This document shows, in pieces, positions 1-64,000 of a stretch of 64,000 bases of DNA. How positions within the stretch are numbered: position 1 is the stretch's first letter; every line of letters begins with the position of its first letter. The DNA is taken from assembly GCF_026226615.1 (NCBI RefSeq), contig NZ_JAJAPB010000003.1, forward strand, positions 186,001 to 250,000, given 5' to 3'. The stretch comes from Geovibrio ferrireducens (GTDB taxonomy: Bacteria; Chrysiogenota; Deferribacteres; Deferribacterales; Geovibrionaceae). The notes under the pieces are model-generated. The model was not told where the DNA came from, made no database searches, and saw nothing but the letters and a program-made list of their open reading frames with translations. The translations under genes and the position numbers were made by a program.

Positions 1-2
1 GC

Positions 3-224
3 GGTTCCCCCGCACTCGCCAAAGGCGGCAGCGGCGACTGTCTCACAGGGCTTATAACAGGATTCATCTCACAGGGGTACGAACCAGCTGAGGCGGCTGT
101 CCTCGGCTGTTACATCCTCGGTGCGGCGTCACGCAGAGCAGCAGAAGGCAAAAGCGAAAGAAGCGTGATGACCACTGACGTGATAAGCCGGATCGGAGCG
201 GTGATAAGTGAACTTGAAGATTAA
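3..224 (+). CDS. nnrD: ADP/ATP-dependent NAD(P)H-hydrate dehydratase, C-terminal end (partial)
   Basis: The first 73 codons readable in this frame end a gene that begins before the window. The segment shows the carbohydrate-kinase-like NnrD signature GSPALAKGGSGDCLTGLI, in which the GGSGD stretch supplies the anion hole and catalytic Asp of the ribokinase-like fold. This enzyme repairs hydrated NAD(P)H using ADP or ATP. In many bacteria it is fused to the NnrE epimerase; the missing 5' part would decide that here. The stop codon lies inside tsaE (17-base overlap), so the two are probably translationally coupled, an nnr-tsaE order that is common in bacteria. Confidence 0.85.
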   Translation, partial: GSPALAKGGSGDCLTGLITGFISQGYEPAEAAVLGCYILGAASRRAAEGKSERSVMTTDVISRIGAVISELED

Positions 225-624
225 CACATCATCACCGGAGGAAACCGCCAAAGCGGCAAAAAGCCTTATAAACGAGCTCACAGGAAAGACAGTTCTCCTC
301 AACGGAAATCTGGGCGCAGGCAAGACAACTTTTGTGAAGGCCTTCGCCAAAGAGTCCGGTTGCAGGGAGGAGGGCTCCAGCCCCACCTTTACCCTGATGC
401 AGAGATACAGGGGCGAAACGGACATTCTCCACTTTGACCTCTACAGGCTGAACCACTTTGAAGAGCTTGAGACAATCGGTTTTTTCGAAACCATGGAGGA
501 AAAAGCCACCAAGTTCATAGAGTGGGCGGAAAAGTTCAGGCTTCAAGACGAGCTTGAAAGTTTTGTAATAATTGATATAAAAAATCTCGGCGGCGATGAA
601 AGAGAGCTGCACATAAAGGAATAG
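208..624 (+). CDS. tsaE: tRNA threonylcarbamoyladenosine biosynthesis ATPase TsaE
   Basis: P-loop ATPase of the TsaBDE complex that makes the universal t6A37 modification of ANN-decoding tRNAs. The 138 aa length is usual for the family. A Walker A motif GNLGAGKTT sits near residues 34-42, followed by the typical SPTFTLMQRY segment and the HFDLYRL motif, and FIEWAEK in the C-terminal half. The GTG start at 208 is the only one giving a family-length N terminus and overlaps the end of nnrD. The next gene begins three bases after the stop. No tsaB or tsaD is in the window. Confidence 0.93.
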   Translation: MNLKINTSSPEETAKAAKSLINELTGKTVLLNGNLGAGKTTFVKAFAKESGCREEGSSPTFTLMQRYRGETDILHFDLYRLNHFEELETIGFFETMEEKATKFIEWAEKFRLQDELESFVIIDIKNLGGDERELHIKE

Positions 625-626
625 AT

Positions 627-860
627 ATGATACCCAAATACTGCCCCTACTGCGGGGATCAGAAGCTTGAAGAGCTTGAACCGACAGAAGTCGCCATAGA
701 CAATATGATATGGACTATATATCATTACGAATGCCAGTTCTGCGGCGAACTTTTCGACCGTATAATACCCGAAGGCGAGCTTGAGTGGGACAATATATCC
801 CCGGACGATCTCGACTCCCTCATAGATGATGACGATAAACCCAAAGGGTATCCGCATTAA
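627..860 (+). CDS. small zinc-ribbon protein, function unknown
   Basis: A 77-residue acidic protein with two CxxC pairs, CPYCG near residues 6-10 and CQFCG near 36-40, which form a probable four-Cys zinc ribbon. The C-terminal third is Asp/Glu-rich (SPDDLDSLIDDDD). It sits between tsaE and a second small gene in the valS operon and overlaps the latter by 35 bases. The pattern resembles short zinc-ribbon proteins of unknown role; I do not recognise a named family. Translation from ATG 627, two bases after the tsaE stop, looks coupled. Confidence 0.7.
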   Translation: MIPKYCPYCGDQKLEELEPTEVAIDNMIWTIYHYECQFCGELFDRIIPEGELEWDNISPDDLDSLIDDDDKPKGYPH

Positions 861-1110
861 CAACAGACCGAACCTCTCAGAAGAGGATGTAAACAAAATT
901 CTCATTGTTAAAAACGGGCTGGAGGATCTCAACCTGATAATTCAGGAGATTGAGCACACCTACCAGATACTGGGCAGTGAAGAAATAACCGAGAACGAAA
1001 GAGAACTGAACAAAAGAAGGCTTAAGGCGCTGGAAAAACTCATGGCAGATATAAACGCCAGAGTGAACACGGCGATAGACAAAGAGATAGACAAATCAAA
1101 ATTTTCTTAA
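826..1110 (+). CDS. hypothetical protein, predicted all-helical
   Basis: A 94-residue charged protein with no cysteine and no membrane segment. Residues about 18-90 read as long amphipathic helices rich in Glu, Lys and Leu, which suggests a helical hairpin or coiled coil. ATG codons at 826 and 829 are both possible starts inside the preceding zinc-ribbon gene. A start this early overlaps it by 35 bases, so a later non-ATG start cannot be ruled out. It ends 19 bases before valS. I do not recognise the family; context only says it is co-transcribed with translation-related genes. Confidence 0.6.
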   Translation: MMTINPKGIRINNRPNLSEEDVNKILIVKNGLEDLNLIIQEIEHTYQILGSEEITENERELNKRRLKALEKLMADINARVNTAIDKEIDKSKFS

Positions 1111-1129
1111 ATATACGGAGCAGAGAATA

Positions 1130-3751
1130 ATGCCGAAAGAAATACCGACGCGAATCGACCCGAAGGAATTTGAAGCAGACATCTACGCGGAATGGATAAG
1201 GGACAACAGGTTCCATGCCGATGAAAATTCGGAAAAACCCGCTTACTCTATAGTAATACCCCCTCCCAACGTCACCGGCTCGCTTCACATGGGGCACGCG
1301 CTGAATAATACTTTGCAGGATATTCTCATACGCTATCACCGTCTTGCGGGGTTTGAGGCTCTCTGGATGCCCGGAACGGATCACGCAGGGATAGCAACGC
1401 AGAACGTGGTGGAAAAACAGCTTGCCGCGGAAGGAACAGACAGACACGCCCTCGGACGTGATGCCTTCATAGACAGGGTATGGAAATGGCGCACTGAATC
1501 CGGCGGAACGATAATAAACCAGCTTAAACGCCTCGGCTGTTCCTGCGACTGGGAGCGTGAACGCTTCACAATGGACGAAGGCCTCAGCGCCGCTGTCCGC
1601 AAGGTGTTTGTAACACTTTACAAGGAAGAGCTTATCTACCGCTCCGACTATATAGTAAACTGGTGTCCCAGATGCCACACAGCCCTCAGCGACCTTGAGG
1701 TTGAGCACGAGGACACGGAAGGCGGATTCTACCAGCTTCTTTACCCCGTAAAAGACAGCGATATAAAACTCACAGTAGCCACAACCAGACCGGAAACAAT
1801 GCTGGGCGATACCGCCGTTGCAGTTCATCCGGAGGATGAGAGATACAAACACCTCATAGGCAAAACAGTTATCCTGCCCCTTATGAACCGCGAGATCCCC
1901 ATAATCGGCGATGAATATGTTGATATGGAGATGGGGACAGGCTGCCTGAAAGTCACCCCCGCTCACGATCCCAACGACTTTGAAATAGGCAGAAGGCATA
2001 ACCTGCCCGCTGTCAAGGTGATGGACGAAAGCGGCAAAATAAACGCCAACGGCGGACAGTTCGCAGGGTTGGACAGGTTTGTCGCCAGAAAACAGGTCAT
2101 CGAAGAGCTTGAGAAGCTCGGTCTCTTTGTAAAAAAAGATGCGCACATGCACAGTGTAGGCCATTGCCAGAGATGCACAACGATTGTTGAACCCACAATA
2201 TCAAAGCAGTGGTTCGTGAAGATAAAGCCTCTGGCGGAAAAAGCGATAGAAGGCGTTGAAACGGGAGACATCAAAATATACCCCGAATCATGGAAAAACA
2301 CATATTACGAATGGATGTACAACATCCGTGACTGGTGCATCAGCCGTCAGATATGGTGGGGACACAGAATCCCCGCATGGTACTGCGCAGGCTGCGGCGA
2401 AGTCATAGTGGAAACAGAAGACCCCGATACATGCCCGAAATGCGGCAGCGCAAGCCTCACACAGGACCCCGATGTTCTGGACACATGGTTCTCTTCCGCC
2501 CTCTGGCCTTTTTCCACAATGGGCTGGCCGGAAAAAACCAAAACTCTGGAAAAATTCTACCCCACATCCTGCCTTGTCACAGGGTTTGACATCCTTTTCT
2601 TCTGGGTGGCAAGGATGATAATGGACGGGTATAAGTTCATGGATGAAAAGCCTTTTAAAGAGGTTTATCTCCATGCCCTCGTGCGTGATCAGCATGGGCA
2701 GAAAATGAGCAAATCAAAGGGGAACGTAATAGACCCCCTTGTGATGATAGATAAATTCGGTGCGGATTCCTTCCGGTTCACTCTGGCCGCTTTTGCCGCT
2801 CAGGGGCGCGACATAAAAATGTCCGAAGAACGCATAGACGGCTACAGAAACTTTGTGAACAAGATATGGAACGCCTCAAGGTTCATAATGATGAACTTTG
2901 ACGAAGGCTCCCCCCTGCCCCCTGCGGACAGGCTGAAAATTGAGGATAAATGGATTCTCATGAACCTTCGCAAAACAGCGGAGCAGACAGCCGAAGCCAT
3001 CAAAAAATATGACTTCAACGAAGGCGCGCTGAGCATATACAGCTTCTTCTGGCATAAGTTCTGTGACTGGTACATAGAGTTCATCAAACCCAGAATCTAC
3101 AATGAGGAAACCAAGGCAGACGCAATGGCAGTGGCGGCTTATGTTCTGGAAAAATCGCTGATTATCCTTCATCCGTTTATGCCTTTCGTGACTGAGTATA
3201 TCTACAAAATGCTCACAAACAAAACCTCCATAATGGCTGAGACCTACCCTGAGTCTGACTTTGCATGGCAGAAGGAGATGGAGGAGACGGACGCTGTTAT
3301 TGAGCTCGTCAGCCTTATCAGAAACGTGCGTGGCGAATACAATGTTTCCATGTCCAAGCAGCTTAAAGCATGGGTCAAAACAGACAGTGCCAAGACAAAA
3401 GAACTCTTCACCCACGCCAAAGACAGGGTAATCAACCTCGCAAGGCTTGAAAGCATGGACTTCACCGATGCTGAGCCCGCAGATTCAGTGGCGAACATCG
3501 CAGGCAGTTTCACAGTATTTGTACCTCTTCAGGGTCTTATTGACGTTGAAGCAGAGATTAAAAAACTTGAAAAAGAGCAGAAAACGGTGGAAAAAGACCT
3601 CAGCGTGTACGGCGGCAAGCTGAAAAACGAGAAATATCTCGCTAATGCCGCACCTGAAATCATTGAGAAAGACAAAAAGAAATTTGAAGAGGCAACTGCA
3701 CTCGCCACCAAGATAGAAGAAAACCTCAGGAGACTGAAAAGCCAATGCTGA
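1130..3751 (+). CDS. valS: valine--tRNA ligase
   Basis: Class I aminoacyl-tRNA synthetase charging tRNA-Val; 873 aa, the normal length. The HIGH-type motif PPPNVTGSLHMGHAL lies at about residues 43-57 and KMSKSKGN at about 525-532. The editing (CP1) domain includes TTRPETMLGD and the GTGCLKVTPAHDPND segment, where Asp binds the mischarged amino acid. Two CxxC pairs around residues 418-440 (CAGCGE and CPKCGS) form a zinc-binding insert. The last 70 residues are the Lys/Glu-rich coiled-coil arm that grips the tRNA. The stop overlaps nadC by 7 bases. Confidence 0.98.
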   Translation: MPKEIPTRIDPKEFEADIYAEWIRDNRFHADENSEKPAYSIVIPPPNVTGSLHMGHALNNTLQDILIRYHRLAGFEALWMPGTDHAGIATQNVVEKQLAAEGTDRHALGRDAFIDRVWKWRTESGGTIINQLKRLGCSCDWERERFTMDEGLSAAVRKVFVTLYKEELIYRSDYIVNWCPRCHTALSDLEVEHEDTEGGFYQLLYPVKDSDIKLTVATTRPETMLGDTAVAVHPEDERYKHLIGKTVILPLMNREIPIIGDEYVDMEMGTGCLKVTPAHDPNDFEIGRRHNLPAVKVMDESGKINANGGQFAGLDRFVARKQVIEELEKLGLFVKKDAHMHSVGHCQRCTTIVEPTISKQWFVKIKPLAEKAIEGVETGDIKIYPESWKNTYYEWMYNIRDWCISRQIWWGHRIPAWYCAGCGEVIVETEDPDTCPKCGSASLTQDPDVLDTWFSSALWPFSTMGWPEKTKTLEKFYPTSCLVTGFDILFFWVARMIMDGYKFMDEKPFKEVYLHALVRDQHGQKMSKSKGNVIDPLVMIDKFGADSFRFTLAAFAAQGRDIKMSEERIDGYRNFVNKIWNASRFIMMNFDEGSPLPPADRLKIEDKWILMNLRKTAEQTAEAIKKYDFNEGALSIYSFFWHKFCDWYIEFIKPRIYNEETKADAMAVAAYVLEKSLIILHPFMPFVTEYIYKMLTNKTSIMAETYPESDFAWQKEMEETDAVIELVSLIRNVRGEYNVSMSKQLKAWVKTDSAKTKELFTHAKDRVINLARLESMDFTDAEPADSVANIAGSFTVFVPLQGLIDVEAEIKKLEKEQKTVEKDLSVYGGKLKNEKYLANAAPEIIEKDKKKFEEATALATKIEENLRRLKSQC

Positions 3752-4581
3752 TAAACGGATATACCAGAAGGCTCATACAGCTTGCCCTCGATGAGGACAT
3801 AGGCACGGGCGACCTTACCGCCGGAGCGTTTGAGTCCTTCAAATCTCAGGCTACTTTCAACTTTATCGCAAAGGAAAACTGCATAATCTGCGGAACCAAA
3901 GTTGCGCAGGAAGTTTACTTCATGCTTGATCACGAGGTTAAGGTGGAATTCTCGGTTAATGACGGCGACCGCATCACCGAGCGCCGCATAATCGGTCAGG
4001 TAACAGGCCCTGCAAGCTCTATCCTCACCGGTGAAAGAACCTCGCTTAACTTCCTCCAGAGGCTCTCAGGCGTTGCCACCAACACAGCAAAATATGTGGA
4101 AGCTCTCGGCGACTCAAATATAAAAATACTCGACACGCGCAAAACCACCCCCGGCTGGCGCAGGATAGAGAAATACGCAGTCAAGACAGGCGGCGGCTGG
4201 AACCACAGGATAGGTCTATTTGACGGCGTTATGCTGAAGGATAACCATGTGGATGCAGCGGGCAGCATAACAGGCGCTGTTAAAAACGTCCGCAGGTTCA
4301 TTCCCACCACAGTCAAAGTGGAGGTTGAAACCCGCAACCTGAAAGAGGTTGAGGAAGCTGTGCAGGCCGGAGCGGATATAATCATGCTTGATAATTTCGA
4401 CATCCCAACCATCGAAGAGGCTGTTAAAATAATTGATAAAAGAGCAAAGGTTGAGGTTTCCGGCGGGGTGACTCTGGAGTTTCTCAGGCTGCTCAGAAAC
4501 GTGGATGTGGACTATGTTTCCATAGGCGCGCTCACCCATCAGGCCACAGGGGTGGACATCAGTCTTAAAATGCGGGGTTAG
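3745..4581 (+). CDS. nadC: nicotinate-nucleotide diphosphorylase (carboxylating), quinolinate phosphoribosyltransferase
   Basis: Converts quinolinate and PRPP to nicotinate mononucleotide in de novo NAD synthesis. The 278 aa protein shows the family landmarks: DEDIGTGDLT near the N terminus, LDTRKTTPGWR with the substrate-binding Arg/Lys, GGGWNHRIGLFDGVMLKDNH, and VEVSGGVTLE of the phosphate-binding barrel end. It begins inside the end of valS, so it is translated as part of the same operon. nadA and nadB are not in the window. Confidence 0.97.
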   Translation: MLINGYTRRLIQLALDEDIGTGDLTAGAFESFKSQATFNFIAKENCIICGTKVAQEVYFMLDHEVKVEFSVNDGDRITERRIIGQVTGPASSILTGERTSLNFLQRLSGVATNTAKYVEALGDSNIKILDTRKTTPGWRRIEKYAVKTGGGWNHRIGLFDGVMLKDNHVDAAGSITGAVKNVRRFIPTTVKVEVETRNLKEVEEAVQAGADIIMLDNFDIPTIEEAVKIIDKRAKVEVSGGVTLEFLRLLRNVDVDYVSIGALTHQATGVDISLKMRG

Positions 4582-4583
4582 TA

Positions 4584-5117
4584 TTGAAAAAGGTTCGCTT
4601 TTTCGACGGCAAAAGCATTCTGGTTTTCGGCATAATTGCCCTTGCCTTCTACACTCTGTGGCAGAGCAGGTTCAATGAGGCTCTGCCGGAAGGCTACAAG
4701 GCGGAAAAGCTTGAGTTCCGCACCCTTGACGGACAAAACTTCACAACTGATCAGATAGGCATGCCTGTCATGCTTATCTTCTTCAATACAAAAACATTTT
4801 TCACCAGCAACATATATCCCAACCTCATTCTGAAAGCGATGCCAGAGCTTAAGCAGATTGAAAAAGCGGGATATGTGAAAATCATTGTCGTCACTGATAC
4901 TGAACAAACGCCCGAATCAGTTAAGAAACTACTCGGACGAAATAAGTATAAAATCCTTGAAAATAGCATCTATTTGAGTAATACTGAACTATTGTCAGGC
5001 TACTTCGGTGTACGGAGCTGGCCTCATTTTTTTCTTATGGATAGAGACAACACAATACTTTATCAGGATAAAGTCCCTTCTGTAGACAAGGTTATCCGCA
5101 TACTTAAAGGAGTATAA
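4584..5117 (+). CDS. membrane-anchored thioredoxin-fold protein lacking all cysteines
   Basis: 177 residues: a short basic N terminus, one hydrophobic segment (about residues 12-24, ILVFGIIALAFYTLW), then a TlpA/AhpC-like thioredoxin fold. The FRTLDGQNF start strand, the PVMLIFFNT strand where the active site would follow, and the late cis-Pro motif RSWPHFFLMD are visible. The position of CxxC reads NTKTFFTSN, and the protein contains no Cys, so it cannot be a dithiol oxidoreductase. The TTG start two bases after nadC has a GGGG element about 8 bases upstream. The stop is immediately followed by trxB ATG. The second half is richer in AT and rarer codons than its neighbours. Confidence 0.7.
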   Translation: MKKVRFFDGKSILVFGIIALAFYTLWQSRFNEALPEGYKAEKLEFRTLDGQNFTTDQIGMPVMLIFFNTKTFFTSNIYPNLILKAMPELKQIEKAGYVKIIVVTDTEQTPESVKKLLGRNKYKILENSIYLSNTELLSGYFGVRSWPHFFLMDRDNTILYQDKVPSVDKVIRILKGV

Positions 5118-6080
5118 ATGCAGGACTTTTTTAACTTTCAGGATATTAAGGAAGAATATGATGTGGTAATTCTCGGCGCGGGTCCTGCGGGTCTCACCGC
5201 CGCTATGTATGCCGCACGCGACAACCTCAGCACTCTCGTGCTTGAAAAGCAGTTTCCCGGCGGTCAGGTTGCCACAACTGAGTTTGTGGAAAACTATCCC
5301 GGCTTTCCTGAAGGGCTCATGGGGGCAGACTTAAGTGAAAAAATGTACGCCCATGCGGAGAAGTTCGGTGTTTTAATCCGCGCTGCGGAATGTCAGCATA
5401 TTGAAGTTAAAGGCGATTACAAATACCTTACAATAAAGAACCTCTCCTTCCAGATAAAGGCAAAGGCGCTTATCCTCTGTCTCGGCGCACACTGGAAAAG
5501 GCTTGACGTACCCGGAGAAAACAGATTCTTCGGCCGCGGCGTTTCCTTCTGTGCGACCTGTGACGGTTCCTTCTACAAAGACAAGGAGATAGCTGTAATC
5601 GGCGGCGGCGACTCAGCCGTTGAGGAAGGGCTTTACCTCACTAAGTTTGCCAGCAAAGTAACAATCATCCACCGCAGGGACAAGCTGCGCGCTGCGAAAA
5701 TATATCAGGACAGAGCGCTCAGGCACGAAAAAATGAACTTCATCTGGGACACGGTGGTAACAGGCGTTAACGGCGACCAGAAAGTAAGCTCAATCTCTCT
5801 CAGGAATGTTAAAACCGGCGAGGAATCAGAGCTTGAGGTAGCCGGAATCTTCGTTTTCATCGGTCAGACAGCGGATACCGAGCTTGTGAAGGACTTAATC
5901 AAGCTTGATGAAAGCGGGTTCATAGTTGCTGATGAAACCACGGAAACCAATATACCCGGAATTTTCGCCGCAGGCGATGTGCGCTGGAAACCGCTGAGAC
6001 AGATAACAACAGCCGTTGCCGACGGCTCAGTGGCTGCCAAAGCGGCCGGAAAATACATCGGCGAAGTTTTTGAATCATAA
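5118..6080 (+). CDS. trxB: thioredoxin-disulfide reductase (NADPH)
   Basis: FAD-containing reductase that transfers electrons from NADPH to thioredoxin in the cytoplasm; 320 aa, family length. The FAD-binding [15 protein letters not shown] motif is near residues 20-34, the redox-active CATCDG about residues 150-155, the NADPH-binding [13 protein letters not shown] after it, and the closing [20 protein letters not shown] near the C terminus. The ATG directly abuts the stop of the cysteine-less thioredoxin-fold gene, so the two are in one operon. Confidence 0.96.
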
Positions 6081-6096
6081 TATACGGAGTTTTCAC

Positions 6097-6480
6097 ATGA
6101 AAAAGGCACTTCTCGTTTTCTTTGCTGTTTTACTTGTTGCAAATCTGTCCTACGCTCAGACAAAGGTCAGCAGAATAATGATGACATCAGGCATAGAAAA
6201 CAAAGAGCCTGTGGACAATGTAAGCGCGGTTAACGGTGAAATGCAGGATATTTACTGCTTCACCGAAATCCAGACAGACGAATACCCCACCGAAATTACC
6301 CATATCTGGATATATCAGAAGGATATAGAGGCTGAGGTTAAGCTTTTCGTGGGTTCGCCCAAATGGAGAACATTCAGTTCCAAAACCATAACCCCGGAAA
6401 AAGCAGGCGAGTGGAAGGTGGAAATATACGCTCAGAGCGGTCAGCTCATAGACTCCGTGGATTTCAGAGTTAATGAATAA
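6097..6480 (+). CDS. DUF2914 domain periplasmic protein
   Basis: 127 residues from the ATG at 6097, which has TACGGAG upstream and opens a clear signal peptide (MKKALLVFFAVLLVANLSYA). The mature part matches the DUF2914 pattern: a strand with HIWIYQKDIEAEVKLFV, then the hallmark WRTFSSK and a G-W-x-V-E-I segment (GEWKVEIYAQSGQ). The family is a small beta-sandwich exported domain of unknown function. An upstream in-frame start would lie inside trxB and is rejected because it loses the signal peptide. It overlaps rsmI by 8 bases. Confidence 0.8.
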   Translation: MKKALLVFFAVLLVANLSYAQTKVSRIMMTSGIENKEPVDNVSAVNGEMQDIYCFTEIQTDEYPTEITHIWIYQKDIEAEVKLFVGSPKWRTFSSKTITPEKAGEWKVEIYAQSGQLIDSVDFRVNE

Positions 6481-7294
6481 TCCCCCCCTTCTCAGTTTTG
6501 TGCCCACTCCGGTGGGCAATCTGGGAGATATAACCCTGAGGGCAGTTCAGACACTCCGTTCAGCGGATATTGTTTTCGCCGAGGACACAAGGACAGCCCT
6601 CAAGCTCCTCAGCCATCTGGAAATCAAAGTCAGGGTCGAATCATTCCACAAGGATAACGAAAAGAAGACGATAAGCCGCGTTATGGAACTGCTGAATGAA
6701 GGCAGGAAAATAGCCGTTATCAGCGAGGCGGGCTCACCCTGCATATCCGATCCGGGAATGTATTTGTCCGCTGCGCTGCGCGAGGCAGACATACCTTTTG
6801 AAGCCCTGCCGGGAGCCACAGCCTTTGTACCCGCTCTCACACTCTCAGGGTTTGACACATCCGATTTCTATTTCCGCGGGTTTCTACCGCATAAGCTTTC
6901 CGAAAAGAAGAGCGAAATAGAAAAGCTCAGAAAAATCAACAGTCTCATAGTGTTATATGAATCACCGCACAGAGTGGCAGAAACCCTTAGGCTTCTCATT
7001 GAAAACTTCCCTCTCCCCGTATCCCTCAGCAGGGAGATAACAAAACTCCACGAAGAAACACTTAAGATACGCTCTGAGGAGGACATAAATGCCCTCACTC
7101 TCAAAGGAGAGTTTGTTCTGGTGGTGAACAACAGGCAGGAAGAACAGGAAGAAGAGAAAGAGGATTTCAGGGAACTGGCGGAAAACCTGATCCAAGAAGG
7201 GCTCTCCGCCAAGGACTGCCTGACTGTGCTGAAGGCTCTGGGCGTTAAGAGAAACGCCGCCTACTCAGCTATTAACGAAATTATAAACCGCTGA
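6473..7294 (+). CDS. rsmI: 16S rRNA (cytidine(1402)-2'-O)-methyltransferase
   Basis: SAM-dependent 2'-O-methylation of C1402 in 16S rRNA. The 273 aa protein has the tetrapyrrole-methylase fold with TPVGNLGDITLRA at the N terminus, FAEDTR, the SEAGSPCISDPG loop (usually SDAGTPxISDPG), GATAFVPAL and YESPHRV. The ATG is inside the end of the DUF2914 gene. The last 30 bases overlap the convergent membrane-protein gene on the other strand. Confidence 0.95.
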   Translation: MNNPPLLSFVPTPVGNLGDITLRAVQTLRSADIVFAEDTRTALKLLSHLEIKVRVESFHKDNEKKTISRVMELLNEGRKIAVISEAGSPCISDPGMYLSAALREADIPFEALPGATAFVPALTLSGFDTSDFYFRGFLPHKLSEKKSEIEKLRKINSLIVLYESPHRVAETLRLLIENFPLPVSLSREITKLHEETLKIRSEEDINALTLKGEFVLVVNNRQEEQEEEKEDFRELAENLIQEGLSAKDCLTVLKALGVKRNAAYSAINEIINR

Positions 7295-7786
7295 ACCCAC
7301 AAGAAAAATATTCAATACTCCGAGCAGGACAATGAAAGTTATCTGCTTTTTCCTGATAAGTTTATTATCAAGCTTGGCTATATTTCCCTGAAGCGGTGCA
7401 TCCACCTTGGACTTAACATAATCCGCAAATTCCGCAAAATTTTTAAAGTAGGATGAAACAAACACAAATCTTTCAGCATCCGAGAGAATCATGATGGCGC
7501 GCATTTTCAGCAGTATCACCCCTATCTCCTCCAGCGCATTCAGCTTTATGGACTTTCTGCCGTACACAGTGTACAGGCGCACCTCGTCCCCTTCGACCTC
7601 AAGCCTTCTGAAATAAAGGGACACAAAGTTAAATAAGGTAAAGCCGACCACAATGGCAACGATAACCCACTTTACCCCGTTCATGCCCGTAAATGCGTGT
7701 GAAACAGAAAAAATTACTGATGAAACTATAAGAAGAAAAGAAAGCGCCACAGCGGTCGTTCCGACTCTATAAACCGTCAATTTCAA
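7265..7786 (-). CDS. membrane protein with PH-like (bPH2-type) domain, tentative
   Basis: 173 residues with two N-terminal transmembrane segments (about 12-32 and 39-58), a central soluble beta-rich part (YFRRLEVEGDEVRLYTVYGR, then KSIKLNALEEIGV), and a final transmembrane helix near 150-170. This layout resembles bacterial PH-domain membrane proteins, but no hallmark motif proves it. Its start lies inside the end of the big TPR gene (20-base overlap), so it is the distal gene of that operon. Its 3' end overlaps convergent rsmI. Confidence 0.6.
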   Translation of the reverse strand: MKLTVYRVGTTAVALSFLLIVSSVIFSVSHAFTGMNGVKWVIVAIVVGFTLFNFVSLYFRRLEVEGDEVRLYTVYGRKSIKLNALEEIGVILLKMRAIMILSDAERFVFVSSYFKNFAEFADYVKSKVDAPLQGNIAKLDNKLIRKKQITFIVLLGVLNIFLVGSAVYNFVNS

Positions 7787-10568
7787 GCTCCAGCGGGAGT
7801 TTCAGCAGGAAGTTACCGCTCTTGGTTTCCAGCTCTCCCATTTCGTTGTAAACCATGCGGATGTTATCACTTTTCAGCGCAACCATCAACCTTATAGCCG
7901 CACCTCTGAAATCATCCGGATATTTTGCCATATAGGTGTTAACCTGATCCATCAGCCTCTGGTTATGGTAATTAAGCAGATAGTACAACATTTTGTAGTA
8001 ATCGAAATACCTGTCCTTATACCCAAGGTTTTCAAGGGCGGAGAAGGATGCCTCGGCGTTCACAAAATCCTCAAGCCAGATGAAATAGTAAAGAGAAGCC
8101 TTGTAGAGCTCCGGGTATCTGAAATCCAGATTGTTCAGTCTTTGCAGATAATAAAGCGCCCTTCTGCTGTCCCCCATGTAAACCTGATAATAGAAAAGCT
8201 CTTTGAGAATCACATTGTCATTCAGGTAGTCATCGCCGTTTACGCCGCTAAGCTGTTTGGTTTTCTTTACCTGCATATAGGCGCGCATAAACTTGTAGAA
8301 CCTGTCTGTTATAAGATCCGGATTCTGAACAGGCTGTTTGTTTTCAAGGAGGGCAAGAAGATCCCTCAGACCTGTTCCCCGGAAAATTTTATCGCTTTTC
8401 AGCGTCTCAAGTCTTTCAAAGCCCTGCCCGCTGAGATATTCCGAAAGTGTCAGAAGAGCTCTGAGGAAGCCGTCATCCGGTTTTTTCTTGCCCAGATCGT
8501 TTATTACGCTGCTGTAGTCACCTACCCCCATATCAGCCAGATATTTTGTATAGTAGATGATATTAGGCACTTTTTCTCTGTCGTCCTTAACATCCTCAGC
8601 CCTGTCCCGCACAAGGTTGTATTCCTGGTAGGCTCCGTTTTCGTCCCCTTTGAGCTTGAGGCATACCGCTTTCGCCAGATACGCAGGAAAGTTGTACCTG
8701 TTCTGGATTACGGAGTTGTCAAAGAATTTCTCAGCCAGATCAGCCCTGCCCATGGCGAGGTTCACAAGCCCCATGTTGTAAAGGGTGTAAGGGTTATTGC
8801 CCAGAAGGGTGTTAGCCTGCGTGAATTCCCGCAGGGCATCCTGATAAGCATAGGCAAGGAAAAGCGTGACCCCTTTGTTGTTGTGGGCTATGCCTTCGGA
8901 AAAGCGTACGGATTTCTGGAGCTCTTCAAGGGCAAGTATTCTGTCATTCTGCTGGAGCAGCTTATAGCCGAGAGCGACAAAGTTCAGCATCTCATCAGGC
9001 TCTATCAGGAGCGGGTAAAGAACGGTGGAGAGTATGTCCTCAAAATCGCCGTTAAACCTGTAGGAAAAGTTCATGTCATCAAGCACAGGCTCAAGATGGA
9101 TCGCTATCTCAGGATGCCTGCTTATCCTTAAATCTCTGGTGAGAGCGTCATTAAAATGAACCTTAAGCTCTGTAAGCTTCTTGGTGTTCCAGAGGTTTAC
9201 TGTTTTGTACCAGAAATACTCCGGCTTGAAGTCATCTATGAGATCCGCAACCTTAAGCGCGTCATTGTAGTTGCGGTATTTCATCATTATATATGCACGG
9301 TAAACGTAGTAGTCATTATCCGTTCCGGGCGGAACCAGATCCAGAAGTTTCTGAGCTGGAAGCATGCTCCCTGCGTAGATATGATACATTGCTCCGGCAA
9401 GATTGACATAAGGGGATGCAGGGCGTGAGAAAACCAGTCTGCGGACTTCGTTCCCTTTATTCTCATAAATTAGGGAGTGCTTGGCGTACATATACATCAG
9501 CGCGTCATCATTAACCGCCCTGAAACCTGCCATTATCAGTTCTCCGGCCTGCCTGTACTCGCCGAGAGCCAGAAGAATGTTGTAATCTGTTATGTAGTAT
9601 GCGGTTTCAGAAGGGTATTCGGTCAGAAGCCCGGTCATAACGGCGTGAGCTTCATTGAGCGCACCGCTCTTAAACAGGGCTGTGGCGTATCTGTGCCTGT
9701 AGTCCCTGTCATTGTTCATATCGGTGAGTTTTTTCAGTGCCGCCGCTTCCTCAGTGTAGCTTTTCAGCACATTGTAGTTTCTGGCAAGAAGCTCATAAAC
9801 CTCTTCTGTTTCAGAGAACTTTTCAGCCAAAAGGAGATTGGCCACGGAAGCATGATAATTGCCAGTACGGAAATATGCAGTGGCAAGATTGAAATAGTCG
9901 GTGTAGCTTTTGTACTCCAGACCCTCTATTATTTTGATACCGCTGTCAAACTCGCCTATACTCAGCAGAAAATAGGCATAGTTTGACTTAACGAACCTCG
10001 ATTTTCCGTCTTTTCTGAGAGCTTCCTCATAAAGCACCGTGGCGCGGGCGGTTTCTCCTTTGCGGAGATAGATGTTCGCCATATTAACAAGCAGCTTGCC
10101 GGATGCTCTGTCTTTCAGGAGCTCTGCCATGTAAAGCTCCGCTTCATCAAGTTTTCCGGTCTGGAGAAGTACCACAGCAAGGTTTATATAACCTTCGCTG
10201 AACTTGGGGTCCTCCTCAACTGACTTGCGGAAATATTCCTCACTTTTATCAATATCGCCAAGCAGATAGTAACTTACACCCATATTATAGAACGCAACGG
10301 AACGGTTCATCTTAAGGCCTTCCTCATACTTGGCTATGGCCTGTTCGAAGTTCCCCTGCAAAAAGAGATTGTTCCCTTCCTCTATACCCTTATCCTGCTC
10401 GGCTATGGCAACGCCGGAGATAGGCTGACCGTCTGTGAAGTTATCTTCAATCAGCTTTATCCTCTCCTCCTCGGAGCAGGAAACAAGAGCAAGAACAAGG
10501 AAAAGAAAAAATCCCGCAAGATACGGACTGTAAAGCTTCAGCACTGCTCTGGCTGCACTTATATTCAT
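7767..10568 (-). CDS. large TPR-repeat lipoprotein
   Basis: About 933 residues from ATG 10568; a TTG nine bases further upstream is also possible. A hydrophobic stretch ends in a lipobox LVSC, so it is probably an outer- or inner-membrane lipoprotein. The rest is tetratricopeptide repeats. They are canonical in the first 200 residues (AIAKYEEGLKMNRSVAFYNMGVSYYLLGD; the next unit starts KSEEYFRKSVEEDPKFSEGYI) and reappear around 550-640 (YNMGLVNLAMGRADLAEKFF). Such proteins serve as assembly scaffolds; no partner is evident. It shares an overlap with the downstream membrane protein gene. Confidence 0.85.
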   Translation of the reverse strand: MNISAARAVLKLYSPYLAGFFLFLVLALVSCSEEERIKLIEDNFTDGQPISGVAIAEQDKGIEEGNNLFLQGNFEQAIAKYEEGLKMNRSVAFYNMGVSYYLLGDIDKSEEYFRKSVEEDPKFSEGYINLAVVLLQTGKLDEAELYMAELLKDRASGKLLVNMANIYLRKGETARATVLYEEALRKDGKSRFVKSNYAYFLLSIGEFDSGIKIIEGLEYKSYTDYFNLATAYFRTGNYHASVANLLLAEKFSETEEVYELLARNYNVLKSYTEEAAALKKLTDMNNDRDYRHRYATALFKSGALNEAHAVMTGLLTEYPSETAYYITDYNILLALGEYRQAGELIMAGFRAVNDDALMYMYAKHSLIYENKGNEVRRLVFSRPASPYVNLAGAMYHIYAGSMLPAQKLLDLVPPGTDNDYYVYRAYIMMKYRNYNDALKVADLIDDFKPEYFWYKTVNLWNTKKLTELKVHFNDALTRDLRISRHPEIAIHLEPVLDDMNFSYRFNGDFEDILSTVLYPLLIEPDEMLNFVALGYKLLQQNDRILALEELQKSVRFSEGIAHNNKGVTLFLAYAYQDALREFTQANTLLGNNPYTLYNMGLVNLAMGRADLAEKFFDNSVIQNRYNFPAYLAKAVCLKLKGDENGAYQEYNLVRDRAEDVKDDREKVPNIIYYTKYLADMGVGDYSSVINDLGKKKPDDGFLRALLTLSEYLSGQGFERLETLKSDKIFRGTGLRDLLALLENKQPVQNPDLITDRFYKFMRAYMQVKKTKQLSGVNGDDYLNDNVILKELFYYQVYMGDSRRALYYLQRLNNLDFRYPELYKASLYYFIWLEDFVNAEASFSALENLGYKDRYFDYYKMLYYLLNYHNQRLMDQVNTYMAKYPDDFRGAAIRLMVALKSDNIRMVYNEMGELETKSGNFLLKLPLELEIDGL

Positions 10569-10919
10569 TTCCTTCAATCGTACTGCGCATAAACAAACTT
10601 ATGGCGCTGTCATTAAAATCGTCCGCTTTTTTTAAATATTAATTATTTTTTGGAAAATCAGATTTTTCATAACCTGATCCGCTTTTTTATTTTATGCAAG
10701 AACAAAATCAGAGCTGGCAGCCCTTTTTTTATTTTTTTGACAGATTTTCAGGAACAAACAAAACTGGGGAAACATGGAGAAAAAACAAAAAGGCAGAAGC
10801 AAGCGTCGCTTCTGCCTTTTAAACGGCCGCCGATTTGATCAATCAGCGGCATGTAACTAATATATGCTCATTACGGAAAAAATCAATAGATATTGAACAC
10901 GCTGATATTACGGACAAAA
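10569..10919. other. intergenic region between TPR gene and rnhA
   Basis: About 350 bases with no gene I can support. It is very AT-rich around 10620-10740, as expected for the promoter region of the minus-strand TPR gene. It holds the strong rho-independent terminator of the rnhA operon at 10788-10820. A 62-codon frame on the plus strand has no ribosome site and reads through the terminator, so it is not called. Confidence 0.6.
10788..10820 (-). terminator. rho-independent terminator of the rnhA operon
   Basis: A 13-base perfect stem AAAAGGCAGAAGC pairs with its complement across a 7-base loop. Because the stem begins with A's and ends with T's it can work in both directions. On the minus strand it follows the rnhA stop by about 100 bases. 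Confidence 0.85.
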
Positions 10920-11324
10920 TTACGCCATGACCTTATTATCTATGGCCTTGTTTGCGAGTTTGTCCGCCAGCTTATTCTGCTCTCTTGGTACATGGTTAAA
11001 AGAAAACTTTGTTCCTTCAATGGTTTTAATAAGTTCCAGACGTATCTGCGCAAGGGTTTCGTTCTTCACCTTGTACTCGCCTTTCATCTGCTTAACAATC
11101 AGCTCGGAATCCAGATAAAAATTTACTGCAGCAGGGTTCCTGAGTTTTGCTTTACGGGCAGCTTCGAGAACAGCCCTGTACTCGGCCACATTGTTTGTTG
11201 CATGGCCTATATAAAGGCAGCCCTCTTCGAGGAGTTCACCCTCTCCGCTCAGAATAACAAACCCGCAGCCCGCCTCGCCGGGGTTTCCCCTTGAGGCTCC
11301 GTCGGAAAAAACTTTAAGTATCAT
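10920..11324 (-). CDS. rnhA: ribonuclease HI family protein
   Basis: 134-residue RNase H-fold protein that would cleave RNA in RNA-DNA hybrids. The catalytic acidic set is visible: FSDGASRGNPG (Asp near residue 7), NVAEYRAVLEA (Glu), FYLDSELIVKQM (Asp) and NKLADKLAN (last Asp). The absence of a basic handle and the short length fit the archaeal/Bacillus YpdQ/RnhA-like subgroup better than the E. coli type. It begins three bases after the zinc-ribbon gene stop, in the nif3-zinc ribbon-rnhA operon. Confidence 0.85.
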   Translation of the reverse strand: MILKVFSDGASRGNPGEAGCGFVILSGEGELLEEGCLYIGHATNNVAEYRAVLEAARKAKLRNPAAVNFYLDSELIVKQMKGEYKVKNETLAQIRLELIKTIEGTKFSFNHVPREQNKLADKLANKAIDNKVMA

Positions 11325-11327
11325 TGA

Positions 11328-12038
11328 TTAGTCATCATTAAGCGCATAGAGGAAACGCTGGCAGTTGGGGCACTGGTGGAGAGCCTTTCCTTTTTTAACT
11401 TCAACATAAAGCTGGGGCGGAACTTTGATATAGCATCCTGTGCAGGTTTCTTCGTTGACTCTGACTATGGCGAGGTTGTTTCTGGCGTGTCTTACTCTTT
11501 CGTATTTGGATATGATGGATTTTTTTACTACTGCCTGTGCTTCTTCCCTTTTGGTTTTAAGTCCGGCGAGTTCGGTGTTTGCTTCTGAATCTTCTTCCTG
11601 TTTCTGAGCTTCTTTTTCGTCAAGGCTTGCCTTGAGTTCGCTCTCTTTGGCGTCAAGCTCCTCAACCCTTTTCTGTGAGGCGTTTACACTGTCCTGAAGC
11701 TCAAGGATTTTGTACTCCCCTTCGTTAACGTTCTTTTTGAGAACATCAAGCTCTTTAAGGACAGCTTCATACTCCTTATTGTTTTTAACATTAGGAAGTT
11801 TTGACTGCGCTTTGTCCAGCAGCGCCTTGTTCTCTGCGCATTCTCTGGTGAGCTTAGAAAGAATCGCCGTGTCCGCCGCATGCTTCGTTTTCACTGTTTC
11901 GCACTCGGTCTTAACGGATTCAAACTCGTTCCTCACATCTTTAAGAAAGCCCGGAACCTGAGAAACTTTTGTTTCCAGTTCGGCAATTCTGTTGTCCAGC
12001 TTCTGCAGTTCAATAAGCTGTTCCACTTCTGGGAGCAT
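11328..12038 (-). CDS. C4-type zinc-ribbon coiled-coil protein (DUF164/CdsZ-like)
   Basis: 236 residues. Residues about 10-175 are heptad-rich coiled coil with long Glu/Lys runs. The C terminus carries a zinc ribbon, CTGCYIKVPPQ then CPNCQRFLY near residues 198-230. This arrangement is the DUF164 (zf-RING_7) family, found widely in bacteria and often beside Nif3-family genes, as here. It is probably a nucleic-acid or ribosome-associated factor; the role in this organism is inferred only from family. It lies 3 bases from both neighbours in the operon. Confidence 0.85.
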   Translation of the reverse strand: MLPEVEQLIELQKLDNRIAELETKVSQVPGFLKDVRNEFESVKTECETVKTKHAADTAILSKLTRECAENKALLDKAQSKLPNVKNNKEYEAVLKELDVLKKNVNEGEYKILELQDSVNASQKRVEELDAKESELKASLDEKEAQKQEEDSEANTELAGLKTKREEAQAVVKKSIISKYERVRHARNNLAIVRVNEETCTGCYIKVPPQLYVEVKKGKALHQCPNCQRFLYALNDD

Positions 12039-12041
12039 TGA

Positions 12042-13142
12042 TCACCTCATATGTTTTATTGGAGAACTCTCATCAATAATGATTGTTTCTATGTTTAACT
12101 CTTTGCTTATTCTTTCAGCCAGATGCTCCATGTAGCATTTCTCTGTTTCAAAATGCCCCGCATCCACAATACACACACCGGCCTCGTAAGCGTCCAGCGC
12201 GTCATGGTGCTTCATATCCCCGGTGAGGAGCAGCTTAACGCCGCTCTGCTTCCACATGGAAGCGCCGCTGCCTGTTATTATTCCGAAACCGCTGAACTTC
12301 GTATCAAGGGGAAAGCCGTTGTAGCGCACGCTTTCGCAGCCGAGTTTTGTTTTTACTGTTTCGAGAAACTCCGCCAGAGTAAATTCTCTTCCGAAACCGC
12401 AGCGTCTGCCGAGGGAGAACTCAGTGCCTATCTCCATCTTGTAGACATCATAGGCCACTTCCTCATAAGGGTGAGCCTTTATGACCTCCTCAATGAGACG
12501 GTTGAGATTAGGCGCAGTCACCACCGTTTCTATGCGGTACTCCTCCACCCTTTCAAGCTCGTCCTTTTTGCCTATGAACGGGTTTGCGCCTTCCATGGGG
12601 AGGAATGTTCCTGTGCCTTCTATATTGAATGTAACTTTTGAGTAATTGCCTATGACCCCGGCTCCCGCTCTGTCTATAGCGTCACGCACTGCTTCCTCAT
12701 GCCCTTTGGGAACGAAAACCGCAAACTTGTACCAGTTTTCCTTCCCCTCTTTCACGAGGCCGCCCTTTACGGATGCGCCGAGTTTTTCTGCCAGATAATC
12801 GTTTAAGCTGAAGTCCGCAAGGTCTGCGGATGTGTGGTATGAAATGATGCTGAGGTTTGCCTGAACGGCTTTTATGATTTTGCGTCCCAGTGCGTTTGCG
12901 GGATTTATGCTTTTGAGCTTGTCAAAAAAAAGGGGGTGATGAGTAATAAGTAACTCACACCCCGCATCAATTGCTTTGCTTATCGCCCCTTCACTGGGAT
13001 CCAGTGCCAGAGCTGCCTTTCGGGTTTCAGCATCCGGACTGAGGCAGATTTGCAGTCCAGAGTTGTCCCAAGTGTACTGTCTGGACTGACACACTGCATG
13101 TTTTTCAAGAAAAGCGATTACGTTTTTTATGCTGCTGCTCAT
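12042..13142 (-). CDS. Nif3-like dinuclear metal centre hexameric protein (YqfO/YbgI family)
   Basis: 366 residues from ATG 13142. Metal-binding signatures of the Nif3 fold are present: the LLITHHPLFFDKL motif in the N-terminal half and DAGHFETEK near the C terminus. A PII-like domain of about 110 residues (KFAVFVPKGHEEAVRDAI) is inserted in the middle, which marks the long YqfO form. The biochemical role of the family is unsettled. A start further upstream would begin inside the tRNA gene and is rejected. No strong ribosome site is seen. First protein gene of the operon with the zinc-ribbon and rnhA genes. Confidence 0.88.
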   Translation of the reverse strand: MSSSIKNVIAFLEKHAVCQSRQYTWDNSGLQICLSPDAETRKAALALDPSEGAISKAIDAGCELLITHHPLFFDKLKSINPANALGRKIIKAVQANLSIISYHTSADLADFSLNDYLAEKLGASVKGGLVKEGKENWYKFAVFVPKGHEEAVRDAIDRAGAGVIGNYSKVTFNIEGTGTFLPMEGANPFIGKKDELERVEEYRIETVVTAPNLNRLIEEVIKAHPYEEVAYDVYKMEIGTEFSLGRRCGFGREFTLAEFLETVKTKLGCESVRYNGFPLDTKFSGFGIITGSGASMWKQSGVKLLLTGDMKHHDALDAYEAGVCIVDAGHFETEKCYMEHLAERISKELNIETIIIDESSPIKHMR

Positions 13143-13161
13143 AATTTTATTTAGAAAAAAA

Positions 13162-13235
13162 TGGGCCAACTAGGAATCGAACCTAGGACCTCCCGGTTAT
13201 GAGCCGGAGGCTCTAGCCAACTGAGCTATTGGCCC
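13162..13235 (-). tRNA. tRNA with CAU anticodon (elongator Met, or Ile2)
   Basis: 74 nt cloverleaf: acceptor GGGCCAA/TTGGCCC, D stem GCTC/GAGC, anticodon stem TCCGG/CCGGG around CTCATAA, variable AGGTC, T stem CTAGG/CCTAG with TTCGATT, discriminator A. No CCA is encoded; a T-run follows. It is not the initiator: the first pair is G-C, and the anticodon stem is not GGG/CCC. Whether C34 becomes lysidine (Ile2) cannot be told by eye; the GGGCC acceptor resembles isoleucine tRNAs. Confidence 0.93.
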
Positions 13236-13261
13236 TTTATCCCGTTAAAAACGAGAAGGTT

Positions 13262-13290
13262 GTTTTACTTAAATATTAAAGCTTTGTCAA
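13262..13290 (-). promoter_or_regulatory. sigma-70 promoter for tRNA-CAU and the nif3 operon
   Basis: On the minus strand a perfect TTGACA (13285-13290) is separated by 17 bases from TAAAAC (13262-13267), about 27 bases before the tRNA 5' end. It lies immediately after the rpoD stop, so the tRNA need not depend on rpoD transcription. Confidence 0.5.
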
Positions 13291-13293
13291 GAG

Positions 13294-15234
13294 CTATTCT
13301 ACAAAAGTTTTAAGAATTCTGCTTCTGGTGGGGTGACGCAGTTTTCTTAAGGCTTTAGCCTCAATCTGCCTGATACGTTCACGGGTTACACTGAACTGTT
13401 TGCCCACTTCCTCAAGGGTATGATCGGACTCGCAGTCAATTCCGAAACGCAGCTTGAGAACGTTTGCCTCGCGCTGTGACAGGGTGTTGAGTATCTGCTT
13501 GGTATGTTCGCGCAGCTTGAGGTACATAACCTCGTCTGCGGGGTTTGTGGCGCTCTTGTCTTCTATGAAGTCGCCAAGGCTGCTGTCCTCGTCCTCGCCG
13601 ATGGGCGTTTCAAGGGAAACAGGCTCTTTGGCTATTTTCATAACCTTTTTGATTTTCTCCACGGGAATATCCATCTTCTTGGATATTTCCTCCGGGGTGG
13701 GTTCCCTGCCGTAATCCTGCTGGAGCTGGCGGGTTATCTTCATCATTTTGTTTATGGTCTCTATCATATGCACAGGTATGCGTATAGTGCGCGCCTGATC
13801 CGCTATGGCTCTGGTTATTGCCTGACGAATCCACCATGTGGCATAAGTGGAGAACTTGTAGCCGCGTTTATACTCAAACTTTTCAACAGCCTTCATGAGA
13901 CCTATGTTCCCTTCCTGGATAAGGTCAAGGAATTGGAGGCCTCTGTTGGTGTATTTTTTGGCTATGGAGACAACAAGACGCAGGTTCGCCTCTATAAGCT
14001 TGCTTTTCGCGTTTTCTGTTTCCCTTTCACCCTGAAGAAGCCCTTCGTATATCAGTTCAAGCTCCTGCTTGTCGCAGCCGAGTTTCTTGTACTCCTTAAG
14101 AAGGGTATCACGGGCTTTGGCAAACTTTTTAACCACAAGCTCCTTCTCGCTGGCTGATTTGCCGGTATCATCACAGGCTTTCAGTATATCCTCGTCTGTT
14201 ATTTCGAGAGGGTCAGGGGAAGAAGTGATCTTCACAAGCTTGAGCAGTTTGCGGATGTCGCTCTGGGAGTCAATGACTCTGGAGTACATCTCTCTTATGT
14301 CATTTGCAATCTGGCATATTTTGGAGTAGTTCACCTTTATCTCAAGGAGCTTTTCGGTAATCTCATCCACTGTAGCCTGACGCTGCCTGTTCACCTCGAT
14401 CATGTCTTCGACATTGATCGAGCCGTCCTTTATTCTGGCGGCAAGGTTTATATTTTCCCTGAGTTTCAGGGTAATATCCTCAAAAATGCATACAAACTGA
14501 GCGCGCATCTGCGCTTCCCTGTCTTCTGCGGCTTCTGCGGCTGCGGTTTTGGCTTTTTCTATCTCTTCAACAGCCTCTGCCACTGTTTTCTGGGGAGCAG
14601 CTTCCACTTCTTCGGTTTCCGCCTCTTCCTCAGAGCCTTCAAAGCTGTCTTCCTCTTCCGCCTCGTTCTCAGCATCGGCTTCGTGTTCGGTGTCTTCAAA
14701 ATCCATTTCGCCGGACTCGAAATCAAGCTCGTCATCCACATCCACTATATCTTTCAGCCTCATGGAGCCGTCGTTTATCGCTTCGGATATTTCCATAATC
14801 TTTTTGGCAGTGGTGGGGAAAAGCAGAACGCTTCTGATCACTTTGCTTTGTCCGTCCTCGATTTCTCTGGCGACCTGAATCTCCTCTTCCCTGTTAAGAA
14901 GCGGAATATTGCCCATCTCCTTAAGGTAAAGACGCACGGGGTCATCCGTGCTCATGGAATCCTCAACGCCTGATTTCAGAGCGGAAAGAACCTCATCATC
15001 CTCATCGACCTCGTCATCTTCATCATCTGCGGAAAGAAGGCTGCTGTTCTTGGATTTAGAATCTATAACATCGATCTTGAGCTGCGCCAGAAGCATGAGT
15101 ATTTCATCAATGAACTCTGCCGAACTCATCTCTTCCGGCAGGATGTCGTTTATCTCGTCAAAAGTGAGAAATCCCTTCTCTTTCCCCAGTGCGATAATCT
15201 GTTTAACTTCCGGGGTCTTAATCTTTTTCGACAT
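13294..15234 (-). CDS. rpoD: RNA polymerase primary sigma factor (sigma-70)
   Basis: 646 residues, full-length group 1 sigma. Region 1.1 occupies about residues 1-80 and region 1.2 begins at [11 protein letters not shown] near 97. A very acidic non-conserved insert (Glu/Asp runs, about 170-215) follows. Region 2 starts at [19 protein letters not shown] (about 415) and includes the promoter-melting [19 protein letters not shown]. Region 4 near the end has [20 protein letters not shown], the -35 recognition helix. It starts five bases after the dnaG stop, so the two form a macromolecular-synthesis pair. Confidence 0.98.
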
Positions 15235-15239
15235 CTACC

Positions 15240-16943
15240 CTAAACCTCCGATTTCTTATCAATAACTTCGTTCCGAACCAGACTGTTCTGCAGGCGGAGA
15301 AGTTCCATCTTCTCCTCAAAAGAAGCTGCCTCGGATATTTTTTTGGTCATGTTTTTCTTGAAAGCAGGCATAGCATTGCTGATGATTTTACCCCTGTTTT
15401 CCATTGCGGAACGGTAATAATCTTCCTGAGACTCTTGCTGGATACGCATTTCGGCAATATCCTCACCCACTTCGGGATCATTGACAAGAATTTCGATACT
15501 ACCACCTTCACTAAAAACTTCAACCAGTTTTTTAAATATTTTCCGCGCCACCGGATCATGGAAATAGGATTCGGCAACGCCTTCGGTAAGCCTCTGCCCC
15601 AAGTCTTCGGGAAGCTGGAACAGACTTGAGAGGAAATGCCTCTCACATATATAATTCAGTCCTGCTGAATTGGTCTTCTTTAAGTTAGTTTTAGCAAGAG
15701 AAAGATCAACGTCTTTTTTCATAATGTCGGGATCAACATCAAAGCGCTTCGCAACAGCTTCAAGGTAATGCGCTTTTCTGTACGGATCCTTTATACGCAT
15801 AAGCTTCTCTTTTATTCTGCCTAAATTCACAAGCTTCCTGTTGAAGTCGGATGACTTAGCCCTCAGCAGGTCAACCGTGTAAAGAAAAAGATCCTTTTTC
15901 GCATCCAGAAGCTTGGCAAAATCCCCCGCTCCCTTCTGGAGCAGGAAGGTGTCGGGATCATCCCCTTTGGGAAGAAAGACGGCGTAAGGGAAGAAGTTGG
16001 ACTCAAGAAAAACATCCAGCGCCTTAAGAGCGGCCTTGAACCCTGCCTCATCTCCGTCAAACAGGAGGACAACTTCCTGCGCATAGCGCTTAAGCTGATC
16101 CACATGCTCCTTGGTCAGCGCTGTTCCCATTGTCGCCACGGAGTTTCCGTAGCCTTTTTCAACCATGCGCATTACATCAAAGTAACCTTCTGTAATTATA
16201 CAGGTTTCCGTTTTTTTTATCTTATCTTTCGCCTTATCAAAGTTGTAGAGAATCTCTCTCTTCCTGAACGCCTCAGTCTCCGGCGAGTTCATGTATTTCG
16301 GCATGGAACCGTCCATAGACCTGCCTGAGAAACCCACTACCTTGCCGGTTATGCTCCTGATGGGAAAGGAAAGCCTGTTGAAAAAGCGCATCCGCACGCC
16401 GAACTGCCCTTCCACAAACAAACCGGAAGCCAGAAGAACATCCTTGCCGTATTTTTTGAGATAAGGCTCAGTCTCAAGCCGGAGAGGAAAATAGCCCAGA
16501 CCGAACTCATCCACTATTTCATCAGGAAACTTGCGTGAGGCGATGTATTCCCTTGCTTCTTTACCTTCCGCTGAAAGCAGCCTGCGCTTTGTTTCCAGCA
16601 GGATGTCCTCATGCAGGCCTATGATCCCGCTGCGTTTGGAATCCTCCTTACCGAGTGTAACGTTTATTCCGTAACGCTCGGCAAGAAACATAACAGCATC
16701 CGTGAAGCTTAAACTGTGAAAGCGGGAAACAAAGGTTATGGCGTTCCCCCCTGCTCCGCAACCGAAGCAGTAAAACAGGTTTTTCTCAGGATTAACGTTG
16801 AACGAAGGGGTCTTCTCCCCGTGAAAGGGGCAGAGACCTTTATAGCTGTTTCCGGCTTTTTTAAGCTGAACAACCTCTCCTACAATGTCGACAATGTCCG
16901 CTGAACTCAGAACCTCTTCGACGACTGTATCGGGAATTTTCAT
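15240..16943 (-). CDS. dnaG: DNA primase
   Basis: 567 residues. The N-terminal CHC2 zinc finger CPFHGEKTPSF ... CFGCG spans about residues 38-64. The catalytic core contains VGFSGRSM, and the TOPRIM metal motifs ITEGYFDVM (about 248) and VVLLFDGDEAG (about 287). A helicase-binding C-terminal region follows. It synthesises RNA primers for replication. It is upstream of rpoD; rpsU, the usual first gene of this operon in proteobacteria, is absent. The upstream 350 bases hold repeat copy A rather than a gene. Confidence 0.97.
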   Translation of the reverse strand: MKIPDTVVEEVLSSADIVDIVGEVVQLKKAGNSYKGLCPFHGEKTPSFNVNPEKNLFYCFGCGAGGNAITFVSRFHSLSFTDAVMFLAERYGINVTLGKEDSKRSGIIGLHEDILLETKRRLLSAEGKEAREYIASRKFPDEIVDEFGLGYFPLRLETEPYLKKYGKDVLLASGLFVEGQFGVRMRFFNRLSFPIRSITGKVVGFSGRSMDGSMPKYMNSPETEAFRKREILYNFDKAKDKIKKTETCIITEGYFDVMRMVEKGYGNSVATMGTALTKEHVDQLKRYAQEVVLLFDGDEAGFKAALKALDVFLESNFFPYAVFLPKGDDPDTFLLQKGAGDFAKLLDAKKDLFLYTVDLLRAKSSDFNRKLVNLGRIKEKLMRIKDPYRKAHYLEAVAKRFDVDPDIMKKDVDLSLAKTNLKKTNSAGLNYICERHFLSSLFQLPEDLGQRLTEGVAESYFHDPVARKIFKKLVEVFSEGGSIEILVNDPEVGEDIAEMRIQQESQEDYYRSAMENRGKIISNAMPAFKKNMTKKISEAASFEEKMELLRLQNSLVRNEVIDKKSEV

Positions 16944-16963
16944 ATATAAAAGGAGCTCCTTTA

Positions 16964-17141
16964 TTTAATAACTTAAATCCGTACATCCTGTCGGATTTAA
17001 GTACACGCTCACGCCTTGGTGAACAAGGCTTCGCTGCGCACGGCGCAGTTCCTTCCATGGAACTGTTAAGCAAAGCATTTGCCGTCATTGCGAACGAATG
17101 TGAAGCAATCTCTCATTTTAATAACTCAAATCCGTGCATCC
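16964..17141 (-). repeat. composite palindromic repeat, copy A
   Basis: Minus-strand copy of the three-member family. In plus coordinates the hairpins are: 17087-17109 (ATTGC/GCAAT), 17046-17065 (CAGTTCC/GGAACTG), 17014-17028 (CCTTG/CAAGG), and 16972-17001, a perfect 10-base stem around a loop reading ACAGGATGTA on the minus strand. The linker GCCGTGCGCAGCGAAG lies between the second and third. The element is bounded by a 25-base direct repeat with 2 mismatches (16964-16988 and 17117-17141). The remaining bases up to 17296 hold a TATAAT at 17256-17261 and no gene. Confidence 0.85.
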
Positions 17142-17296
17142 ACTGCCGATGCCTCAGGGAAATACGGCCGCAAAATGAACCTCAGCCATCTAAAACGAAT
17201 CGGGAAAGCAGGAAGAAGTAATTATCGGCAGATGAATGAATATCTTCATACTTTATATAATATAGACAAAGGATCCTATTTCAAATATATTTTAAC

Positions 17297-18244
17297 ATGC
17301 TTTTTATAAACGGTCTCAATATCGGAATAAAAAATTCCGGAAAAATCATACATATTTTACGCGATGTTTCCCTCAGTGTTAAAAAGGGCGAAATACTCGG
17401 AATCGGCGGTGAATCAGGCTCCGGCAAAACCATTCTTGCCAAAACTGTTCTGGGGATACTCAGCCGTCCGGTGCAGAAACTTTCCGGAGAAATTATTTTT
17501 GAGGGAAAATCTCTCGAAACAGAAAAAGACTTCCGATCTGTCCGCGGCAGAAATATATCCATGATTTTTCAGAACCCCACGGCATCGCTAAACCCGGTAA
17601 TGAAGATCGGCACACAGATAACAGAGGCTATACGCGCTGCGGATAAAGCAATCAGCAAAACAGAAGCCCGCAAAAAAGCCGAACAGCTTCTTAAAGAGGT
17701 TGAGATAGATTATCCGGCGGAAAGGCTGGAAAGCTACCCCCACCAGCTTTCAGGCGGCATGAACCAAAGGGTGATGATTGCCCTTGCGCTGGCAAGCGAT
17801 CCTGAACTGCTAATTGCAGATGAGCCCACAACAGCGCTGGATGTCACAATACAGAAGCAGATTATAGAACTGCTCCTCAAGCTCAACAGGGAGAAGCACC
17901 TCTCCATTATATTTATCACACATGATCTCTCGCTTATGCAGGCAATATCCCACAGATGCGTTATCCTCTACGCAGGCGAAATAATGGAAAAAACAGATTC
18001 CGCCGACCTGCGGGAAAACAAGATCCGCCATCCGTACACCTTCAGTCTGAAAAAATGTCTGCCGACCCTGCATGAAAAAAAAGACACGCTCTACTCCATA
18101 CCCGGAGTGATTGACAAAAACACGGAAGAATATGACAGCTCATGCGTTTTTCACAAACGCTGCTTTAACAGAACTGATAAGTGCCTCATAGAAAAGCCCA
18201 AGCTGGCGGAAGACCGCCCCTTCGCCTGCCATAACCCGCTGTAG
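17297..18244 (+). CDS. oligopeptide/dipeptide-type ABC transporter ATP-binding protein (orphan)
   Basis: 315 residues. Walker A GESGSGKT (about 37-44), Q-loop MIFQNPTASLNPV, signature LSGGMNQRV, Walker B LLIADEPTTALDV and switch IFITHDL are all intact. The C-terminal oligopeptide-transporter tail with four Cys is present (CVFHKRC, then CHNPL), typical of DppD/OppD/NikD where it may bind Fe-S. No permease, binding protein or DppF partner is adjacent, which is unusual for this family. The MATE gene on the opposite strand ends one base after its stop. Confidence 0.88.
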   Translation: MLFINGLNIGIKNSGKIIHILRDVSLSVKKGEILGIGGESGSGKTILAKTVLGILSRPVQKLSGEIIFEGKSLETEKDFRSVRGRNISMIFQNPTASLNPVMKIGTQITEAIRAADKAISKTEARKKAEQLLKEVEIDYPAERLESYPHQLSGGMNQRVMIALALASDPELLIADEPTTALDVTIQKQIIELLLKLNREKHLSIIFITHDLSLMQAISHRCVILYAGEIMEKTDSADLRENKIRHPYTFSLKKCLPTLHEKKDTLYSIPGVIDKNTEEYDSSCVFHKRCFNRTDKCLIEKPKLAEDRPFACHNPL

Positions 18245-19570
18245 CTACACAGCTATGCTTTTCCACCTGCCCCGCAGGAAGACTCTGACCAATAGCCCTG
18301 CTCTCACTGCGCTTTCCAGCGCCGCAACCAGATAAACCCAGAAAAGAGCAATGCCAGCCCACACCATCACTGCGGCGGGCAGAACACGCAGAAGCCAGAT
18401 GCATGCGGTATTTACAATGAACGTTGTCCTTGTGTCCCCCGCTCCTCTCAGCGCTCCGCTCATCACGAAGAATATTCCCAGAGGAATCTGGCTCAGACCC
18501 ATAATCCGCAGGTATTCAGCGGCTGATTCCACCGTGGCGGCGTCAGTGGTGAACATCCTTGCCAGCGGAGACGGAAACAGGAACATCAGAAGCCCCACAG
18601 TCCCCATGAATGCGCATGCGGCCACAGTGGCGGCCATTGCATCCTTCTCCGCCTCTTCGGGATTGCCCGCACCCAAGTGCCTGCCGGTGAGCGCCATTGT
18701 CGCCACTATGAACCCCACGCCGGGCATGAATGCTATGCCCTCGATCCGCAGACCTATCTGGTAGCCTGCGAGCGCCTCTGTTCCGTATCTGGCCACCAGA
18801 GCGGAAAGAACAATATATGTGGGGAAGGTCATCATCCGCTCCATCCATGTGGGAAACCCGACCTTGAGTGCCCTGCGGAGCAGATCGCCCGAAAAACGCA
18901 TTACAAAATCGATCTCTTTTCTGATGAAGCACAGATAAGCATATATAAAAAATTCAAGCAGTCTTGCTATGACAGTCGCGTACGCAACACCGGCAACACC
19001 GAGGGCGGGAAAGCCCCATGCACCGAAGATCAGTGCATAGTCCAGCAGAAAATTCACTATATTGCCGAATATACCGATATAAAAAGGGATTTTCGTTTTG
19101 CCGTATGCGTTCAGACTGCTGTAAAGCACCCCCTGAGCGAACAGCACAGGGATGGAGAAGCAGTATATCTTCATATAAACAGAGCCTATCTCCTCTATCT
19201 CCCCGCTCATTCCGAGAATATTGAAAAGCACGTGGGACTTATAAAAGCCAACCACAAACAGGGGCACAGAAAAGGCCAAAGCCAGAACAAACATGTTATA
19301 GCTGACAAGCCCCGCCTTTTCCGGGTCTTTTGCACCGAAAAACCGCGAGACAAGAGCATTTGTCCCCACATAAAACAGAGACATAAACGCATACAGCATG
19401 CCCACATACTGCATGCTCACCCCAACGGCGGCTACGCTGACGGACGAAATCCGCCCGACAAAAAGCATATCCACCATGGACTGAACCATACCTAAGAGAT
19501 TATACATAGCGGCGGGAAAGGATATTTTAAGAACCGTCCATATCCTTTTACCGAAAGAGGAATCCGACAA
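18245..19570 (-). CDS. MATE family multidrug/cation antiporter
   Basis: About 441 residues from TTG 19570, preceded by AAAGGTG at good spacing. An upstream TTG would add 16 residues without a ribosome site. Twelve hydrophobic segments in two six-helix halves are visible. MATE landmarks include FPAAMYNLLGMVQSMVDMLFVGRIS near the N terminus (read as two adjacent stretches), AMGVSMQYVG-like AVGVSMQYVG, and the duplicated feature around MTLTG-like MALTGRHLGAGNPEEAE in the second half. It exports drugs or organic cations using Na+ or H+. It is convergent with the OppD-type gene and abuts it. Confidence 0.9.
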   Translation of the reverse strand: MSDSSFGKRIWTVLKISFPAAMYNLLGMVQSMVDMLFVGRISSVSVAAVGVSMQYVGMLYAFMSLFYVGTNALVSRFFGAKDPEKAGLVSYNMFVLALAFSVPLFVVGFYKSHVLFNILGMSGEIEEIGSVYMKIYCFSIPVLFAQGVLYSSLNAYGKTKIPFYIGIFGNIVNFLLDYALIFGAWGFPALGVAGVAYATVIARLLEFFIYAYLCFIRKEIDFVMRFSGDLLRRALKVGFPTWMERMMTFPTYIVLSALVARYGTEALAGYQIGLRIEGIAFMPGVGFIVATMALTGRHLGAGNPEEAEKDAMAATVAACAFMGTVGLLMFLFPSPLARMFTTDAATVESAAEYLRIMGLSQIPLGIFFVMSGALRGAGDTRTTFIVNTACIWLLRVLPAAVMVWAGIALFWVYLVAALESAVRAGLLVRVFLRGRWKSIAV

Positions 19571-19723
19571 AAATGCACCTTTTTTCTGTAAACAATTGTA
19601 AAAAACAGTATAAACCAAAAACAGAAGCTTGAAAAAGAGAAAAAAAATATTTAGAATATTATCGAAATGAAATTGTGTTATAAATTACAAATGTTCATAA
19701 AGTAAAAACTTATCCGGTGAAAG

Positions 19724-20410
19724 ATGATAGCTAAGCTGTTCGGCAGGAAGAATGTTGAGAATAAGCCGAAGGACCCCATCGCAATTTATGTCAATAAAAT
19801 GTGCGAGGCTGCAAAAAGCCACCCTGTCATGGGTGAAAAAATTGAGGATGCCGTATTCTCAGTTGTGGACACAGAAACCACCGGGCTGGACCTTACCAAG
19901 GCAAGGGTAATTAACATCGCCGCCGTTAAGGTGCAGAACTTTAAAATAATCGATTTCTACAACACATTCATCAACCCGGAGATGGTCATTCCGCCTGAGT
20001 CCATAAAGTGGCACAACATTACGGATGAAATGGTGCAGGACAAGCCCAAGGTTGAGGAAATTCTCCCTGATTTCATGAAGTTTGTGGGGACATCAGTCTT
20101 AGTCGGACATCATGTTAACTTTGACATTAAAATGATAAACAAAGAACTGAACAGCTGTTTCGGCTGCCAGCTAAACAACCAGTGGCTGGACACTATGCTG
20201 ATTTACTCCCGCGCTATTATCAAAAAGGAGGATCACCTGACCCTTGATCATCTTTTTGATGTGTACAATGTGAAGTGCAACGGCAGACACACAGCACTGG
20301 GCGATGCTCTGGCCACAGCGGAAGTGTTCACAAAGATGATCTTTCAGGCAAACGAACACTACAGCACAATCCGCGAACTTGTGGACTGTCAGAAAAGCCT
20401 GCTGACGTAA
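19724..20410 (+). CDS. DnaQ-like 3'-5' exonuclease (DNA polymerase III epsilon family)
   Basis: 228 residues. ExoI motif SVVDTETTGL (catalytic Asp and Glu), ExoII GHHVNFDIKMI, and ExoIII-epsilon HTALGDALATAEVF with the His of the DEDDh class are complete. It is shorter than housekeeping epsilon subunits with beta-clamp binding tails, and close to the stand-alone or YprB/PolC-type proofreading modules. It could be the replicative proofreader or a repair exonuclease. It starts at ATG 19724 with GGTGAAAG upstream. Confidence 0.88.
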   Translation: MIAKLFGRKNVENKPKDPIAIYVNKMCEAAKSHPVMGEKIEDAVFSVVDTETTGLDLTKARVINIAAVKVQNFKIIDFYNTFINPEMVIPPESIKWHNITDEMVQDKPKVEEILPDFMKFVGTSVLVGHHVNFDIKMINKELNSCFGCQLNNQWLDTMLIYSRAIIKKEDHLTLDHLFDVYNVKCNGRHTALGDALATAEVFTKMIFQANEHYSTIRELVDCQKSLLT

Positions 20411-20458
20411 GCAGAAAATCCGGTTTGTAAAAACTCATTTTCCTGCTATAAAATCAGT

Positions 20459-20863
20459 ATGGATTCTCTTAAACCCTTCAAAAAAGAGCTTATTGGAAGC
20501 GTAAGTGCGAATTACCTCAAGTTTTTCATGCACATATCGCCGCATCCGGGTGTGGTGATAGGCAGACGCGGTTTAGTGGATGAAGAAAAAACAAGGGGGA
20601 TTGTCCTTGTTTTCGGCCCTCAGTCATACCGTGATTTCAGAATGGAGGACAGTTTTATATCCGTCACAATGAAATTCTCCGGCAGATGGGAGGAGGTTTT
20701 TATCCCTTACGAAGCGGTGGCGGCAGTGTTCAACGACCCGGTTTCCCCTGAGTTTATCGTTAATTTCCGTATTCCCGAAAAGAAAGCCGAACAGCCGACG
20801 GAAGAGAACCGTACTTCCCCCGAAAACAAAATAATCAGACACGATTTCGGCAAAAAGAAGTAG
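20459..20863 (+). CDS. SspB-like ClpXP adaptor (tentative)
   Basis: 134 residues without membrane segments. The core DSFISVTMKFSGRWEEVF followed by IPYEAVAAVFND matches the SspB pattern, in which a beta-strand pair precedes the VPxxAVxAIxxP motif. A disordered Glu/Lys-rich tail follows, as in SspB, where the tail docks on ClpX. SspB delivers ssrA-tagged peptides to ClpXP. The N terminus is unlike E. coli SspB, so this is a family-level assignment only. It begins 48 bases after the exonuclease gene, probably in one transcript. Confidence 0.6.
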   Translation: MDSLKPFKKELIGSVSANYLKFFMHISPHPGVVIGRRGLVDEEKTRGIVLVFGPQSYRDFRMEDSFISVTMKFSGRWEEVFIPYEAVAAVFNDPVSPEFIVNFRIPEKKAEQPTEENRTSPENKIIRHDFGKKK

Positions 20864-20904
20864 AAAACAGCCTTGCCGTTACAGGGTTCAGAATGACGCA
20901 TTAC

Positions 20905-21084
20905 TATGTCACTGTGAGGAGTCGAAGCGACGGAGCAGTCTCTGAATATACTGAGAGATTGCTTCACTCCTGCGGAGTTCGCAATGACTCAAACAGTTCC
21001 ATGGATGGAACTGCGCCGTGCGAAGCGAAGGACTGCTTTGCAGTCCGCGAGCGTGTGAGCAATTTGACAGAATGTACAAATTGC
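20905..21084 (+). repeat. composite palindromic repeat, copy B
   Basis: Plus-strand copy of the same family. An inverted first unit (20908-20942) faces a second unit 20953-20990 with nested stems ATTGC/GCAAT and ACTCC/GGAGT. Then come hairpins 20994-21013 (CAGTTCC/GGAACTG, loop ATGGAT), linker GCCGTGCGAAGCGAAG, 21030-21046 (GGACTG/CAGTCC), and 21059-21084 (GCAATTTG/CAAATTGC) with loop ACAGAATGTA. It fills the gap between two convergent genes. Confidence 0.85.
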
Positions 21085-21092
21085 CTAAGGAA

Positions 21093-21314
21093 CTAAATCA
21101 CGAACCTGCCGCTGATGAGCATGAAAGCCAGAAAAGGAATAACCGCAGGCCAGATCAGTCCGGCGACATATGCGGCGATAGCGGAAGGCAGCCAGCCCAC
21201 CCCGCCGCCAAGGGCAAAGCCATAGGTTTTTACACAGTAGATATAAGCAATGATAAACACTATGCCCCATGTTGCATAAAGTCCGAAACGATATACGCTG
21301 CTTCCCCAACTCAT
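21093..21314 (-). CDS. small membrane protein, unknown
   Basis: 73 residues with two long hydrophobic segments, about 12-30 (LYATWGIVFIIAYIYCV) and 42-70 (LPSAIAAYVAGLIWPAVIPF), separated by a Gly-rich turn. ATG 21314 is preceded by GGAGCAGG at correct spacing, which supports translation. I do not recognise the family. It is a single gene between repeat copy B and the lone receiver gene. Confidence 0.55.
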   Translation of the reverse strand: MSWGSSVYRFGLYATWGIVFIIAYIYCVKTYGFALGGGVGWLPSAIAAYVAGLIWPAVIPFLAFMLISGRFVI

Positions 21315-21531
21315 AATCCTGCTCCGTGGTTTTTATTTGAAGGATTTAACTAAAGGCAGTCATATGCTTATATTTCGAAGAATATCAAACTTAACCTCAA
21401 ACAACAATACAAATTTTTGAATTTCTTAACATTTTTAAAATAAAATTTAGCAATAGTTCACTAAAAATGCAAAAATAACGTGATTGATTCTTTTAACTGA
21501 GATAAAAAAGAGATGGACGGTTAATAAGATT

Positions 21532-21921
21532 TCAGGCTTTTCCTTTTTCGTTGATTTTTCTTACACAGGCATGGAGAAGTTCGAGAAGGAGATCTTTGTG
21601 GACAGGCTTGACCATAATATAGTCCGCTCCGTCAAGGTTTTTGCCCTGATCGGGAAAAGCTGTGACTATAACTATGGGGACATTCAGGTCATGCTCCCTT
21701 ATGGAGGCTATCATTTCCGAGCCGTCCATAACAGGCATTGCAAGGTCGGCCACAACAAGGTCGGGACGTTTTTCCATGAAAATATCAAGCCCCTCCTGCC
21801 CGTTGGAGGCCATGTAAACCTCAGCCGTTCTTCTGCGGATGATGTTCACAATGGAGAGTCTGGCTATTTCGTCATCCTCAACGCAAAGTACTCTGAGCTT
21901 GCTTAAATCTGTTGAAGGCAC
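21532..21921 (-). CDS. single-domain response regulator (CheY-like receiver)
   Basis: 129 residues, one receiver domain. VLCVEDDEIAR carries the acidic pair, LVVADLAMPVMDG the phospho-acceptor Asp (near residue 55), IVIVTAF the Thr, and MVKPVH the Lys. There is no output domain, so it signals by protein contact or phosphotransfer. The start is GTG 21921 with GGGGTGAGG upstream. No kinase is adjacent. The hybrid kinase at 47.4 kb with its Hpt domain is one possible partner, but nothing in the sequence links them. Confidence 0.88.
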   Translation of the reverse strand: MPSTDLSKLRVLCVEDDEIARLSIVNIIRRRTAEVYMASNGQEGLDIFMEKRPDLVVADLAMPVMDGSEMIASIREHDLNVPIVIVTAFPDQGKNLDGADYIMVKPVHKDLLLELLHACVRKINEKGKA

Positions 21922-22006
21922 GCCTCACCCCATGAAAATTCATATCAATAACATCGTGTTTTCTTGAGGATATTGCGTGTGAGGGTGATAGTCAAGAGAT
22001 AAAAAA

Positions 22007-22032
22007 ACCGGAAGGGTCTGCACCCTTCCGGT
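22007..22032 (-). terminator. terminator of hcp
   Basis: An 11-base perfect stem ACCGGAAGGGT with its complement, a 4-base loop and a seven-T run on the minus strand, 17 bases past the hcp stop. Confidence 0.9.
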
Positions 22033-22048
22033 ATGTTAAGTTTTTTGA

Positions 22049-23671
22049 TTAAGCGAGCATTCCGACAAACTCGTCTGCCTCTTTAACGGGGCTGAGTTTG
22101 AACTGCTCAACTATGAAGTTTGCCACAGTCGGAGAAAGGAACGCGGGCAGTGAGGGTCCGAGGTGGATATTTTTCACGCCGAGGTAAAGAAGGGCGAGAA
22201 GAACAGTGACCGCCTTCTGCTCATACCATGCCACATCATAGTAGATGGGGAGTTTGTTAACATCGTCCAGACCGAAAGCCTCTTTCAGTTTAAGCGCGAT
22301 AACTGCGAGTGAGTATGAGTCGTTGCACTGACCGGCATCAAGCACTCTGGGTATTCCGCCGATTGTACCGAGGTTCAGCTTATTGTAGCGGTATTTAGCG
22401 CATCCTGCCGTGAGGATGATGTAGCCTTCGGGCAGTTTTTCCGCAACTTCTGTGTAGTGAGAGCGGGTTTTGTGTCTGCCGTCGCAGCCTGCCATAACAA
22501 CAAAGCCTTTTACAGCGCCGGATTTAACAGCTTCGATAACCTTATCGGCTATGGAAAGAACTGTTCCGTGAGCGAAACCGCCGATGATTTTGCCTGTTTC
22601 AAGTTCAACGGGTGCAGCGCATTTTTTAGCAAGCGCTATGATTTCAGAGAAATCCTTTTTGCCGCCTTTTGCTCTGTCAGCAATGTGTTTAACACCGGGG
22701 TAACCGGCCATGCCAGTGGTGAAGATTCTGTCTTTGTAGGAATCCTTAACCGGCACTATGCAGTTTGTAGTCATAAGGATAGGTCCGTTGAAAGTATCGA
22801 ACTCCTTATCCTGATGCCACCATGAACCGCCGTAGTTACCTGCGAAATGGCTGTATTTTTTGAATGCCGGGTAGTAGTGACCGGGGAGCATTTCGCTGTG
22901 TGTGTAAACATCCACGCCTGTTCCTTCTGTCTGCTCAAGGAGCTCCTGAAGGTCTTTAAGGTCGTGGCCGGAGATGAGGATACCGGGGTTTTTGCGAACG
23001 CCGATATTAACCTCTGTGGGTTCGGGGCTGCCGTAACTTGTGGTATTTGCCTTATCAAGGAGCGCCATTGTGGTAACAGCCACTTCGCCGGTTTTCATAA
23101 CGAGTGCGATAAGCTGCTCCATGCCAAGGTTTTTCACTGTGGCCGCAAGAGCTTCTTTGGCAAATGAGTAGATAGCGTCATCCTCATAACCGAGAACGGC
23201 AGCATGCTCAGCATAAGCCGCTATGCCTTTAAGACCGTAGGTGATAAGCTCTTTAAGCGAGCGCAGGTCTTCGTTTGTTTCAAGAAGAACGCCAACGGAG
23301 GCTGCCTTCGCGTCGAGATCCGCATCGTTTGCGGGTTTCCATGTAACACAGTCCGGAGTCTGCGCGGGCAGAGCCGCTTTCGCCTTGACGGACTCCCTTA
23401 TATTCAAAGCCTCTTTCACAAGAGATGTCAGCTTAACATTGTCAAAGTTAGCATTGGTGATTGTGGCAAAAAGCGCCTTGATGGTGAAGAAACCTGCCTC
23501 TTTCTCGTAAACTCCGGCAGGTGCGTATTCGCCTGCGAAAGCTATACCCTTAAGGGTGTAGAGGAGAAGATCCTGAAGCTGGGCGGTATCAGCCTGTTTA
23601 CCGCAAACTCCCTTAACCGTACAGCCCGTGTTCTTGGCCGCTTCCTGACACTGCATACAAAACATACTCAT
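22049..23671 (-). CDS. hcp: hydroxylamine reductase / hybrid-cluster protein
   Basis: 540 residues from ATG 23671, which has a GGAGG at ideal spacing. N-terminal cysteines C5-x2-C8-x8-C17-x5-C23 are the class I pattern that binds a 4Fe-4S cluster. Hybrid-cluster ligands are seen in [33 protein letters not shown] and [11 protein letters not shown]. The protein reduces hydroxylamine in vitro and is thought to act as an NO reductase under nitrosative stress in the cytoplasm. Divergent from a Crp/Fnr regulator with one shared palindrome between them. Confidence 0.96.
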
Positions 23672-23707
23672 TAATTTGTCCTCCTTCTTTTTTTTTCTGA
23701 TGGAGTT

Positions 23708-23748
23708 ATGATATAAGAATAACAGGTAAATGATTTGACATGGATCAA
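23708..23748 (-). promoter_or_regulatory. hcp promoter with FNR/HcpR-type operator
   Basis: TTGACATGGATCAA (23735-23748) is a TTGA-N6-TCAA palindrome of the Crp/Fnr class. On the minus strand a TATCAT -10 element lies at 23708-23713, which places the operator centre about 41 bases upstream of the likely start, the class II activator position. The same site ends two bases before the regulator's ATG, so binding could also repress the regulator. Confidence 0.65.
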
Positions 23749-23750
23749 GA

Positions 23751-24395
23751 ATGGATAAAAAAACTGCAGTAAAGAAATTTTTAACGGCTTTTTTCGGTGA
23801 TGACAGCGTACAGGATGTCATCGACAGGATCTCAAGGGTAAAGACCCTCGACAAAGGGGGCATACTCTTCATGGAGGGGCAGACAGGCAGGTACATCTAC
23901 TTTCTGCTGGAAGGGAAAATCAAGCTCTACAAAACGAACAACGAAGGCAAGGAAGCAATAGTCCACTTCGTAGGGCAGAACGAAATGTTCGCAGAGATAA
24001 TCCTCCAGCTTGAGTGCTGCTACCCCGTTACCTCGGAAGCGATGGAAAACTGTATTCTCCTTGAGATGGATGCGGCGGAGCTTTTCAGACAGATTGAGAA
24101 AACGCCCAAGGTGGCAATGGCGATAATCGGGCTTCTGGCAAGGCGAATAAAATATTTCGTCAACATGATCGAAAACCTCACCCTGAAGGATGTGCGCGGC
24201 AGATTTCTGCATTATCTGGAAACCCTCCAGCACAAAGGGAAAAATACAGTCACCCTCCCGGTTCCGAAGGGGGATCTTGCGCTTCTGCTCGGAACCACCC
24301 CGGAAACCTTTTCAAGGCTGCTGAAAAAGCTTGCGGAAGAGGAAGTTATAGCCTATGAAGGCAGGAAAATAACCTTCCTGAAAGAGCTTGAGTAG
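23751..24395 (+). CDS. Crp/Fnr family transcriptional regulator, likely HcpR/DNR-type
   Basis: 214 residues: cyclic-nucleotide-binding-like sensor domain (about 25-120; [22 protein letters not shown]), a dimer helix, and a winged helix (about 150-214) with recognition helix [15 protein letters not shown]. It lacks the N-terminal Cys cluster of FNR, so a haem or NO sensor of the HcpR/DNR kind is more likely. Its position divergent to hcp across one palindrome argues for control of hcp. The ATG has little ribosome-site support, since the operator occupies that place. Confidence 0.85.
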
Positions 24396-24440
24396 CTTAT
24401 TTCAAAAAATTAATCTGAAATATTTTAAGGTGTGCTGAGT

Positions 24441-25418
24441 ATGTATTATCTTCTTTTCCTCGCGTCCGCTGCGGCGGTGATATTTGCCGGTAAAAAAATG
24501 TCCGTCAGCGGAGATGTTATTGCCGAAAAAACAGGGCTTGGGCACAGCTTCATAGGCCTCACCCTGATTGCGGCCTCCACCAGTCTGCCGGAGGTTATAT
24601 CCTCCGTCGGAGCAGTAACCATTGTGGACAACCCTGATCTGGCTTTCGGCAATGTTTACGGTTCAAACATGTTCAACATGCTGGTTATCTTCATAATGGA
24701 CGCCATGTACCGCAAAGGCAGCATACTCGCCCATGCCAGCAAATCAAACGTCACAACCGGGCTTTATGTCATAATCCTCACTATGATCAGCGGAGTAGGC
24801 CTCTTCGTCCCAATGCCTTCCATAGGCTGGCTGAACGTGACAAGCATAGCAATTTTCGCTGTTTATTTTATCTCCATGTACACAGCCTACATTCATAAAG
24901 ATGAACTGGAAGCGGAGCTTGAGGAAACCGATGTCAACGGAACAACTCTTTCATCCGCCTTTATTTCATTTGCTGTTTCAGCGGCAATCATAGTTGCCGC
25001 GGGTCTGGCTCTCAGCAAGTCAGCGGATTTCATAGCGACAGACACCGGTCTGGGCGGCTCGTTCGTGGGCAACTTTCTGCTGGCATTTGTAACATCCCTG
25101 CCTGAGCTCGCCGTATGTATAGCCGCGGTAAAAATAGGCTCAGTGAACATGGCAGTGGGCAACCTGATAGGCTCCAATATATTCAATGTGACCATAATAG
25201 GCATATGTGACCTTTTTTACTTTAAAGGCGATGTCTACTCATCCGTAAGCAGGGTGAACACTGTGGCGGTGCTTATCACATCCATAGTTGTTGCCCTTGT
25301 GCTTCTGGGAATAGAGCTTGATAAGAGCGCAAAAAAGCACAGGCGAATATCCATTGTTTCATGGTGCATAGCCGCGCTCTATGTTGTTTACATGGCCTAC
25401 GTATTCTTCTCCTCGTAA
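24441..25418 (+). CDS. CaCA family Na+(cation)/Ca2+ exchanger, YrbG-like
   Basis: 325 residues from ATG 24441, with AAGGTG upstream. Ten or so hydrophobic segments in two inverted halves, each with an alpha repeat. The first has LIAASTSLPEVISS and GNVYGSNMFNML; the second has LAFVTSLPELAVCIAA and GNLIGSNIFNV. The paired TSLPE and GSNxFN motifs are the ion-binding core of the Ca2+/cation antiporter superfamily. An acidic cytoplasmic loop (KDELEAELEETDVNG) separates the halves. Confidence 0.92.
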   Translation: MYYLLFLASAAAVIFAGKKMSVSGDVIAEKTGLGHSFIGLTLIAASTSLPEVISSVGAVTIVDNPDLAFGNVYGSNMFNMLVIFIMDAMYRKGSILAHASKSNVTTGLYVIILTMISGVGLFVPMPSIGWLNVTSIAIFAVYFISMYTAYIHKDELEAELEETDVNGTTLSSAFISFAVSAAIIVAAGLALSKSADFIATDTGLGGSFVGNFLLAFVTSLPELAVCIAAVKIGSVNMAVGNLIGSNIFNVTIIGICDLFYFKGDVYSSVSRVNTVAVLITSIVVALVLLGIELDKSAKKHRRISIVSWCIAALYVVYMAYVFFSS

Positions 25419-25487
25419 AACTGAAATTCTACATTGAGTTTACAAAGCAGAGTTAAGAACATATAATTCATAATAAAATGGGACTGT

Positions 25488-25823
25488 ATGTGGAAATATA
25501 AGAAGGAAGGCGGCAACAGCGTTGTCATAATACCGCCGAAATCCATAAACTATGACAACCTGGAAGACTTCCGCAAGCTCATCAGAGAGCTCACTGAGTC
25601 CGGCTGCGTCAATGCGGTCATAAACATGAACAAAGCAATTTACATTGATTCCAGCGGGTTGGGGACCCTTGTTAAAGCCGCTGCGGATTTGCGTCACTCC
25701 GGCGGCGATCTCAGACTGTCTGAGGTAAATTCCGGAATCACAGATATACTAAGGATCACCAGTCTGCATAAAGTGCTTAAGATTTACGAAAATACAGAAT
25801 CCGCACTTGCAAGCTACGGGTGA
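25488..25823 (+). CDS. STAS-domain anti-anti-sigma-factor-like protein
   Basis: 111 residues, a single STAS fold. The phosphorylatable-Ser signature YIDSSGLGTLV is at about residues 55-65, preceded by a VINMNKA strand. Such proteins bind and release anti-sigma or kinase partners according to Ser phosphorylation. No anti-sigma kinase or SpoIIE phosphatase is adjacent; the next gene, 23 bases on, is a diguanylate cyclase, which may share its transcript. Confidence 0.88.
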   Translation: MWKYKKEGGNSVVIIPPKSINYDNLEDFRKLIRELTESGCVNAVINMNKAIYIDSSGLGTLVKAAADLRHSGGDLRLSEVNSGITDILRITSLHKVLKIYENTESALASYG

Positions 25824-25846
25824 TGCCCCATAATTAAGGCAGGCCG

Positions 25847-28813
25847 ATGCTTAAATTCAAAAACCTATCTGAACAGATATTTTTATCAGCGTTCACTGCG
25901 GCTGTTGTCACAGTCGTTACCATAGGTTTTTTGTGGGTAAAGGAGATAAACCAGCGCTTCGGGGAAGAAACCGCGGCGCTGAAAACAACACAGATTAACA
26001 GCAGAAAAGAACTTATCCGCACTCAGGTGGACGAAGTTAAGGCTTTCGTGGACTTTGAAAAAGGGCGCACAGAAGACGAAATAGGCAGATTCACATCCTC
26101 AAATCTCGGAAATATTCTTGTTACAGCCCAGAAAATAGCTGAATACGAACAGCGTGAACGATTGGTAAACACCCTTGTCTCCCTCGCCATAAACCTCCAT
26201 ACGGATATTTTTATAATGGACAGGGAGGGAACATTTCTCGCTCACTCCTCAATGCCTGAACTCACAGGCAGCCATGCACTGTCATACACTGATGCAGACG
26301 GTCTGAACCCCTATGAAACACTGTACCGGAATGCTCTTACAGGGTTCAGGGCTAATATCCGCTTCACAAGCGCTCCGAAAGAAGAACGGGCGCCTTACAG
26401 CATGACAGCATCCGCCGCTTACGAAGAAAAATCAGGCCTGATAATAGGTGTGCAGCTGAACAGGGAAGCATTCATCAGCCAAATGCGTGAAAAGATACTC
26501 CGCGCACTGGCACATATGACACTGGGGCAGGACGGTTATTTCATAGTAGCTGATTTTGACGGTTATCTTCATGCAAACTTCGGAACCTTATACGAGCCTC
26601 CTTTGTATTTTGAAAAATTTCAGGATTCCACCGGAAAATATCCGTACCTTGAAATAAAAGAAGCTCTCGAAAAAGAGGATCACACTTTTTACTCCTACCT
26701 GTATCCGAAAACCAAAGGCGGTAAGCCGCTCAATAAAATATCCTACTTCACAACAGACAGGGAACTGAACGTAATTTACGGAACCGGCCTGTATATTGAT
26801 GATATAGAAGCAGAATATCAGGCAGAAAGAAACGTGATTGCCGAGCGGACCAGAAACAGCATAATACAGACAATAGGCGTACTTTTCATCATACTCATAA
26901 TAATCTCGGTAATCGCCCGCAGAATATCCGACAGAATAAAGAGGAGCTTCGGCTCATTCATGCTTTTCTTTGAACGCGGAAGGGATGAAAACGCCAGAAT
27001 AACATCGGATGAACTGTTTTTCACTGAATTTAAAATCCTTGCCGAATATGCCAACCGAATGATTGACGAAAGGGTGGAGTTTGAAAAACGTCTGGAAGAA
27101 AAGCATATCGCTCTTCTGAAAGAGACAGAAGAGAGACAGGAAACAGAAAAACGCTTTAAAACCGTTATTGCCGTTATGCGCGAGGGTGTGCTGCTTCAGG
27201 ACGGTCAGGGGCGTATAATAGGCATAAACGCCAGCCTGCGGGAGATGTTCGGCATAGGCGACACTGGTATCATAGGCAGAACTCTGGAATCGGTCGGGCT
27301 GAAATTTGTGGACGAGGAGGACAGAATAACCGGAAGTTTCTGTCCGCCTATAGCAGCTTGCAGAACAAACGGAAAGCCCTCTGTGGACAGTGTGATAGGT
27401 CTGAAAAAAAATGACGGGAATACAAGCTGGTTTCTTGTGAACGTAATGCCTCTCTTCACCGGAAACGCGGACAGGGTGGATAAAACTGCCGCCACATTCA
27501 GTGATATAACCACAAGAAAAGAGCTCCACGATGAGCTGATAAAAACAAGGGCAAGCCTTGAGAACGCCCAGACCATCTCAAACATAGGCAACTGGGAGTG
27601 GAACCCGTATTCAGGCAGACTCTGGCTCTCCAGAATGTTCTACACTATCCACGGAATCAGGGAAGGACAGGAACTTGATCTGGAAAGTTTTCTGGAGAGA
27701 GTTCACGAAAATGACCGCAACAGGCTTAAAAAGCACCTTCAGGATCTCTCCAGAAAAAACATACCCTTTGAGACGGAATACAAAGTGAGAGACTCCGGCG
27801 GGCAGGAGAAGTGGGTCTTCGCTAAGGCTGTAACATCCGTTCTGAAGGACGGTGAGAAAGTTATAACCGGAACGGTTCAGGATATAACAGCAATGCGGAA
27901 GGCACAGTATGAGCTTAAAAACGCATACGCTAAGCTGAATGAGTATGTTGATATAATAGACGAAAACGTCATAGTGTCCGAGACTGATAAGAAGGGGCTG
28001 ATAACCTCAGTGAGCGAAGCCTTCTGCCGCATATCCGGCTACAGCAAAGAAGAACTGATCGGTAAAAAACACAACGACCTCAAATATGACAGAAATGACC
28101 CGCCCACATCAGATGACATACGCTTTATGGTTCTGTCCGGTGAGAAATGGACAGGAGAGATAAGAAACAAGCGCAAAAACGGAGAGCTCTACTGGATCAA
28201 AGCCACTGTCTCCCCGAAATTTGATTCCGAAGGCACAGTTATAGGCATGCTCTCCATCAGGCAGGACATAACAGACAGGAAAAAAGTGGAAGAACTCTCC
28301 CTTACCGATGAACTGACAGGGCTGCACAACAGGCGCTTCTTTAACACAGTGCTTAATGCCGAGCTTAAAAGAGTCCGCCGTGACAGTAAGTTTCTTACAT
28401 TCATCCTGCTTGATGTGGACAAGTTCAAGGAGTACAACGATACATACGGGCACACCCGCGGGGATATGGTGCTGAAAACTATTGCCCACTGCATAAAAGG
28501 CTTTATGCTCAGAAGCTCAGACTACAGCTTCCGCCTTGGCGGAGAAGAGTTCGGCCTCCTTTTCAGCGGACTGGACGGTGAAAAAAGTGCCGCTTTTCTG
28601 GAAAAGATCCGCAGCGCGGTGGAAAGCCTCAGGATCGAACACACAGGCAACACCGCATCAGACTATGTGACCTCATCCTTCGGCGGAATATGCATTAATC
28701 TGTCAAAATACACCAAGTTCGATATGGACACCATATACAAAGCCGCCGATGAAGAGCTTTACAAGGCAAAAGACGCAGGCCGCAACAACGTCAGCCTGAA
28801 AGTTCTGGACTGA
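25847..28813 (+). CDS. membrane diguanylate cyclase with Cache and three PAS domains
   Basis: 988 residues. TM1 (about 12-28) and TM2 (about 335-355) flank a large periplasmic double-Cache sensor that includes GQDGYFIVADFDGYL. Three PAS domains follow (about 435-555, 570-690 and 695-810; the last has RISGYSKEELIGKKHNDL). A GGDEF domain closes the protein. The active site is intact as GGEEF (about 898-902), and an RxxD product-inhibition site (RSSD) lies five residues before it. It makes c-di-GMP in response to an external ligand. Confidence 0.94.
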   Translation: MLKFKNLSEQIFLSAFTAAVVTVVTIGFLWVKEINQRFGEETAALKTTQINSRKELIRTQVDEVKAFVDFEKGRTEDEIGRFTSSNLGNILVTAQKIAEYEQRERLVNTLVSLAINLHTDIFIMDREGTFLAHSSMPELTGSHALSYTDADGLNPYETLYRNALTGFRANIRFTSAPKEERAPYSMTASAAYEEKSGLIIGVQLNREAFISQMREKILRALAHMTLGQDGYFIVADFDGYLHANFGTLYEPPLYFEKFQDSTGKYPYLEIKEALEKEDHTFYSYLYPKTKGGKPLNKISYFTTDRELNVIYGTGLYIDDIEAEYQAERNVIAERTRNSIIQTIGVLFIILIIISVIARRISDRIKRSFGSFMLFFERGRDENARITSDELFFTEFKILAEYANRMIDERVEFEKRLEEKHIALLKETEERQETEKRFKTVIAVMREGVLLQDGQGRIIGINASLREMFGIGDTGIIGRTLESVGLKFVDEEDRITGSFCPPIAACRTNGKPSVDSVIGLKKNDGNTSWFLVNVMPLFTGNADRVDKTAATFSDITTRKELHDELIKTRASLENAQTISNIGNWEWNPYSGRLWLSRMFYTIHGIREGQELDLESFLERVHENDRNRLKKHLQDLSRKNIPFETEYKVRDSGGQEKWVFAKAVTSVLKDGEKVITGTVQDITAMRKAQYELKNAYAKLNEYVDIIDENVIVSETDKKGLITSVSEAFCRISGYSKEELIGKKHNDLKYDRNDPPTSDDIRFMVLSGEKWTGEIRNKRKNGELYWIKATVSPKFDSEGTVIGMLSIRQDITDRKKVEELSLTDELTGLHNRRFFNTVLNAELKRVRRDSKFLTFILLDVDKFKEYNDTYGHTRGDMVLKTIAHCIKGFMLRSSDYSFRLGGEEFGLLFSGLDGEKSAAFLEKIRSAVESLRIEHTGNTASDYVTSSFGGICINLSKYTKFDMDTIYKAADEELYKAKDAGRNNVSLKVLD

Positions 28814-28900
28814 TTCTGTCCTCTTTTTCGGATTTCTTCATTTGTTATCCTTTATAAAATAAGCTAAAGTATTATTAAATATATTAATGAAGGTGCTTGC

Positions 28901-30154
28901 ATGAACGAGTTTATCCCTTTGTTTCTGTCCCTTGCTCTGGGGCTTCTCATCGGGCTTGAAAGAGGCTGGCGAGAAGTCATAGACGGTGAGTCCTCGCCCT
29001 TTTTCGGTTTGCGCACCTTCGGGCTGATAGGCCTTCTGGGCGGCATAATAGGCTTTATAAGCAACACTTACGATAACCTGCTCATTGCGGGCATAGCCTT
29101 TGCCGCGGTTACAGTCCTCCTGACCGCCGTTCACGTCAGCGACTGCGGCCGCCCTCACGGGGTCGGGATAACCACGGTTATTGCCGCCGCCATAACCTTC
29201 TGCCTAGGCATTCTTTCCTCCCTCGGCTTCATGACAATAGCCTCATCCATCGCAGTGGTTACAGCAGTGATCCTGAGTATGAAGCCTGTTGTTTACCAAT
29301 GGGTAAAAAAACTAGAGGCAAAGGAAATACACGCCACGCTCAAGCTTCTGCTTATCTCAGTTGTGCTCCTGCCTGTTCTGCCTGACAAAGGCTACGGCCC
29401 TTACGCCGCACTGAACCCTTATGAGGTGTGGTGGTTTGTGGTGCTGATAACCGGGATGTCGTTTGCGGGATATTTCGCCATACGCATAGCCGGAGCCGGC
29501 AAAGGGATTATGATAACAGGAATCCTCGGCGGTCTCGTCTCCTCAACAGCGCTTACCCTCTCCTTCTCCAGACTGGGCAAGCACTCACAGCTTAAAAGGG
29601 TTTTCTCCGCAGGAATACTCATAGCCTGCGGAACCATGTTTCCCAGAATGCTCATAGAGGTCTCTGTCGTAAATAAGGAACTTCTGAAACTTGTGGCAGT
29701 TCCCCTTGTTGTAAGCGGCCTGACAGTTTATCTCGGCATGGCCTTCTTCTGGCTCACACGCTCGCGTGATAAAGAGGTAAAAGCGGATGTTCCGCCGCTC
29801 AGCAACCCGTTTCAGATAAAACCGGCGCTGAAATTCGCCACCCTGATCTCCGTAATTCTGCTTTTCTCGCAATTTATTAAGGAATCCTTCGGCGATGCGG
29901 GCATAATCGTGCTTGCTTTCTTCTCCGGGCTCACGGATGTGGATGCCATAACAATCTCAATGGCAAGGCTGGCCCACGAAGGCCTCAGCCATACCACGGC
30001 ATCAATGGCAATAATGACCGCTGCAGCCACAAACACGCTGCTCAAGGGGTTTCTTGTGCTGTTCATTTCCAACAGGCTGATCGGGCTCAGGGTCATGGCT
30101 GTATTCGTAACAGCCCTCGCAGCCGGAGGGCTGGCGCTTTATATTGCAGCTTAA
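28901..30154 (+). CDS. MgtC/DUF4010 family membrane protein
   Basis: 417 residues with about 12 hydrophobic segments. The N-terminal LALGLLIGLERGWRE motif is the MgtC/SapB signature, and the C-terminal half is DUF4010 (FFSGLTDVDAITISMARLA). The function of the combined family is not established; an ion or Mg2+-related role is only suggested by the name. It is preceded by an AT-rich 87-base gap, and its stop overlaps the stop of the convergent YkgJ-family gene by four bases. Confidence 0.85.
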   Translation: MNEFIPLFLSLALGLLIGLERGWREVIDGESSPFFGLRTFGLIGLLGGIIGFISNTYDNLLIAGIAFAAVTVLLTAVHVSDCGRPHGVGITTVIAAAITFCLGILSSLGFMTIASSIAVVTAVILSMKPVVYQWVKKLEAKEIHATLKLLLISVVLLPVLPDKGYGPYAALNPYEVWWFVVLITGMSFAGYFAIRIAGAGKGIMITGILGGLVSSTALTLSFSRLGKHSQLKRVFSAGILIACGTMFPRMLIEVSVVNKELLKLVAVPLVVSGLTVYLGMAFFWLTRSRDKEVKADVPPLSNPFQIKPALKFATLISVILLFSQFIKESFGDAGIIVLAFFSGLTDVDAITISMARLAHEGLSHTTASMAIMTAAATNTLLKGFLVLFISNRLIGLRVMAVFVTALAAGGLALYIAA

Positions 30155-30810
30155 AAGGGGCGTATCTTCTCCCCGTTTTTCAGCCTTCGGGCTATGTCAT
30201 TATTTTTCAGAGCGAAAAGCACGGCGCGGGTGAGCTCAAGCCCTGCGCTGTCCATGCCTGCCCCGCTCATTCCGTCCGCCAGCGCCCTGAATCCCTGCTC
30301 GTATGCCTTTTTCACTGTGAGATTCATCAGCACGGGAGTCTCCTCTCCCATGATCCTTGACGCAAGCGCCTCATGGCAGTCCTCAGCGGAAACAGAGGTC
30401 ACAGCCCTGCAAAGCAGCGGGCGCACCGGATAAACCGAACATGCGCCGCTCTCATCCAGAAAAATGCACTTTTTACCAAGCAGGCTCCAGTCCTGCTCAT
30501 CAGTCCACATTGTTTCCCTTACTCTGTTTTCAAGAAGAGGAATAAATTTATCCCCTTCCCCTCCCCTCTCCAGATAACGGGCAATATTGACAGCTTCCGG
30601 AAAAAGCACGGTAATATAAACAACGCAGCAGTGGGCACACCCCACCTTGCATGCAATCAATTCAAACGAAGTCTTATCCTTTTCAGCGTTTATTATCTCT
30701 TCCGCGGCTTCCGCCGCCTTTTGCGCCGCCCTGCCCAGACAGGCATCCGACTTCACCTCTCCCAGTTCGCCGGCAACGTTTTTCAGTATTTGTTCATAAA
30801 TAAACATCAA
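30151..30810 (-). CDS. YkgJ family cysteine-cluster protein
   Basis: 219 residues. The cysteine set VGCAHCCVVY (about 72-81), CIFLDESGACSVYPVRPLLCRAV (read as CIFL, then CSVYPVRPLLCR), and EDC fits the CxxCC ... CxxYxxRPxxCR signature of the YkgJ/UPF0153 zinc- or iron-cluster family. The metal and activity are unknown. It is a single gene; ATG 30810 opens onto an AT-rich region shared with the divergent ndh promoter. Confidence 0.88.
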   Translation of the reverse strand: MMFIYEQILKNVAGELGEVKSDACLGRAAQKAAEAAEEIINAEKDKTSFELIACKVGCAHCCVVYITVLFPEAVNIARYLERGGEGDKFIPLLENRVRETMWTDEQDWSLLGKKCIFLDESGACSVYPVRPLLCRAVTSVSAEDCHEALASRIMGEETPVLMNLTVKKAYEQGFRALADGMSGAGMDSAGLELTRAVLFALKNNDIARRLKNGEKIRPF

Positions 30811-30883
30811 AAAACCTCATAATATGTATAACACTGTGATATTATATCAAGATAAAGAACATTAAAAAAACCAAAATAAACCC

Positions 30884-30912
30884 TTGACCTGCAAAAATAA
30901 ATAACTAATTAT
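30884..30912 (+). promoter_or_regulatory. sigma-70 promoter for ndh
   Basis: TTGACC (30884-30889), then 16-17 bases, then TAATTAT (30906-30912) in a very AT-rich context, about 45 bases before the ndh start codon. Confidence 0.5.
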
Positions 30913-30957
30913 CAGCGGCATACATTAGCTTTGTCTCTTTTGCATCCGGAGGAAGAC

Positions 30958-32220
30958 ATGAAAAAAATCATTATTATCGGCGGCGGGTTCGCCGGGTTAA
31001 ATACTGCCAAAGGTCTCGGCAATGTTAAAGACGCGGATGTGACTCTCATAGATAAAGCCAACCATCATCTTTTCCAGCCGCTGCTTTATCAGGTGGCAAT
31101 GGCGGGGCTCAACCCGGCGGATATTGCAGTTCCGGTCAGAAGCCTGCTCGCTAAATACGACAATATCAAGGTGGTGCAGGGAAAGGTTCTCCGCATCAAT
31201 TCCGCGGAAAAGAAGGTCGTCACGGACTTCGGCGATTTGCAGTATGACTACCTTATCATAGCCTGCGGCGCAAAACATACCTATTTCGGCAATGAACACT
31301 GGGAGCAGCATGCTCCGGGACTAAAAACCCTTGAACAAGCCACAGAAATACGCAGGCGCGTTCTTTCTGCCTTTGAAAACGCTGAGAAAACATCCGACCG
31401 GAGCCTTCAAAAAAAATATCTCACCTTCGCAGTTGTCGGCGGCGGTCCCACCGGGGTTGAACTGGCGGGAGCAATCGGAGAAATGAGCCGCTACACCCTC
31501 GCGCGTGACTTTAAAAATATTGATGCAAAACTCACAAGGGTAATACTCATTGAGGGCGGAAACCGCATCCTCCCCTCATTCAGCAAGAAGCTTTCAGCAT
31601 GGGCCACAAGATCCCTTGAGCAGCTTGGTGTTCAGGTGTGGACAAACAGCATAGTGACAAACATAGACGAAAACGGCCTGAATGTGGGCAACGAAAGGAT
31701 AGAGACAACGGCTGTTCTCTGGGCGGCAGGGGTTAAGGCAAACTCGGTTGATACTGACTTTACTGTGGAAAAGGACAGAATGAACCGCATAGCAGTCACA
31801 GCCGACCTGAGCCTTCCGGGGCATCCGGATATATTCGCTGCGGGTGACTGCGCCTGTTTTCCGGATGATGAGGGCAAACCGCTGCCAGGCATAGCTCCCG
31901 TTGCCATGCAGCAGGGGAACTACCTTGCGGATCTCATAGAGAAAGAGATTAAGGGGAAGCCCAGAAAGTCCTTCAAATACAGAGACAAAGGACAGATGGC
32001 CACCATTGGCCGGAGCAAGGCCATAACCGAATTCGGAATAATGCGCCTCACAGGCTTCCCTGCATGGGTTGCTTGGCTTCTGGTTCACATATACTATCTG
32101 GCAGGGTTTAAAAACCGCTTCCTTGTTGTGTCGCAGTGGGCGTGGTCTTACCTTACCTTCCGCAGGGGCTCAAGGCTTATACTCGAAAAGAAATGGAGAT
32201 TCTATAACGGTGAGGATTAA
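30958..32220 (+). CDS. ndh: type II NADH:quinone dehydrogenase
   Basis: 420 residues from ATG 30958, chosen over an upstream start because GGAGGAAG lies directly before it. The FAD-binding IIIIGGGFAGLNTAKGL opens the protein. NAD-binding FAVVGGGPTGVELAGAIGEM is at about 155-175, and the second FAD contact PDIFAAGDCACF near 290. The C terminus has an amphipathic/hydrophobic membrane anchor (FPAWVAWLLVHIYYLAG). A single-subunit non-proton-pumping dehydrogenase feeding the quinone pool. Confidence 0.95.
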   Translation: MKKIIIIGGGFAGLNTAKGLGNVKDADVTLIDKANHHLFQPLLYQVAMAGLNPADIAVPVRSLLAKYDNIKVVQGKVLRINSAEKKVVTDFGDLQYDYLIIACGAKHTYFGNEHWEQHAPGLKTLEQATEIRRRVLSAFENAEKTSDRSLQKKYLTFAVVGGGPTGVELAGAIGEMSRYTLARDFKNIDAKLTRVILIEGGNRILPSFSKKLSAWATRSLEQLGVQVWTNSIVTNIDENGLNVGNERIETTAVLWAAGVKANSVDTDFTVEKDRMNRIAVTADLSLPGHPDIFAAGDCACFPDDEGKPLPGIAPVAMQQGNYLADLIEKEIKGKPRKSFKYRDKGQMATIGRSKAITEFGIMRLTGFPAWVAWLLVHIYYLAGFKNRFLVVSQWAWSYLTFRRGSRLILEKKWRFYNGED

Positions 32221-32228
32221 GCCTCACC
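32209..32228. terminator. hairpin spanning two convergent stop codons
   Basis: GGTGAGG/CCTCACC with a 6-base loop lies across the stop codon of ndh and the stop codon of the convergent 83-residue gene. There is no T-run, so it may slow or process transcripts rather than terminate them. Confidence 0.35.
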
Positions 32229-32475
32229 ACTTGCCGGTCAGCGCGTCTATTCTTTCATGGGCGCGCTGCACAGCCTCCTCACACTGCCTTTCAAGACGGT
32301 AGAAGTCATCTTTTGTGGAATATTTTTCAGATATATGAAGTTTGAGATCCTGCAATGCATCCTTAACGCCGCCAATACTTTTGTTAAGCTTGGCAAGCAC
32401 ATTCCAGACCGGAACAAAGATAAGCATAGTTATTGCATGAACAATGCCCAGCACCACAGCAACGGTTTCAAGCAT
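32224..32475 (-). CDS. small membrane-anchored coiled-coil protein
   Basis: 83 residues with one N-terminal transmembrane helix (about 4-25) and a charged helical tail with heptads (KLNKSIGGVKDALQDLKL, ERQCEEAVQRAHERID). ATG 32475 is preceded by CGGAGGATTAT, a strong ribosome site. I do not recognise a family. It is convergent with ndh, separated by only 3 bases. Confidence 0.6.
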   Translation of the reverse strand: MLETVAVVLGIVHAITMLIFVPVWNVLAKLNKSIGGVKDALQDLKLHISEKYSTKDDFYRLERQCEEAVQRAHERIDALTGKW

Positions 32476-32539
32476 ATATAATCCTCCGTAAGTTTCGAAG
32501 GATTATAACTGTTTGATGAAACGGAAATGTTTCAGTATG

Positions 32540-32902
32540 TTACCGAATACTGAAGTTTTCTGTTGCCCCCCTTATGGCTCCGGTTGAGTCATAAAGCGGT
32601 TTTATGTTCACCGTACAGGGAACTCTTTCCCCGTTTTTGCTCAGAAGAAAAGCATCCAGTTCTCTGGGTTTGCCGTCTTTAAGGGTTTTCTGCATGGGGC
32701 AGTCTGTCCTGCAAAGCTCTCTGCCATAGCCGTCAGCGTGACGCAGAATGTTATCGTAACACATTCTCCCCACACACTCAGACTTAAGATAGCCCGTGAT
32801 CTCCTCTGCGCCTTTGTTCCAAAAGATTATGCGGCGTCTTTCATCCACATAGAATACACCCTCGGAAAGTTCGTCAAGCTTGTCGAACCCGATTCCAATC
32901 AT
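32540..32902 (-). CDS. stand-alone PAS domain protein
   Basis: 120 residues from ATG 32902 (AAAGGTG upstream). A single PAS fold: FDKLDELSEGVFYVDERRR, then FWNKGAEEITGY, the Cys-bearing insert CVGRMCYDNILRHAD with LCRTDCPM, and GTxENFSIR-like end GATENFSIR. This PAS subtype, with its LCxxxCPM motif, is usually fused to GGDEF or kinase modules; here no effector domain follows. The stop comes right where a linker helix would begin. It may be a sensor acting in trans or a remnant. Confidence 0.75.
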   Translation of the reverse strand: MIGIGFDKLDELSEGVFYVDERRRIIFWNKGAEEITGYLKSECVGRMCYDNILRHADGYGRELCRTDCPMQKTLKDGKPRELDAFLLSKNGERVPCTVNIKPLYDSTGAIRGATENFSIR

Positions 32903-33032
32903 AACAATCACCTTTTTGTGTATATTTACGTTTGCTCTTGTATATCTCGTCACAAAATATTACACATACGCTTTTTTGCAAGACAAAAAGTGACATTAAG
33001 TTAATAAATCTGTATGGATTAAATTTTCCCTT

Positions 33033-33848
33033 TCAGCCCAATGCCACATCCAGAGTCATCATAACAGCGAAGCCCAGCATTGTTCCGATTGTGGCTATAT
33101 CAGTATTCTTTTCAAGCTGGGATTCTGGGATCAGCTCCTCCACGACAACGTAAATCATTGCTCCGGCGGCAAAAGCAAGGGCATAAGGCAGGATAGGCCG
33201 CATAGCCAGAACCGCCAAAACGCCTATTACCGCGGCAATCGGCTCAACTATGCCCGAAAGCTGCCCGTACCAGAAGCATTTGAACTTGCTCAAGCCCTCT
33301 CTGCGCAGCGGAACAGAAACCGCTGTGCCTTCGGGAAAGTTCTGTATGCCGATACCAATGGCCAGAGCAACAGCGCCTGCAAGATCCGCAGACGGCAGTC
33401 CGTAAGCCACAGCACCGAAAGCAACGCCTACCGCCAGCCCTTCGGGTATGTTATGAAGGGTGATTGCAAGCACCAGCAGAATACTCCTCTGCCAGCCTGT
33501 TTTGATCCCCTCAGCTTCGGATTTCGGAAACCCAAGATGCAGGTGGGGCAATACCTTGTCAATACTCCAGAGGAAAGCGCCCCCGGCTAAAAACCCCACA
33601 ACAGCAGGTATCCATGCGGGCGTATCGCCGCTGTTTTCAGCCATTTCTATGGCAGGAGCAAGGAGAGACCAGTAGCTGGCGGCTATCATAACACCGGCAG
33701 CAAAGCCCAGCATGCCGTCCATGAGTTTGCGGTTTATTGTGGTAAAAAAGAACACAAGGGAACCGCCGAGGGCAGTCATCCCCCATGTGAAGAGGGTAGC
33801 TATAAGCGCCTGATAAACCGGACTCAGTTCTGTAAACATTTCAACCAT
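33033..33848 (-). CDS. ZIP family divalent metal transporter (ZupT-like)
   Basis: 271 residues, eight transmembrane segments. The binuclear metal site of ZIP proteins is seen as [19 protein letters not shown] in TM4 and [15 protein letters not shown] in TM5. The TM3-TM4 loop is His-rich at its start (VLPHLHLGF). It imports Zn2+, Fe2+ or similar ions across the inner membrane. It is a single gene; no Zur/Fur site was recognised upstream. Confidence 0.92.
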
Positions 33849-33923
33849 ATACGCCTCTCAGTGAACCATGAAGAATTGTATACCGTTAAGCTGTACAAAA
33901 TCAAGCCCGGCTGCGGAAATCTT

Positions 33924-35636
33924 TCAGCCCTGTACCTGCTCCGGCTTAATGCCTATTATCAGGCTACCCCAGTGCTTGCCTCTGACATAAACAGGCAGTG
34001 AGAGATCATTGAGAAGCTCCCCTGTGTCGCGGGCATATGTCTGGAGCAGGAAAGGCTTGGTGTTTTTCGCCCTTCTCTTCTCAACCTGATTGGCATTGTA
34101 TATCCTCATGTGGCGGCTGTTGAGGAGATCTTCCTGCGCATTTCCGGTCATGGGGCGGGAAAACTGGCTGTGGTGAGTGGGCAGGTAGCCTCCGGCATCG
34201 ACTCCGAGAGTGTATATTGAGCCCAGTTCCTCGCGGAATTTATCAAACATTTTCTGCATGGCGGATTCAAACTGCTTATTGTATGAGGTTTCATATTTCT
34301 GGGGGTTGGTGTTCTTCACAGCCTTGTAGTTGCGGTCAAAAACATCGCATTTGGCGGAAAGCGCCTCAAGCTCCTTCTGGAAGGCATTCCTCATCTCCCC
34401 TGCCCTGTTTATCAGTTTTTCCACGGCAGAGTTGCCCGTTTTAAACGAGGCTACATTGTCCAGAAGATCTTCCGTGAAGCCGCAGAGCCTGTGTGAGGAC
34501 TCCTCCGAAAACTTCATATGTCTGGCGACATTAACGCTTAAGTCATTTATGGAGTCTACATTTTCGTGTATCTGACTGTTAGTCACCGAAAGCTCCTCAA
34601 TAGCCGAGGCTATGCGGAGGAGGTTTGAATTATTTTTTTCGAGGTCGTCCATCATGCTCTGAAACTGGACAGTGGCTCCGGTGACGACATTCTGAATATT
34701 AGCCGCGTAGGATTCGATCTGCTTTGCGCCGCTGTCTGTGCTTTTTACAAGCTCAGTCATGCCGCCTATGTTGCTGCTTATGTCATTTGTAGCGCTCTGG
34801 GTGCGTTCGGCGAGCTTGCGCACCTCATCGGCAACAACGGCAAAGCCTCTGCCCGCCTCTCCTGCTCTGGCTGCCTCTATGGCGGCGTTCAGCGCCAGAA
34901 GGTTTGTCTGGTCTGATATGTCATTGATGAGTGAGACAATCTGCCTGATATTCTCGGAATTGCGGCTCAGGTCGTACACTGTTCGCTGAAAGGAGTCTAT
35001 TTCGGATTTGATTATGTTGATCTCCTCCGTAATCTTAACCATGTCCGAGTAGCTTTCACGGACAGATTCAAGGTTCTCGGAAGTTGACCCGGTTATTTCG
35101 GAGGTGCTCACTGAAATATCAGTCAGTGCGGATGTGGCTTCACTGCTGGCATTGAAAATAATTCCGGCAAGCTCTCCCTGATTTTTAGCATCATCAGCGG
35201 AATTATCTATATTCCGCGCAGTTTTTGCCGTTTCTTCCGCAATTTTGAGCCCCAGACGGCGTATATCGTCCACTGTGGCGGCAATATTCCTTTGATAAAG
35301 GTTAAACTTGTCCACCATATCGGCAATTTCATCAATGGAGCTGCACTTAATCTGCCGGGAAAGATCCTTGGAACCGTTGTTCATTTCATCAAGGGTGCTG
35401 ATGACATCGCTGATTGGCCTTACAATCAGGCTTTTCATGAAAAAGAATGTAAAAACAGAAGAACATGAAAGAACAAAGAGAACAAAGTAGACAAAACCGT
35501 CGCTTTCCGTTTCGGAAAGCAGATAAATTAAGGCCGAGAAAGAAACGCCGGTTAAAAATATCAGGTTTCCTGCTATCTTCTTCGAAAGAGAATTAAAAAA
35601 ACATCGTTCAAGCCATTTGTAAACATCGTAAAACAC
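33924..35636 (-). CDS. methyl-accepting chemotaxis protein with C-terminal Cache-like domain
   Basis: 570 residues. Two adjacent membrane segments with almost no periplasmic loop (about 20-42 and 50-70), a HAMP-like linker, and the signalling hairpin tip around residues 245-290 ([20 protein letters not shown], then [11 protein letters not shown]). After the signalling domain come about 115 residues (about 455-570; [18 protein letters not shown]-like [11 protein letters not shown]) resembling a cytoplasmic Cache/PAS-like sensor. It therefore senses an internal rather than external signal. The start is GTG 35636 after GGGGGG. No che genes are near. Confidence 0.9.
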
Positions 35637-35821
35637 TGCTTAACCCCCCGCAGAACGTTGTATATGGGAAAGAGGTATTACCAAAACAAAACCAACAATA
35701 GCAATTAACCATAGTTATTGTCCAGTATTTTTCTTAATATAGAATTTACAACAAACCGGAAACTTTTTGTGTAAAGAAAAGTCAAAGTTAATAAATCATT
35801 AATATAGCTCAGGGGGATTTA

Positions 35822-36838
35822 ATGAACTTGAGAATTATTCTTCTTGCCCTGCTGATAAGCGGCTGCTCAGCATCTGCAAAAGTTGAAAGAGCACATACAA
35901 ATGCGCCGTTTGACGGGGAAAGATTCCATAACTATGACCCGCAGCCGGAACGTTCCGCATGGGATGTATGGAAGTGGAGGTTCAGTTCAAATAAAAAAGA
36001 ATGGCCTGAATGGATAGAAAGCACACCTCAGAAAATCCCTTACGAACGTGTTGACGGGCTTTCTGCCACCTTCATCAACCACAGCACTTTCCTTATACAG
36101 ACTGACGGGCTCAACATACTCACTGATCCGTTTTTCTCGTACAGGGCAAGCCCGTTTACATGGGCAGGACCAAAGAGAGTGCGTGACGCAGGAGTCAGGA
36201 TGGAAGACCTGCCCCCGGTGGATATTATTCTCATCAGCCATAATCACTATGAACATATGGACAAACCCGCCCTGGAAAAGCTCCACAGGCTGTTTCCTGA
36301 TGCCGCTGTATATACCGGGCTGGGCAATGTGCCGGATGTGCTTGAAACCGGGTTTAAGAATGTAACCGAAATGGACTGGTGGGAAGAGGCGGAGTTCAAG
36401 GGGCTGAAAATAACATTTGTTCCGGCGAGACATTTCTCCGCAAGAACCCTAAGGGACAGAAACATGACACTCTGGGGCGGCTTTGTCCTCACCGGAAGAT
36501 CAGGCAATATCTATTTTGCCGGGGACACGGCAAAGGGCAGCCATGATAAAATGCTTGCAGATAAATTCGGCGGGTTTGAACTGGCTGTCATCCCCATCGG
36601 GGCGTATGAACCGAGATGGTTCATGCAGTACTCCCACGTTAACCCGGAGGAGGCTGTCCGGATACATCAGGAGATTAATTCAAAATTCAGCATAGGAAGC
36701 CACTTCGGAACGATTCAGCTTACGGATGAAGGGATAGACGAACCGATTGAAGGACTTATAAAGGCTAAGGAAGCAGCCGGGCTCAAGGAAGCTGAGTTCA
36801 TTGTGCCGGAGTTCGGGGCAACCTATATAGTAAAGTAA
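35822..36838 (+). CDS. metallo-beta-lactamase-fold lipoprotein (NAPE-PLD/UlaG-like)
   Basis: 338 residues with a lipoprotein signal peptide (LLALLISGC, Cys about residue 15). The fold matches the NAPE-PLD-like hydrolases: TFINHSTFLIQTDG, the metal motif ISHNHYEHMD, ARHFSARTLRDRNMTLWGGF and YFAGDTAKGSH, and the C-terminal IGSHFGT. The metal motif has Glu where HxHxDH normally has Asp. The likely substrate is a phospholipid or phosphodiester, but this is by family only. Being lipid-anchored, it would act in the periplasm or at the outer membrane. Confidence 0.85.
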   Translation: MNLRIILLALLISGCSASAKVERAHTNAPFDGERFHNYDPQPERSAWDVWKWRFSSNKKEWPEWIESTPQKIPYERVDGLSATFINHSTFLIQTDGLNILTDPFFSYRASPFTWAGPKRVRDAGVRMEDLPPVDIILISHNHYEHMDKPALEKLHRLFPDAAVYTGLGNVPDVLETGFKNVTEMDWWEEAEFKGLKITFVPARHFSARTLRDRNMTLWGGFVLTGRSGNIYFAGDTAKGSHDKMLADKFGGFELAVIPIGAYEPRWFMQYSHVNPEEAVRIHQEINSKFSIGSHFGTIQLTDEGIDEPIEGLIKAKEAAGLKEAEFIVPEFGATYIVK

Positions 36839-36844
36839 TGTAAA

Positions 36845-37100
36845 CCTCTTATTCACTATCGTTCGCAGTGACCCAAAAGTTTCCCACGGCTGGGGAACCG
36901 CCGTGCGGAGCGAAGCCGTACTACAGGCACATGGACGTGCCCGTGGAGCGCGTACCGCAGCAAGGCGAGGAACGCAAGCGCAACCAGAGCAGCAAGGAGC
37001 TTAGCTCCGAAGGCTGCGCAAGTGAGAAAACCACCGCTTAGATTTCGGAGGTTTCTGCACCGAGCTTGCTGAAAAAAACTACATGGATGTAGGTTTTTTC
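36845..37100 (+). repeat. composite palindromic repeat, copy C (degenerate, expanded)
   Basis: It opens with a degenerate first unit (TTCGCAGTGAC at 36861-36871), then hairpin 36879-36898 (GTTTCCC/GGGGAAC), the linker GCCGTGCGGAGCGAAG, and hairpin 36926-36941 (GGCAC-ATGGAC-GTGCC). About 130 bases of GAGCGAAG-like spacer follow. It ends in hairpin 37071-37100 with 10-base arms and loop ACATGGATGT. No gene lies in 36839-37216; the remainder holds the terminator below. Confidence 0.75.
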
Positions 37101-37113
37101 GAATTATCATAAA

Positions 37114-37142
37114 AAAGACCGGAGCGGCGAACTCCGGTCTTT
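37114..37142 (-). terminator. terminator of the nifB-mop operon
   Basis: AAAGACCGGAG and its complement surround a 7-base loop; the stem ends in A and T runs so it can act on both strands. It lies about 75 bases past the mop-like stop. Confidence 0.8.
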
Positions 37143-37216
37143 CATAAGGAGGGTCGAAAGGTATTAGCTTTCTTATCCGTACGCAAAAGCGAGCATTACG
37201 CGCGGAATCATCAGAT

Positions 37217-37510
37217 CTATTTCACAAGATAAGTCTCCAGATTAGGGTTCTTTTTCTGAAGACCTGCCATGTATTCCTTTATATCCGTTATTATAGTTAT
37301 ATCCTTGCCGCTCATAAGGCAGAAAACAGTGCTGTTAACCGCTATTCCCGCCTTAACAAGCTCTGCGGCGGGCATTACTATGCTTATGGTGCGTTTGCCT
37401 GACTGAATTATCACGGAAGCGTTAATGAGCCCGGCATCCACCTCCAGAACAGTGCCTTTAATAAGCTGGCCGTTAAAATCCCTCTGGCTGAGTTTTGGTG
37501 CTGCAATCAT
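37217..37510 (-). CDS. Mop/TOBE domain molybdate-binding protein
   Basis: 97 residues from ATG 37510 (GGAGGTG five bases upstream). The TOBE/Mop beta-barrel pattern is visible: FNGQLIKGTVLEVDAGLINA, a TISIVMP strand, AGIAVNSTVFCLMSG, and KDITIITD. Small Mop proteins store molybdate or tungstate. The start codon overlaps the nifB stop (ATGA), so it is co-translated with nifB, which fits a role in molybdenum supply for FeMo-cofactor. Confidence 0.82.
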   Translation of the reverse strand: MIAAPKLSQRDFNGQLIKGTVLEVDAGLINASVIIQSGKRTISIVMPAAELVKAGIAVNSTVFCLMSGKDITIITDIKEYMAGLQKKNPNLETYLVK

Positions 37511-38847
37511 TTTTTCACCTCCGCTTTTTCGGGTGCGATTATTTTTTCCGCCGCTTTCCATGCCTCTTTGAGACATACGCTGTAAGCGGTTCCCACAACC
37601 GGAACTATGCCCAGATTTTTCATTTCTTCCGCTGCGCTGTTACCTATTTTGCGGAATACAACCGCATGACATGTGCCGAGGCCTGTTATTATTGCGTTGG
37701 TTCTGGCATCCAGCCTTGTTTCGGGTGAGGAAGCAATGGCAGAGGCAAGATCAAATGTTTCCTCATGCTCAAAGCCGTTTTCATTGAAGGCATATATCTC
37801 AAACTTTCCTGCCTTGCCGAAGTTGGAATCAAGATAACGTCCGGTTGATGATGCAACTGCGACCCGCACAGTGCGTTCACGGAGTAAATCTTTCAGCCCG
37901 GCCACACCCGCCTTAACATCCGCCACGGCGAGTTCGTTCAGTTTGCCGAAAACAGCCCCGCTGTGTGTTCTGGAATGTTCATCAAGGGAAAGATCGCCGA
38001 TTTTGGAAACGCTTCCCAGTTTCCCCACAGCATCCGCCCTGCACTGCCGGCAGTGGCTCATTATGTTCTCCGAGCTGCCCATGGCATCCTCACAGTCGTT
38101 TCTTACCTTGGCGAGCATTGCGCAGTCAGGCTCAGGAACTTCCATTTCCGCGAATCTGGTTCCGTATTCCTTTTTGGACATAAGGGGGATTACATTGTGG
38201 ATGTAAGCTCCCAATTCCTTTATGGTTTTAGCCACTTCGGCTATGTGTTCGTCATTTATTCCGGGGATAAGGACAGAGTTGACCTTCACAATCACATTCT
38301 CCACCACAAGCATGCGGATTCCGAGAATCTGGTTGCCGAGAAGTTTTTTAACAGCTTCTATACCTTTTTCCCCGCCGACATTGTCATATATTTTGAGAGC
38401 TATTTCAGGATCAACAGCGTTCATTGTAACTGTCACATGCTCGATCCCAAGCTCCACTATTTCATCCACATATTTCGGCAATGCCAGCCCGTTTGTGCTG
38501 AGACAAAGCTTAATTTCGGGGTTGAACTCCTTTATCAGCCTGAATGTGCCGAAAGTTTCCTCCGGGTTGGCAAGGGCATCACCGGGACCTGCTATCCCCG
38601 CCACACTGAGGTTTTCCACAGCGTGATAAGCAGAGATGGTTTTCTCAAGCGCCTGTTCGGGAGTAAGCACATCGCTTGTTACACCGGGGCGTGACTCGTT
38701 GCTGCAGTCGAATTTGCGGTTGCAGTAGTTGCACTGAATGTTACAGGCGGGAGCCACGGGGAGATGTATACGGGAATATTTCATGTGCGCACCGGCACAG
38801 TAACAGGGGTGTTTCTCTACCTTTTGTCTGATTGTTTCTCTGTCCAT
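37507..38847 (-). CDS. nifB: nitrogenase cofactor biosynthesis radical SAM protein NifB
   Basis: 446 residues. The radical-SAM cluster motif is C35-x3-C39-x2-C42 (CNIQCNYC), preceded by HPCYCAGAH, whose Cys/His bind the precursor clusters. A C-terminal NifX/NafY-like cofactor-binding domain covers about residues 320-440 (VAVASSTGRYLDSNFGKAG). NifB builds the 8Fe-9S-C core of FeMo-co. It is transcribed from a sigma-54 promoter divergent from nifV and followed by the Mop gene. nifHDKEN are not in the window. Confidence 0.97.
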   Translation of the reverse strand: MDRETIRQKVEKHPCYCAGAHMKYSRIHLPVAPACNIQCNYCNRKFDCSNESRPGVTSDVLTPEQALEKTISAYHAVENLSVAGIAGPGDALANPEETFGTFRLIKEFNPEIKLCLSTNGLALPKYVDEIVELGIEHVTVTMNAVDPEIALKIYDNVGGEKGIEAVKKLLGNQILGIRMLVVENVIVKVNSVLIPGINDEHIAEVAKTIKELGAYIHNVIPLMSKKEYGTRFAEMEVPEPDCAMLAKVRNDCEDAMGSSENIMSHCRQCRADAVGKLGSVSKIGDLSLDEHSRTHSGAVFGKLNELAVADVKAGVAGLKDLLRERTVRVAVASSTGRYLDSNFGKAGKFEIYAFNENGFEHEETFDLASAIASSPETRLDARTNAIITGLGTCHAVVFRKIGNSAAEEMKNLGIVPVVGTAYSVCLKEAWKAAEKIIAPEKAEVKK

Positions 38848-38874
38848 AACGCACTCTCCTTATGCATCACCATA

Positions 38875-38890
38875 TGCAAGAAGCCTGCCA
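38875..38890 (-). promoter_or_regulatory. sigma-54 promoter of nifB
   Basis: On the minus strand TGGCAG-N5-TTGCA matches the -24/-12 consensus with exact GG-N10-GC spacing, 28 bases upstream of the nifB start codon. Confidence 0.85.
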
Positions 38891-38934
38891 AACCACGGTT
38901 CCTTAATTATCAATAACTTATAAAATTGTCAGTT

Positions 38935-38950
38935 TGTCCGAAACCTTACA
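38935..38950. promoter_or_regulatory. NifA-type upstream activator site 1
   Basis: TGT-N10-ACA (TGTCCGAAACCTTACA), the NifA consensus. It lies between the divergent nifB and nifV sigma-54 promoters, about 45 bases from the former and 87 from the latter. Confidence 0.7.
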
Positions 38951-38963
38951 ATAATTGTTAGTT

Positions 38964-38979
38964 TGTCATTGTTGCGACA
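38964..38979. promoter_or_regulatory. NifA-type upstream activator site 2
   Basis: TGTCATTGTTGCGACA, a second TGT-N10-ACA embedded in a TTGTC-N8-GACAA palindrome, 29 bases from site 1 centre to centre. About 74 bases from the nifB promoter and 58 from the nifV promoter. Confidence 0.75.
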
Positions 38980-39036
38980 ATAGCACCAAAACGCATAAAT
39001 ATCTGATAAATAAAGATTCGGCAGCAAAACAGCCGA

Positions 39037-39052
39037 TGGCACGGGTTTTGCA
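39037..39052 (+). promoter_or_regulatory. sigma-54 promoter of nifV
   Basis: TGGCACGGGTTTTGCA is a near-perfect TGGCAC-N5-TTGCA, 40 bases before the nifV ATG. Confidence 0.9.
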
Positions 39053-39091
39053 GATGAAACAGCTAAGGAAATCCGTTGTGAGGAGGCTCAT

Positions 39092-40210
39092 ATGAAAAGC
39101 TTTATAATAGACGATACCACCCTCCGTGACGGAGAGCAGACACCCGGAGTGAGCTTTACCCTCCATGAGAAGCTGGAAATAGCAAAAGGTCTGGACAAAA
39201 TAGGTGTTCAGGAGATAGAGGCCGGAATCCCGGTAATGGGCGAGGAAGAGAGCAGAGTCTTCTCACGCATAATCGATCTTGGGCTGAATGCCCGCATCAT
39301 AGCATGGAACAGGGCTCTGATAAGCGATATTCAGGCCTCCATAAACGCAGGGGCGGATTCTGTGGAAATATCCCTGCCCCTGTCTGATATACAGATAAAA
39401 ACAAAACTGAACAAAGACCGCGAGTGGGTTAAGAATCAGATAAAAAGAGTGATAGACTACTGCGTATCAAAAAAACTTTATGTGTCAGTCGGCGGTGAGG
39501 ATGCCTCAAGGGCGGATATTGACTTTGTAATAGAGTACGCAAATCTGATTAAGGAGCACGGCGGGGCACGCTTCCGCTACTGCGACACTGTGGGCATACT
39601 GGACCCCTTTTCAACCTATGAAACAGTCAGACGAATAATCGAAGAAGCGGATATTGATGTGGAAATACACGCTCACAACGACTTCGGGCTGGCAACTGCC
39701 AATTCCCTTGCCGCAATCAGAGCGGGCGCAACCCATGTCAACACCACGGTTATAGGTCTCGGTGAAAGAGCCGGCAACGCACCTCTGGAAGAGATAGTCA
39801 TGGCCTCCCGTCATGTTTACGGCGTTGAGGACGGGTTTGACCATTCATGCATAAAGAACCTAAGCGAATATGTCTCCAAGGCCTCCGGCAGAGCCATAGA
39901 ACCCTACAGACCCGTTATAGGCGAGCTTATGTTTACCCACGAATCCGGCATACACACAGACGGAATCCTCAAAAACCCCAATAATTATGAGGCCTTCGAC
40001 CCGGCGGAACTGGGAATGGAGAGAAAGCTGGTGGTCGGCAAACACTCAGGCAGGGGAATTCTGGAATACCTTCTGAAGTCCCACGGGCTGGATTACACAC
40101 CGGAAACAGTTAAGGCTCTTCTTGAGGCGGCAAAAAAGATAAGCGGCAGAAAGAAACGTTATCTGGAAAACAATGAAGTGATAGAGCTTTATAAAAGCAT
40201 AGCCATATAA
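39092..40210 (+). CDS. nifV: homocitrate synthase NifV
   Basis: 372 residues. [16 protein letters not shown] opens the (beta/alpha)8 barrel with the catalytic DxTLRDGxQ motif. [16 protein letters not shown] (metal-binding HxH), [18 protein letters not shown] and the GKHSGRG motif of the NifV/LeuA family follow. It condenses acetyl-CoA with 2-oxoglutarate to homocitrate, the organic ligand of FeMo-co. GAGGAGG precedes ATG 39092. Transcribed alone from its sigma-54 promoter. Confidence 0.95.
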
Positions 40211-40216
40211 CAAAAA

Positions 40217-40237
40217 GGGCTTCCCTTCCGGAAAGCC
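40217..40237. repeat. 21-base palindromic direct repeat, left copy (half terminator)
   Basis: Identical to 40439-40459. The repeat is a GGGCTT/AAGCC-type hairpin. Read on the minus strand, this copy is followed by five T's, giving the terminator of the large lipoprotein gene. Confidence 0.8.
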
Positions 40238-40438
40238 ATCAGACTGCTTACAAAACTGCTTACAAACACAGTTGCCTACTTGTTTATATCTGTAAAATCC
40301 CCCTCCTGTCCCCCTTTAATAAAGGGGGAAGTTACTGCAAATAAAAGCAAAACACCCTCCTTTTGTAAAGGAGGGCTAGGGAGGATTTATGCAAATACAG
40401 ACTTTTCTGTTTTTAAAAGGAATTTGTCAACAAGCTCA
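40238..40438. repeat. palindromic inserted element between the duplicated terminator
   Basis: 201 bases with no gene. The core 40295-40388 has terminal inverted arms (AAATCCCCCTCC and GGAGGATTT-type) and two internal hairpins, CCCCCTTT/AAAGGGGG at 40310-40327 and CCCTCCTTT/AAAGGAGGG at 40355-40375. This layout is that of a small non-autonomous palindromic element. The flanking 21-base repeat looks like a duplicated target. Confidence 0.6.
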
Positions 40439-40460
40439 GGGCTTCCCTTCCGGAAAGCCC
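40439..40460 (+). terminator. 21-base repeat, right copy: terminator of nifV
   Basis: The same palindrome as 40217-40237, here followed on the plus strand by a T-rich tract (CTTATTATTTC). The A-run on the other side, present at the left copy, is missing. Confidence 0.6.
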
Positions 40461-40475
40461 TTATTATTTCTTTAA

Positions 40476-43400
40476 TTACTGCCCTACACCGAACAGAGAC
40501 ATCTCTTCCCTGCTTCTTCCTGTTTCCACAATAAGCCTGTCCGCCATTGCTCCGGAAGCAAACGGGCGGAACTTAACCTTTACGCTGCATGACTCCTGCG
40601 GATAAAGCGAGAACAGATCAGACGGGCACGAACCGCTGCCGTAAGCTGTGGTCAGCACAAAATTATCTCCGTGATCCAGCTTAATATCCCTCACAAACAT
40701 TCTCTGGGTTCCGTTGTTTGTTACTGATACCGTCAGTTCCGTGGAGGATGAACCCATGGTCAGACTGCCGAAGTTTTTATATACATGTGAAACACCAAGA
40801 ACAGGAATCAGAGCCTCTGTTGTGTGGTTCAGTCTGCTTCCGCTGCGGTAAAACATGGACATATCGTTTGTGACAGGATTGAGCAGCACCTTTATCGCAT
40901 CAAATGATGCAGAGGAAATATCAGAAGAACTGTCTATAACCGTGTCAGTGTAGCTGCTTCCGAGGACACCCTTAAGAAGCACAATACCCCTTCCGTTATC
41001 AATCACTCCGGCATAAACATTATCATCGGCATCAACAGCGAGGGACATGCCTTCTATATAGCTGTTTACAGAAGGGGTATAAATGGTCTGGGTGCTGCAT
41101 GAACTCAGATCAGTTTCGCATTCAGAGATTTTCACAAAAGATGTATTCGCAGTTCCGTCAGTACCACCGAACAGAACCACAGGAGTGTCCGCCGCGGAAA
41201 CAGCAAGCTCTGCAAAACCCCTGTCATGGGAAGCCGCCTGAATGCTCTGGTCTGTGGCGCTGTTCAGATAGCTCAGCCCGTATGCATCCGAATAACTGTA
41301 ATAGCTGAAGAAAAGCTTTCCTGCCGATGGAATATACTGCATTGACACAGAGCCTGCAGACAATTCAGCATCCATACTGCCTGCCACACCTATACCTGTT
41401 TTATAGACAGATGTTTCATTGAAACTGTTTCCGTAAACTATATAAACCTCACCCGAACCGTTTTCGGCCACAGAGCAGGTATATGAAGAAGCATCAGCCA
41501 GATAGGAGTGTGTCAAACTGGTATCATTATTCAGATAGCCTAATTTCAGGTTACCTCCCAAGGAATAGATGTAGCATATATGCTCACCCGATGCTGTTTT
41601 CACCATATCAACGCCGGAAACTGTGTATTTTTCAGGAGTGTCAAGCATCGCAAGACCGATTCCGCCGTCCTCCAGGGTGAACCTGTAGAGCCCTCCGCTT
41701 CTTTCATCAATAAGGTCGCCAAGCACTCCGTAAATCTCCAGCCCCTGAGGATCAAATTCCATATCAAATGCCAACTCCGGATTGATCCCAAGCATAAGTC
41801 TCAGTGCCGCCGGATTTCCCCACACTCCGCCGACACGGCTCTCTGAGGTGAGGGTCGAATTGGCGTCATAAAGAACCATCGAATTGCCGTTTGGAGCGTT
41901 GGTTCCGGCAAGCTTCATGCTGTTGTAAAACATATCAATGTTGTTATTGTAAAAAACAACAGGAGAAGACCACGTGCCGCTGCTGTAAGTTCTTTTCATA
42001 ACTGCGGATGCATCGTCGTATTTGTAATAAACATCAATGCCTCCGGGAACTGTTAAGGCTACAGGGGCTCCGATAACCTGAGTATCTATACTGACCGGAA
42101 CAGATGACCAGCCGGAGCCGCTGTTCAAGGTTTCATAAAGTCCGCCGCCATGATAAATTACATGCACTGTTGATCCGTCGAAAGCGATGGAGGGCATAAA
42201 GCCGTCTGCTATCTCCTCATCCACTGTCCATGGACCGCTCTGGCTGTTAGCGTAGTGTATTCCGTCGGAATCTCTGAAAACCATATGGATTACGCCGGAT
42301 GAATCTTTTTTCAGCAGAGTGCTTTCAGGTCCGGGGAGAGCTGAACCAATCTCTGTTCTGGTAAAAGCCGCCCCGAAGTTTGTTGTTTTATCCACAACAA
42401 CCTTATGCCCGTTTTCAACTATGCTTGATATATATATGTCCGTGCCGTCAGACACGATGGAAACAGCCTGATTCATTGTTGATACAAGTGCGCTGTCCAC
42501 CTCGTATGACTGCCAGAAACCGTTTCTGCTATGTGCGTAATACAGTTTGGGGTCTGCATTTTCCGTTTTAGTATAAGCTATATGGGGCATACATTCGCTG
42601 TCAGCCGTTATAGCCGCTATGTCGAACTCGTTTACCGTCACGCCTATGTCGCTCAGATACCACTCGTCTCCGTCAAAGAACCCGTAGGTTATCTTATCTC
42701 TGGAAGTCAGAACTGCGTGAGCCTTGCCGTCATTGCACATAGCCAGATTTCTTTCGGAAAGAGAGGTGATGCTTGTGTCTTTAAACAGAATTTCAGATGT
42801 CATTCCGCCTGAAACAGAGTATGCACGAAGCTGAACAGACACATCCGCCGCGTTTGAACTCACGGTGAGAGCGGCATCCTTCATCCCTGCCGGGGAAGCG
42901 GAAGTGAACCTCACTGTTACAGTGCAGCTTTGTCCCGCGGGGACAGTTGTGCAGTTGTCTGTTGCAGTGAAAACAGCCGCCCCTGAGCCTGAGAATGCGG
43001 TACTGATGCCCGTTGCTGCGGCCGAACCGGAGTTTGTGAGAACTATCGACTGCTCCGCATAGATCCCCACTGCCACAGCATCAAACTCCAGAAGAGATTT
43101 ATCGGCAGTGAGCACGGCGGAGCCTGAAACAATTCCGTTTACCGTGAGAGCTATAGAAGCGGGATCGACGGAAACGCTGTCAGATGTCACATCCAGAGTG
43201 CCGCTCAGGATTCCTGCTGCTGTGGGGTGCGCCTTGACAGTAACCGTGCAGCTTTCCTGCGGAACAAGGCTGAATGTTCCCGTTCCGCAGGGGGATGAAC
43301 CGCCGGATGCATTAACGATAAAGCTGTAATTATTGGAAGAGGCCACACTGTTTATGCTCAGTCTGTAATTTCCTGAGTTTGTTATAAGCACTGTTTGCTC

Positions 43401-44249
43401 ACCCGAAAGGGTGTTGACTCCGACATCGGAAAAATTGATCCCGCTCGCCGGGCTGATTGATATTTCAGGCTTAAGCCCGTCCGCAAGAACGCTTTCCATA
43501 AGCGTAACAGCCGCTTTAAGCTCTGCTGTATTACCCAGACCGTTCACCATGCTTTTAAATGCGTTGAAAGCCGTTAGTGAACCATTTTTCAGCGCTCTGA
43601 GGCTGGCTGTCAGCTTTTTGTAGCTCTGTGAGTTTTTGCTCCTGACGGATGAGCCTGCGGCGAGTTCCGCATCCTCAACCGCGTCCTGCACCTCACCAAG
43701 GTTAACACCGTCATCAACTGCGGATATGAGATCCTGCATAACATGCTGAACAAGAGGGTTGCTCTGATAGTCGAGGAAGTTCATCACCCCCTCCATTTTA
43801 GCGGCGGAAAGGTCAACACTTATCTGAAGAGCGCAGACCAGATTTATGCCAACCTCTGAATTAACTCGGATCATGGCGCTTTCCGAACCGCTGCAAAGAA
43901 GAACATTGCCCGAAGTATATGCGCTCACCGCGAAGGTGTATATCTTTCCGGCTGTGATCTCCACATCAATCTCGTTCTCGTTTCTGTTGAGCATGTCAGT
44001 GAGGTTAAGTCTCAGCCCCGACCATCCGGCAGCCGACACATCCAGAAAAAGGCTGGTTACGGGATGTCCGCCGATTGAGGTTCTTTTGCTTCTTGCCGCA
44101 TCCTCAAACAGTCCGTCCATCTTAAGCCGCACACTTACTTTTTCATCGCCTCCGCCGTCTGAAACATTGTCCCCGCAGGAAACTGCCGCAAAAATAATAA
44201 GAACGGACAGAAAGATAGTATAAAAATATGACTTAAACGCACTCTTCAT
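40476..44249 (-). CDS. very large lipoprotein with choice-of-anchor D (ASH-like) domains
   Basis: 1257 residues from ATG 44249 (GGGAG upstream), with signal peptide and lipobox AVSC. Residues about 265-480 hold two Ig-like choice-of-anchor D domains (GINFSDVGVNTLSGEQTVL; LLEFDAVAVGIYAEQSIVL), and a third closes the protein (VYKNFGSLTMGSSSTELTV, QESCSVKVKF). Each contains a Cys pair. Between them, about residues 490-1150, are repeated short beta units with HIAYTKT, IHMVFRDS, HVIYHGG and VYIVYGN motifs, which suggests a beta-propeller like those in sialidase-type repeats. Probably a cell-surface adhesion or binding protein; ligand unknown. Confidence 0.82.
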   Translation of the reverse strand: MKSAFKSYFYTIFLSVLIIFAAVSCGDNVSDGGGDEKVSVRLKMDGLFEDAARSKRTSIGGHPVTSLFLDVSAAGWSGLRLNLTDMLNRNENEIDVEITAGKIYTFAVSAYTSGNVLLCSGSESAMIRVNSEVGINLVCALQISVDLSAAKMEGVMNFLDYQSNPLVQHVMQDLISAVDDGVNLGEVQDAVEDAELAAGSSVRSKNSQSYKKLTASLRALKNGSLTAFNAFKSMVNGLGNTAELKAAVTLMESVLADGLKPEISISPASGINFSDVGVNTLSGEQTVLITNSGNYRLSINSVASSNNYSFIVNASGGSSPCGTGTFSLVPQESCTVTVKAHPTAAGILSGTLDVTSDSVSVDPASIALTVNGIVSGSAVLTADKSLLEFDAVAVGIYAEQSIVLTNSGSAAATGISTAFSGSGAAVFTATDNCTTVPAGQSCTVTVRFTSASPAGMKDAALTVSSNAADVSVQLRAYSVSGGMTSEILFKDTSITSLSERNLAMCNDGKAHAVLTSRDKITYGFFDGDEWYLSDIGVTVNEFDIAAITADSECMPHIAYTKTENADPKLYYAHSRNGFWQSYEVDSALVSTMNQAVSIVSDGTDIYISSIVENGHKVVVDKTTNFGAAFTRTEIGSALPGPESTLLKKDSSGVIHMVFRDSDGIHYANSQSGPWTVDEEIADGFMPSIAFDGSTVHVIYHGGGLYETLNSGSGWSSVPVSIDTQVIGAPVALTVPGGIDVYYKYDDASAVMKRTYSSGTWSSPVVFYNNNIDMFYNSMKLAGTNAPNGNSMVLYDANSTLTSESRVGGVWGNPAALRLMLGINPELAFDMEFDPQGLEIYGVLGDLIDERSGGLYRFTLEDGGIGLAMLDTPEKYTVSGVDMVKTASGEHICYIYSLGGNLKLGYLNNDTSLTHSYLADASSYTCSVAENGSGEVYIVYGNSFNETSVYKTGIGVAGSMDAELSAGSVSMQYIPSAGKLFFSYYSYSDAYGLSYLNSATDQSIQAASHDRGFAELAVSAADTPVVLFGGTDGTANTSFVKISECETDLSSCSTQTIYTPSVNSYIEGMSLAVDADDNVYAGVIDNGRGIVLLKGVLGSSYTDTVIDSSSDISSASFDAIKVLLNPVTNDMSMFYRSGSRLNHTTEALIPVLGVSHVYKNFGSLTMGSSSTELTVSVTNNGTQRMFVRDIKLDHGDNFVLTTAYGSGSCPSDLFSLYPQESCSVKVKFRPFASGAMADRLIVETGRSREEMSLFGVGQ

Positions 44250-44377
44250 GATTTTCTCCCGAAAGTGTTCTGAAAACGGACGCAAGGCTATGGCAAATCC
44301 GTAATTTATCTTAACAGATAAATGGCGTGAGTGAGAATACAATTCAAATATTAAATAAAAAACTCAGGATAACATCA

Positions 44378-44644
44378 TCACAGGCCAATCTTTGCGGCAA
44401 AAAGAGCGTAACCGCCGCAAAGACCGTATATGAAAGGATGAGGAAAAAGGCTGAACGCAACAACACCGATAAGTACAGAAAAAAATACCCCGCCGAAACC
44501 CAGCTTCTTAATATAAGGCATGACTTCCTCCGGTTTTCTGTCCTCCGGGAAGCGTTTTTCAACCAGAAACGCCTCCACGCGTGTGCACAGAAAACCGCCT
44601 ATCATGAAGCCGCTGAGGAAAATCAGTATGTTATCAACATTCAT
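44378..44644 (-). CDS. small membrane protein, unknown
   Basis: 88 residues with three hydrophobic segments (about 5-20, 48-66 and 69-86) and a charged loop KRFPEDRKPEEVMPYIKK. The ATG overlaps the stop of the Kef-type antiporter gene (TGATG), so it is translated with it and may be an accessory to it. I do not recognise the family. Confidence 0.65.
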   Translation of the reverse strand: MNVDNILIFLSGFMIGGFLCTRVEAFLVEKRFPEDRKPEEVMPYIKKLGFGGVFFSVLIGVVAFSLFPHPFIYGLCGGYALFAAKIGL

Positions 44645-46623
44645 CAGAGGCTCTTCATAAAGCTCTGCACCGCCTCATCATCCCCCATAAGGACAAGCTC
44701 GTCCCTTTCATTGAGGGTAAAACCGCTGCCGGGGTTTGACATAACCTGCTGTCCCCTGCGCACGGCAAGGAGTGAAACATTGTAACGGAACCTGAGATCA
44801 AGCTCACGGAGAGTTTTCCCCGAAACAGGCGACCCCACAGGCACGGTAACATTTTTTATGTTCATCCCGGTAAGGCACACACCTTCGTTATAAGCAACTC
44901 TGGATTCAGAACCGTTTGCTCCGCCGTGAACCTCATAGCGTATGCTTGAGGCTATTTTTTCTATCTCCTCCGCTGAGATCTGATATTTTCTCAGTACGCG
45001 GGAGAAGGTTTCTATCGCCGTTTCGTATTCCTCAACAATTATCTCATCAGCGCCGAGTTCCTTGAGAGGCTTAATCTCTGTTATATATCTTGTTCTGGCA
45101 AGGATATAAACCGTGGGGTTTTCGCGTCTGGCGGTTTCCACCACCTGCCTCACAGCAACAGGGTCAGGCAGGGTGACAACCACAATCCTTGCGCTGTGCA
45201 GACTGCCGTGTTCCAGAACCGCAGGCTGGGCTGCATCTCCATAGAATATGGGTGTTCCCAGTTCCTTCTCTTTTTTGACTGTTTCAGGGTTCATCTCTAT
45301 GACAACGAAGTCAATACCCGTTTCTTTCGCCGCTCTGGCGGTGTTTCTTCCGTTAAGCCCGAATCCGGCAATTATTATATGATCTATCAGTTCCCTGCTC
45401 TCTTCCTCTTTTTTCTCATGGAGATAGCCGTAGCGAAGCTTAGAAGGCAAAGGAACCGCAGAGAGAATATCAGCAAGCTTCGGAGCGGCAACTATAAGAA
45501 ACGGCGTGGTGGCCATTGATATAACAGTGACAGCTATGAGAAATGAGTATGTATCAGCGTCTATAAGCCCTGCCGCTGCACCGGCAGCACCGAGAATGAA
45601 CGAAAACTCGCTCACCTGAGCAAGGGAAAGGCCTGAAAGAACGGCAACCCTCATCGGGTAACCGAGTATGTTGACCGCAAATCCTGTAACAAGGAATTTG
45701 AAAACAATCAGAATAAGAAGGCTCACCCCTATCCCCACAGGATTAGCCATAACCACGGCAGGGTTAAGCAGCATACCAATAGAAACGAAGAAGAAGCCTG
45801 TGAAAACATCCTTAAAAGGGATAACATCCCCCAGCGCCTGCTGGCCGTAACCGGATTCGCTCACCACTATTCCGGCGAGGAATGCGCCGAGAGCAAGGGA
45901 AAGACCCGCCATGGATGTAAACCACGCAACACCGAGGCAGAGGAGAACTATGGTGATCATGAACAGTTCCCTGTTTCTGGTGGATGCCACATGGTAAAGG
46001 ATCTTGGGAACAATTGTTCTGGCTCCGAAGAAAACCAGCACAACAATCAGGACAGCCTTGCCGAGAAGAACGGCAACTCCGCCTATTCCCCCTTCCTGTC
46101 CGGCCAGAACAGGAACCATGAACATCATGGGAATTACCGCTATGTCCTGAAATATGGAAACCGCCAAGGCTATCCTGCCGTAGAGCGAGTCCACCTCGCC
46201 CCGCGCAGCAAATACCTTAAGCATAATCGCAGTACCGGAAACGGCAGCCATCATGCCTACGAAGACAGCACTGTTTATGCTGTATCCGCTGAAATGAGCT
46301 ATAACCGCAAAAACGATTATAGTACCTGTAACCTGTAAGCTGCCGCCGAAAATTGCAGGCCGTTTAAGAGAAATCAGTGTAGCAAGGGAAAATTCGATTC
46401 CGATGGTAAAGAGAAGCAGAACAACGCCTATCTGCGCCATCATGTCCACCTGCTCCACAGCGTGAATAAGCCCGAAGCCGTTAGGCCCCACAAGCACCCC
46501 GGTGATCAAATATCCCATTATTTCAGGAATTTTCAGCTTACCAGCCACAAACAAAGCAAGCGCGGCAAAAAGAAATATAATAGTAATATCAGACAATAAC
46601 GGTATTCCCATCTGCATCTCCAT
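44644..46623 (-). CDS. Kef-type monovalent cation:proton antiporter with RCK domains (CPA2)
   Basis: 659 residues. About 12 transmembrane segments form the Na+/H+ exchanger domain (residues 1-385; GYLITGVLVGPNGFGL; GAFLAGIVVSES). A TrkA-N/RCK_N NAD-binding domain follows (about 410-530; IIAGFGLNGRNTARAA; FYGDAAQPAVLEHG), then a TrkA-C domain (about 575-659). The family exports K+ or Na+ in exchange for protons under nucleotide or ligand control. Three ATG codons within the first five residues leave the exact start open. Confidence 0.93.
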   Translation of the reverse strand: MEMQMGIPLLSDITIIFLFAALALFVAGKLKIPEIMGYLITGVLVGPNGFGLIHAVEQVDMMAQIGVVLLLFTIGIEFSLATLISLKRPAIFGGSLQVTGTIIVFAVIAHFSGYSINSAVFVGMMAAVSGTAIMLKVFAARGEVDSLYGRIALAVSIFQDIAVIPMMFMVPVLAGQEGGIGGVAVLLGKAVLIVVLVFFGARTIVPKILYHVASTRNRELFMITIVLLCLGVAWFTSMAGLSLALGAFLAGIVVSESGYGQQALGDVIPFKDVFTGFFFVSIGMLLNPAVVMANPVGIGVSLLILIVFKFLVTGFAVNILGYPMRVAVLSGLSLAQVSEFSFILGAAGAAAGLIDADTYSFLIAVTVISMATTPFLIVAAPKLADILSAVPLPSKLRYGYLHEKKEEESRELIDHIIIAGFGLNGRNTARAAKETGIDFVVIEMNPETVKKEKELGTPIFYGDAAQPAVLEHGSLHSARIVVVTLPDPVAVRQVVETARRENPTVYILARTRYITEIKPLKELGADEIIVEEYETAIETFSRVLRKYQISAEEIEKIASSIRYEVHGGANGSESRVAYNEGVCLTGMNIKNVTVPVGSPVSGKTLRELDLRFRYNVSLLAVRRGQQVMSNPGSGFTLNERDELVLMGDDEAVQSFMKSL

Positions 46624-46714
46624 CTAAACCTGCGAATAAAAAAGAGTACGCCGCGTTTACAACAAATCAGTTCACAATGTATAATACGGCAGAAAGTATA
46701 TTTTCAGGCAGTCT

Positions 46715-47452
46715 ATGAAATATTTAATAATTACTCTGGTCTTCTTATTTTTTAGCACAGCATTTGCAGATAAAACAAGTATTGTTTTTGGTATAGTTCC
46801 ACTTTATTCTGCATCGGAAACTCTGGAAATATGGGGACCTTTTGCTGTTAAAGCCGAAAATGAAGAAATAAAAGTTATCATAAGAACCGAGCGTTCGGAA
46901 CTTGACTTTCAGTCAGGGCTGCTCGCAGGGAAATATGACATAGCATTCATGACAGCCTCACAGTATAAAACAGCCAAAAACCGCTACAAGGCAATAGCAG
47001 TGCCCTATGAAAAAGAGCTCCGCGGAGCCATAATCACCCACAAGGCCAGCGGTATAAGTTCACTCAGGGATCTTAACAACAAACATATAGCCTTTGCCTC
47101 TCCCCATGAACATGTTTCATCTTACGAAATGCAGAGGATACTAAGCGATCATGACATCAGCTTCAAACCCGTTTACCTTAATTCCATAACCTCTGTGGTG
47201 ATAGGGACAGAAAAACAGCTTTATCCGGCCGGCTCGGTTCTCGGCGGATTTTACGAAAAAAGTGAAAATCTGAAAACAGTATTTGTGACAGAGGATTACG
47301 ATTCATATGTGGTAGGTGTTTCTGCGCGCGTGTCAGATGAAACTGCCGAATATTTCAAAAACATACTCACAACCATTCACGAACACACTGAAATGAACGA
47401 GACGATGAAACGGCTCGGTATCTCATCATTTATACTCCCGGAGGGTGAATGA
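46715..47452 (+). CDS. PhnD-like periplasmic substrate-binding protein
   Basis: 245 residues with a signal peptide (LIITLVFLFFSTAFA). The fold is the phosphonate/SsuA/transferrin-type binding protein: FGIVPLYSA, GKYDIAFMTASQY, GISSLRDLNNKHIAFASP, SSYEMQRIL and AGSVLGGFYE are visible. The ligand is unknown. It overlaps the hybrid kinase start (ATGA), with no ABC permease nearby, so it most likely presents the ligand to the kinase's sensor domain instead of to a transporter. Confidence 0.85.
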   Translation: MKYLIITLVFLFFSTAFADKTSIVFGIVPLYSASETLEIWGPFAVKAENEEIKVIIRTERSELDFQSGLLAGKYDIAFMTASQYKTAKNRYKAIAVPYEKELRGAIITHKASGISSLRDLNNKHIAFASPHEHVSSYEMQRILSDHDISFKPVYLNSITSVVIGTEKQLYPAGSVLGGFYEKSENLKTVFVTEDYDSYVVGVSARVSDETAEYFKNILTTIHEHTEMNETMKRLGISSFILPEGE

Positions 47453-50031
47453 TTTTCGGCAGACTTAACATGTCCTTCAAACTGAAAATAGCGCTGGGGG
47501 CAGTATTTATACAGATGGTGACCACTGCTGCCGCATTGTATGTCAGTGTCGGCTTCCTGAAGGAATACGGTGAGCGCGAAATTATCCTCCGCGCTGAAAC
47601 TGCGGTCAATCTCCTCAGCGCGTCCGCTGAGGAGGCGATACTGGTTAATGATTATGCCCTGCTTGACAGCCTTACCAAAAGCCTCTCGGAGCATAAAGAA
47701 GTTGCGTATGCGCGCGTGAAAAACGAAGTGGGTTCCACCATAGCCCAGAACGGGAAAAAAGAATTCCTTTCGGTTCCCTTTGAAGCGGATTCAAGGGTGA
47801 GCAAAGCCCATGACGGCTCTTTTGATACATACGCAGATCTGTACAGCGGAAATTACTACATCGGGCGAATAGAGGTAGGAATAGCAACGGGAACTTACAC
47901 CCGCTTTATATCCGATACGCTCAGGGAAATGTTTATTCTGGCGGGCATACAGATATGCACCACTCTGATATTTGCCTACCTCCTTGCTCATATACTCACA
48001 AGGCAGATTTACCGCATAGCAGATGCATCCGCCCGAATTACAGCCGGGGAACTTGGCGTAACCATTGCCGCAGACGGAAACGACGAACTGGCGGCTGTTT
48101 CCGAAACTTTCAATGCAATGTCGCTCTCTGTACAGAACAGCCACGAAAGACAGCAGGCAATTCTCAATGATTTGGAAAAAGCCAAAAAGTTTGCTGAGGA
48201 AGAAAGTGCAAAAATACGCGCAATTCTTGAAACTGTCGTGGATGCCGTTGTGATAATAAAGCAGGACGGCAGCATAACAGCCTTCAACCCTGCTGCGGAA
48301 AAAATGTTCGGCTACAGCGAGGAGGAGCTTCTCGGCAAGAGCGTTAATATCCTTATGCCCCATGAGGCTGCCCTAAGCCATCAGCAGAGGCTTGATTCGT
48401 TTGACTTCGGCAAACGCTCCGCCGTAATCGGAATCATAAGGGACATTGAGGGGGTACACTCCGACGGTACTCACTTCCCTATAGAAATGGCCGTCAGCGC
48501 GTCCATGATCGACGGTGAGGTCTACTTTACCGGAGTTATCAGGGATACCAGCGAGCGCAAAAAAAACGAGCTTGAACTTATTAACGCCAAGCAGGCCGCA
48601 GAAGAGGCAAGCAGGGCAAAAACCGCCTTCATGGCTGTTATGAGCCATGAAATACGCACACCTATGAATGTGGTAATAGGAATGGTTGACATACTCAAAA
48701 CAGACGAAACCGATAAAAACAGACTCAGCAAGCTGGAAAGCATAGCAGGAGCAGCGGAAAACCTTATGGGAATCCTCAACGACCTTCTGGATCTCGCCAA
48801 GCTTGACACCGGCAAAATGGAGCTTGAGAACGATAACTTTGACCTGAGAGAAGTTTTCAGCGTAACTGCGGACTTTTTTTCTTACGCTGCTGCCGAAAAA
48901 GGGCTGAACCTGTACATGTTTATGGATGAAAGTGTCCCTGAAAAGGTTAAAGGTGACAGGCACAGACTGAGGCAAATCCTCTCTAACCTCATAGGAAATG
49001 CAGTCAAATTCACCCCCACGGGGAGCATAACCATAAAAGCCGATGCACATGCGGAGGATGGAGAAACTGTTCTCCATGTGGAAGTGGCTGATACGGGAAT
49101 AGGCATAAGCGGGGAGAACATAGAGAGAATATTTGAGGAATTTACGCAGGCCGATCAGTCAATGTCCAGAAAATACGGCGGCTCCGGGCTGGGGCTTGCC
49201 ATATGCCGCAGGCTTGTCAGAATGATGGGCGGCGATATAAGCGCACACAGCACACCGGGCAAAGGGAGCTCATTTATATTCTCTGTCCGTTTTTCCGCTC
49301 CGGATAACATAAAACAAGCGGACAGCGAGCCTGTGGCTGTGCGCACTGCCAACCCCTCTGTTCTCATAGCTGAGGATTCGGAGGATAACAGAAACCTCAT
49401 TAAAATGTACACAAAGAGCATCCCTGTAAAAATAACTTTCGCAGAAGACGGGCAGGATGCTCTGGATAAGTATAAATCAGGCAGATTCCATCTGGTGCTG
49501 ATGGACAGACGGATGCCTGTAATGAGCGGAGACGAGGCGGCAGAGGCAATAAGGACGGTTCAGAACCTGAGCGGAGACAGGATACCTGTTTTCAGTTTCT
49601 CAGCCAACCTGCCCGGAGAAACCGACTTTCCGCAGGATCTTTATGACGGTCACTTCAGCAAACCATTCAAGAAAAAAGATCTGGAGGATTTTCTCAACTC
49701 CGTTTTCCCGGATATTGTGAAAACCGCCGAGGAAGAGGATCTGAGAATAAGCATAGACCCTGATCTGGCAGACCTTGTACCGGCTTACATCACCCGCAAG
49801 ACCGAAGAAATAGCTGAAATGCGCAAAGCAGCCGAAAACGGGGATCTGGAAAAGGCAGGTTTCATAGCACACAGCATAAAAGGGACAGGGGCAAGCTACG
49901 GTTTTGAGATCATAACCGAACTGGGAAAAGCAATTGAGGAAAGCGCAAAAGCAGGAGATAAAAATTCAGTAATCCGCAATATCAGCCGCCTGGAAGACTA
50001 CACTGCAAAAGTCAGGAAGATCCTGATATAA
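47449..50031 (+). CDS. hybrid sensor histidine kinase with receiver and Hpt domains
   Basis: 860 residues. TM1 about 10-28, periplasmic sensor 30-155, TM2 about 160-182, HAMP to 235, PAS about 255-370 (FNPAAEKMFGYSEEEL). HisKA carries H400 in VMSHEIRTPMN. HATPase has DTGIGIS and GGSGLGLAICRRL. The receiver has Asp about 685 in LMDRRMPVMSG, and Hpt has His about 808 in AHSIKGTGASYGF. A complete phosphorelay is built into one chain, but no output regulator lies nearby. Coupled to the PhnD-like gene by a four-base overlap. Confidence 0.94.
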   Translation: MIFGRLNMSFKLKIALGAVFIQMVTTAAALYVSVGFLKEYGEREIILRAETAVNLLSASAEEAILVNDYALLDSLTKSLSEHKEVAYARVKNEVGSTIAQNGKKEFLSVPFEADSRVSKAHDGSFDTYADLYSGNYYIGRIEVGIATGTYTRFISDTLREMFILAGIQICTTLIFAYLLAHILTRQIYRIADASARITAGELGVTIAADGNDELAAVSETFNAMSLSVQNSHERQQAILNDLEKAKKFAEEESAKIRAILETVVDAVVIIKQDGSITAFNPAAEKMFGYSEEELLGKSVNILMPHEAALSHQQRLDSFDFGKRSAVIGIIRDIEGVHSDGTHFPIEMAVSASMIDGEVYFTGVIRDTSERKKNELELINAKQAAEEASRAKTAFMAVMSHEIRTPMNVVIGMVDILKTDETDKNRLSKLESIAGAAENLMGILNDLLDLAKLDTGKMELENDNFDLREVFSVTADFFSYAAAEKGLNLYMFMDESVPEKVKGDRHRLRQILSNLIGNAVKFTPTGSITIKADAHAEDGETVLHVEVADTGIGISGENIERIFEEFTQADQSMSRKYGGSGLGLAICRRLVRMMGGDISAHSTPGKGSSFIFSVRFSAPDNIKQADSEPVAVRTANPSVLIAEDSEDNRNLIKMYTKSIPVKITFAEDGQDALDKYKSGRFHLVLMDRRMPVMSGDEAAEAIRTVQNLSGDRIPVFSFSANLPGETDFPQDLYDGHFSKPFKKKDLEDFLNSVFPDIVKTAEEEDLRISIDPDLADLVPAYITRKTEEIAEMRKAAENGDLEKAGFIAHSIKGTGASYGFEIITELGKAIEESAKAGDKNSVIRNISRLEDYTAKVRKILI

Positions 50032-50068
50032 CTTGCAAAAAAATTTAAAAGAAAATGAAAACTACTTA

Positions 50069-50097
50069 TTGACAAACAGAACTCCCGAAGGTATATA
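50069..50097 (+). promoter_or_regulatory. sigma-70 promoter of the tRNA pair
   Basis: Perfect TTGACA (50069-50074), 17-base spacer, TATATA (50092-50097); the tRNA-Gly 5' end follows 13 bases later. Confidence 0.85.
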
Positions 50098-50109
50098 TAT
50101 CTTCCCGTT

Positions 50110-50182
50110 GCGGGTGTAGCTCAGTTGGTAGAGCGCAACCTTGCCAAGGTTGAGGTCGCCGGTTCGAGCCCGGTCACCCGCT
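50110..50182 (+). tRNA. tRNA-Gly (GCC)
   Basis: 73 nt: acceptor GCGGGTG/CACCCGC, D stem GCTC/GAGC, anticodon stem CAACC/GGTTG around TTGCCAA, T stem GCCGG/CCGGT, discriminator T. No encoded CCA; an 8-T run follows. Confidence 0.95.
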
Positions 50183-50198
50183 CTTTTTTTTATCTAAT

Positions 50199-50269
50199 GG
50201 CGACGTGGCCGAGTGGTTAGGCAGAGGCCTGCAAAGCCTTGCACCCCGGTTCGATTCCGGGCGTCGCCT
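50199..50269 (+). tRNA. tRNA-Cys (GCA)
   Basis: 71 nt: acceptor GGCGACG/CGTCGCC, anticodon stem GAGGC/GCCTT around CTGCAAA, T arm CCCGG/CCGGG with TTCGATT, discriminator T. No encoded CCA. It lies 16 bases after tRNA-Gly. Confidence 0.95.
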
Positions 50270-50285
50270 TGAAAAAGCATTCCGA

Positions 50286-50318
50286 GGGCTTCCGAGATTT
50301 TCCGGCAAGCCCTTTTTT
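50286..50318 (+). terminator. terminator after the tRNA pair
   Basis: GGGCTT/AAGCCC stem with a 15-base loop that can extend the pairing, then six T's, 17 bases past tRNA-Cys. Confidence 0.75.
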
Positions 50319-50541
50319 GTTGCCTGTTTTCAGTCTTCTCAATACAAATCCAGATTCCCACAAACATAAAATTGCGATCTACGCCATAATTATTTCATGC
50401 TGCAATTAAAGTTAAAGACCAGAAACTTACGGAGCATTATCAGATTTATCTATTGATTACCGGAAAGCTCCCACAATTCTTTTCACGATTTTTTCATTTT
50501 AGGGTGTTATATTTTTTATTAAGTATAATATCGAGGCGGAT

Positions 50542-50985
50542 ATGAAGGTTGATTACAGCTCATATAACAGGCACACATACCCGGTTATAATATTTGACGC
50601 TGACGGAACTCTTATATACATGAATGAATCCGCACATCGCATTTTCGGCGAATTCTCCTGCGGTGAGCACAAGTGCCACTACATTTTCCGGGGGTTTGAA
50701 GCTGAGTGCAAAAATTACATGAACTGCGTATGCGGCCGTGAAGCCGCCTGCCTGAACGGCAAAGCCAGTTTCGTGCGTGAGGCGAAGACACTGAGCGGAA
50801 ACGCATTTTTCATTGTTGAGCGTCACCGTATTCAGGAAAGCGAACATTACATGGAATATCTTTATGATATAACCCAGACCGCTTCAAGCTACATACAGAA
50901 CGGATGGATGACCAAGTACGAGCTTGAAAACATGATGCTGGATACTGAAAGCGCACCTTACGGAAATATCTCTAAAAACATGTAG
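50542..50985 (+). CDS. stand-alone PAS-like, cysteine-rich protein
   Basis: 147 residues without a signal peptide. VIIFDADGTLIYMNESAHRIFG is a PAS-type first strand and helix. It is followed by a Cys-rich insert with CGEHKCHYIF, ECKNYMNC, VCGREAAC (eight Cys in about 50 residues), then the closing PAS strands (FFIVERHRI, MEYLYDITQT). The cysteines could hold a metal or Fe-S cluster. No effector domain is attached. The resemblance of the first segment to a HAD motif (DADGT) is discussed and rejected below. GAGG precedes ATG 50542. Confidence 0.65.
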   Translation: MKVDYSSYNRHTYPVIIFDADGTLIYMNESAHRIFGEFSCGEHKCHYIFRGFEAECKNYMNCVCGREAACLNGKASFVREAKTLSGNAFFIVERHRIQESEHYMEYLYDITQTASSYIQNGWMTKYELENMMLDTESAPYGNISKNM

Positions 50986-51039
50986 ACGGCGGGAAGGCTC
51001 TCCGGCTGCGGAAAAATGCACCGGGAAAAACCGCCTCCG

Positions 51040-52584
51040 TCAACCGCAAAGCGCTGCGGAATTTGGCAGAATAACCCTGAACTCCGTATATTCCCCAAGC
51101 TCTGATTCGATTTCCAGACTTCCCTTATGTGCGTGAACCACTCTGTTCACAATAGACAGCCCAAGCCCTGTTCCGGGGTAATCCTTTTTCACATTGCTGG
51201 CTCTGTAGAAACGCTTCTTAACATTTTCTATTTCGTGCTGAGGTATGCCGCAGCCTGTATCTCTCACCGTAAAGTATGCCCAGCCGTCCTTCCTGAACGC
51301 TCTGACAGAGAGTTCCCCTTCCTGCCTGTTAAACTTGATTGCATTAGAGAGAAGGTTATCTATAAGATATTTAAAAACATCAGCATCCACACATACCACA
51401 AGATTTTCCGGAATATCCGCGCTGAGTCTGAGCTTCTTCTCCTTTATATCCTGCTCAAAGAATGCCAGAGTTTCCTCAAACATGGAGGCTATCTTCACGG
51501 GGGCAAAGTGATAATCGTGCTGCTTATGCTCAAGCCTGCTGAGGGTTATTATCTCGTTGAAAAGCCTGTTGAGCGCCTTTGAGCTTTTCCTGATCGTCTC
51601 CGCTGATTTGTAGCGGAGATTAACATCATTCTCAAGCTCCGGCTTCAGTAACAGCTCACTGTAGGCGAGGATTTTCGTGAGCGGAGTCCTTATCTCGTGT
51701 GAGATCGAATCCAGAATCTCAGTTTTAAAAGAGTTTACCGAACGGAGTTCATCGTTTTTATGCTCAAGCTCATTCACAAGCATGACATACTTGCCCGTGA
51801 CGTCTTTCAGTCTGCGTTTAAGGTTGTCTTCGTTCTGGAGAATACTCTCCCGCATCAGGTTAAATGCTTCCGCCAGTTCCTCGATTTCATCGTCAGTATC
51901 AATGTCCACACTTCGGGTGTAGTCACCGGATTTGAAGGAGGAAGCCGCGTCCGCAAGTATGTCCAGCTTTGTCAGTACAAGTCTGCGCACCAGAATGCTG
52001 ATTGTTATGACTATACCGAGAAAGGTTACAATGCCTGCCATATAGAAAAAGCGGTTATTGCGGTCGATAGAGGCTTCAATCTCGTCCAATGGAACAGATA
52101 CGGATATTCCGCCTCTGAGATCGCCCACTGTGTAGCCCTGATAAATGTGGCATTCAAGGCATGCCTCGTTTATGTAAAGCGGCGCCATGTATCTGTATAT
52201 TTTGTTCTTGCCCTCTTCTATTGTTTCGTCATATTCCGCCTTGCCTCCGGCAAGTGCAGTGAGAGCGCGCACCTCGAACTCGTCCGGCGCATTTTCGGGA
52301 TTAATAAGGCTTGTGCTGGTTATATGAAACCTGAAACGGGACATAACGCCCGCGTATTTGGAGAGTTCTTTGGTGACAACAGCAGGCACAGGACGCACAT
52401 CATTCCGGTTTTCAGCCACCCACTGGCGCGTGATCAGAATCATCTCGAACAGAGTTTTCGCCTGAATGTGCGCCTGCTCAATTATAATTTCCTTCTGGCG
52501 CTGCCAGAGAAACATTGTGGAAAGCACCACAAAAATTACCGTTACAATAACAATATTGGTAATAAGCTTGAGTGTGAGTCTCAT
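51040..52584 (-). CDS. sensor histidine kinase with DUF3365 haem-motif sensor
   Basis: 514 residues. TM1 about 8-26; a periplasmic DUF3365 (Tll0287-like) domain, about 30-170, contains the c-type haem motif CLECH (about residues 140-144) followed by GYTVGDLRGGISVSVP; TM2 about 180-200; HAMP; HisKA with DSISHEIRTPL; HATPase with DTGCGIP and GTGLGLSIV. The CxxCH in the periplasm suggests covalent haem and a redox or gas signal. The gene overlaps the upstream response regulator by four bases. Confidence 0.92.
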   Translation of the reverse strand: MRLTLKLITNIVIVTVIFVVLSTMFLWQRQKEIIIEQAHIQAKTLFEMILITRQWVAENRNDVRPVPAVVTKELSKYAGVMSRFRFHITSTSLINPENAPDEFEVRALTALAGGKAEYDETIEEGKNKIYRYMAPLYINEACLECHIYQGYTVGDLRGGISVSVPLDEIEASIDRNNRFFYMAGIVTFLGIVITISILVRRLVLTKLDILADAASSFKSGDYTRSVDIDTDDEIEELAEAFNLMRESILQNEDNLKRRLKDVTGKYVMLVNELEHKNDELRSVNSFKTEILDSISHEIRTPLTKILAYSELLLKPELENDVNLRYKSAETIRKSSKALNRLFNEIITLSRLEHKQHDYHFAPVKIASMFEETLAFFEQDIKEKKLRLSADIPENLVVCVDADVFKYLIDNLLSNAIKFNRQEGELSVRAFRKDGWAYFTVRDTGCGIPQHEIENVKKRFYRASNVKKDYPGTGLGLSIVNRVVHAHKGSLEIESELGEYTEFRVILPNSAALCG

Positions 52585-53270
52585 TTTTTCACTTTATAGC
52601 CAACACCTGAAACAGTTTTGATAATGTCGGGATTCTTCGGGTTTGTCTCTATCTTCTGGCGGAGGTTTTTCACATGAACATCAAGACTTCTGGACCATGA
52701 GTATACCGTGTTTTTCCCCCAGATGTCCTTCACTATGTCATCACGAGAGAGAACCTGCCCCCTTTTCTCATAAAAATACATGAGAAGCTCAAACTCTTTG
52801 GGGGTTATGTTTATTTTCTCGCCGCCTATGTGCACTGTGCGGTCACACTTGTCTATTGTTATGTGAAAAAACTGAATAACGCCTTCCTGACATGCCTCAC
52901 CAATGGGTTCTGTTCTGCGCAGAATAGCTTTTATCCTTGCTGTGAGTTCAATATTTTCAAAGGGTTTGGTGAGATAATCGTCCGCGCCGTATTCAAGACA
53001 GATAACCTTATCCGAAACATTGTCACGGGCTGAGAGAATGAGGATCGGCACATCCTTCTCCTTCCTGACAAGTCTGCATATCTGCTGACCGTCAACATCC
53101 GGCAGATTCAGATCAAGAACGATGAGATCCACATTATTTTCCCTTGCCTTAGCGATACCCTCCATCCCCGTAGAGGCTGTCAGCACTGTATATTTTTCGA
53201 GGGAAAGCAGAAGTCTGATTATTTCCAGTATCTCAGGGTCATCGTCAACGACAAGTATTACTTTTTCCAT
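52581..53270 (-). CDS. OmpR/PhoB-type response regulator
   Basis: 229 residues: receiver with VVDDDPE, phospho-acceptor Asp in LIVLDLNLPDVDG (about 54), Lys in LTKPF; and a winged-helix output domain with ITPKEFELLMYF, DIVKDIWG and RSLDVHVKNLRQKIE. It is the cognate regulator of the haem-motif kinase, whose start codon overlaps its stop. Its own upstream 216 bases are AT-rich, with no gene. Confidence 0.95.
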   Translation of the reverse strand: MEKVILVVDDDPEILEIIRLLLSLEKYTVLTASTGMEGIAKARENNVDLIVLDLNLPDVDGQQICRLVRKEKDVPILILSARDNVSDKVICLEYGADDYLTKPFENIELTARIKAILRRTEPIGEACQEGVIQFFHITIDKCDRTVHIGGEKINITPKEFELLMYFYEKRGQVLSRDDIVKDIWGKNTVYSWSRSLDVHVKNLRQKIETNPKNPDIIKTVSGVGYKVKK

Positions 53271-53466
53271 TGAAATAAACCTTCAGTCTTTATTTGCAAT
53301 ATCGTTATAAAGATATTAATGAAAACAAATTTTGTAAATGCTTTTGAATGCCTGAAAATGCATGAAAAAGCCGCCAGCAGAATAAAACCGCTTTATCTTT
53401 AACATCCTAAACTTTTTCATAATTAAATGGAATATTTATTACAATTTTTACATTCAGCAAAAAAAA

Positions 53467-53486
53467 CCGCCCCGGAGGGCGGCATA
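53467..53486 (-). terminator. terminator of the thioredoxin-like gene
   Basis: CCGCCC/GGGCGG stem with a T-run on the minus strand, directly at the stop codon of the thioredoxin-like gene. Confidence 0.75.
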
Positions 53487-53882
53487 TTATATTGAATACT
53501 CTGCAAAAATATCAGTGAAATCCTTGTAGGAAAGGTAGCCGAGGTTCTTTTTAAGAATCTGCCCTTCCGGAGAGATAAAAAGCTGAACCGGAACAGCAGT
53601 TATGCCCATCTCTATTGCTATGCCGGTGTTTATATCAACATCAACAACCTTTAACATATACCTGTCACCCCCTTCGGACTCAATCTTCTCAAGGGCGGGC
53701 TTCATCTTTCTGCATGTAATGCACCCGTCAGAGGTGAACTGAACCACCATTGCCTTTCCGGTTTCTGCGGCTTCCGCCTGAAGAGCTGCGAGGGTCATTC
53801 CGCCGTCTTTCTCCGTTCTGAGTGAAAAAACCATAATCAGAACAGCCGCAGCCAAAATAATAACAGGGACTATCTTTTTCAT
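53487..53882 (-). CDS. membrane-anchored thioredoxin family protein
   Basis: 131 residues with an N-terminal hydrophobic anchor or signal (IVPVIILAAAVLIMVFSL) and a thioredoxin fold: VVQFTSDGCITCRKMKPALEKI carries the CxxC (CITC, residues about 54-57), and the cis-Pro motif is TAVPVQLFISP. It probably works in the periplasm as a thiol reductase or oxidase. It is a single gene with its own terminator. Confidence 0.9.
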   Translation of the reverse strand: MKKIVPVIILAAAVLIMVFSLRTEKDGGMTLAALQAEAAETGKAMVVQFTSDGCITCRKMKPALEKIESEGGDRYMLKVVDVDINTGIAIEMGITAVPVQLFISPEGQILKKNLGYLSYKDFTDIFAEYSI

Positions 53883-53943
53883 TCCAACTCCTTTATATAC
53901 ATTTTTCTGAATATCCTATACAGGTTTCAGGAAAAAGCAAGCA

Positions 53944-54150
53944 CTACCACCTTCCCCTTTCAGCCGGAAAACCGAATTTTATGATAAATACTATGACCAG
54001 AGCAGCCGCAAGGGAGAAAACAACCAGCCTCAGCATATTTCTGTTCACCGCGCTTTCATACAGCCAGCCGCCGAGATTTTCGAAGAACCATCTGAAAAGA
54101 AAAGTGTTAACAAAAATAAAACCAAGTATTTTCAATAAGTTTTTAGCCAT
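53944..54150 (-). CDS. small membrane protein, unknown
   Basis: 68 residues from ATG 54150. Two hydrophobic segments, about 6-22 (LKILGFIFVNTFLFRWFF) and 40-62 (LRLVVFSLAAALVIVFIIKFG). A TTG two codons upstream is possible. No recognised family; ribosome site weak. Confidence 0.5.
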   Translation of the reverse strand: MAKNLLKILGFIFVNTFLFRWFFENLGGWLYESAVNRNMLRLVVFSLAAALVIVFIIKFGFPAERGRW

Positions 54151-54311
54151 CAGCAATCACTCTCGCATATTTCTGAGAAAAAAAGTTTATCCTTTTCAAA
54201 CACAATAAAATAATTATGTTTCATTTATCAATGTTTTTAAGTATCATTAAGGATATAATCCTTATAAAAAATATATTAACTAAAAATTAAAAACTCAAAA
54301 GCGGTGAAAAA

Positions 54312-55943
54312 ATGAGAAACCTTACCATCAGAAAAAAAATAATGGCAATACTCATTGTGGGAAGTGCACTCTTCCTCGTTCTCGGTTTTTATAATAATCT
54401 TACCATAAGAAAGCTCAACGGTCTTGCAGCTTCTCAGGGTGTTTCCTTCGATAAATCAACAGCAGTGCGCAATATGGAAATAGCAAATCTCAAGCTTAAC
54501 CTTCTGGCGATGGATATTATTGTCGACAGAATGGACGGATTTATCAGCGATGAAAGAAAAGAGGAAATGGCGGACATCCTGAACGGCTATGAAAAAAACA
54601 AAAAGCAGATTCAGCAGATAATAACAGACGCAGAAACACTTAAGAAATTTGATGATATATACAAAAAGTTCGACAAGTTATACTCCCTGGTAAGCGTGGA
54701 TCTCGCTCAGGCTGTTGAAGACAGAGCGGATAACTCAGTTTTCGGAGCCTTTGACAATATCATTGATGACACAAGCACGGCGATCGATGACCAGGTACAG
54801 GAAATTGTTATGCAAATAAATGAGCAGGTGGATGCAAATGCGGCAGCAGCAGCGTCTATCAGCCGTTCGTCCGTTATAAACAGCCTTATTATAATGTTGT
54901 TCATTCTGGCGGTGAACACGGTTATAACTCTTCTGGTTTCAGCATCCATAATCAAATCTGTCAAAACCATAACTGTAACGGCGAAAGACCTTGCCGAAGG
55001 CGAAGGCGACCTCACAAAGGAAATTATTGTGGATGTTAACGACGAAACAAAAATACTCGCTGACTACATCAACACATTCATAGCAAAAGTGCGCGAAACT
55101 GTCCGGAGTATACAGCAGTCCTCAGAATCTGTTTCAGCAGGTTCCAGCGAGCTTGCCGCCTCCACGGAGCAGCTTTCAAACACTATGAGCCAGCAGACAT
55201 CACAAATATCAAGCATAGCCGCATCTGTAGAGCAGATGGCCGCAACCTCCAAGGAGATAGCCGAGAACGTAGGCGAAGTTCTTAAGAGATCTCAGGAAGC
55301 CAACTTGCTCACTGACGACGGTAAAAAGAAGCTTGACTCCGCAGTTAAGGACATAGGAGATATTAAGCGCAGTGTTGAGGAGATGGCAAAAACCATTAAC
55401 GAACTTGCTGACTCATCAGAAAAAATCGGTGCAATCCTCGATGTTATCAACGATATAGCAGACCAGACAAACCTCCTCGCCCTCAATGCCGCAATAGAGG
55501 CCGCAAGAGCAGGCGAAGCGGGAAGAGGCTTTGCCGTTGTGGCAGACGAAGTAAGAAAGCTTGCAGAACGCACCCAAAACGCCACAGGGGAAGTGGGAGG
55601 CATTATCTCCACCCTCAGAAAAGAGACAGAAAACGCATCAAGCAGCATGAACAAGGCTGTAGGCGCGGTGGGTAAAGGTGTCACAGCAATCTCTGAAACC
55701 GGGGAAATATTTGAGCAGATTATGATTTCGGTAAAAGATATATCCCTCAACAACAGTGCCATAAGCAGCGCCGTGAACGAAGAGAGCGACGCCGTAAACT
55801 CAGTAAATGACAATGTACAGATGATCTCCTCCGGGCTGGAGCAGAGCAGCATAGCCCTTGCTGAAATATCACATACGGTAAGCGATCTGCAAATGCAGTC
55901 CGAGGATCAATATAGAGTTGTAAACCGCTTCAAAGTAGTGTAA
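54312..55943 (+). CDS. methyl-accepting chemotaxis protein
   Basis: 543 residues. TM1 about 10-28, a periplasmic four-helix-bundle-type sensor (30-190), TM2 about 192-212, HAMP (about 215-265), and the signalling domain with its conserved tip [20 protein letters not shown] near 380-400 followed by [19 protein letters not shown]. No C-terminal NWETF-type receptor tail is seen. It directs chemotaxis through CheA, whose gene is not in the window. GGTGAAAAA precedes ATG 54312. Confidence 0.93.
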
Positions 55944-56046
55944 ATATTTATCCGCGATTTTCGGCAGAAAAAAGTGAAGTTTCCTCATTTTCTGCCGAAA
56001 TGTTAAGCAGATACATACAAATACTACGCTCACAGGTGAAGGTCAG

Positions 56047-56532
56047 GTGCTGAGAGTCCCTTATTATTTTGCGGCGGCTGTTTTAGCTGCTTTTATTACA
56101 ATTTCATGCGGAAGCTCCGGCACAGCGTCCGGCCCGCACACCACTGAGGCGGGAACAACCCCGGTTTCAGCCAGCGCATCAGACAGCTTTCACGGAACAT
56201 ACAAGCTCTCAGGAATTTACTCAGGCGACCTCAGCATAGTAAGAGCGGATGGAATCCAGTATGTGGATGCCATAAAAAATAAAGTCAGAATTGTAATAGA
56301 AATAGACACCCTGCTGGACAGTTATAAAATAGAAAGGGAATACCCCATATCTTTCAGGAAATCATCCTTTGCCACAGTATCAGCATCCAAAGAGGAGTAT
56401 GAATCAGAAAACTCATCCTCCGGAAAATCATATTATCTGGACACCCACTATCTGGCCGACGTTGCTGATTTTCAGGCTCTTCTCAATATTGAATGGCAGA
56501 AGGTTTCAGACAAAACAGGCGGAAAAATCTGA
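56047..56532 (+). CDS. small lipoprotein, unknown
   Basis: 161 residues from GTG 56047, with AAGG five bases upstream. The signal peptide ends in the lipobox TISC, then a Gly/Ser/Thr-rich linker and a beta-rich domain (FHGTYKLSGIYSGDLSIV; VRIVIEIDTLLDSYKIE). I do not recognise the domain. It begins a run of small exported proteins that continues to 58.4 kb. Confidence 0.65.
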   Translation: MLRVPYYFAAAVLAAFITISCGSSGTASGPHTTEAGTTPVSASASDSFHGTYKLSGIYSGDLSIVRADGIQYVDAIKNKVRIVIEIDTLLDSYKIEREYPISFRKSSFATVSASKEEYESENSSSGKSYYLDTHYLADVADFQALLNIEWQKVSDKTGGKI

Positions 56533-56623
56533 CATAATCATCCGGCCGCTTTTCCGTGAAGCGGCATTTTTCTCTTTTCTCTTCATGCTTTAAATAATAT
56601 CATACTCACGAAAAGGTGAAGAT

Positions 56624-57085
56624 ATGATAAAAAAACTGCTGCCAATACTCATTATCACGCTGTTTGCCGCGGCCTGCGCACAGATGGTAAACTATTACGC
56701 CTCCAACGTGAGCGTCAGAATCGAAAATGTCAGCATCAAAAATAAACTCAGCTTTGACAAGGTAGATCTGGATGTTGATCTTTCAATCAAAAACGATAAC
56801 CTGTTCCCTGTCTACATAACTGGATTTACATACAACATACTGATGGGGAAATCAATTGTCGCATCGGGCAAAAACCCGGACAATGAAAGCTTTCAGATCA
56901 AAGAAAAGAACACCGGCAGCCTGTCATTCAATATGACAATTTATCCGAAGCGGGCAGGACAGGAGTTCATTAAGGCATATCTCGCAGAAGACGCGGAGAT
57001 GAAAATATACGGCAAGGTTTACGCAACTTCAGATCTGGGGAACTTTGAGTTTAATTACTCCCACACGCACAAGCTGAAAAAATAA
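56624..57085 (+). CDS. LEA type 2 (water-stress) domain lipoprotein
   Basis: 153 residues, signal peptide with lipobox AAAC. The mature part is an LEA_2/WHy beta-sandwich: VRIENVSIKNKLSFDKVDL, then LSIKNDNLFPVYITGFTYNI, the hallmark 'N-x-x-x-hydrophobic-Pro-V' turn, and SLSFNMTIYPK. Bacterial members are outer-membrane or periplasmic lipoproteins of uncertain role. It converges with the YjfB-like gene, whose stop abuts its own. Confidence 0.82.
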   Translation: MIKKLLPILIITLFAAACAQMVNYYASNVSVRIENVSIKNKLSFDKVDLDVDLSIKNDNLFPVYITGFTYNILMGKSIVASGKNPDNESFQIKEKNTGSLSFNMTIYPKRAGQEFIKAYLAEDAEMKIYGKVYATSDLGNFEFNYSHTHKLKK

Positions 57086-57286
57086 TCAGGCTATGGCATC
57101 AAAAAAGTTGCCCTTTTCACCGCCGGAATTTTTAGGCAGTTCCGCGGACTGAATAAGCTTAAGCGCTGCTGCGCCCTGACTTTCCTGAACATCCAGAGCC
57201 TTCCTTGCAACGGCTACTGATGCCTGCATGGCGTATTCAGACTGTTTCATCTGTGAAAAACCGGAAGCGAGTGAAGCAAGATCCAT
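57086..57286 (-). CDS. YjfB-like putative motility protein
   Basis: 66 residues from ATG 57286 (AAGGAG six bases upstream). MDLASLASGFSQMKQSEYAM and VAVARKALDVQESQGAAALKL match the small YjfB family, which is helical and often found in motile bacteria. Function unproven. Confidence 0.75.
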   Translation of the reverse strand: MDLASLASGFSQMKQSEYAMQASVAVARKALDVQESQGAAALKLIQSAELPKNSGGEKGNFFDAIA

Positions 57287-57366
57287 GATTTTCTCCTTAT
57301 TCATTTTTTATCGGCAGGAGATCATATTTCTTTAGTATTAATTCCCGTTTTGATCAAATAATTAAA

Positions 57367-57391
57367 AAAGGAGCCCGATTCATGGACTCCT
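57367..57391 (-). terminator. terminator of the triple-repeat protein gene
   Basis: GGAG/CTCC-type hairpin (AAGGAG ... CTCCTT) followed by six T's on the minus strand, 20 bases past the stop. Confidence 0.6.
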
Positions 57392-57410
57392 TCCCTATTC
57401 CGGCAAACCT

Positions 57411-57815
57411 TTATTCGATACCGAAACGTTTCAGGTCATTCTCAAGGCTGTAAGAACCTGCCGCATCAACCATTTCCTCAGGAGAAGCAATATAAACATT
57501 TATTCTTTCTCCCTTTTCAGAGCTTTTATCAAGAAAACGCTTAAGATCGTTCTCAACGTTATAACTGCCGGAAGAGTCAACCATTTCCTCTGGCAGCGCC
57601 ACATATGCGCTTATCACCTCACCTTTTTCAATCCTGCCTGTGAAACGCTGAAGTTCGAGCTCCACACTGTAGCTTTCTGCGGCATCTGTCATCTCTGCGG
57701 GAGAGGCAACATAAGCATTGATTTTACTTTCCGGCTTCATGTCCATTCCCTCCATAGCCGAAGCGGCTCCGGCCGCGAGAAATACTGCCATTACAGGTAA
57801 TACGATTTTTTTCAT
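57411..57815 (-). CDS. secreted protein of three tandem 36-residue repeats
   Basis: 134 residues with a signal peptide ending ASA. The mature protein is three near-identical units at about residues 32-58, 68-94 and 104-130. Each runs I-N/S-A/V-Y-V/I-A-x-P-x-E-M-x-D-x-x-x-S-Y-x-x-E-x-x-L-x-R-F (for example VYIASPEEMVDAAGSY), and a short Lys/Glu linker separates them. No known domain is recognised. A Met-rich start (MEGMDM) and acidic repeats might bind metal, but this is a guess. A sigma-54-like promoter is seen upstream. Confidence 0.8.
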   Translation of the reverse strand: MKKIVLPVMAVFLAAGAASAMEGMDMKPESKINAYVASPAEMTDAAESYSVELELQRFTGRIEKGEVISAYVALPEEMVDSSGSYNVENDLKRFLDKSSEKGERINVYIASPEEMVDAAGSYSLENDLKRFGIE

Positions 57816-57849
57816 TTTATCCTCCTTGTATTCTGTATGCCGTTTTTAA

Positions 57850-57865
57850 AGCGGGAAGCGTGCCT
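57850..57865 (-). promoter_or_regulatory. possible sigma-54 promoter for the triple-repeat gene
   Basis: On the minus strand AGGCAC-N5-CCGCT keeps GG-N10-GC spacing, 35 bases before the start codon. Weaker than the nif promoters at the -12 element. Confidence 0.4.
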
Positions 57866-58008
57866 GAATATGCCAAAAACTTAAATAATTTATACAAAAG
57901 AATAAAATAATTATGAACCCAAAAAAGGAGTGCAATATCCGCACAGCAGTGAGCAAAAATTACATAATATCTATATAATTAATAGATATTAGGATAGGCA
58001 AAAAAAAA

Positions 58009-58031
58009 CGGGGAGCCTTGCGGACTCCCCG
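58009..58031 (-). terminator. terminator of the PepSY-like gene
   Basis: CGGGGAG/CTCCCCG stem, then eight T's on the minus strand, 24 bases past the stop. Confidence 0.85.
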
Positions 58032-58054
58032 TCGATTTTTAAGAAGGTTTATAT

Positions 58055-58429
58055 TTAGTTTGCAGTTATGGGGCCGAAAACGGAACCGTCCATCCTTACG
58101 TGGAAGAAGAATGTATTGCCGTTGGCATCTTTAACCGTTGCCTGGTAGGACTCGCCTCTGGGCATAACAAATTTGTCGAACTTATCAATTTTGAAGCCTT
58201 TGAAGTTTTCCGCTACGTATTTTTCAACAGCAGCCTTTGCCGCTTCCTCCGTTACGGGCTGAAAATCAGCCGCAGCAGACCCGCAGGGACCGCCGCCGCA
58301 AGGGGACTGATACCCGGCTCCGCCGCATCCGCCGAAACCGCCTCTGCCGCCCTTTGCTCCCGGACCATAGGCAAAAGCCATTCCGGCAGCCAAAACTACT
58401 GCAAGTGTTAACAATACTGCTTTTTTCAT
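58055..58429 (-). CDS. secreted Gly/Cys-rich PepSY-like protein
   Basis: 124 residues. Signal peptide ending AFA, a Gly/Cys-rich segment (residues about 20-52; CGGAGYQSPCGGGPCG, four Cys in all), then a PepSY-like domain (about 55-124): EEAAKAAVEKYVAENFKGF, YQATVKDANGNTFFFHV, MDGSVFGPI. PepSY domains often inhibit peptidases or sense redox, but this pairing with a Gly/Cys tract is unfamiliar. GGAGGAAAG precedes ATG 58429. Confidence 0.75.
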   Translation of the reverse strand: MKKAVLLTLAVVLAAGMAFAYGPGAKGGRGGFGGCGGAGYQSPCGGGPCGSAAADFQPVTEEAAKAAVEKYVAENFKGFKIDKFDKFVMPRGESYQATVKDANGNTFFFHVRMDGSVFGPITAN

Positions 58430-58465
58430 TTCTTTCCTCCGTTAATGTTAAAAGTCTGCCTTTTT

Positions 58466-58481
58466 AGCGCATTCCATGCCA
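58466..58481 (-). promoter_or_regulatory. possible sigma-54 promoter for the PepSY-like gene
   Basis: Minus strand TGGCAT-N5-GCGCT with GG-N10-GC spacing, 37 bases before the start codon. The -24 half is good and the -12 half is weak (GCGCT for TTGCA). Confidence 0.5.
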
Positions 58482-58547
58482 AAACGGCAGAATTGAGGTA
58501 AGTGCTTTATGATAAACATCAAACAGAAGTGTATATCCCGTCCGCGG

Positions 58548-58594
58548 TGTGCAGTTTCTGCACATCGGTGTGCAGGCATTTCATAGCTGCACAC
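58548..58594. promoter_or_regulatory. four-half-site enhancer-like array
   Basis: Two inverted repeats of the half-site TGTGCAG. IR1 58548-58564 is TGTGCAG-TTT-CTGCACA; IR2 58568-58594 is GTGTGCAG-N11-CTGCACAC. Their centres lie about 100 and 127 bases upstream of the predicted sigma-54 start, normal for an enhancer-binding activator. The rest of 58430-58707 holds no gene. Confidence 0.65.
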
Positions 58595-58707
58595 TGGTTT
58601 ACACCTGCGACTTTGTCTTTTTTGTTATCTCCTTTCAATAACTTCTTCCCAAATTTTTAAGTTGAGTATAAAATTCTTTAATCTTCACTAAGATACCGGA
58701 GCACAGC

Positions 58708-59763
58708 TTGAGCAGAAGGCCTGTCACCGTTTTTTTCAAACTCGGCGCACTGGGGGACACAATAATGACCACCCCGGCATTGAGAGCATACCGCAAATCC
58801 TTTCCCCATGAAGAAATCATCTATATCATAGGCAAAACCTGCGAAGCGGCACTTCTTGGAAATCCTAATATTGACAGGCTTATAACCTTTGATGACGATG
58901 CTTTTTACACTGGCGGGATGATTGCCCGGATGAAAACCGTTTTTAAGGTCACAAACCTGATAAAGTCATTCAGAGCCGAGAAAATTTTCATTATGCAGCG
59001 GGAAGGCGCATGGGATAATGCGGCAAAAAGTGCAGGGGTTCCAGAAAGATACGGGTTCAGCGAAGGAAAAAGCAAGCACCTCACCCGCATGCTCACAAAC
59101 GGGGACGAGTTTCACGATGTTGACGCGTATATAGAGCTCTGCAAGCTGGCTGAAGGGTTCAAACCGGATGGACACGCCATGAATGTTTACCACAGCGAGG
59201 CGGAGCCGGAAAGGATCAGAAATCTCTCAGGCAGCCTTTTTGACAAAAAAGTTATCTCCGTGGCTCCCGGCGGACGCTCCGGAATGAAAACCGAGGACGA
59301 CCTCAGACGCTGGCGCGGGTATCTTGAGCTGATCAAAAAAATTGTTGCGGAAACGGACTGCAATGTCCTTGTGATAGGCTCCAGAAGTGATAAGGAACTG
59401 CTGGACACAAGCAGTTTTGACGAATCAAGGGTGAAAAACCTCTGCGGAAAAATACCTGTCGCCGGCTCTTACGCTGCACTGAAGCGCTGTGCGCTGCTCA
59501 TTGCCAACGACGGCGGGGCAATGATTCTCGGTGCGGCGGCTGGAATCCCGGTTGTCTCCATATTCGGCCCCACATGCCCGCTGAACAGATACCCGATCAC
59601 AAACCACCTCAGCCGCTATATCTGGCTTGAGAAAAAATGCTCCCCCTGCATAAAAGACGGCAGCTTTCCGAAAAAAACGGATCACTCCTGCATGAAGGAC
59701 ATAACTCCTGATATGGTGTTTGCGGAAGTGAAAGACATCCTCGGACAGCTTGAAAAGAAATAA
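58708..59763 (+). CDS. glycosyltransferase family 9 (heptosyltransferase-like)
   Basis: 351 residues from TTG 58708 (CCGGAG upstream). FFKLGALGDTIMTTPALRAYR is the GT9 N-terminal donor-side motif. The second Rossmann half has SVAPGGRSGMKTE, VLVIGSRSDKELL, then ANDGGAMILGAAAGIPVVSIFGPT, the nucleotide-sugar-binding loop. It probably adds a sugar to LPS inner core at the cytoplasmic face. The Cys pair CSPCIKDG is typical of a GT9 subgroup. Confidence 0.9.
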   Translation: MSRRPVTVFFKLGALGDTIMTTPALRAYRKSFPHEEIIYIIGKTCEAALLGNPNIDRLITFDDDAFYTGGMIARMKTVFKVTNLIKSFRAEKIFIMQREGAWDNAAKSAGVPERYGFSEGKSKHLTRMLTNGDEFHDVDAYIELCKLAEGFKPDGHAMNVYHSEAEPERIRNLSGSLFDKKVISVAPGGRSGMKTEDDLRRWRGYLELIKKIVAETDCNVLVIGSRSDKELLDTSSFDESRVKNLCGKIPVAGSYAALKRCALLIANDGGAMILGAAAGIPVVSIFGPTCPLNRYPITNHLSRYIWLEKKCSPCIKDGSFPKKTDHSCMKDITPDMVFAEVKDILGQLEKK

Positions 59764-59804
59764 TCATATTGAACAATGCTCCCGCCGGATGTTAAAATCG
59801 GCTT

Positions 59805-62414
59805 ATGATTCATACATTCAGAACCCCTTCGGGAAAGCCAGTTATTCCCGTTATCTCGGAGTATCTTAAGGATGCCGGACTCCTCAGCGGCGAGGTCTGC
59901 TGCGTTCTGCCCACAGGCAGGAACAAGCGCTCTCTGGCACTCAGGCTCAGCAAATCGGAAAAATCACCCGTTATCCTGAGCATTCCGGAATTTAACAGCT
60001 ATCTTTTCCGCACCGAAAAACCTGTTGTTCCGCAGGAGCTAAGGCATTTCTACATGAAACAGGCTGCGGAACGCCTCAGCACGGATGAGAAACTCGCCCT
60101 GTTCAAGCGCACAGATCCGGACTTCATGGAAAACTTCATCACCTTTGCCGAAACGGGAAGCGCGTTTTTCCGCTTTTTCAGGGAGATCAAGGGTGAGCTC
60201 ATAACGGCGGAGGAGCTTGCAAAGCACTCCCTCTACACTGACTATGAACGTCAGACACACATCCTTTACACTCTCTGGACGGCTTATACAGAAATTCTGG
60301 ACGAAAACGGACTATGCGATTCCTCAGAAATGTTCGACAATCCTCAGTTTAATCAGTTCTTTGCAGAGAGGTTCACAGATTATGTGTTCCTTGTAACAGG
60401 CTTTCTCACACGGCATGAGATGCGGACGCTCAAAATGCTGGCAGAAACCTGTTCCGTACATCTGTTTTTTCACTTTTTGGGCGAAAAAACGGTTAACCAT
60501 AAAGAGATTGAAGAAACTCTGAATATCACCGTACCGGATGATGATCAAGCTTTGCAGTCAGCAGGCATCGAAGCAGCGGAAACCGGGTCACGGCTGGAAG
60601 AATACGAACTCATTGTCGAGAAAATATATGAAACTGCGGCAAAAGGGATCGATTTTAAGCGTATGGCAGTGATTCTGCCTGATGAAAAGATGAAGGCTTA
60701 CTTCATAGAACATGATATTTACAACCTTTTCAACATTACGGCAGGAACAGACGGAACCTACTCTGAAATATACCATACTGCGGACATAATCAGACAGGCG
60801 GCGGAAGAAAACATGCTCTCCGGCGGTCTGATCGGCATAGAAACAATGGAAAAAATAGCCGCACAGCCGTTTCTGAAAAAGATAACCGGGTTTTCATCAC
60901 TCGCTGAAAGGCTGAAAGACCTGATAACCATGAAACGGCTTGCAGTGTCCCTTGAGGAAACAGCAGGGTTCTCATCCGTGCGCAAAGTGCTTGCGCCCTT
61001 CTTCAATGAAACCCACACAACTCTGCCTGATGCGGCTAAGAAGCTGATGGATCTTGCGGAAATTTTCCTTGAAAACTCTGATGACGAGAGGGAGAAACAG
61101 CACGGAACTCTGGTCATTAAAGAACTGAAAAGGCTCAGAACCGTTTACGCACCCGTGACAGATGTTTTCCCCGTTCACACTGCCCTCAAACAGCTAATGG
61201 GCGGGCTCGCACGCATAGGTTTTCACCGTCCGGGGGGCGAGGTAACGGTCATGGGGCTGCTGGAAACAAGAAACATGCATTTCGATGCGGTTTTTATTCC
61301 CAATATGAATGCCGATGTTTTTCCGCCTTCCAGCGACAAGGATCTTTTTCTGAACACGGAAATCCGCAGAAACCTCCGCCTGCCAACATTTCAGGACAGG
61401 GAGCACCTCATCAAAAACTATATGAGCCAGATAATAGCCAAAAGTAAATTTGCCTTTATATCATGCATTTCCCGTGATAAGGGCGCATCATACAGAAGCC
61501 CGTTCCTTGAAGAACTCATAATAAAAAGAAGGCTGATTGTCCGCCTGTACTCCTCATCAGGCTTCCGAATATTCACTACATCGGAAAAAGGTCTGAAACT
61601 CCATGAAGTCAGCTCCTTCAGGCCGGATGCGGGAATAGGGAGCAAGCTGAAAAGACGCGGCATATCAGCCACAATGCTCAATGATTATATCGCCTGTCCG
61701 TACAGGTTTTACGCAAAATATATAATCGGCCTCAAGCCCGCAGACAGGCCGGAGGACTCCATTCCGCCATATGAATACGGCAAGGCAATGCACAGTGTTC
61801 TTGAAAATATCTACTCCGCAGGTCTGCCTGAAAATGCGGAAGAGCTCCACAGCCGCATATACAGCGGTTTTCTGGAAGCAATGGGCAGGTTTGACGCTTA
61901 CAGGACAAATCCCCTTGAAAGAGAGCAGGTTCAGGATTTGGCTGAAAGGCTTTACTACTTTGCTGTGAATGAAATAAGCCGTTTTGAGGAGGGCTGGCGA
62001 CCCAAGACGGAAGAGGATGATTTAGAAGCGGAGATAAACGGAATGCGCCTGAAAGGCAGGCTGGACAGAACAGACGAAAACAGCGGCAGAACGGCTATAA
62101 TCGACTATAAACTCAAAACTGTCAAAGATTTCAGAGATTTTAAGCCTGAGAAAATAAAAGATGTGCAGATGCCGCTCTACGCTCTGCTTTTTATGCACAA
62201 ACACGGACACCTGCCTGATGAAATCCTTTGGTATGACATAAAAAAAGAGTTCAGAACCGTCAAGGCATTCGATGTAAGCTGCATGGATGAGTTCAGGGAG
62301 TTTCTGGGCGGCCTGCTCAACCGGATAGCCGACCCTGAGCAGTCTTACCCCAGAACAGACAAACAGGCGGACTGCAAATACTGCGATTACTCCGATCTGT
62401 GCGGGAGAAGCTGA
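59805..62414 (+). CDS. addB: AddB-like PD-(D/E)XK nuclease/inactive helicase subunit
   Basis: 869 residues. The N-terminal 600 residues are a degenerate UvrD-like domain (CCVLPTGRNKRSL in place of Walker A, LLETRNMHFDAVFIPNMNADVFP). The C-terminal nuclease has CPYRFYAKYIIGLKP (first Fe-S Cys, about 631), LKGRLDRTDENSG and AIIDYKLKT (catalytic Asp and Lys), and a final CKYCDYSDLC that completes a four-Cys cluster. Together with the next gene it makes a recombination exonuclease of the AddAB type. The next start overlaps this stop by one base. Confidence 0.85.
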   Translation: MIHTFRTPSGKPVIPVISEYLKDAGLLSGEVCCVLPTGRNKRSLALRLSKSEKSPVILSIPEFNSYLFRTEKPVVPQELRHFYMKQAAERLSTDEKLALFKRTDPDFMENFITFAETGSAFFRFFREIKGELITAEELAKHSLYTDYERQTHILYTLWTAYTEILDENGLCDSSEMFDNPQFNQFFAERFTDYVFLVTGFLTRHEMRTLKMLAETCSVHLFFHFLGEKTVNHKEIEETLNITVPDDDQALQSAGIEAAETGSRLEEYELIVEKIYETAAKGIDFKRMAVILPDEKMKAYFIEHDIYNLFNITAGTDGTYSEIYHTADIIRQAAEENMLSGGLIGIETMEKIAAQPFLKKITGFSSLAERLKDLITMKRLAVSLEETAGFSSVRKVLAPFFNETHTTLPDAAKKLMDLAEIFLENSDDEREKQHGTLVIKELKRLRTVYAPVTDVFPVHTALKQLMGGLARIGFHRPGGEVTVMGLLETRNMHFDAVFIPNMNADVFPPSSDKDLFLNTEIRRNLRLPTFQDREHLIKNYMSQIIAKSKFAFISCISRDKGASYRSPFLEELIIKRRLIVRLYSSSGFRIFTTSEKGLKLHEVSSFRPDAGIGSKLKRRGISATMLNDYIACPYRFYAKYIIGLKPADRPEDSIPPYEYGKAMHSVLENIYSAGLPENAEELHSRIYSGFLEAMGRFDAYRTNPLEREQVQDLAERLYYFAVNEISRFEEGWRPKTEEDDLEAEINGMRLKGRLDRTDENSGRTAIIDYKLKTVKDFRDFKPEKIKDVQMPLYALLFMHKHGHLPDEILWYDIKKEFRTVKAFDVSCMDEFREFLGGLLNRIADPEQSYPRTDKQADCKYCDYSDLCGRS

Positions 62415-64000
62415 TGCAAAATCTTGATAATAAATGTAATATTGCTCTTGTAGCATCCGCCGGAACAGGGAAAACCTTTAACCTCTCCCTTCGGTACATA
62501 AACCTGCTGCTCAGCGGTGCGCAGATGGAACAGATTCTCTGCCTCACCTTCACAGTGAAGGCCACCGCAGAAATGCAGGAAAGGATAATTCAGGTGCTGA
62601 ACGCCCTAGCTGACGGCAACAGAGCCGACTTTAAAGGGGAAAGAGAGATCCTCCGCCAGCATAATAACCTTACGGATGAAGAACTTGAGGAAAAGGCAAG
62701 GCCCGTGCGGGACTATGTGCTGAAAAACTTTTCCCAGATGCGCATACGCACCATCGACTCATTCATAAACCGTATAATATCCCAGTTTCCGTTTGAAGCA
62801 AATGTCCGGCCCGGTTTTTCAATAATTCAGGATAAGGAGAAGGAAGAGCTTGAAGCGGAAGCGTTTTTCAGAACATTCCAGATCTTTGCAGCGGAAACCG
62901 GGGATATGCTGAAAAATGCCGCCCGCGCACTGGAGCAGACACCGAAAGCACTGATGGATGAGATACGCAAACAGCAGTCAAACTTTGAGAATCAGTTGAT
63001 CGGCCTCCCTCTGCTTGCCGAAAAATACAGAACATCGCTGGAAAGCTTCACTGCCCTTATTGACGGCGTAAACTTCTATAAACAACAGACAGTTGCCGCA
63101 TCCCGATCCTTCGGAACCGAACTGCTCGGTTCAAAGCTCAACGGAAACCAGAAAAAACAGGCGGAAGGCCTCGCAGCAGGCGCTGACTTTAAAAAGATAA
63201 GCGGAACAGCCCTTTACGCCGCATGTGACCCGGCTGTCGGCTATTTCAAAGCCTTTGAATACACCGAAACACAGAAAAAAGCCTACAGCGAAGTCACAGA
63301 GAACATCGGCAGATGCCTTGAGGCGAAAGGCGAGATGATGATCCGCCTTTCCGTAAAGTTTTACACCCTCTTCTTTGCCGAGGTTGAGCGGCTGAAAAAA
63401 TCCCGCAATGTACTCACATTCGCAGACATAACAATGAAGGCATACAGCATGCTGGTGGAAAACAGCATTGCCGAGGACACGGAATACCTTTATTTCCGTC
63501 TGGACGGGCGCATACTCCACATCCTTATTGATGAGTTTCAGGATACGAGCCTTGCCCAGTGGAAAATTCTGGAACCCCTTGTACAGCAGGCGCTTGCCGG
63601 TGTCGGTCAGCAGGATGCGGTTAAGTCATTTTTCTATGTGGGCGACCCCAAACAGACCCTTTACAGGTTCAGAGGGGGCGAAAGCCGCCTTTTTGATACT
63701 GTTACAGAGAGCTACAGCGACTTCATAACAGAACGCCAGCTTGATGTAAACTACCGGAGCGCAAAGGCGGTCATGGAGTTTGCCAATCTGCTTTTCGGCA
63801 AACTGAAAGATGAAACCTTCCGCTATACAGAGCAGAAGGGCAACAGACCTGACGAAGGTTATGTCAGTGTGGAAATTATCGAAAAGGACAGCAATGAGGA
63901 GTATATCCTCGGATGCGTAAACGACCTTCTGGAGCGAGGTTTCAGAGCATCAGAAATCGCTGTGCTCACAGAAACCAACCTCAAGGCGGACACATGCACC
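62414..64000 (+). CDS. addA: AddA/RecB-like UvrD-family helicase-nuclease (partial, runs off window)
   Basis: The first 529 codons are open to the window end. Helicase motifs in order: LVASAGTGKTFNLSLRYI (motif I, near residue 15), LCLTFTVKATAEMQERI (Ia), FADITMKAYSM, HILIDEFQDTSLAQW (II, about 370), FYVGDPKQTLYRFRGGE (III), LDVNYRSAKAVMEF (IV). The missing part should hold motifs V-VI and a PD-(D/E)XK nuclease. It unwinds and degrades double-strand ends for repair with the upstream AddB-like protein. ATG 62414 shares its A with the preceding stop (TGATG). Confidence 0.9.
   Translation, partial: MQNLDNKCNIALVASAGTGKTFNLSLRYINLLLSGAQMEQILCLTFTVKATAEMQERIIQVLNALADGNRADFKGEREILRQHNNLTDEELEEKARPVRDYVLKNFSQMRIRTIDSFINRIISQFPFEANVRPGFSIIQDKEKEELEAEAFFRTFQIFAAETGDMLKNAARALEQTPKALMDEIRKQQSNFENQLIGLPLLAEKYRTSLESFTALIDGVNFYKQQTVAASRSFGTELLGSKLNGNQKKQAEGLAAGADFKKISGTALYAACDPAVGYFKAFEYTETQKKAYSEVTENIGRCLEAKGEMMIRLSVKFYTLFFAEVERLKKSRNVLTFADITMKAYSMLVENSIAEDTEYLYFRLDGRILHILIDEFQDTSLAQWKILEPLVQQALAGVGQQDAVKSFFYVGDPKQTLYRFRGGESRLFDTVTESYSDFITERQLDVNYRSAKAVMEFANLLFGKLKDETFRYTEQKGNRPDEGYVSVEIIEKDSNEEYILGCVNDLLERGFRASEIAVLTETNLKADTCT

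Follow-up and report, generated by a model that had tools for sequence, protein, structure and literature searches.

A palindrome beside hcp and an HcpR1/DNR-type regulator gene is a predicted hcp operator in a Deferribacterales-related bacterium

The closest described systems are those of the HcpR1 regulators, for which the accessible parts of two papers give the motif wyTTGACnnnnGTCAArw, in its 2004 form ATTTGACCNNGGTCAAAT, and tie proline or serine at position 180 together with E181 to sites of the type TTGAC..GTCAA (PMC1274295, PMC545781). According to the portion available of a further study, the gene for HcpR1 of D. desulfuricans has its own product bound upstream of it, and in the nap cluster of Deferribacter a predicted HcpR1 site overlaps a start codon, consistent with repression (PMC5701242). 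Within the Deferribacterota, hcp of Deferrivibrio metallireducens was 45 times higher on fumarate plus nitrate than on fumarate, as given in the accessible text of PMC11896075. The word Deferribacter is absent from the Rodionov 2004 paper, and the literature searched, outside which most subscription papers lie, returned no paper on the hcp operator described here in Deferribacterota. The HcpR/DNR type of switch is thus already published, and the example is new.

The locus was analysed within a window of 64 kb (the whole stretch of DNA under study). Here hcp and a regulator gene diverge from a gap of exactly 79 bases (23672–23750), bounded by the hcp ATG at 23671 on the minus strand and the regulator ATG at 23751. 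The features of the locus are collected in Table 1. The initial annotation had described a single palindrome in this gap, ending two bases before the regulator ATG, and both statements were confirmed: TTGACATGGATCAA ends at 23748, and there is no second TTGAN6TCAA in the gap, the sole other copy in the window being at 33280. The pattern is not in excess (2 occurrences in 64 kb versus 2.08 expected from shuffles), and TTGACATGGATCAA with up to three mismatches was matched 4 times in the window against 7.04 expected. As this count is unremarkable, the case is built on position and on relatives; judged from sequence, TTGACATGGATCAA taken alone is near chance, and it is the relatives that give conviction. 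A search of the whole window with Rfam at gathering thresholds returned three tRNAs and nothing besides.

Table 1. Features of the hcp–regulator locus, in window coordinates
Feature	Position	Strand	Basis
hcp, hybrid cluster protein, 540 aa	22049..23671	-	NCBIfam NF003658, Prismane in Pfam
Shine-Dalgarno AGGAGG of hcp	23680..23685	-	sequence
Predicted hcp -10 hexamer TATCAT, 21 bases past the operator	23708..23713	-	TAnnnT spacing in relatives
TGATATAAG, putative -10 of extended type for the regulator; overlaps the hcp -10 of the opposite strand	23709..23717	+	inference
Predicted operator palindrome TTGACATGGATCAA (TTGAC/TTGAT half-sites)	23735-23748	. (matched on +)	sequence and conservation in relatives
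GGA within the operator, SD-like for the regulator	23742..23744	+	sequence
Crp/Fnr regulator, HcpR1/DNR type, 214 aa, recognition helix TPETFSR	23751..24395	+	Pfam cNMP_binding, HTH_Crp_2

The hcp product scores 816 bits against NCBIfam NF003658, for which the cut-off is 367. From its TATCAT hexamer, hcp is predicted to start at about 23701, which places the centre of the palindrome at about -40.5, in agreement with the earlier estimate of some 41 bases upstream of the predicted start. No -35/-10 pair was found in a search of 23600–23800, and the layout is that of a class II promoter, with the site spaced for -41 from the -10 and a good -35 absent, although there are exceptions among relatives. 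Of 30 hcp promoters, 25 have a TAnnnT hexamer that begins 20–22 bases past the site, and the other five lack it at that position; counted on the 29 unique promoters the share is 0.83, versus a shuffle maximum of 0.52, in a test that has a tolerance of three bases and was framed, like the loose palindrome used below, after the promoters had been seen. The promoters of L031, L032 and L034 stood outside this test. A first -10 profile with fixed E. coli weights gave no clear peak at 20–22, the top offset being 12 (3.06), and when offsets 12–27 were scored the best -10 fell at 20–22 in only 23 of the 30 promoters. The spacing seen in 25 of 30 promoters is, as read from the sequences, the geometry of a class II activator. 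The class II activation of hcp predicted initially finds good support in the conserved site and its spacing from the -10, with some exceptions among relatives. We consider it likely that the adjacent regulator activates hcp through TTGACATGGATCAA.

The opposite sign of control, in which the regulator would repress hcp when the signal is absent, has a precedent in HcpR2 of Desulfovibrio desulfuricans, which the accessible part of PMC5701242 models as an hcp repressor released when NO damages its Fe-S cluster. Such a mode is highly improbable here, since in most relatives the spacing places the site near -41 and not over the -10, and since this regulator has no N-terminal cysteine.

The comparison with relatives was made from both genes. 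A search with the regulator matched 48 of 59 genomes at E <= 0.001 (own genome included, paralogs among the matches), and the loci of the 30 best matches, from 30 genomes with our own among them, were read. A divergent hcp is adjacent in 15 of these 30, with TTGAYN4RTCAA in the gap in 14; the fifteenth gap (L029) is one base off this pattern. At the 15 loci where hcp is not adjacent, the strict pattern does not occur in the 230 bases before the regulator, and two of them (L036 and L037) carry a looser site more than 200 bases from it. The search with hcp gave 41 matches in 40 of 49 genomes (own included), and 30 of the 41 were read, the second hcp of G004 lying outside this set. A loose palindrome, which had been widened to fit known sites, is found between -110 and -40 of all 30 hcp loci, where shuffles gave a mean of 0.19 and a maximum of 3 of 30. 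The pattern TTGAN6TCAA is present in the same interval in 22 of the 30, and strict TTGAYN4RTCAA within 110 bases before hcp in 17. One-base departures account for 13 of the 30 sites: five from genus g3 with a CTCAA half, seven from genus g13 with a TCAT end and one from g5. Where the regulator is encoded away from hcp, the palindrome still precedes hcp in 14 of 14 genomes read (all of the 15 but G044). Its distance to the regulator ranges from 9 to 146 bases across taxa, and that to hcp from about 58 to 102. On this comparison the operator belongs with hcp rather than with the regulator, which makes activation of hcp the likely selected function and leaves feedback on the regulator optional. 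Since the site stands before hcp and not before regulators away from hcp, the predicted activation of hcp is the function that would be conserved.

Outside the phylum the association holds as well. A single scan of named genomes yielded 61 regulator loci, of which 18 have a divergent hcp and 17 of those the strict site; five of the 18 overlap the first set (L091, L098, L104, L107, L125), leaving 13 new divergent pairs, from named delta-/Desulfo- groups, and all 13 contain the strict site. Among the 43 loci without a divergent hcp, the strict site occurs within 350 bases upstream in four (L113, L129, L144, L147). The 14-mer TTGACATGGATCAA recurs identically in L127, L130 and L131, which are Desulfobacula/Desulfobacterales loci. 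All 13 loci outside the phylum have TAnnnT at 20–22. Seven of them, however, have a hexamer closer to TATAAT at 17: L126, L127, L128 and L130–L133, from records named Desulfobacteraceae, Desulfobacula, Desulfobacterales or Deltaproteobacteria. The nearest named relative is L091, 'Deferribacterales bacterium Deferri_01', whose regulator is 93% identical; records of Desulfuromonas and Desulfuromonadales match at about 43–54%.

The regulator has a Crp/Fnr fold in which cysteines occur only at positions 89, 90 and 101. The N-terminal cysteine is absent, and with it the N-terminal Fe-S cysteine cluster of the oxygen sensor Fnr. Its best solved relative by sequence is DNR of Pseudomonas aeruginosa (PDB code: 3dkw; 92 bits), compared with 39 bits for HcpR of Porphyromonas gingivalis (PDB code: 9day). 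A structural model of the regulator, built with 12 aligned relatives, has a mean pLDDT of 81.6; DNR ranks first among PDB folds compared with it, at a modest TM of ~0.5, and P. gingivalis HcpR ranks 36th. The similarity to DNR includes sequence and recognition helix alike. The TPETFSR helix carries the proline at 180 and E181 of the HcpR1 type. Among the 30 regulators read, position 180 is proline in 21, alanine in eight and glutamine in one; judging from these sequences, the published recognition code holds for this regulator, and not uniformly among relatives with similar sites. The operator itself, with one TTGAC and one TTGAT half, lies between the HcpR1 and DNR/FNR consensus sequences. 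By analogy with related regulators, NO is probably the signal.

A different Crp/Fnr protein, for instance an oxygen-sensing Fnr, might be considered as the ligand of TTGACATGGATCAA, given that TTGAT..ATCAA is also the Fnr box (PMC1274295, in its accessible part) and that the genome encodes two further proteins with a Crp-type HTH, as identified by eye. However, the recognition helices of these paralogs, also read by eye, are SRESVTK (CRP-like in its R-E and K) and HRVSITK, neither of the xPETFSR type, and the PETFSR helix is unique among the three. Moreover, all 28 of the distinct divergent pairs in the two sets (15 + 13) combine the site with the regulator gene, one of them with a one-base departure. 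Binding by another family member is accordingly very unlikely, and the adjacent regulator is the favoured candidate.

What the site does to the regulator gene is less clear-cut. The putative extended -10, TGATATAAG, whose end is 33 bases short of the regulator ATG, is common to two congeners; the next genus (L011) has TGCTATAGT. A confounding factor in the proposed overlap of this element with the hcp -10 is that the latter is itself nearly palindromic. With this promoter, the operator would follow the putative start of the regulator, and because the site ends two bases before the ATG, no -10 fits at an activating distance. Of the 15 loci lacking an adjacent hcp, 12 have a -10-like hexamer with its end 5–7 bases ahead of the regulator ATG (shuffle mean 1.96, maximum 7), and the sequences suggest that these regulators have leaderless or near-leaderless mRNAs. 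In L012–L017, L019, L020, L022, L025, L026 and L033 the hexamer is TATAAT-like, often TGnTATAAT.

These loci bear on a reading in which TTGACATGGATCAA activates hcp only and the regulator is constitutive and unaffected by binding. It is favoured by the lack of a site at all 15 regulators away from hcp, by their 12 of 15 hexamers close to the ATG, and by a palindrome whose distance to the regulator varies while that to hcp is held. In this species, however, the site lies between the putative regulator start and the ATG, so that some effect is likely, and in relatives of genera g5 and g6 it seems, partly by eye, to overlap the -35 or spacer of the likely regulator promoter. We place this reading somewhat short of an even chance. 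Repression of the regulator by the operator, as deduced from the geometry here, we hold to be evenly balanced. A block of the regulator promoter had been proposed from the outset; the geometry makes it plausible at this locus, and it is not conserved, as the regulators away from hcp have no site (0/15). A rule of autoregulation conserved across the phylum was rejected on the same count of strict sites. The other half of that proposal, a block of ribosome binding, is set aside as wrong, since a regulator of this kind acts on double-stranded DNA. The operator does, even so, contain the GGA of the regulator, and no other SD-like triplet occurs among the 20 bases that precede the regulator ATG. 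It is conceivable, if unlikely, that one 14-base sequence serves as predicted class II operator of hcp, as roadblock for its own regulator and as ribosome-binding site of the regulator, with a shared -10 region from which one promoter fires at a time, and that lineages in which the regulator is encoded elsewhere than hcp express it from a constitutive, near-leaderless promoter with no operator before it.

The genome contains eight TTGAYN4RTCAA sites, six of which have TAnnnT at 20–22 before a gene. These six predicted targets comprise hcp itself, the genes of a hemerythrin and of NIT-domain and DUF1858 proteins, and two operons, one with narG and one with a zinc-ribbon gene. Family assignments were made on genes of G000 and, for the zinc-ribbon piece, of G001, and recurrence was judged by eye from N-termini. 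The NIT target is a NIT-HAMP protein and the DUF1858 target a DUF1858/SBP_bac_6 protein; at the nar target the first gene encodes a 140-aa protein containing a CISCH motif and the next, read in part, is narG-like. The zinc-ribbon target has a short ORF ahead of the gene for a zinc-ribbon-like protein, which falls under the Pfam cut-off. Among the four genomes compared, the sites before hcp and before the DUF1858 gene recur in all four, those of the hemerythrin and NIT genes in three and that of nar in two. The zinc-ribbon site is present in G000, G001 and G003, and G002 has a similar site with TATTCT at 22. The remaining two genome sites, C3:304866 and C6:74771, have no -10. Over the four genomes the strict pattern occurs at 33 places and its reversal at 17; chance would thus account for about half of the sites, and single sites may be chance occurrences. 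No nir, nor or nos gene was seen behind any of the eight sites among annotated neighbours. Searches of the genome itself gave two matches to COX1 and, for cytochrome c552, one above the cut-off and one below.

Several further observations concern these and neighbouring genes. The palindrome TTGATATACATCAA, or its reverse complement, occurs at G000 C6:74771, G001 C8:265693 and G002 607406 with no -10 at 20–22. In all four genomes compared, a protein with DUF1858 and SBP_bac_6 domains (L039 235–1419, L155, L089, L081; domains tested on L039 only) follows an operator-like site that has its -10 at 21. A zinc-ribbon-like protein of about 80 aa stands behind an operator-like site in L044 (1501–1514 and 1688–1930), L076, L090 and L013 (2235–2540), and may be a nitrosative-stress gene. 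In L012, L013, L014, L016, L017 and L020, the six of eight g3/g4 loci whose upstream genes were inspected, napG- and napH-like genes are followed directly by the regulator; a family search on L012 gave NapG and NapH as best matches, under curated cut-offs. This neighbourhood, as far as gene order can indicate, points to a link of the regulator with periplasmic nitrate reduction.

Taken together, the proposal as a whole is likely: TTGACATGGATCAA would be the operator of the adjacent HcpR1/DNR-type regulator, with class II activation of hcp, a small nitrate/NO regulon and a neutral or repressive effect at the regulator. A dimer of the regulator, most likely activated by NO on heme as in its relatives, would bind TTGACATGGATCAA at about -41 of an hcp promoter that has a -10 and no recognisable -35, and the conserved spacing suggests that it would recruit RNA polymerase there in the class II manner. 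The same regulator is predicted to switch on the small regulon at the same spacing. For its own gene, TTGACATGGATCAA would be only neutral or repressive, sitting just past the putative start; because of this position and of the overlap between the two -10 elements, occupancy or transcription of hcp would tend to shut the regulator promoter.

Set against known systems, the locus most resembles the HcpR1 regulon of Desulfuromonas, Desulfotalea and Geobacter (Rodionov 2004, 2005, in the parts accessible), with its Crp/Fnr regulator of hcp, P or S180, E181 and the motif ATTTGACCNNGGTCAAAT / wyTTGACnnnnGTCAArw; there too the regulons reach nar and nrf genes. It differs in its mixed TTGAC/TTGAT half-sites, in its host genome, which has a Deferribacterales record as nearest named relative, and in predicted targets that include NIT-domain, DUF1858 and zinc-ribbon genes. 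P. aeruginosa DNR is the nearest solved relative by sequence and fold, with the same PETFSR helix and an FNR-like box, but DNR, according to the literature portions at hand, controls nir, nor and nos, whereas the associations of this regulator are with hcp, nar and nap loci. From the HcpR2 branch, HcpR of P. gingivalis is described in the available part of PMC12750200 as an NO-responsive, heme-binding activator of hcp; that protein is a far weaker sequence match and has, on the text accessible, another DNA motif. The HcpR/DNR type of nitrosative-stress switch is hereby extended to a Deferribacterales-related bacterium, with a concrete candidate operator and a predicted regulon of six targets.

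Follow-up and report, generated by a model that had tools for sequence, protein, structure and literature searches.

Which protein turns on the small gene at 58055..58429 (minus strand) of the window, the whole 64-kb stretch of Geovibrio ferrireducens DNA analysed here, and through which sites does it act? On the evidence of the open reading frame, its homologs and a structure model, the gene encodes a 124-amino-acid exported protein, rich in Gly and Cys, with a C-terminal alpha-beta4 (PepSY-like) domain. The original prediction proposed a sigma-54 promoter served by an enhancer for a dedicated activator, and this is borne out by the joint conservation of box and dyad, the quantised distances between them, the presence of rpoN and an activator that can be named. 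We strongly favor a single-gene sigma-54 unit in which a ZraS-like kinase and the response regulator L069, working through two dyads, would drive production of the exported Gly/Cys-rich protein.

The sigma-54 -24/-12 box, TGGCATGGAATGCGCT, occupies 58466..58481 and is read on the minus strand from 58481 to 58466, 36 bp ahead of the ATG of the target gene. The promoter predicted as TGGCAT-N5-GCGCT is present at this place and keeps the GG-N10-GC form, and the same box is found in both congeners and across the phylum. The usual -12 spacing predicts a transcription start at about 58455, and a Shine-Dalgarno sequence, GGAGG at 58436..58440 (minus strand), can be read directly from the sequence 6 bases ahead of the ATG. 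Measured against the consensus, the window box has 3 mismatches, with GCGCT in place of TTGCW, and there are 189 matches with up to 3 mismatches in the 64-kb window. Taken alone the box is weak evidence and unremarkable; it is significant because of its position just before the ATG and its conservation. Sigma-54 dependence is further indicated by the GG-N10-GC distance, by the one sigma-54 factor of the genome (rpoN; PF04552, E=1.7e-56, at G000:C3:148283) and by upstream dyads accompanied by a candidate activator. A sigma-70 scan gave no promoter for the target gene, an Rfam search over the region gave no RNA family, and a search against phage DNA gave no match. Directly behind the gene is an intrinsic terminator (58007..58033, minus strand) with an 11-bp stem and then a T run, and because so strong a terminator comes right after the gene, the unit is probably monocistronic. 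A downstream gene (57411-57815, minus strand) encodes a small secreted protein with three AYVASPEEMVDAAGSYSLENDLKRF-like units and no convincing Pfam family.

The half-site TGTGCAG occurs upstream at all four predicted positions, 58548-58554 (+), 58558-58564 (-), 58569-58575 (+) and 58587-58593 (-). The window has 13 copies against 7.6 expected, and these four fall within 46 bp. In the whole genome (2.97 Mb), the inverted pair TGTGCAG-N1..20-CTGCACA has just three occurrences, of which two lie here; the reversed control pattern has none. The copies had been drawn as two inverted repeats. The first, at 58548..58564, stands: it is the proximal dyad, TGTGCAGAAACTGCACA on the gene strand, perfect, 66 bp above the box and identical at the same distance in G001 and G002. 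The second, as drawn with N11 between its arms, does not; the conserved unit is a distal dyad at 58569..58585, TATGAAATGCCTGCACA, 87 bp above the box and matching at 10 of 12 half-site positions. Its counterparts are in register in the congeners (TATGAAATACCTGCACA in G001, TAGGAAATACCTGCTCA in G002), their weaker second dyad, likewise at 87 bp, being also written TATGAAATRCCTGCACA beside the G002 form. The fourth half-site, 58587..58593 (minus strand), is out of register and absent from both congeners, and is probably incidental. Read in this comparative light, the four half-sites resolve into a tandem pair of 17-bp dyads offset by 21 bp; the first is perfect, and in the second the outer arm is degenerate. 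The enhancer distance of 100-127 bp given originally is too large, as just 66 bp separate the enhancer from the upstream edge of the box. The half-site had also been described as matching neither the NifA nor the NtrC motif; compared with the sites of NifA, NtrC and E. coli ZraR, it fits none of the three.

Conservation was followed among relatives within the phylum (coded G001-G050), with homolog and pattern searches taking in 60 genomes. Homologs of the target gene are present in 44 of the 60 relatives. The congener orthologs, 88-90% identical, keep the box and the perfect dyad at 66 bp, and the pairing of a TGGCAY-N5-TGC box with a 17-bp TGTGCA-N5-TGCACA dyad recurs ahead of homologs across the Deferribacterales, and again in another family-level lineage of the phylum. 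Among more distant homologs, with about 31-50% identity, both elements are kept in eight other family-level groups (f2-f8 and f10). When the dyad score is averaged over 40 promoters it peaks at 64-66 and 84-87 bp above the box, with no other position rising above z = 3. The two preferred distances of the dyads, about 62-66 and 82-87 bp, differ by 20-21 bp, or two helical turns; one gene in G018 has perfect dyads at both, and in f10, the most distant lineage, the dyad lies at 72-75 bp. The combined pattern of a dyad, 58-88 bp and a box gives 16 matches in 10 of the 60 genomes and none in reversed controls, nearly all of them upstream of the target gene family; one match precedes a DUF4405 gene in G003, and one comes after the regulator gene in G022. 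(A 2-mismatch scan of the window's own genome gave 166 matches and is too permissive to be used alone.) By the standards of comparative genomics, the box and dyads are functional sequence. In G003 (L089:5194-7249, C2) a DUF4405 cytochrome-b-like gene adjoining the target homolog is preceded by a perfect dyad and a strong sigma-54 box of its own, and is likely an extra member of the regulon. The target gene also has a diverged second copy in the window's genome (L137:970-1500; G000:C2, about 99370-99917). Its dyad, TGTGCAGTTTCTGCTCA, lies at 83 bp, its box, GGGAACGGACTTTGCT, is weak, and it too faces a glycosyltransferase-9-like gene; a dyad and weak box of this kind are also present in G002.

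The most likely activator, to judge from sequence comparison, is the sigma-54 response regulator L069 (G000:C2:131017-132318; L102:7015-8322), one of 17 enhancer-binding proteins with a full sigma-54 activation domain encoded in the genome. It adjoins a ZraS-like membrane histidine kinase (G000:C2, L102:5719-7008) whose sequence has a Met/His-rich periplasmic segment. The best NCBIfam model for the kinase is ZraS, matched over its full length at E=1.6e-57, with 195 bits against the 479 needed for the curated ZraS cut-off; the regulator scores 410 bits against the 760 needed for ZraR and does slightly better, 428, with the AtoC model. In two sister genera, eight genomes (G004-G011) have dyads matching at 10-12 of 12 positions ahead of the kinase-regulator operon, perfect in G004, G006 and G011 and at best 10-11 of 12 in G005, G007, G008, G009 and G010; no sigma-54 box was seen beside these operon dyads. 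L069 is the own-genome ortholog, 66% identical, of the regulator in these dyad-bearing operons, and the regulator orthologs form one clade (support 100/99). Because the operon in the window's own genus has no clear dyad (best 6-8 of 12), the link between regulator and dyad in this genus rests on orthology. In G022 an enhancer and box come directly behind the regulator gene and are followed by a Gly-rich ORF and a PepSY-like ORF. Upstream of the kinase in L107, L110, L111 and L112, a block GGCAAATTTT..CCAATGTAAATTT..GGTGTATTATT is conserved below the operon dyad.

Regulator and promoter also tend to be present or absent together. A promoter (box plus dyad) precedes 41 of the 44 genes scored where the regulator is present and 1 of 8 where it is absent; counted by genome, at least one target promoter occurs in 27 of 27 with the regulator and in 1 of 8 without it, an association for which Fisher values overstate the evidence because the genomes are related. 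Three scored genes in regulator-positive genomes have no promoter, and the sole regulator-negative pass is a match inside the upstream coding region; G031, 73% complete, was excluded from the count. The pattern repeats within families: in f6, G016 has both regulator and promoter and g13/g15 have neither, and in f4, G028 has both and G021 neither. The DNA-reading part of the regulator varies as well. In f5, f7 and f8 the recognition helix has SRK in place of SRR, and the sites are of the TGTGTA-N5-TACACA type, degenerate in f7. A single clade for this change is not rejected (p-AU 0.29), so SRR to SRK may have been one event, and the joint change of helix and site counts as one event or more. 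We take the box, the two-dyad layout, their conservation and the association with an L069-type regulator to be established as far as sequence comparison goes.

It might still be argued that the promoter and dyads are real and that another of the genome's enhancer-binding proteins binds them. This would fit the missing dyad at the kinase-regulator operon of the window's own genus, and there is a second activator, L076, beside a porin-like gene that has its own site and sigma-54 box (a receiver-less sigma-54 activator of 326 amino acids adjoins the gene on G000:C19, L082:8678-11194). That site, TGTGCAGAACTGCACA at C19:18677, has N4 spacing, however, and lies 43 bp from its box, and it has no close ortholog in the congeners; the presence and absence pattern, the operon dyads of eight genomes, the linkage in G022 and the joint change of helix and site all pick out L069 orthologs instead. 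We therefore consider a different activator improbable, if worth keeping in mind. It is a good deal less probable that the dyads act on the divergent heptosyltransferase-like gene (58708 onward), alone or together with the target. The intergenic region is indeed common to the two, and by eye the second target copy too faces a glycosyltransferase-9-like gene, but in the different families the dyads keep a set distance from the box of the target, the heptosyltransferase-like side showed no conserved box of its own, and in G002, where an ORF of 489 amino acids lies between glycosyltransferase and promoter, the target still has its box and dyad. That a short palindrome and a weak GG-N10-GC match have come together by chance is scarcely credible: boxes with 3 mismatches are common in the window, but conservation at fixed spacing in both congeners and the phylum, with 0 matches in reversed controls, refutes it.

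The porin-like site was left out of the site count, the sole relative in the congeners being 32% identical with neither element upstream, and several further TGTGCA-N3..7-TGCACA matches fall within coding regions and are probably chance occurrences. A dyad at G000:C5:229621-229637 (L083:7622), TGTGCAGTTTTTGCACA, is conserved in all three members of the genus, between a DUF2318-like/ABC permease side and FixH-like, DsbD-like and copper-ATPase-like genes. It is without a sigma-54 box and was not included in the site count; possibly it reflects another mode of control by the L069 regulator.

The target had been described as an exported PepSY-like protein. That it is exported and Gly/Cys-rich agrees with the sequence, in which a signal-peptide-like N-terminus is followed by a low-complexity Gly/Cys region; its PepSY-like character falls below the Pfam cut-off (PepSY_2, E=0.19) and is nonetheless likely. 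In the structure model, Gly/Cys-rich residues 1-55 are of low confidence, and residues 61-121 form one helix and then four strands (H-E-E-E-E; pLDDT about 80), an arrangement compatible with a PepSY-like fold. Five of 15 homologs weakly match PF14620 (best 0.0038) and two match PF13670 (best 0.0022). A Foldseek search with the target model gave nothing significant, with no E below 0.001; the weak matches include FoxB, Rv0603 and YpmB, which we take to be PepSY-type proteins. Over the stretch that is Gly/Cys-rich in the target, the homologs have many Met, His or Cys residues, a composition that suggests metal binding.

What follows is inferred, the steps from signal to promoter opening being modelled on the well-known biology of the NtrC class. 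The ZraS-like kinase would detect a signal in the periplasm, for which a soft or transition metal ion or envelope stress is the likeliest candidate, and would phosphorylate the neighboring NtrC-class regulator. The Fis-type helix-turn-helix of the regulator would then bind directly to the TGTGCA-N5-TGCACA dyads, placed in tandem at 66 and 87 bp upstream of the box, and its AAA+ domain would open the sigma-54 promoter, so that the exported Gly/Cys-rich protein is made. In the manner of E. coli ZraP, that protein would probably bind metal or buffer the periplasm.

The closest working model is the ZraPSR (HydHG) system of E. coli, our reference here (PMC7657598, PMC8249747). In E. coli, binding of ZraR to the zraP/zraSR spacer points to autoregulation (PMC8249747); some of the genomes studied here have dyads ahead of the kinase-regulator operon. 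The kinase is 30% identical over its full length and the REC-AAA+-Fis regulator 45%; the target promoter is likewise of the sigma-54 type with two upstream repeats, and the output is a small secreted protein rich in Gly, Met and Cys. As judged from sequence, however, the regulon is not ZraPSR itself, departing from it in curated cut-offs, DNA site and output protein. The E. coli spacer has GAGTAAAAATGACTC-type repeats, presumably the ZraR sites, whereas the dyads here are TGTGCA-N5-TGCACA. BLASTP found no similarity between the target protein and ZraP, the target has a PepSY-like domain, and target and kinase-regulator genes are usually unlinked here. Activator motifs of the form TGT-N9/11/12-ACA are described for Desulfovibrio vulgaris, likewise found comparatively and beside sigma-54 promoters, and our dyad fits the TGT-N11-ACA class, although TGTGCA, TGCACA, ZraR and PepSY are absent from the main text of that paper (PMC4641369), to which this comparison is confined. 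The Zra2 system of Vibrio cholerae (VC1314-1316) similarly joins a ZraS-like kinase to a partner protein unrelated to ZraP, but its short regulator, compared with CpxR, is not a sigma-54 activator (PMC10848872).

A search of the open literature returned no published account of this regulon. On balance we think it likely that a two-component sigma-54 regulon extends across the phylum, in which a ZraS/ZraR-type pair would control a different kind of periplasmic protein for metal or stress handling, rich in Gly, Cys and Met and with a PepSY-like domain, and in which recognition helix and DNA site have changed together. Sigma-54 regulons have been little studied in this phylum, and a regulator, a DNA site and a target can now be named for genes for which we found no prior assignment. 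The SRR and SRK helices with their site variants offer a natural pair for studying how Fis-type activators read DNA. More broadly, ZraSR-type sensing coupled to sigma-54 seems to reach beyond systems that have ZraP, with another output protein in its place.
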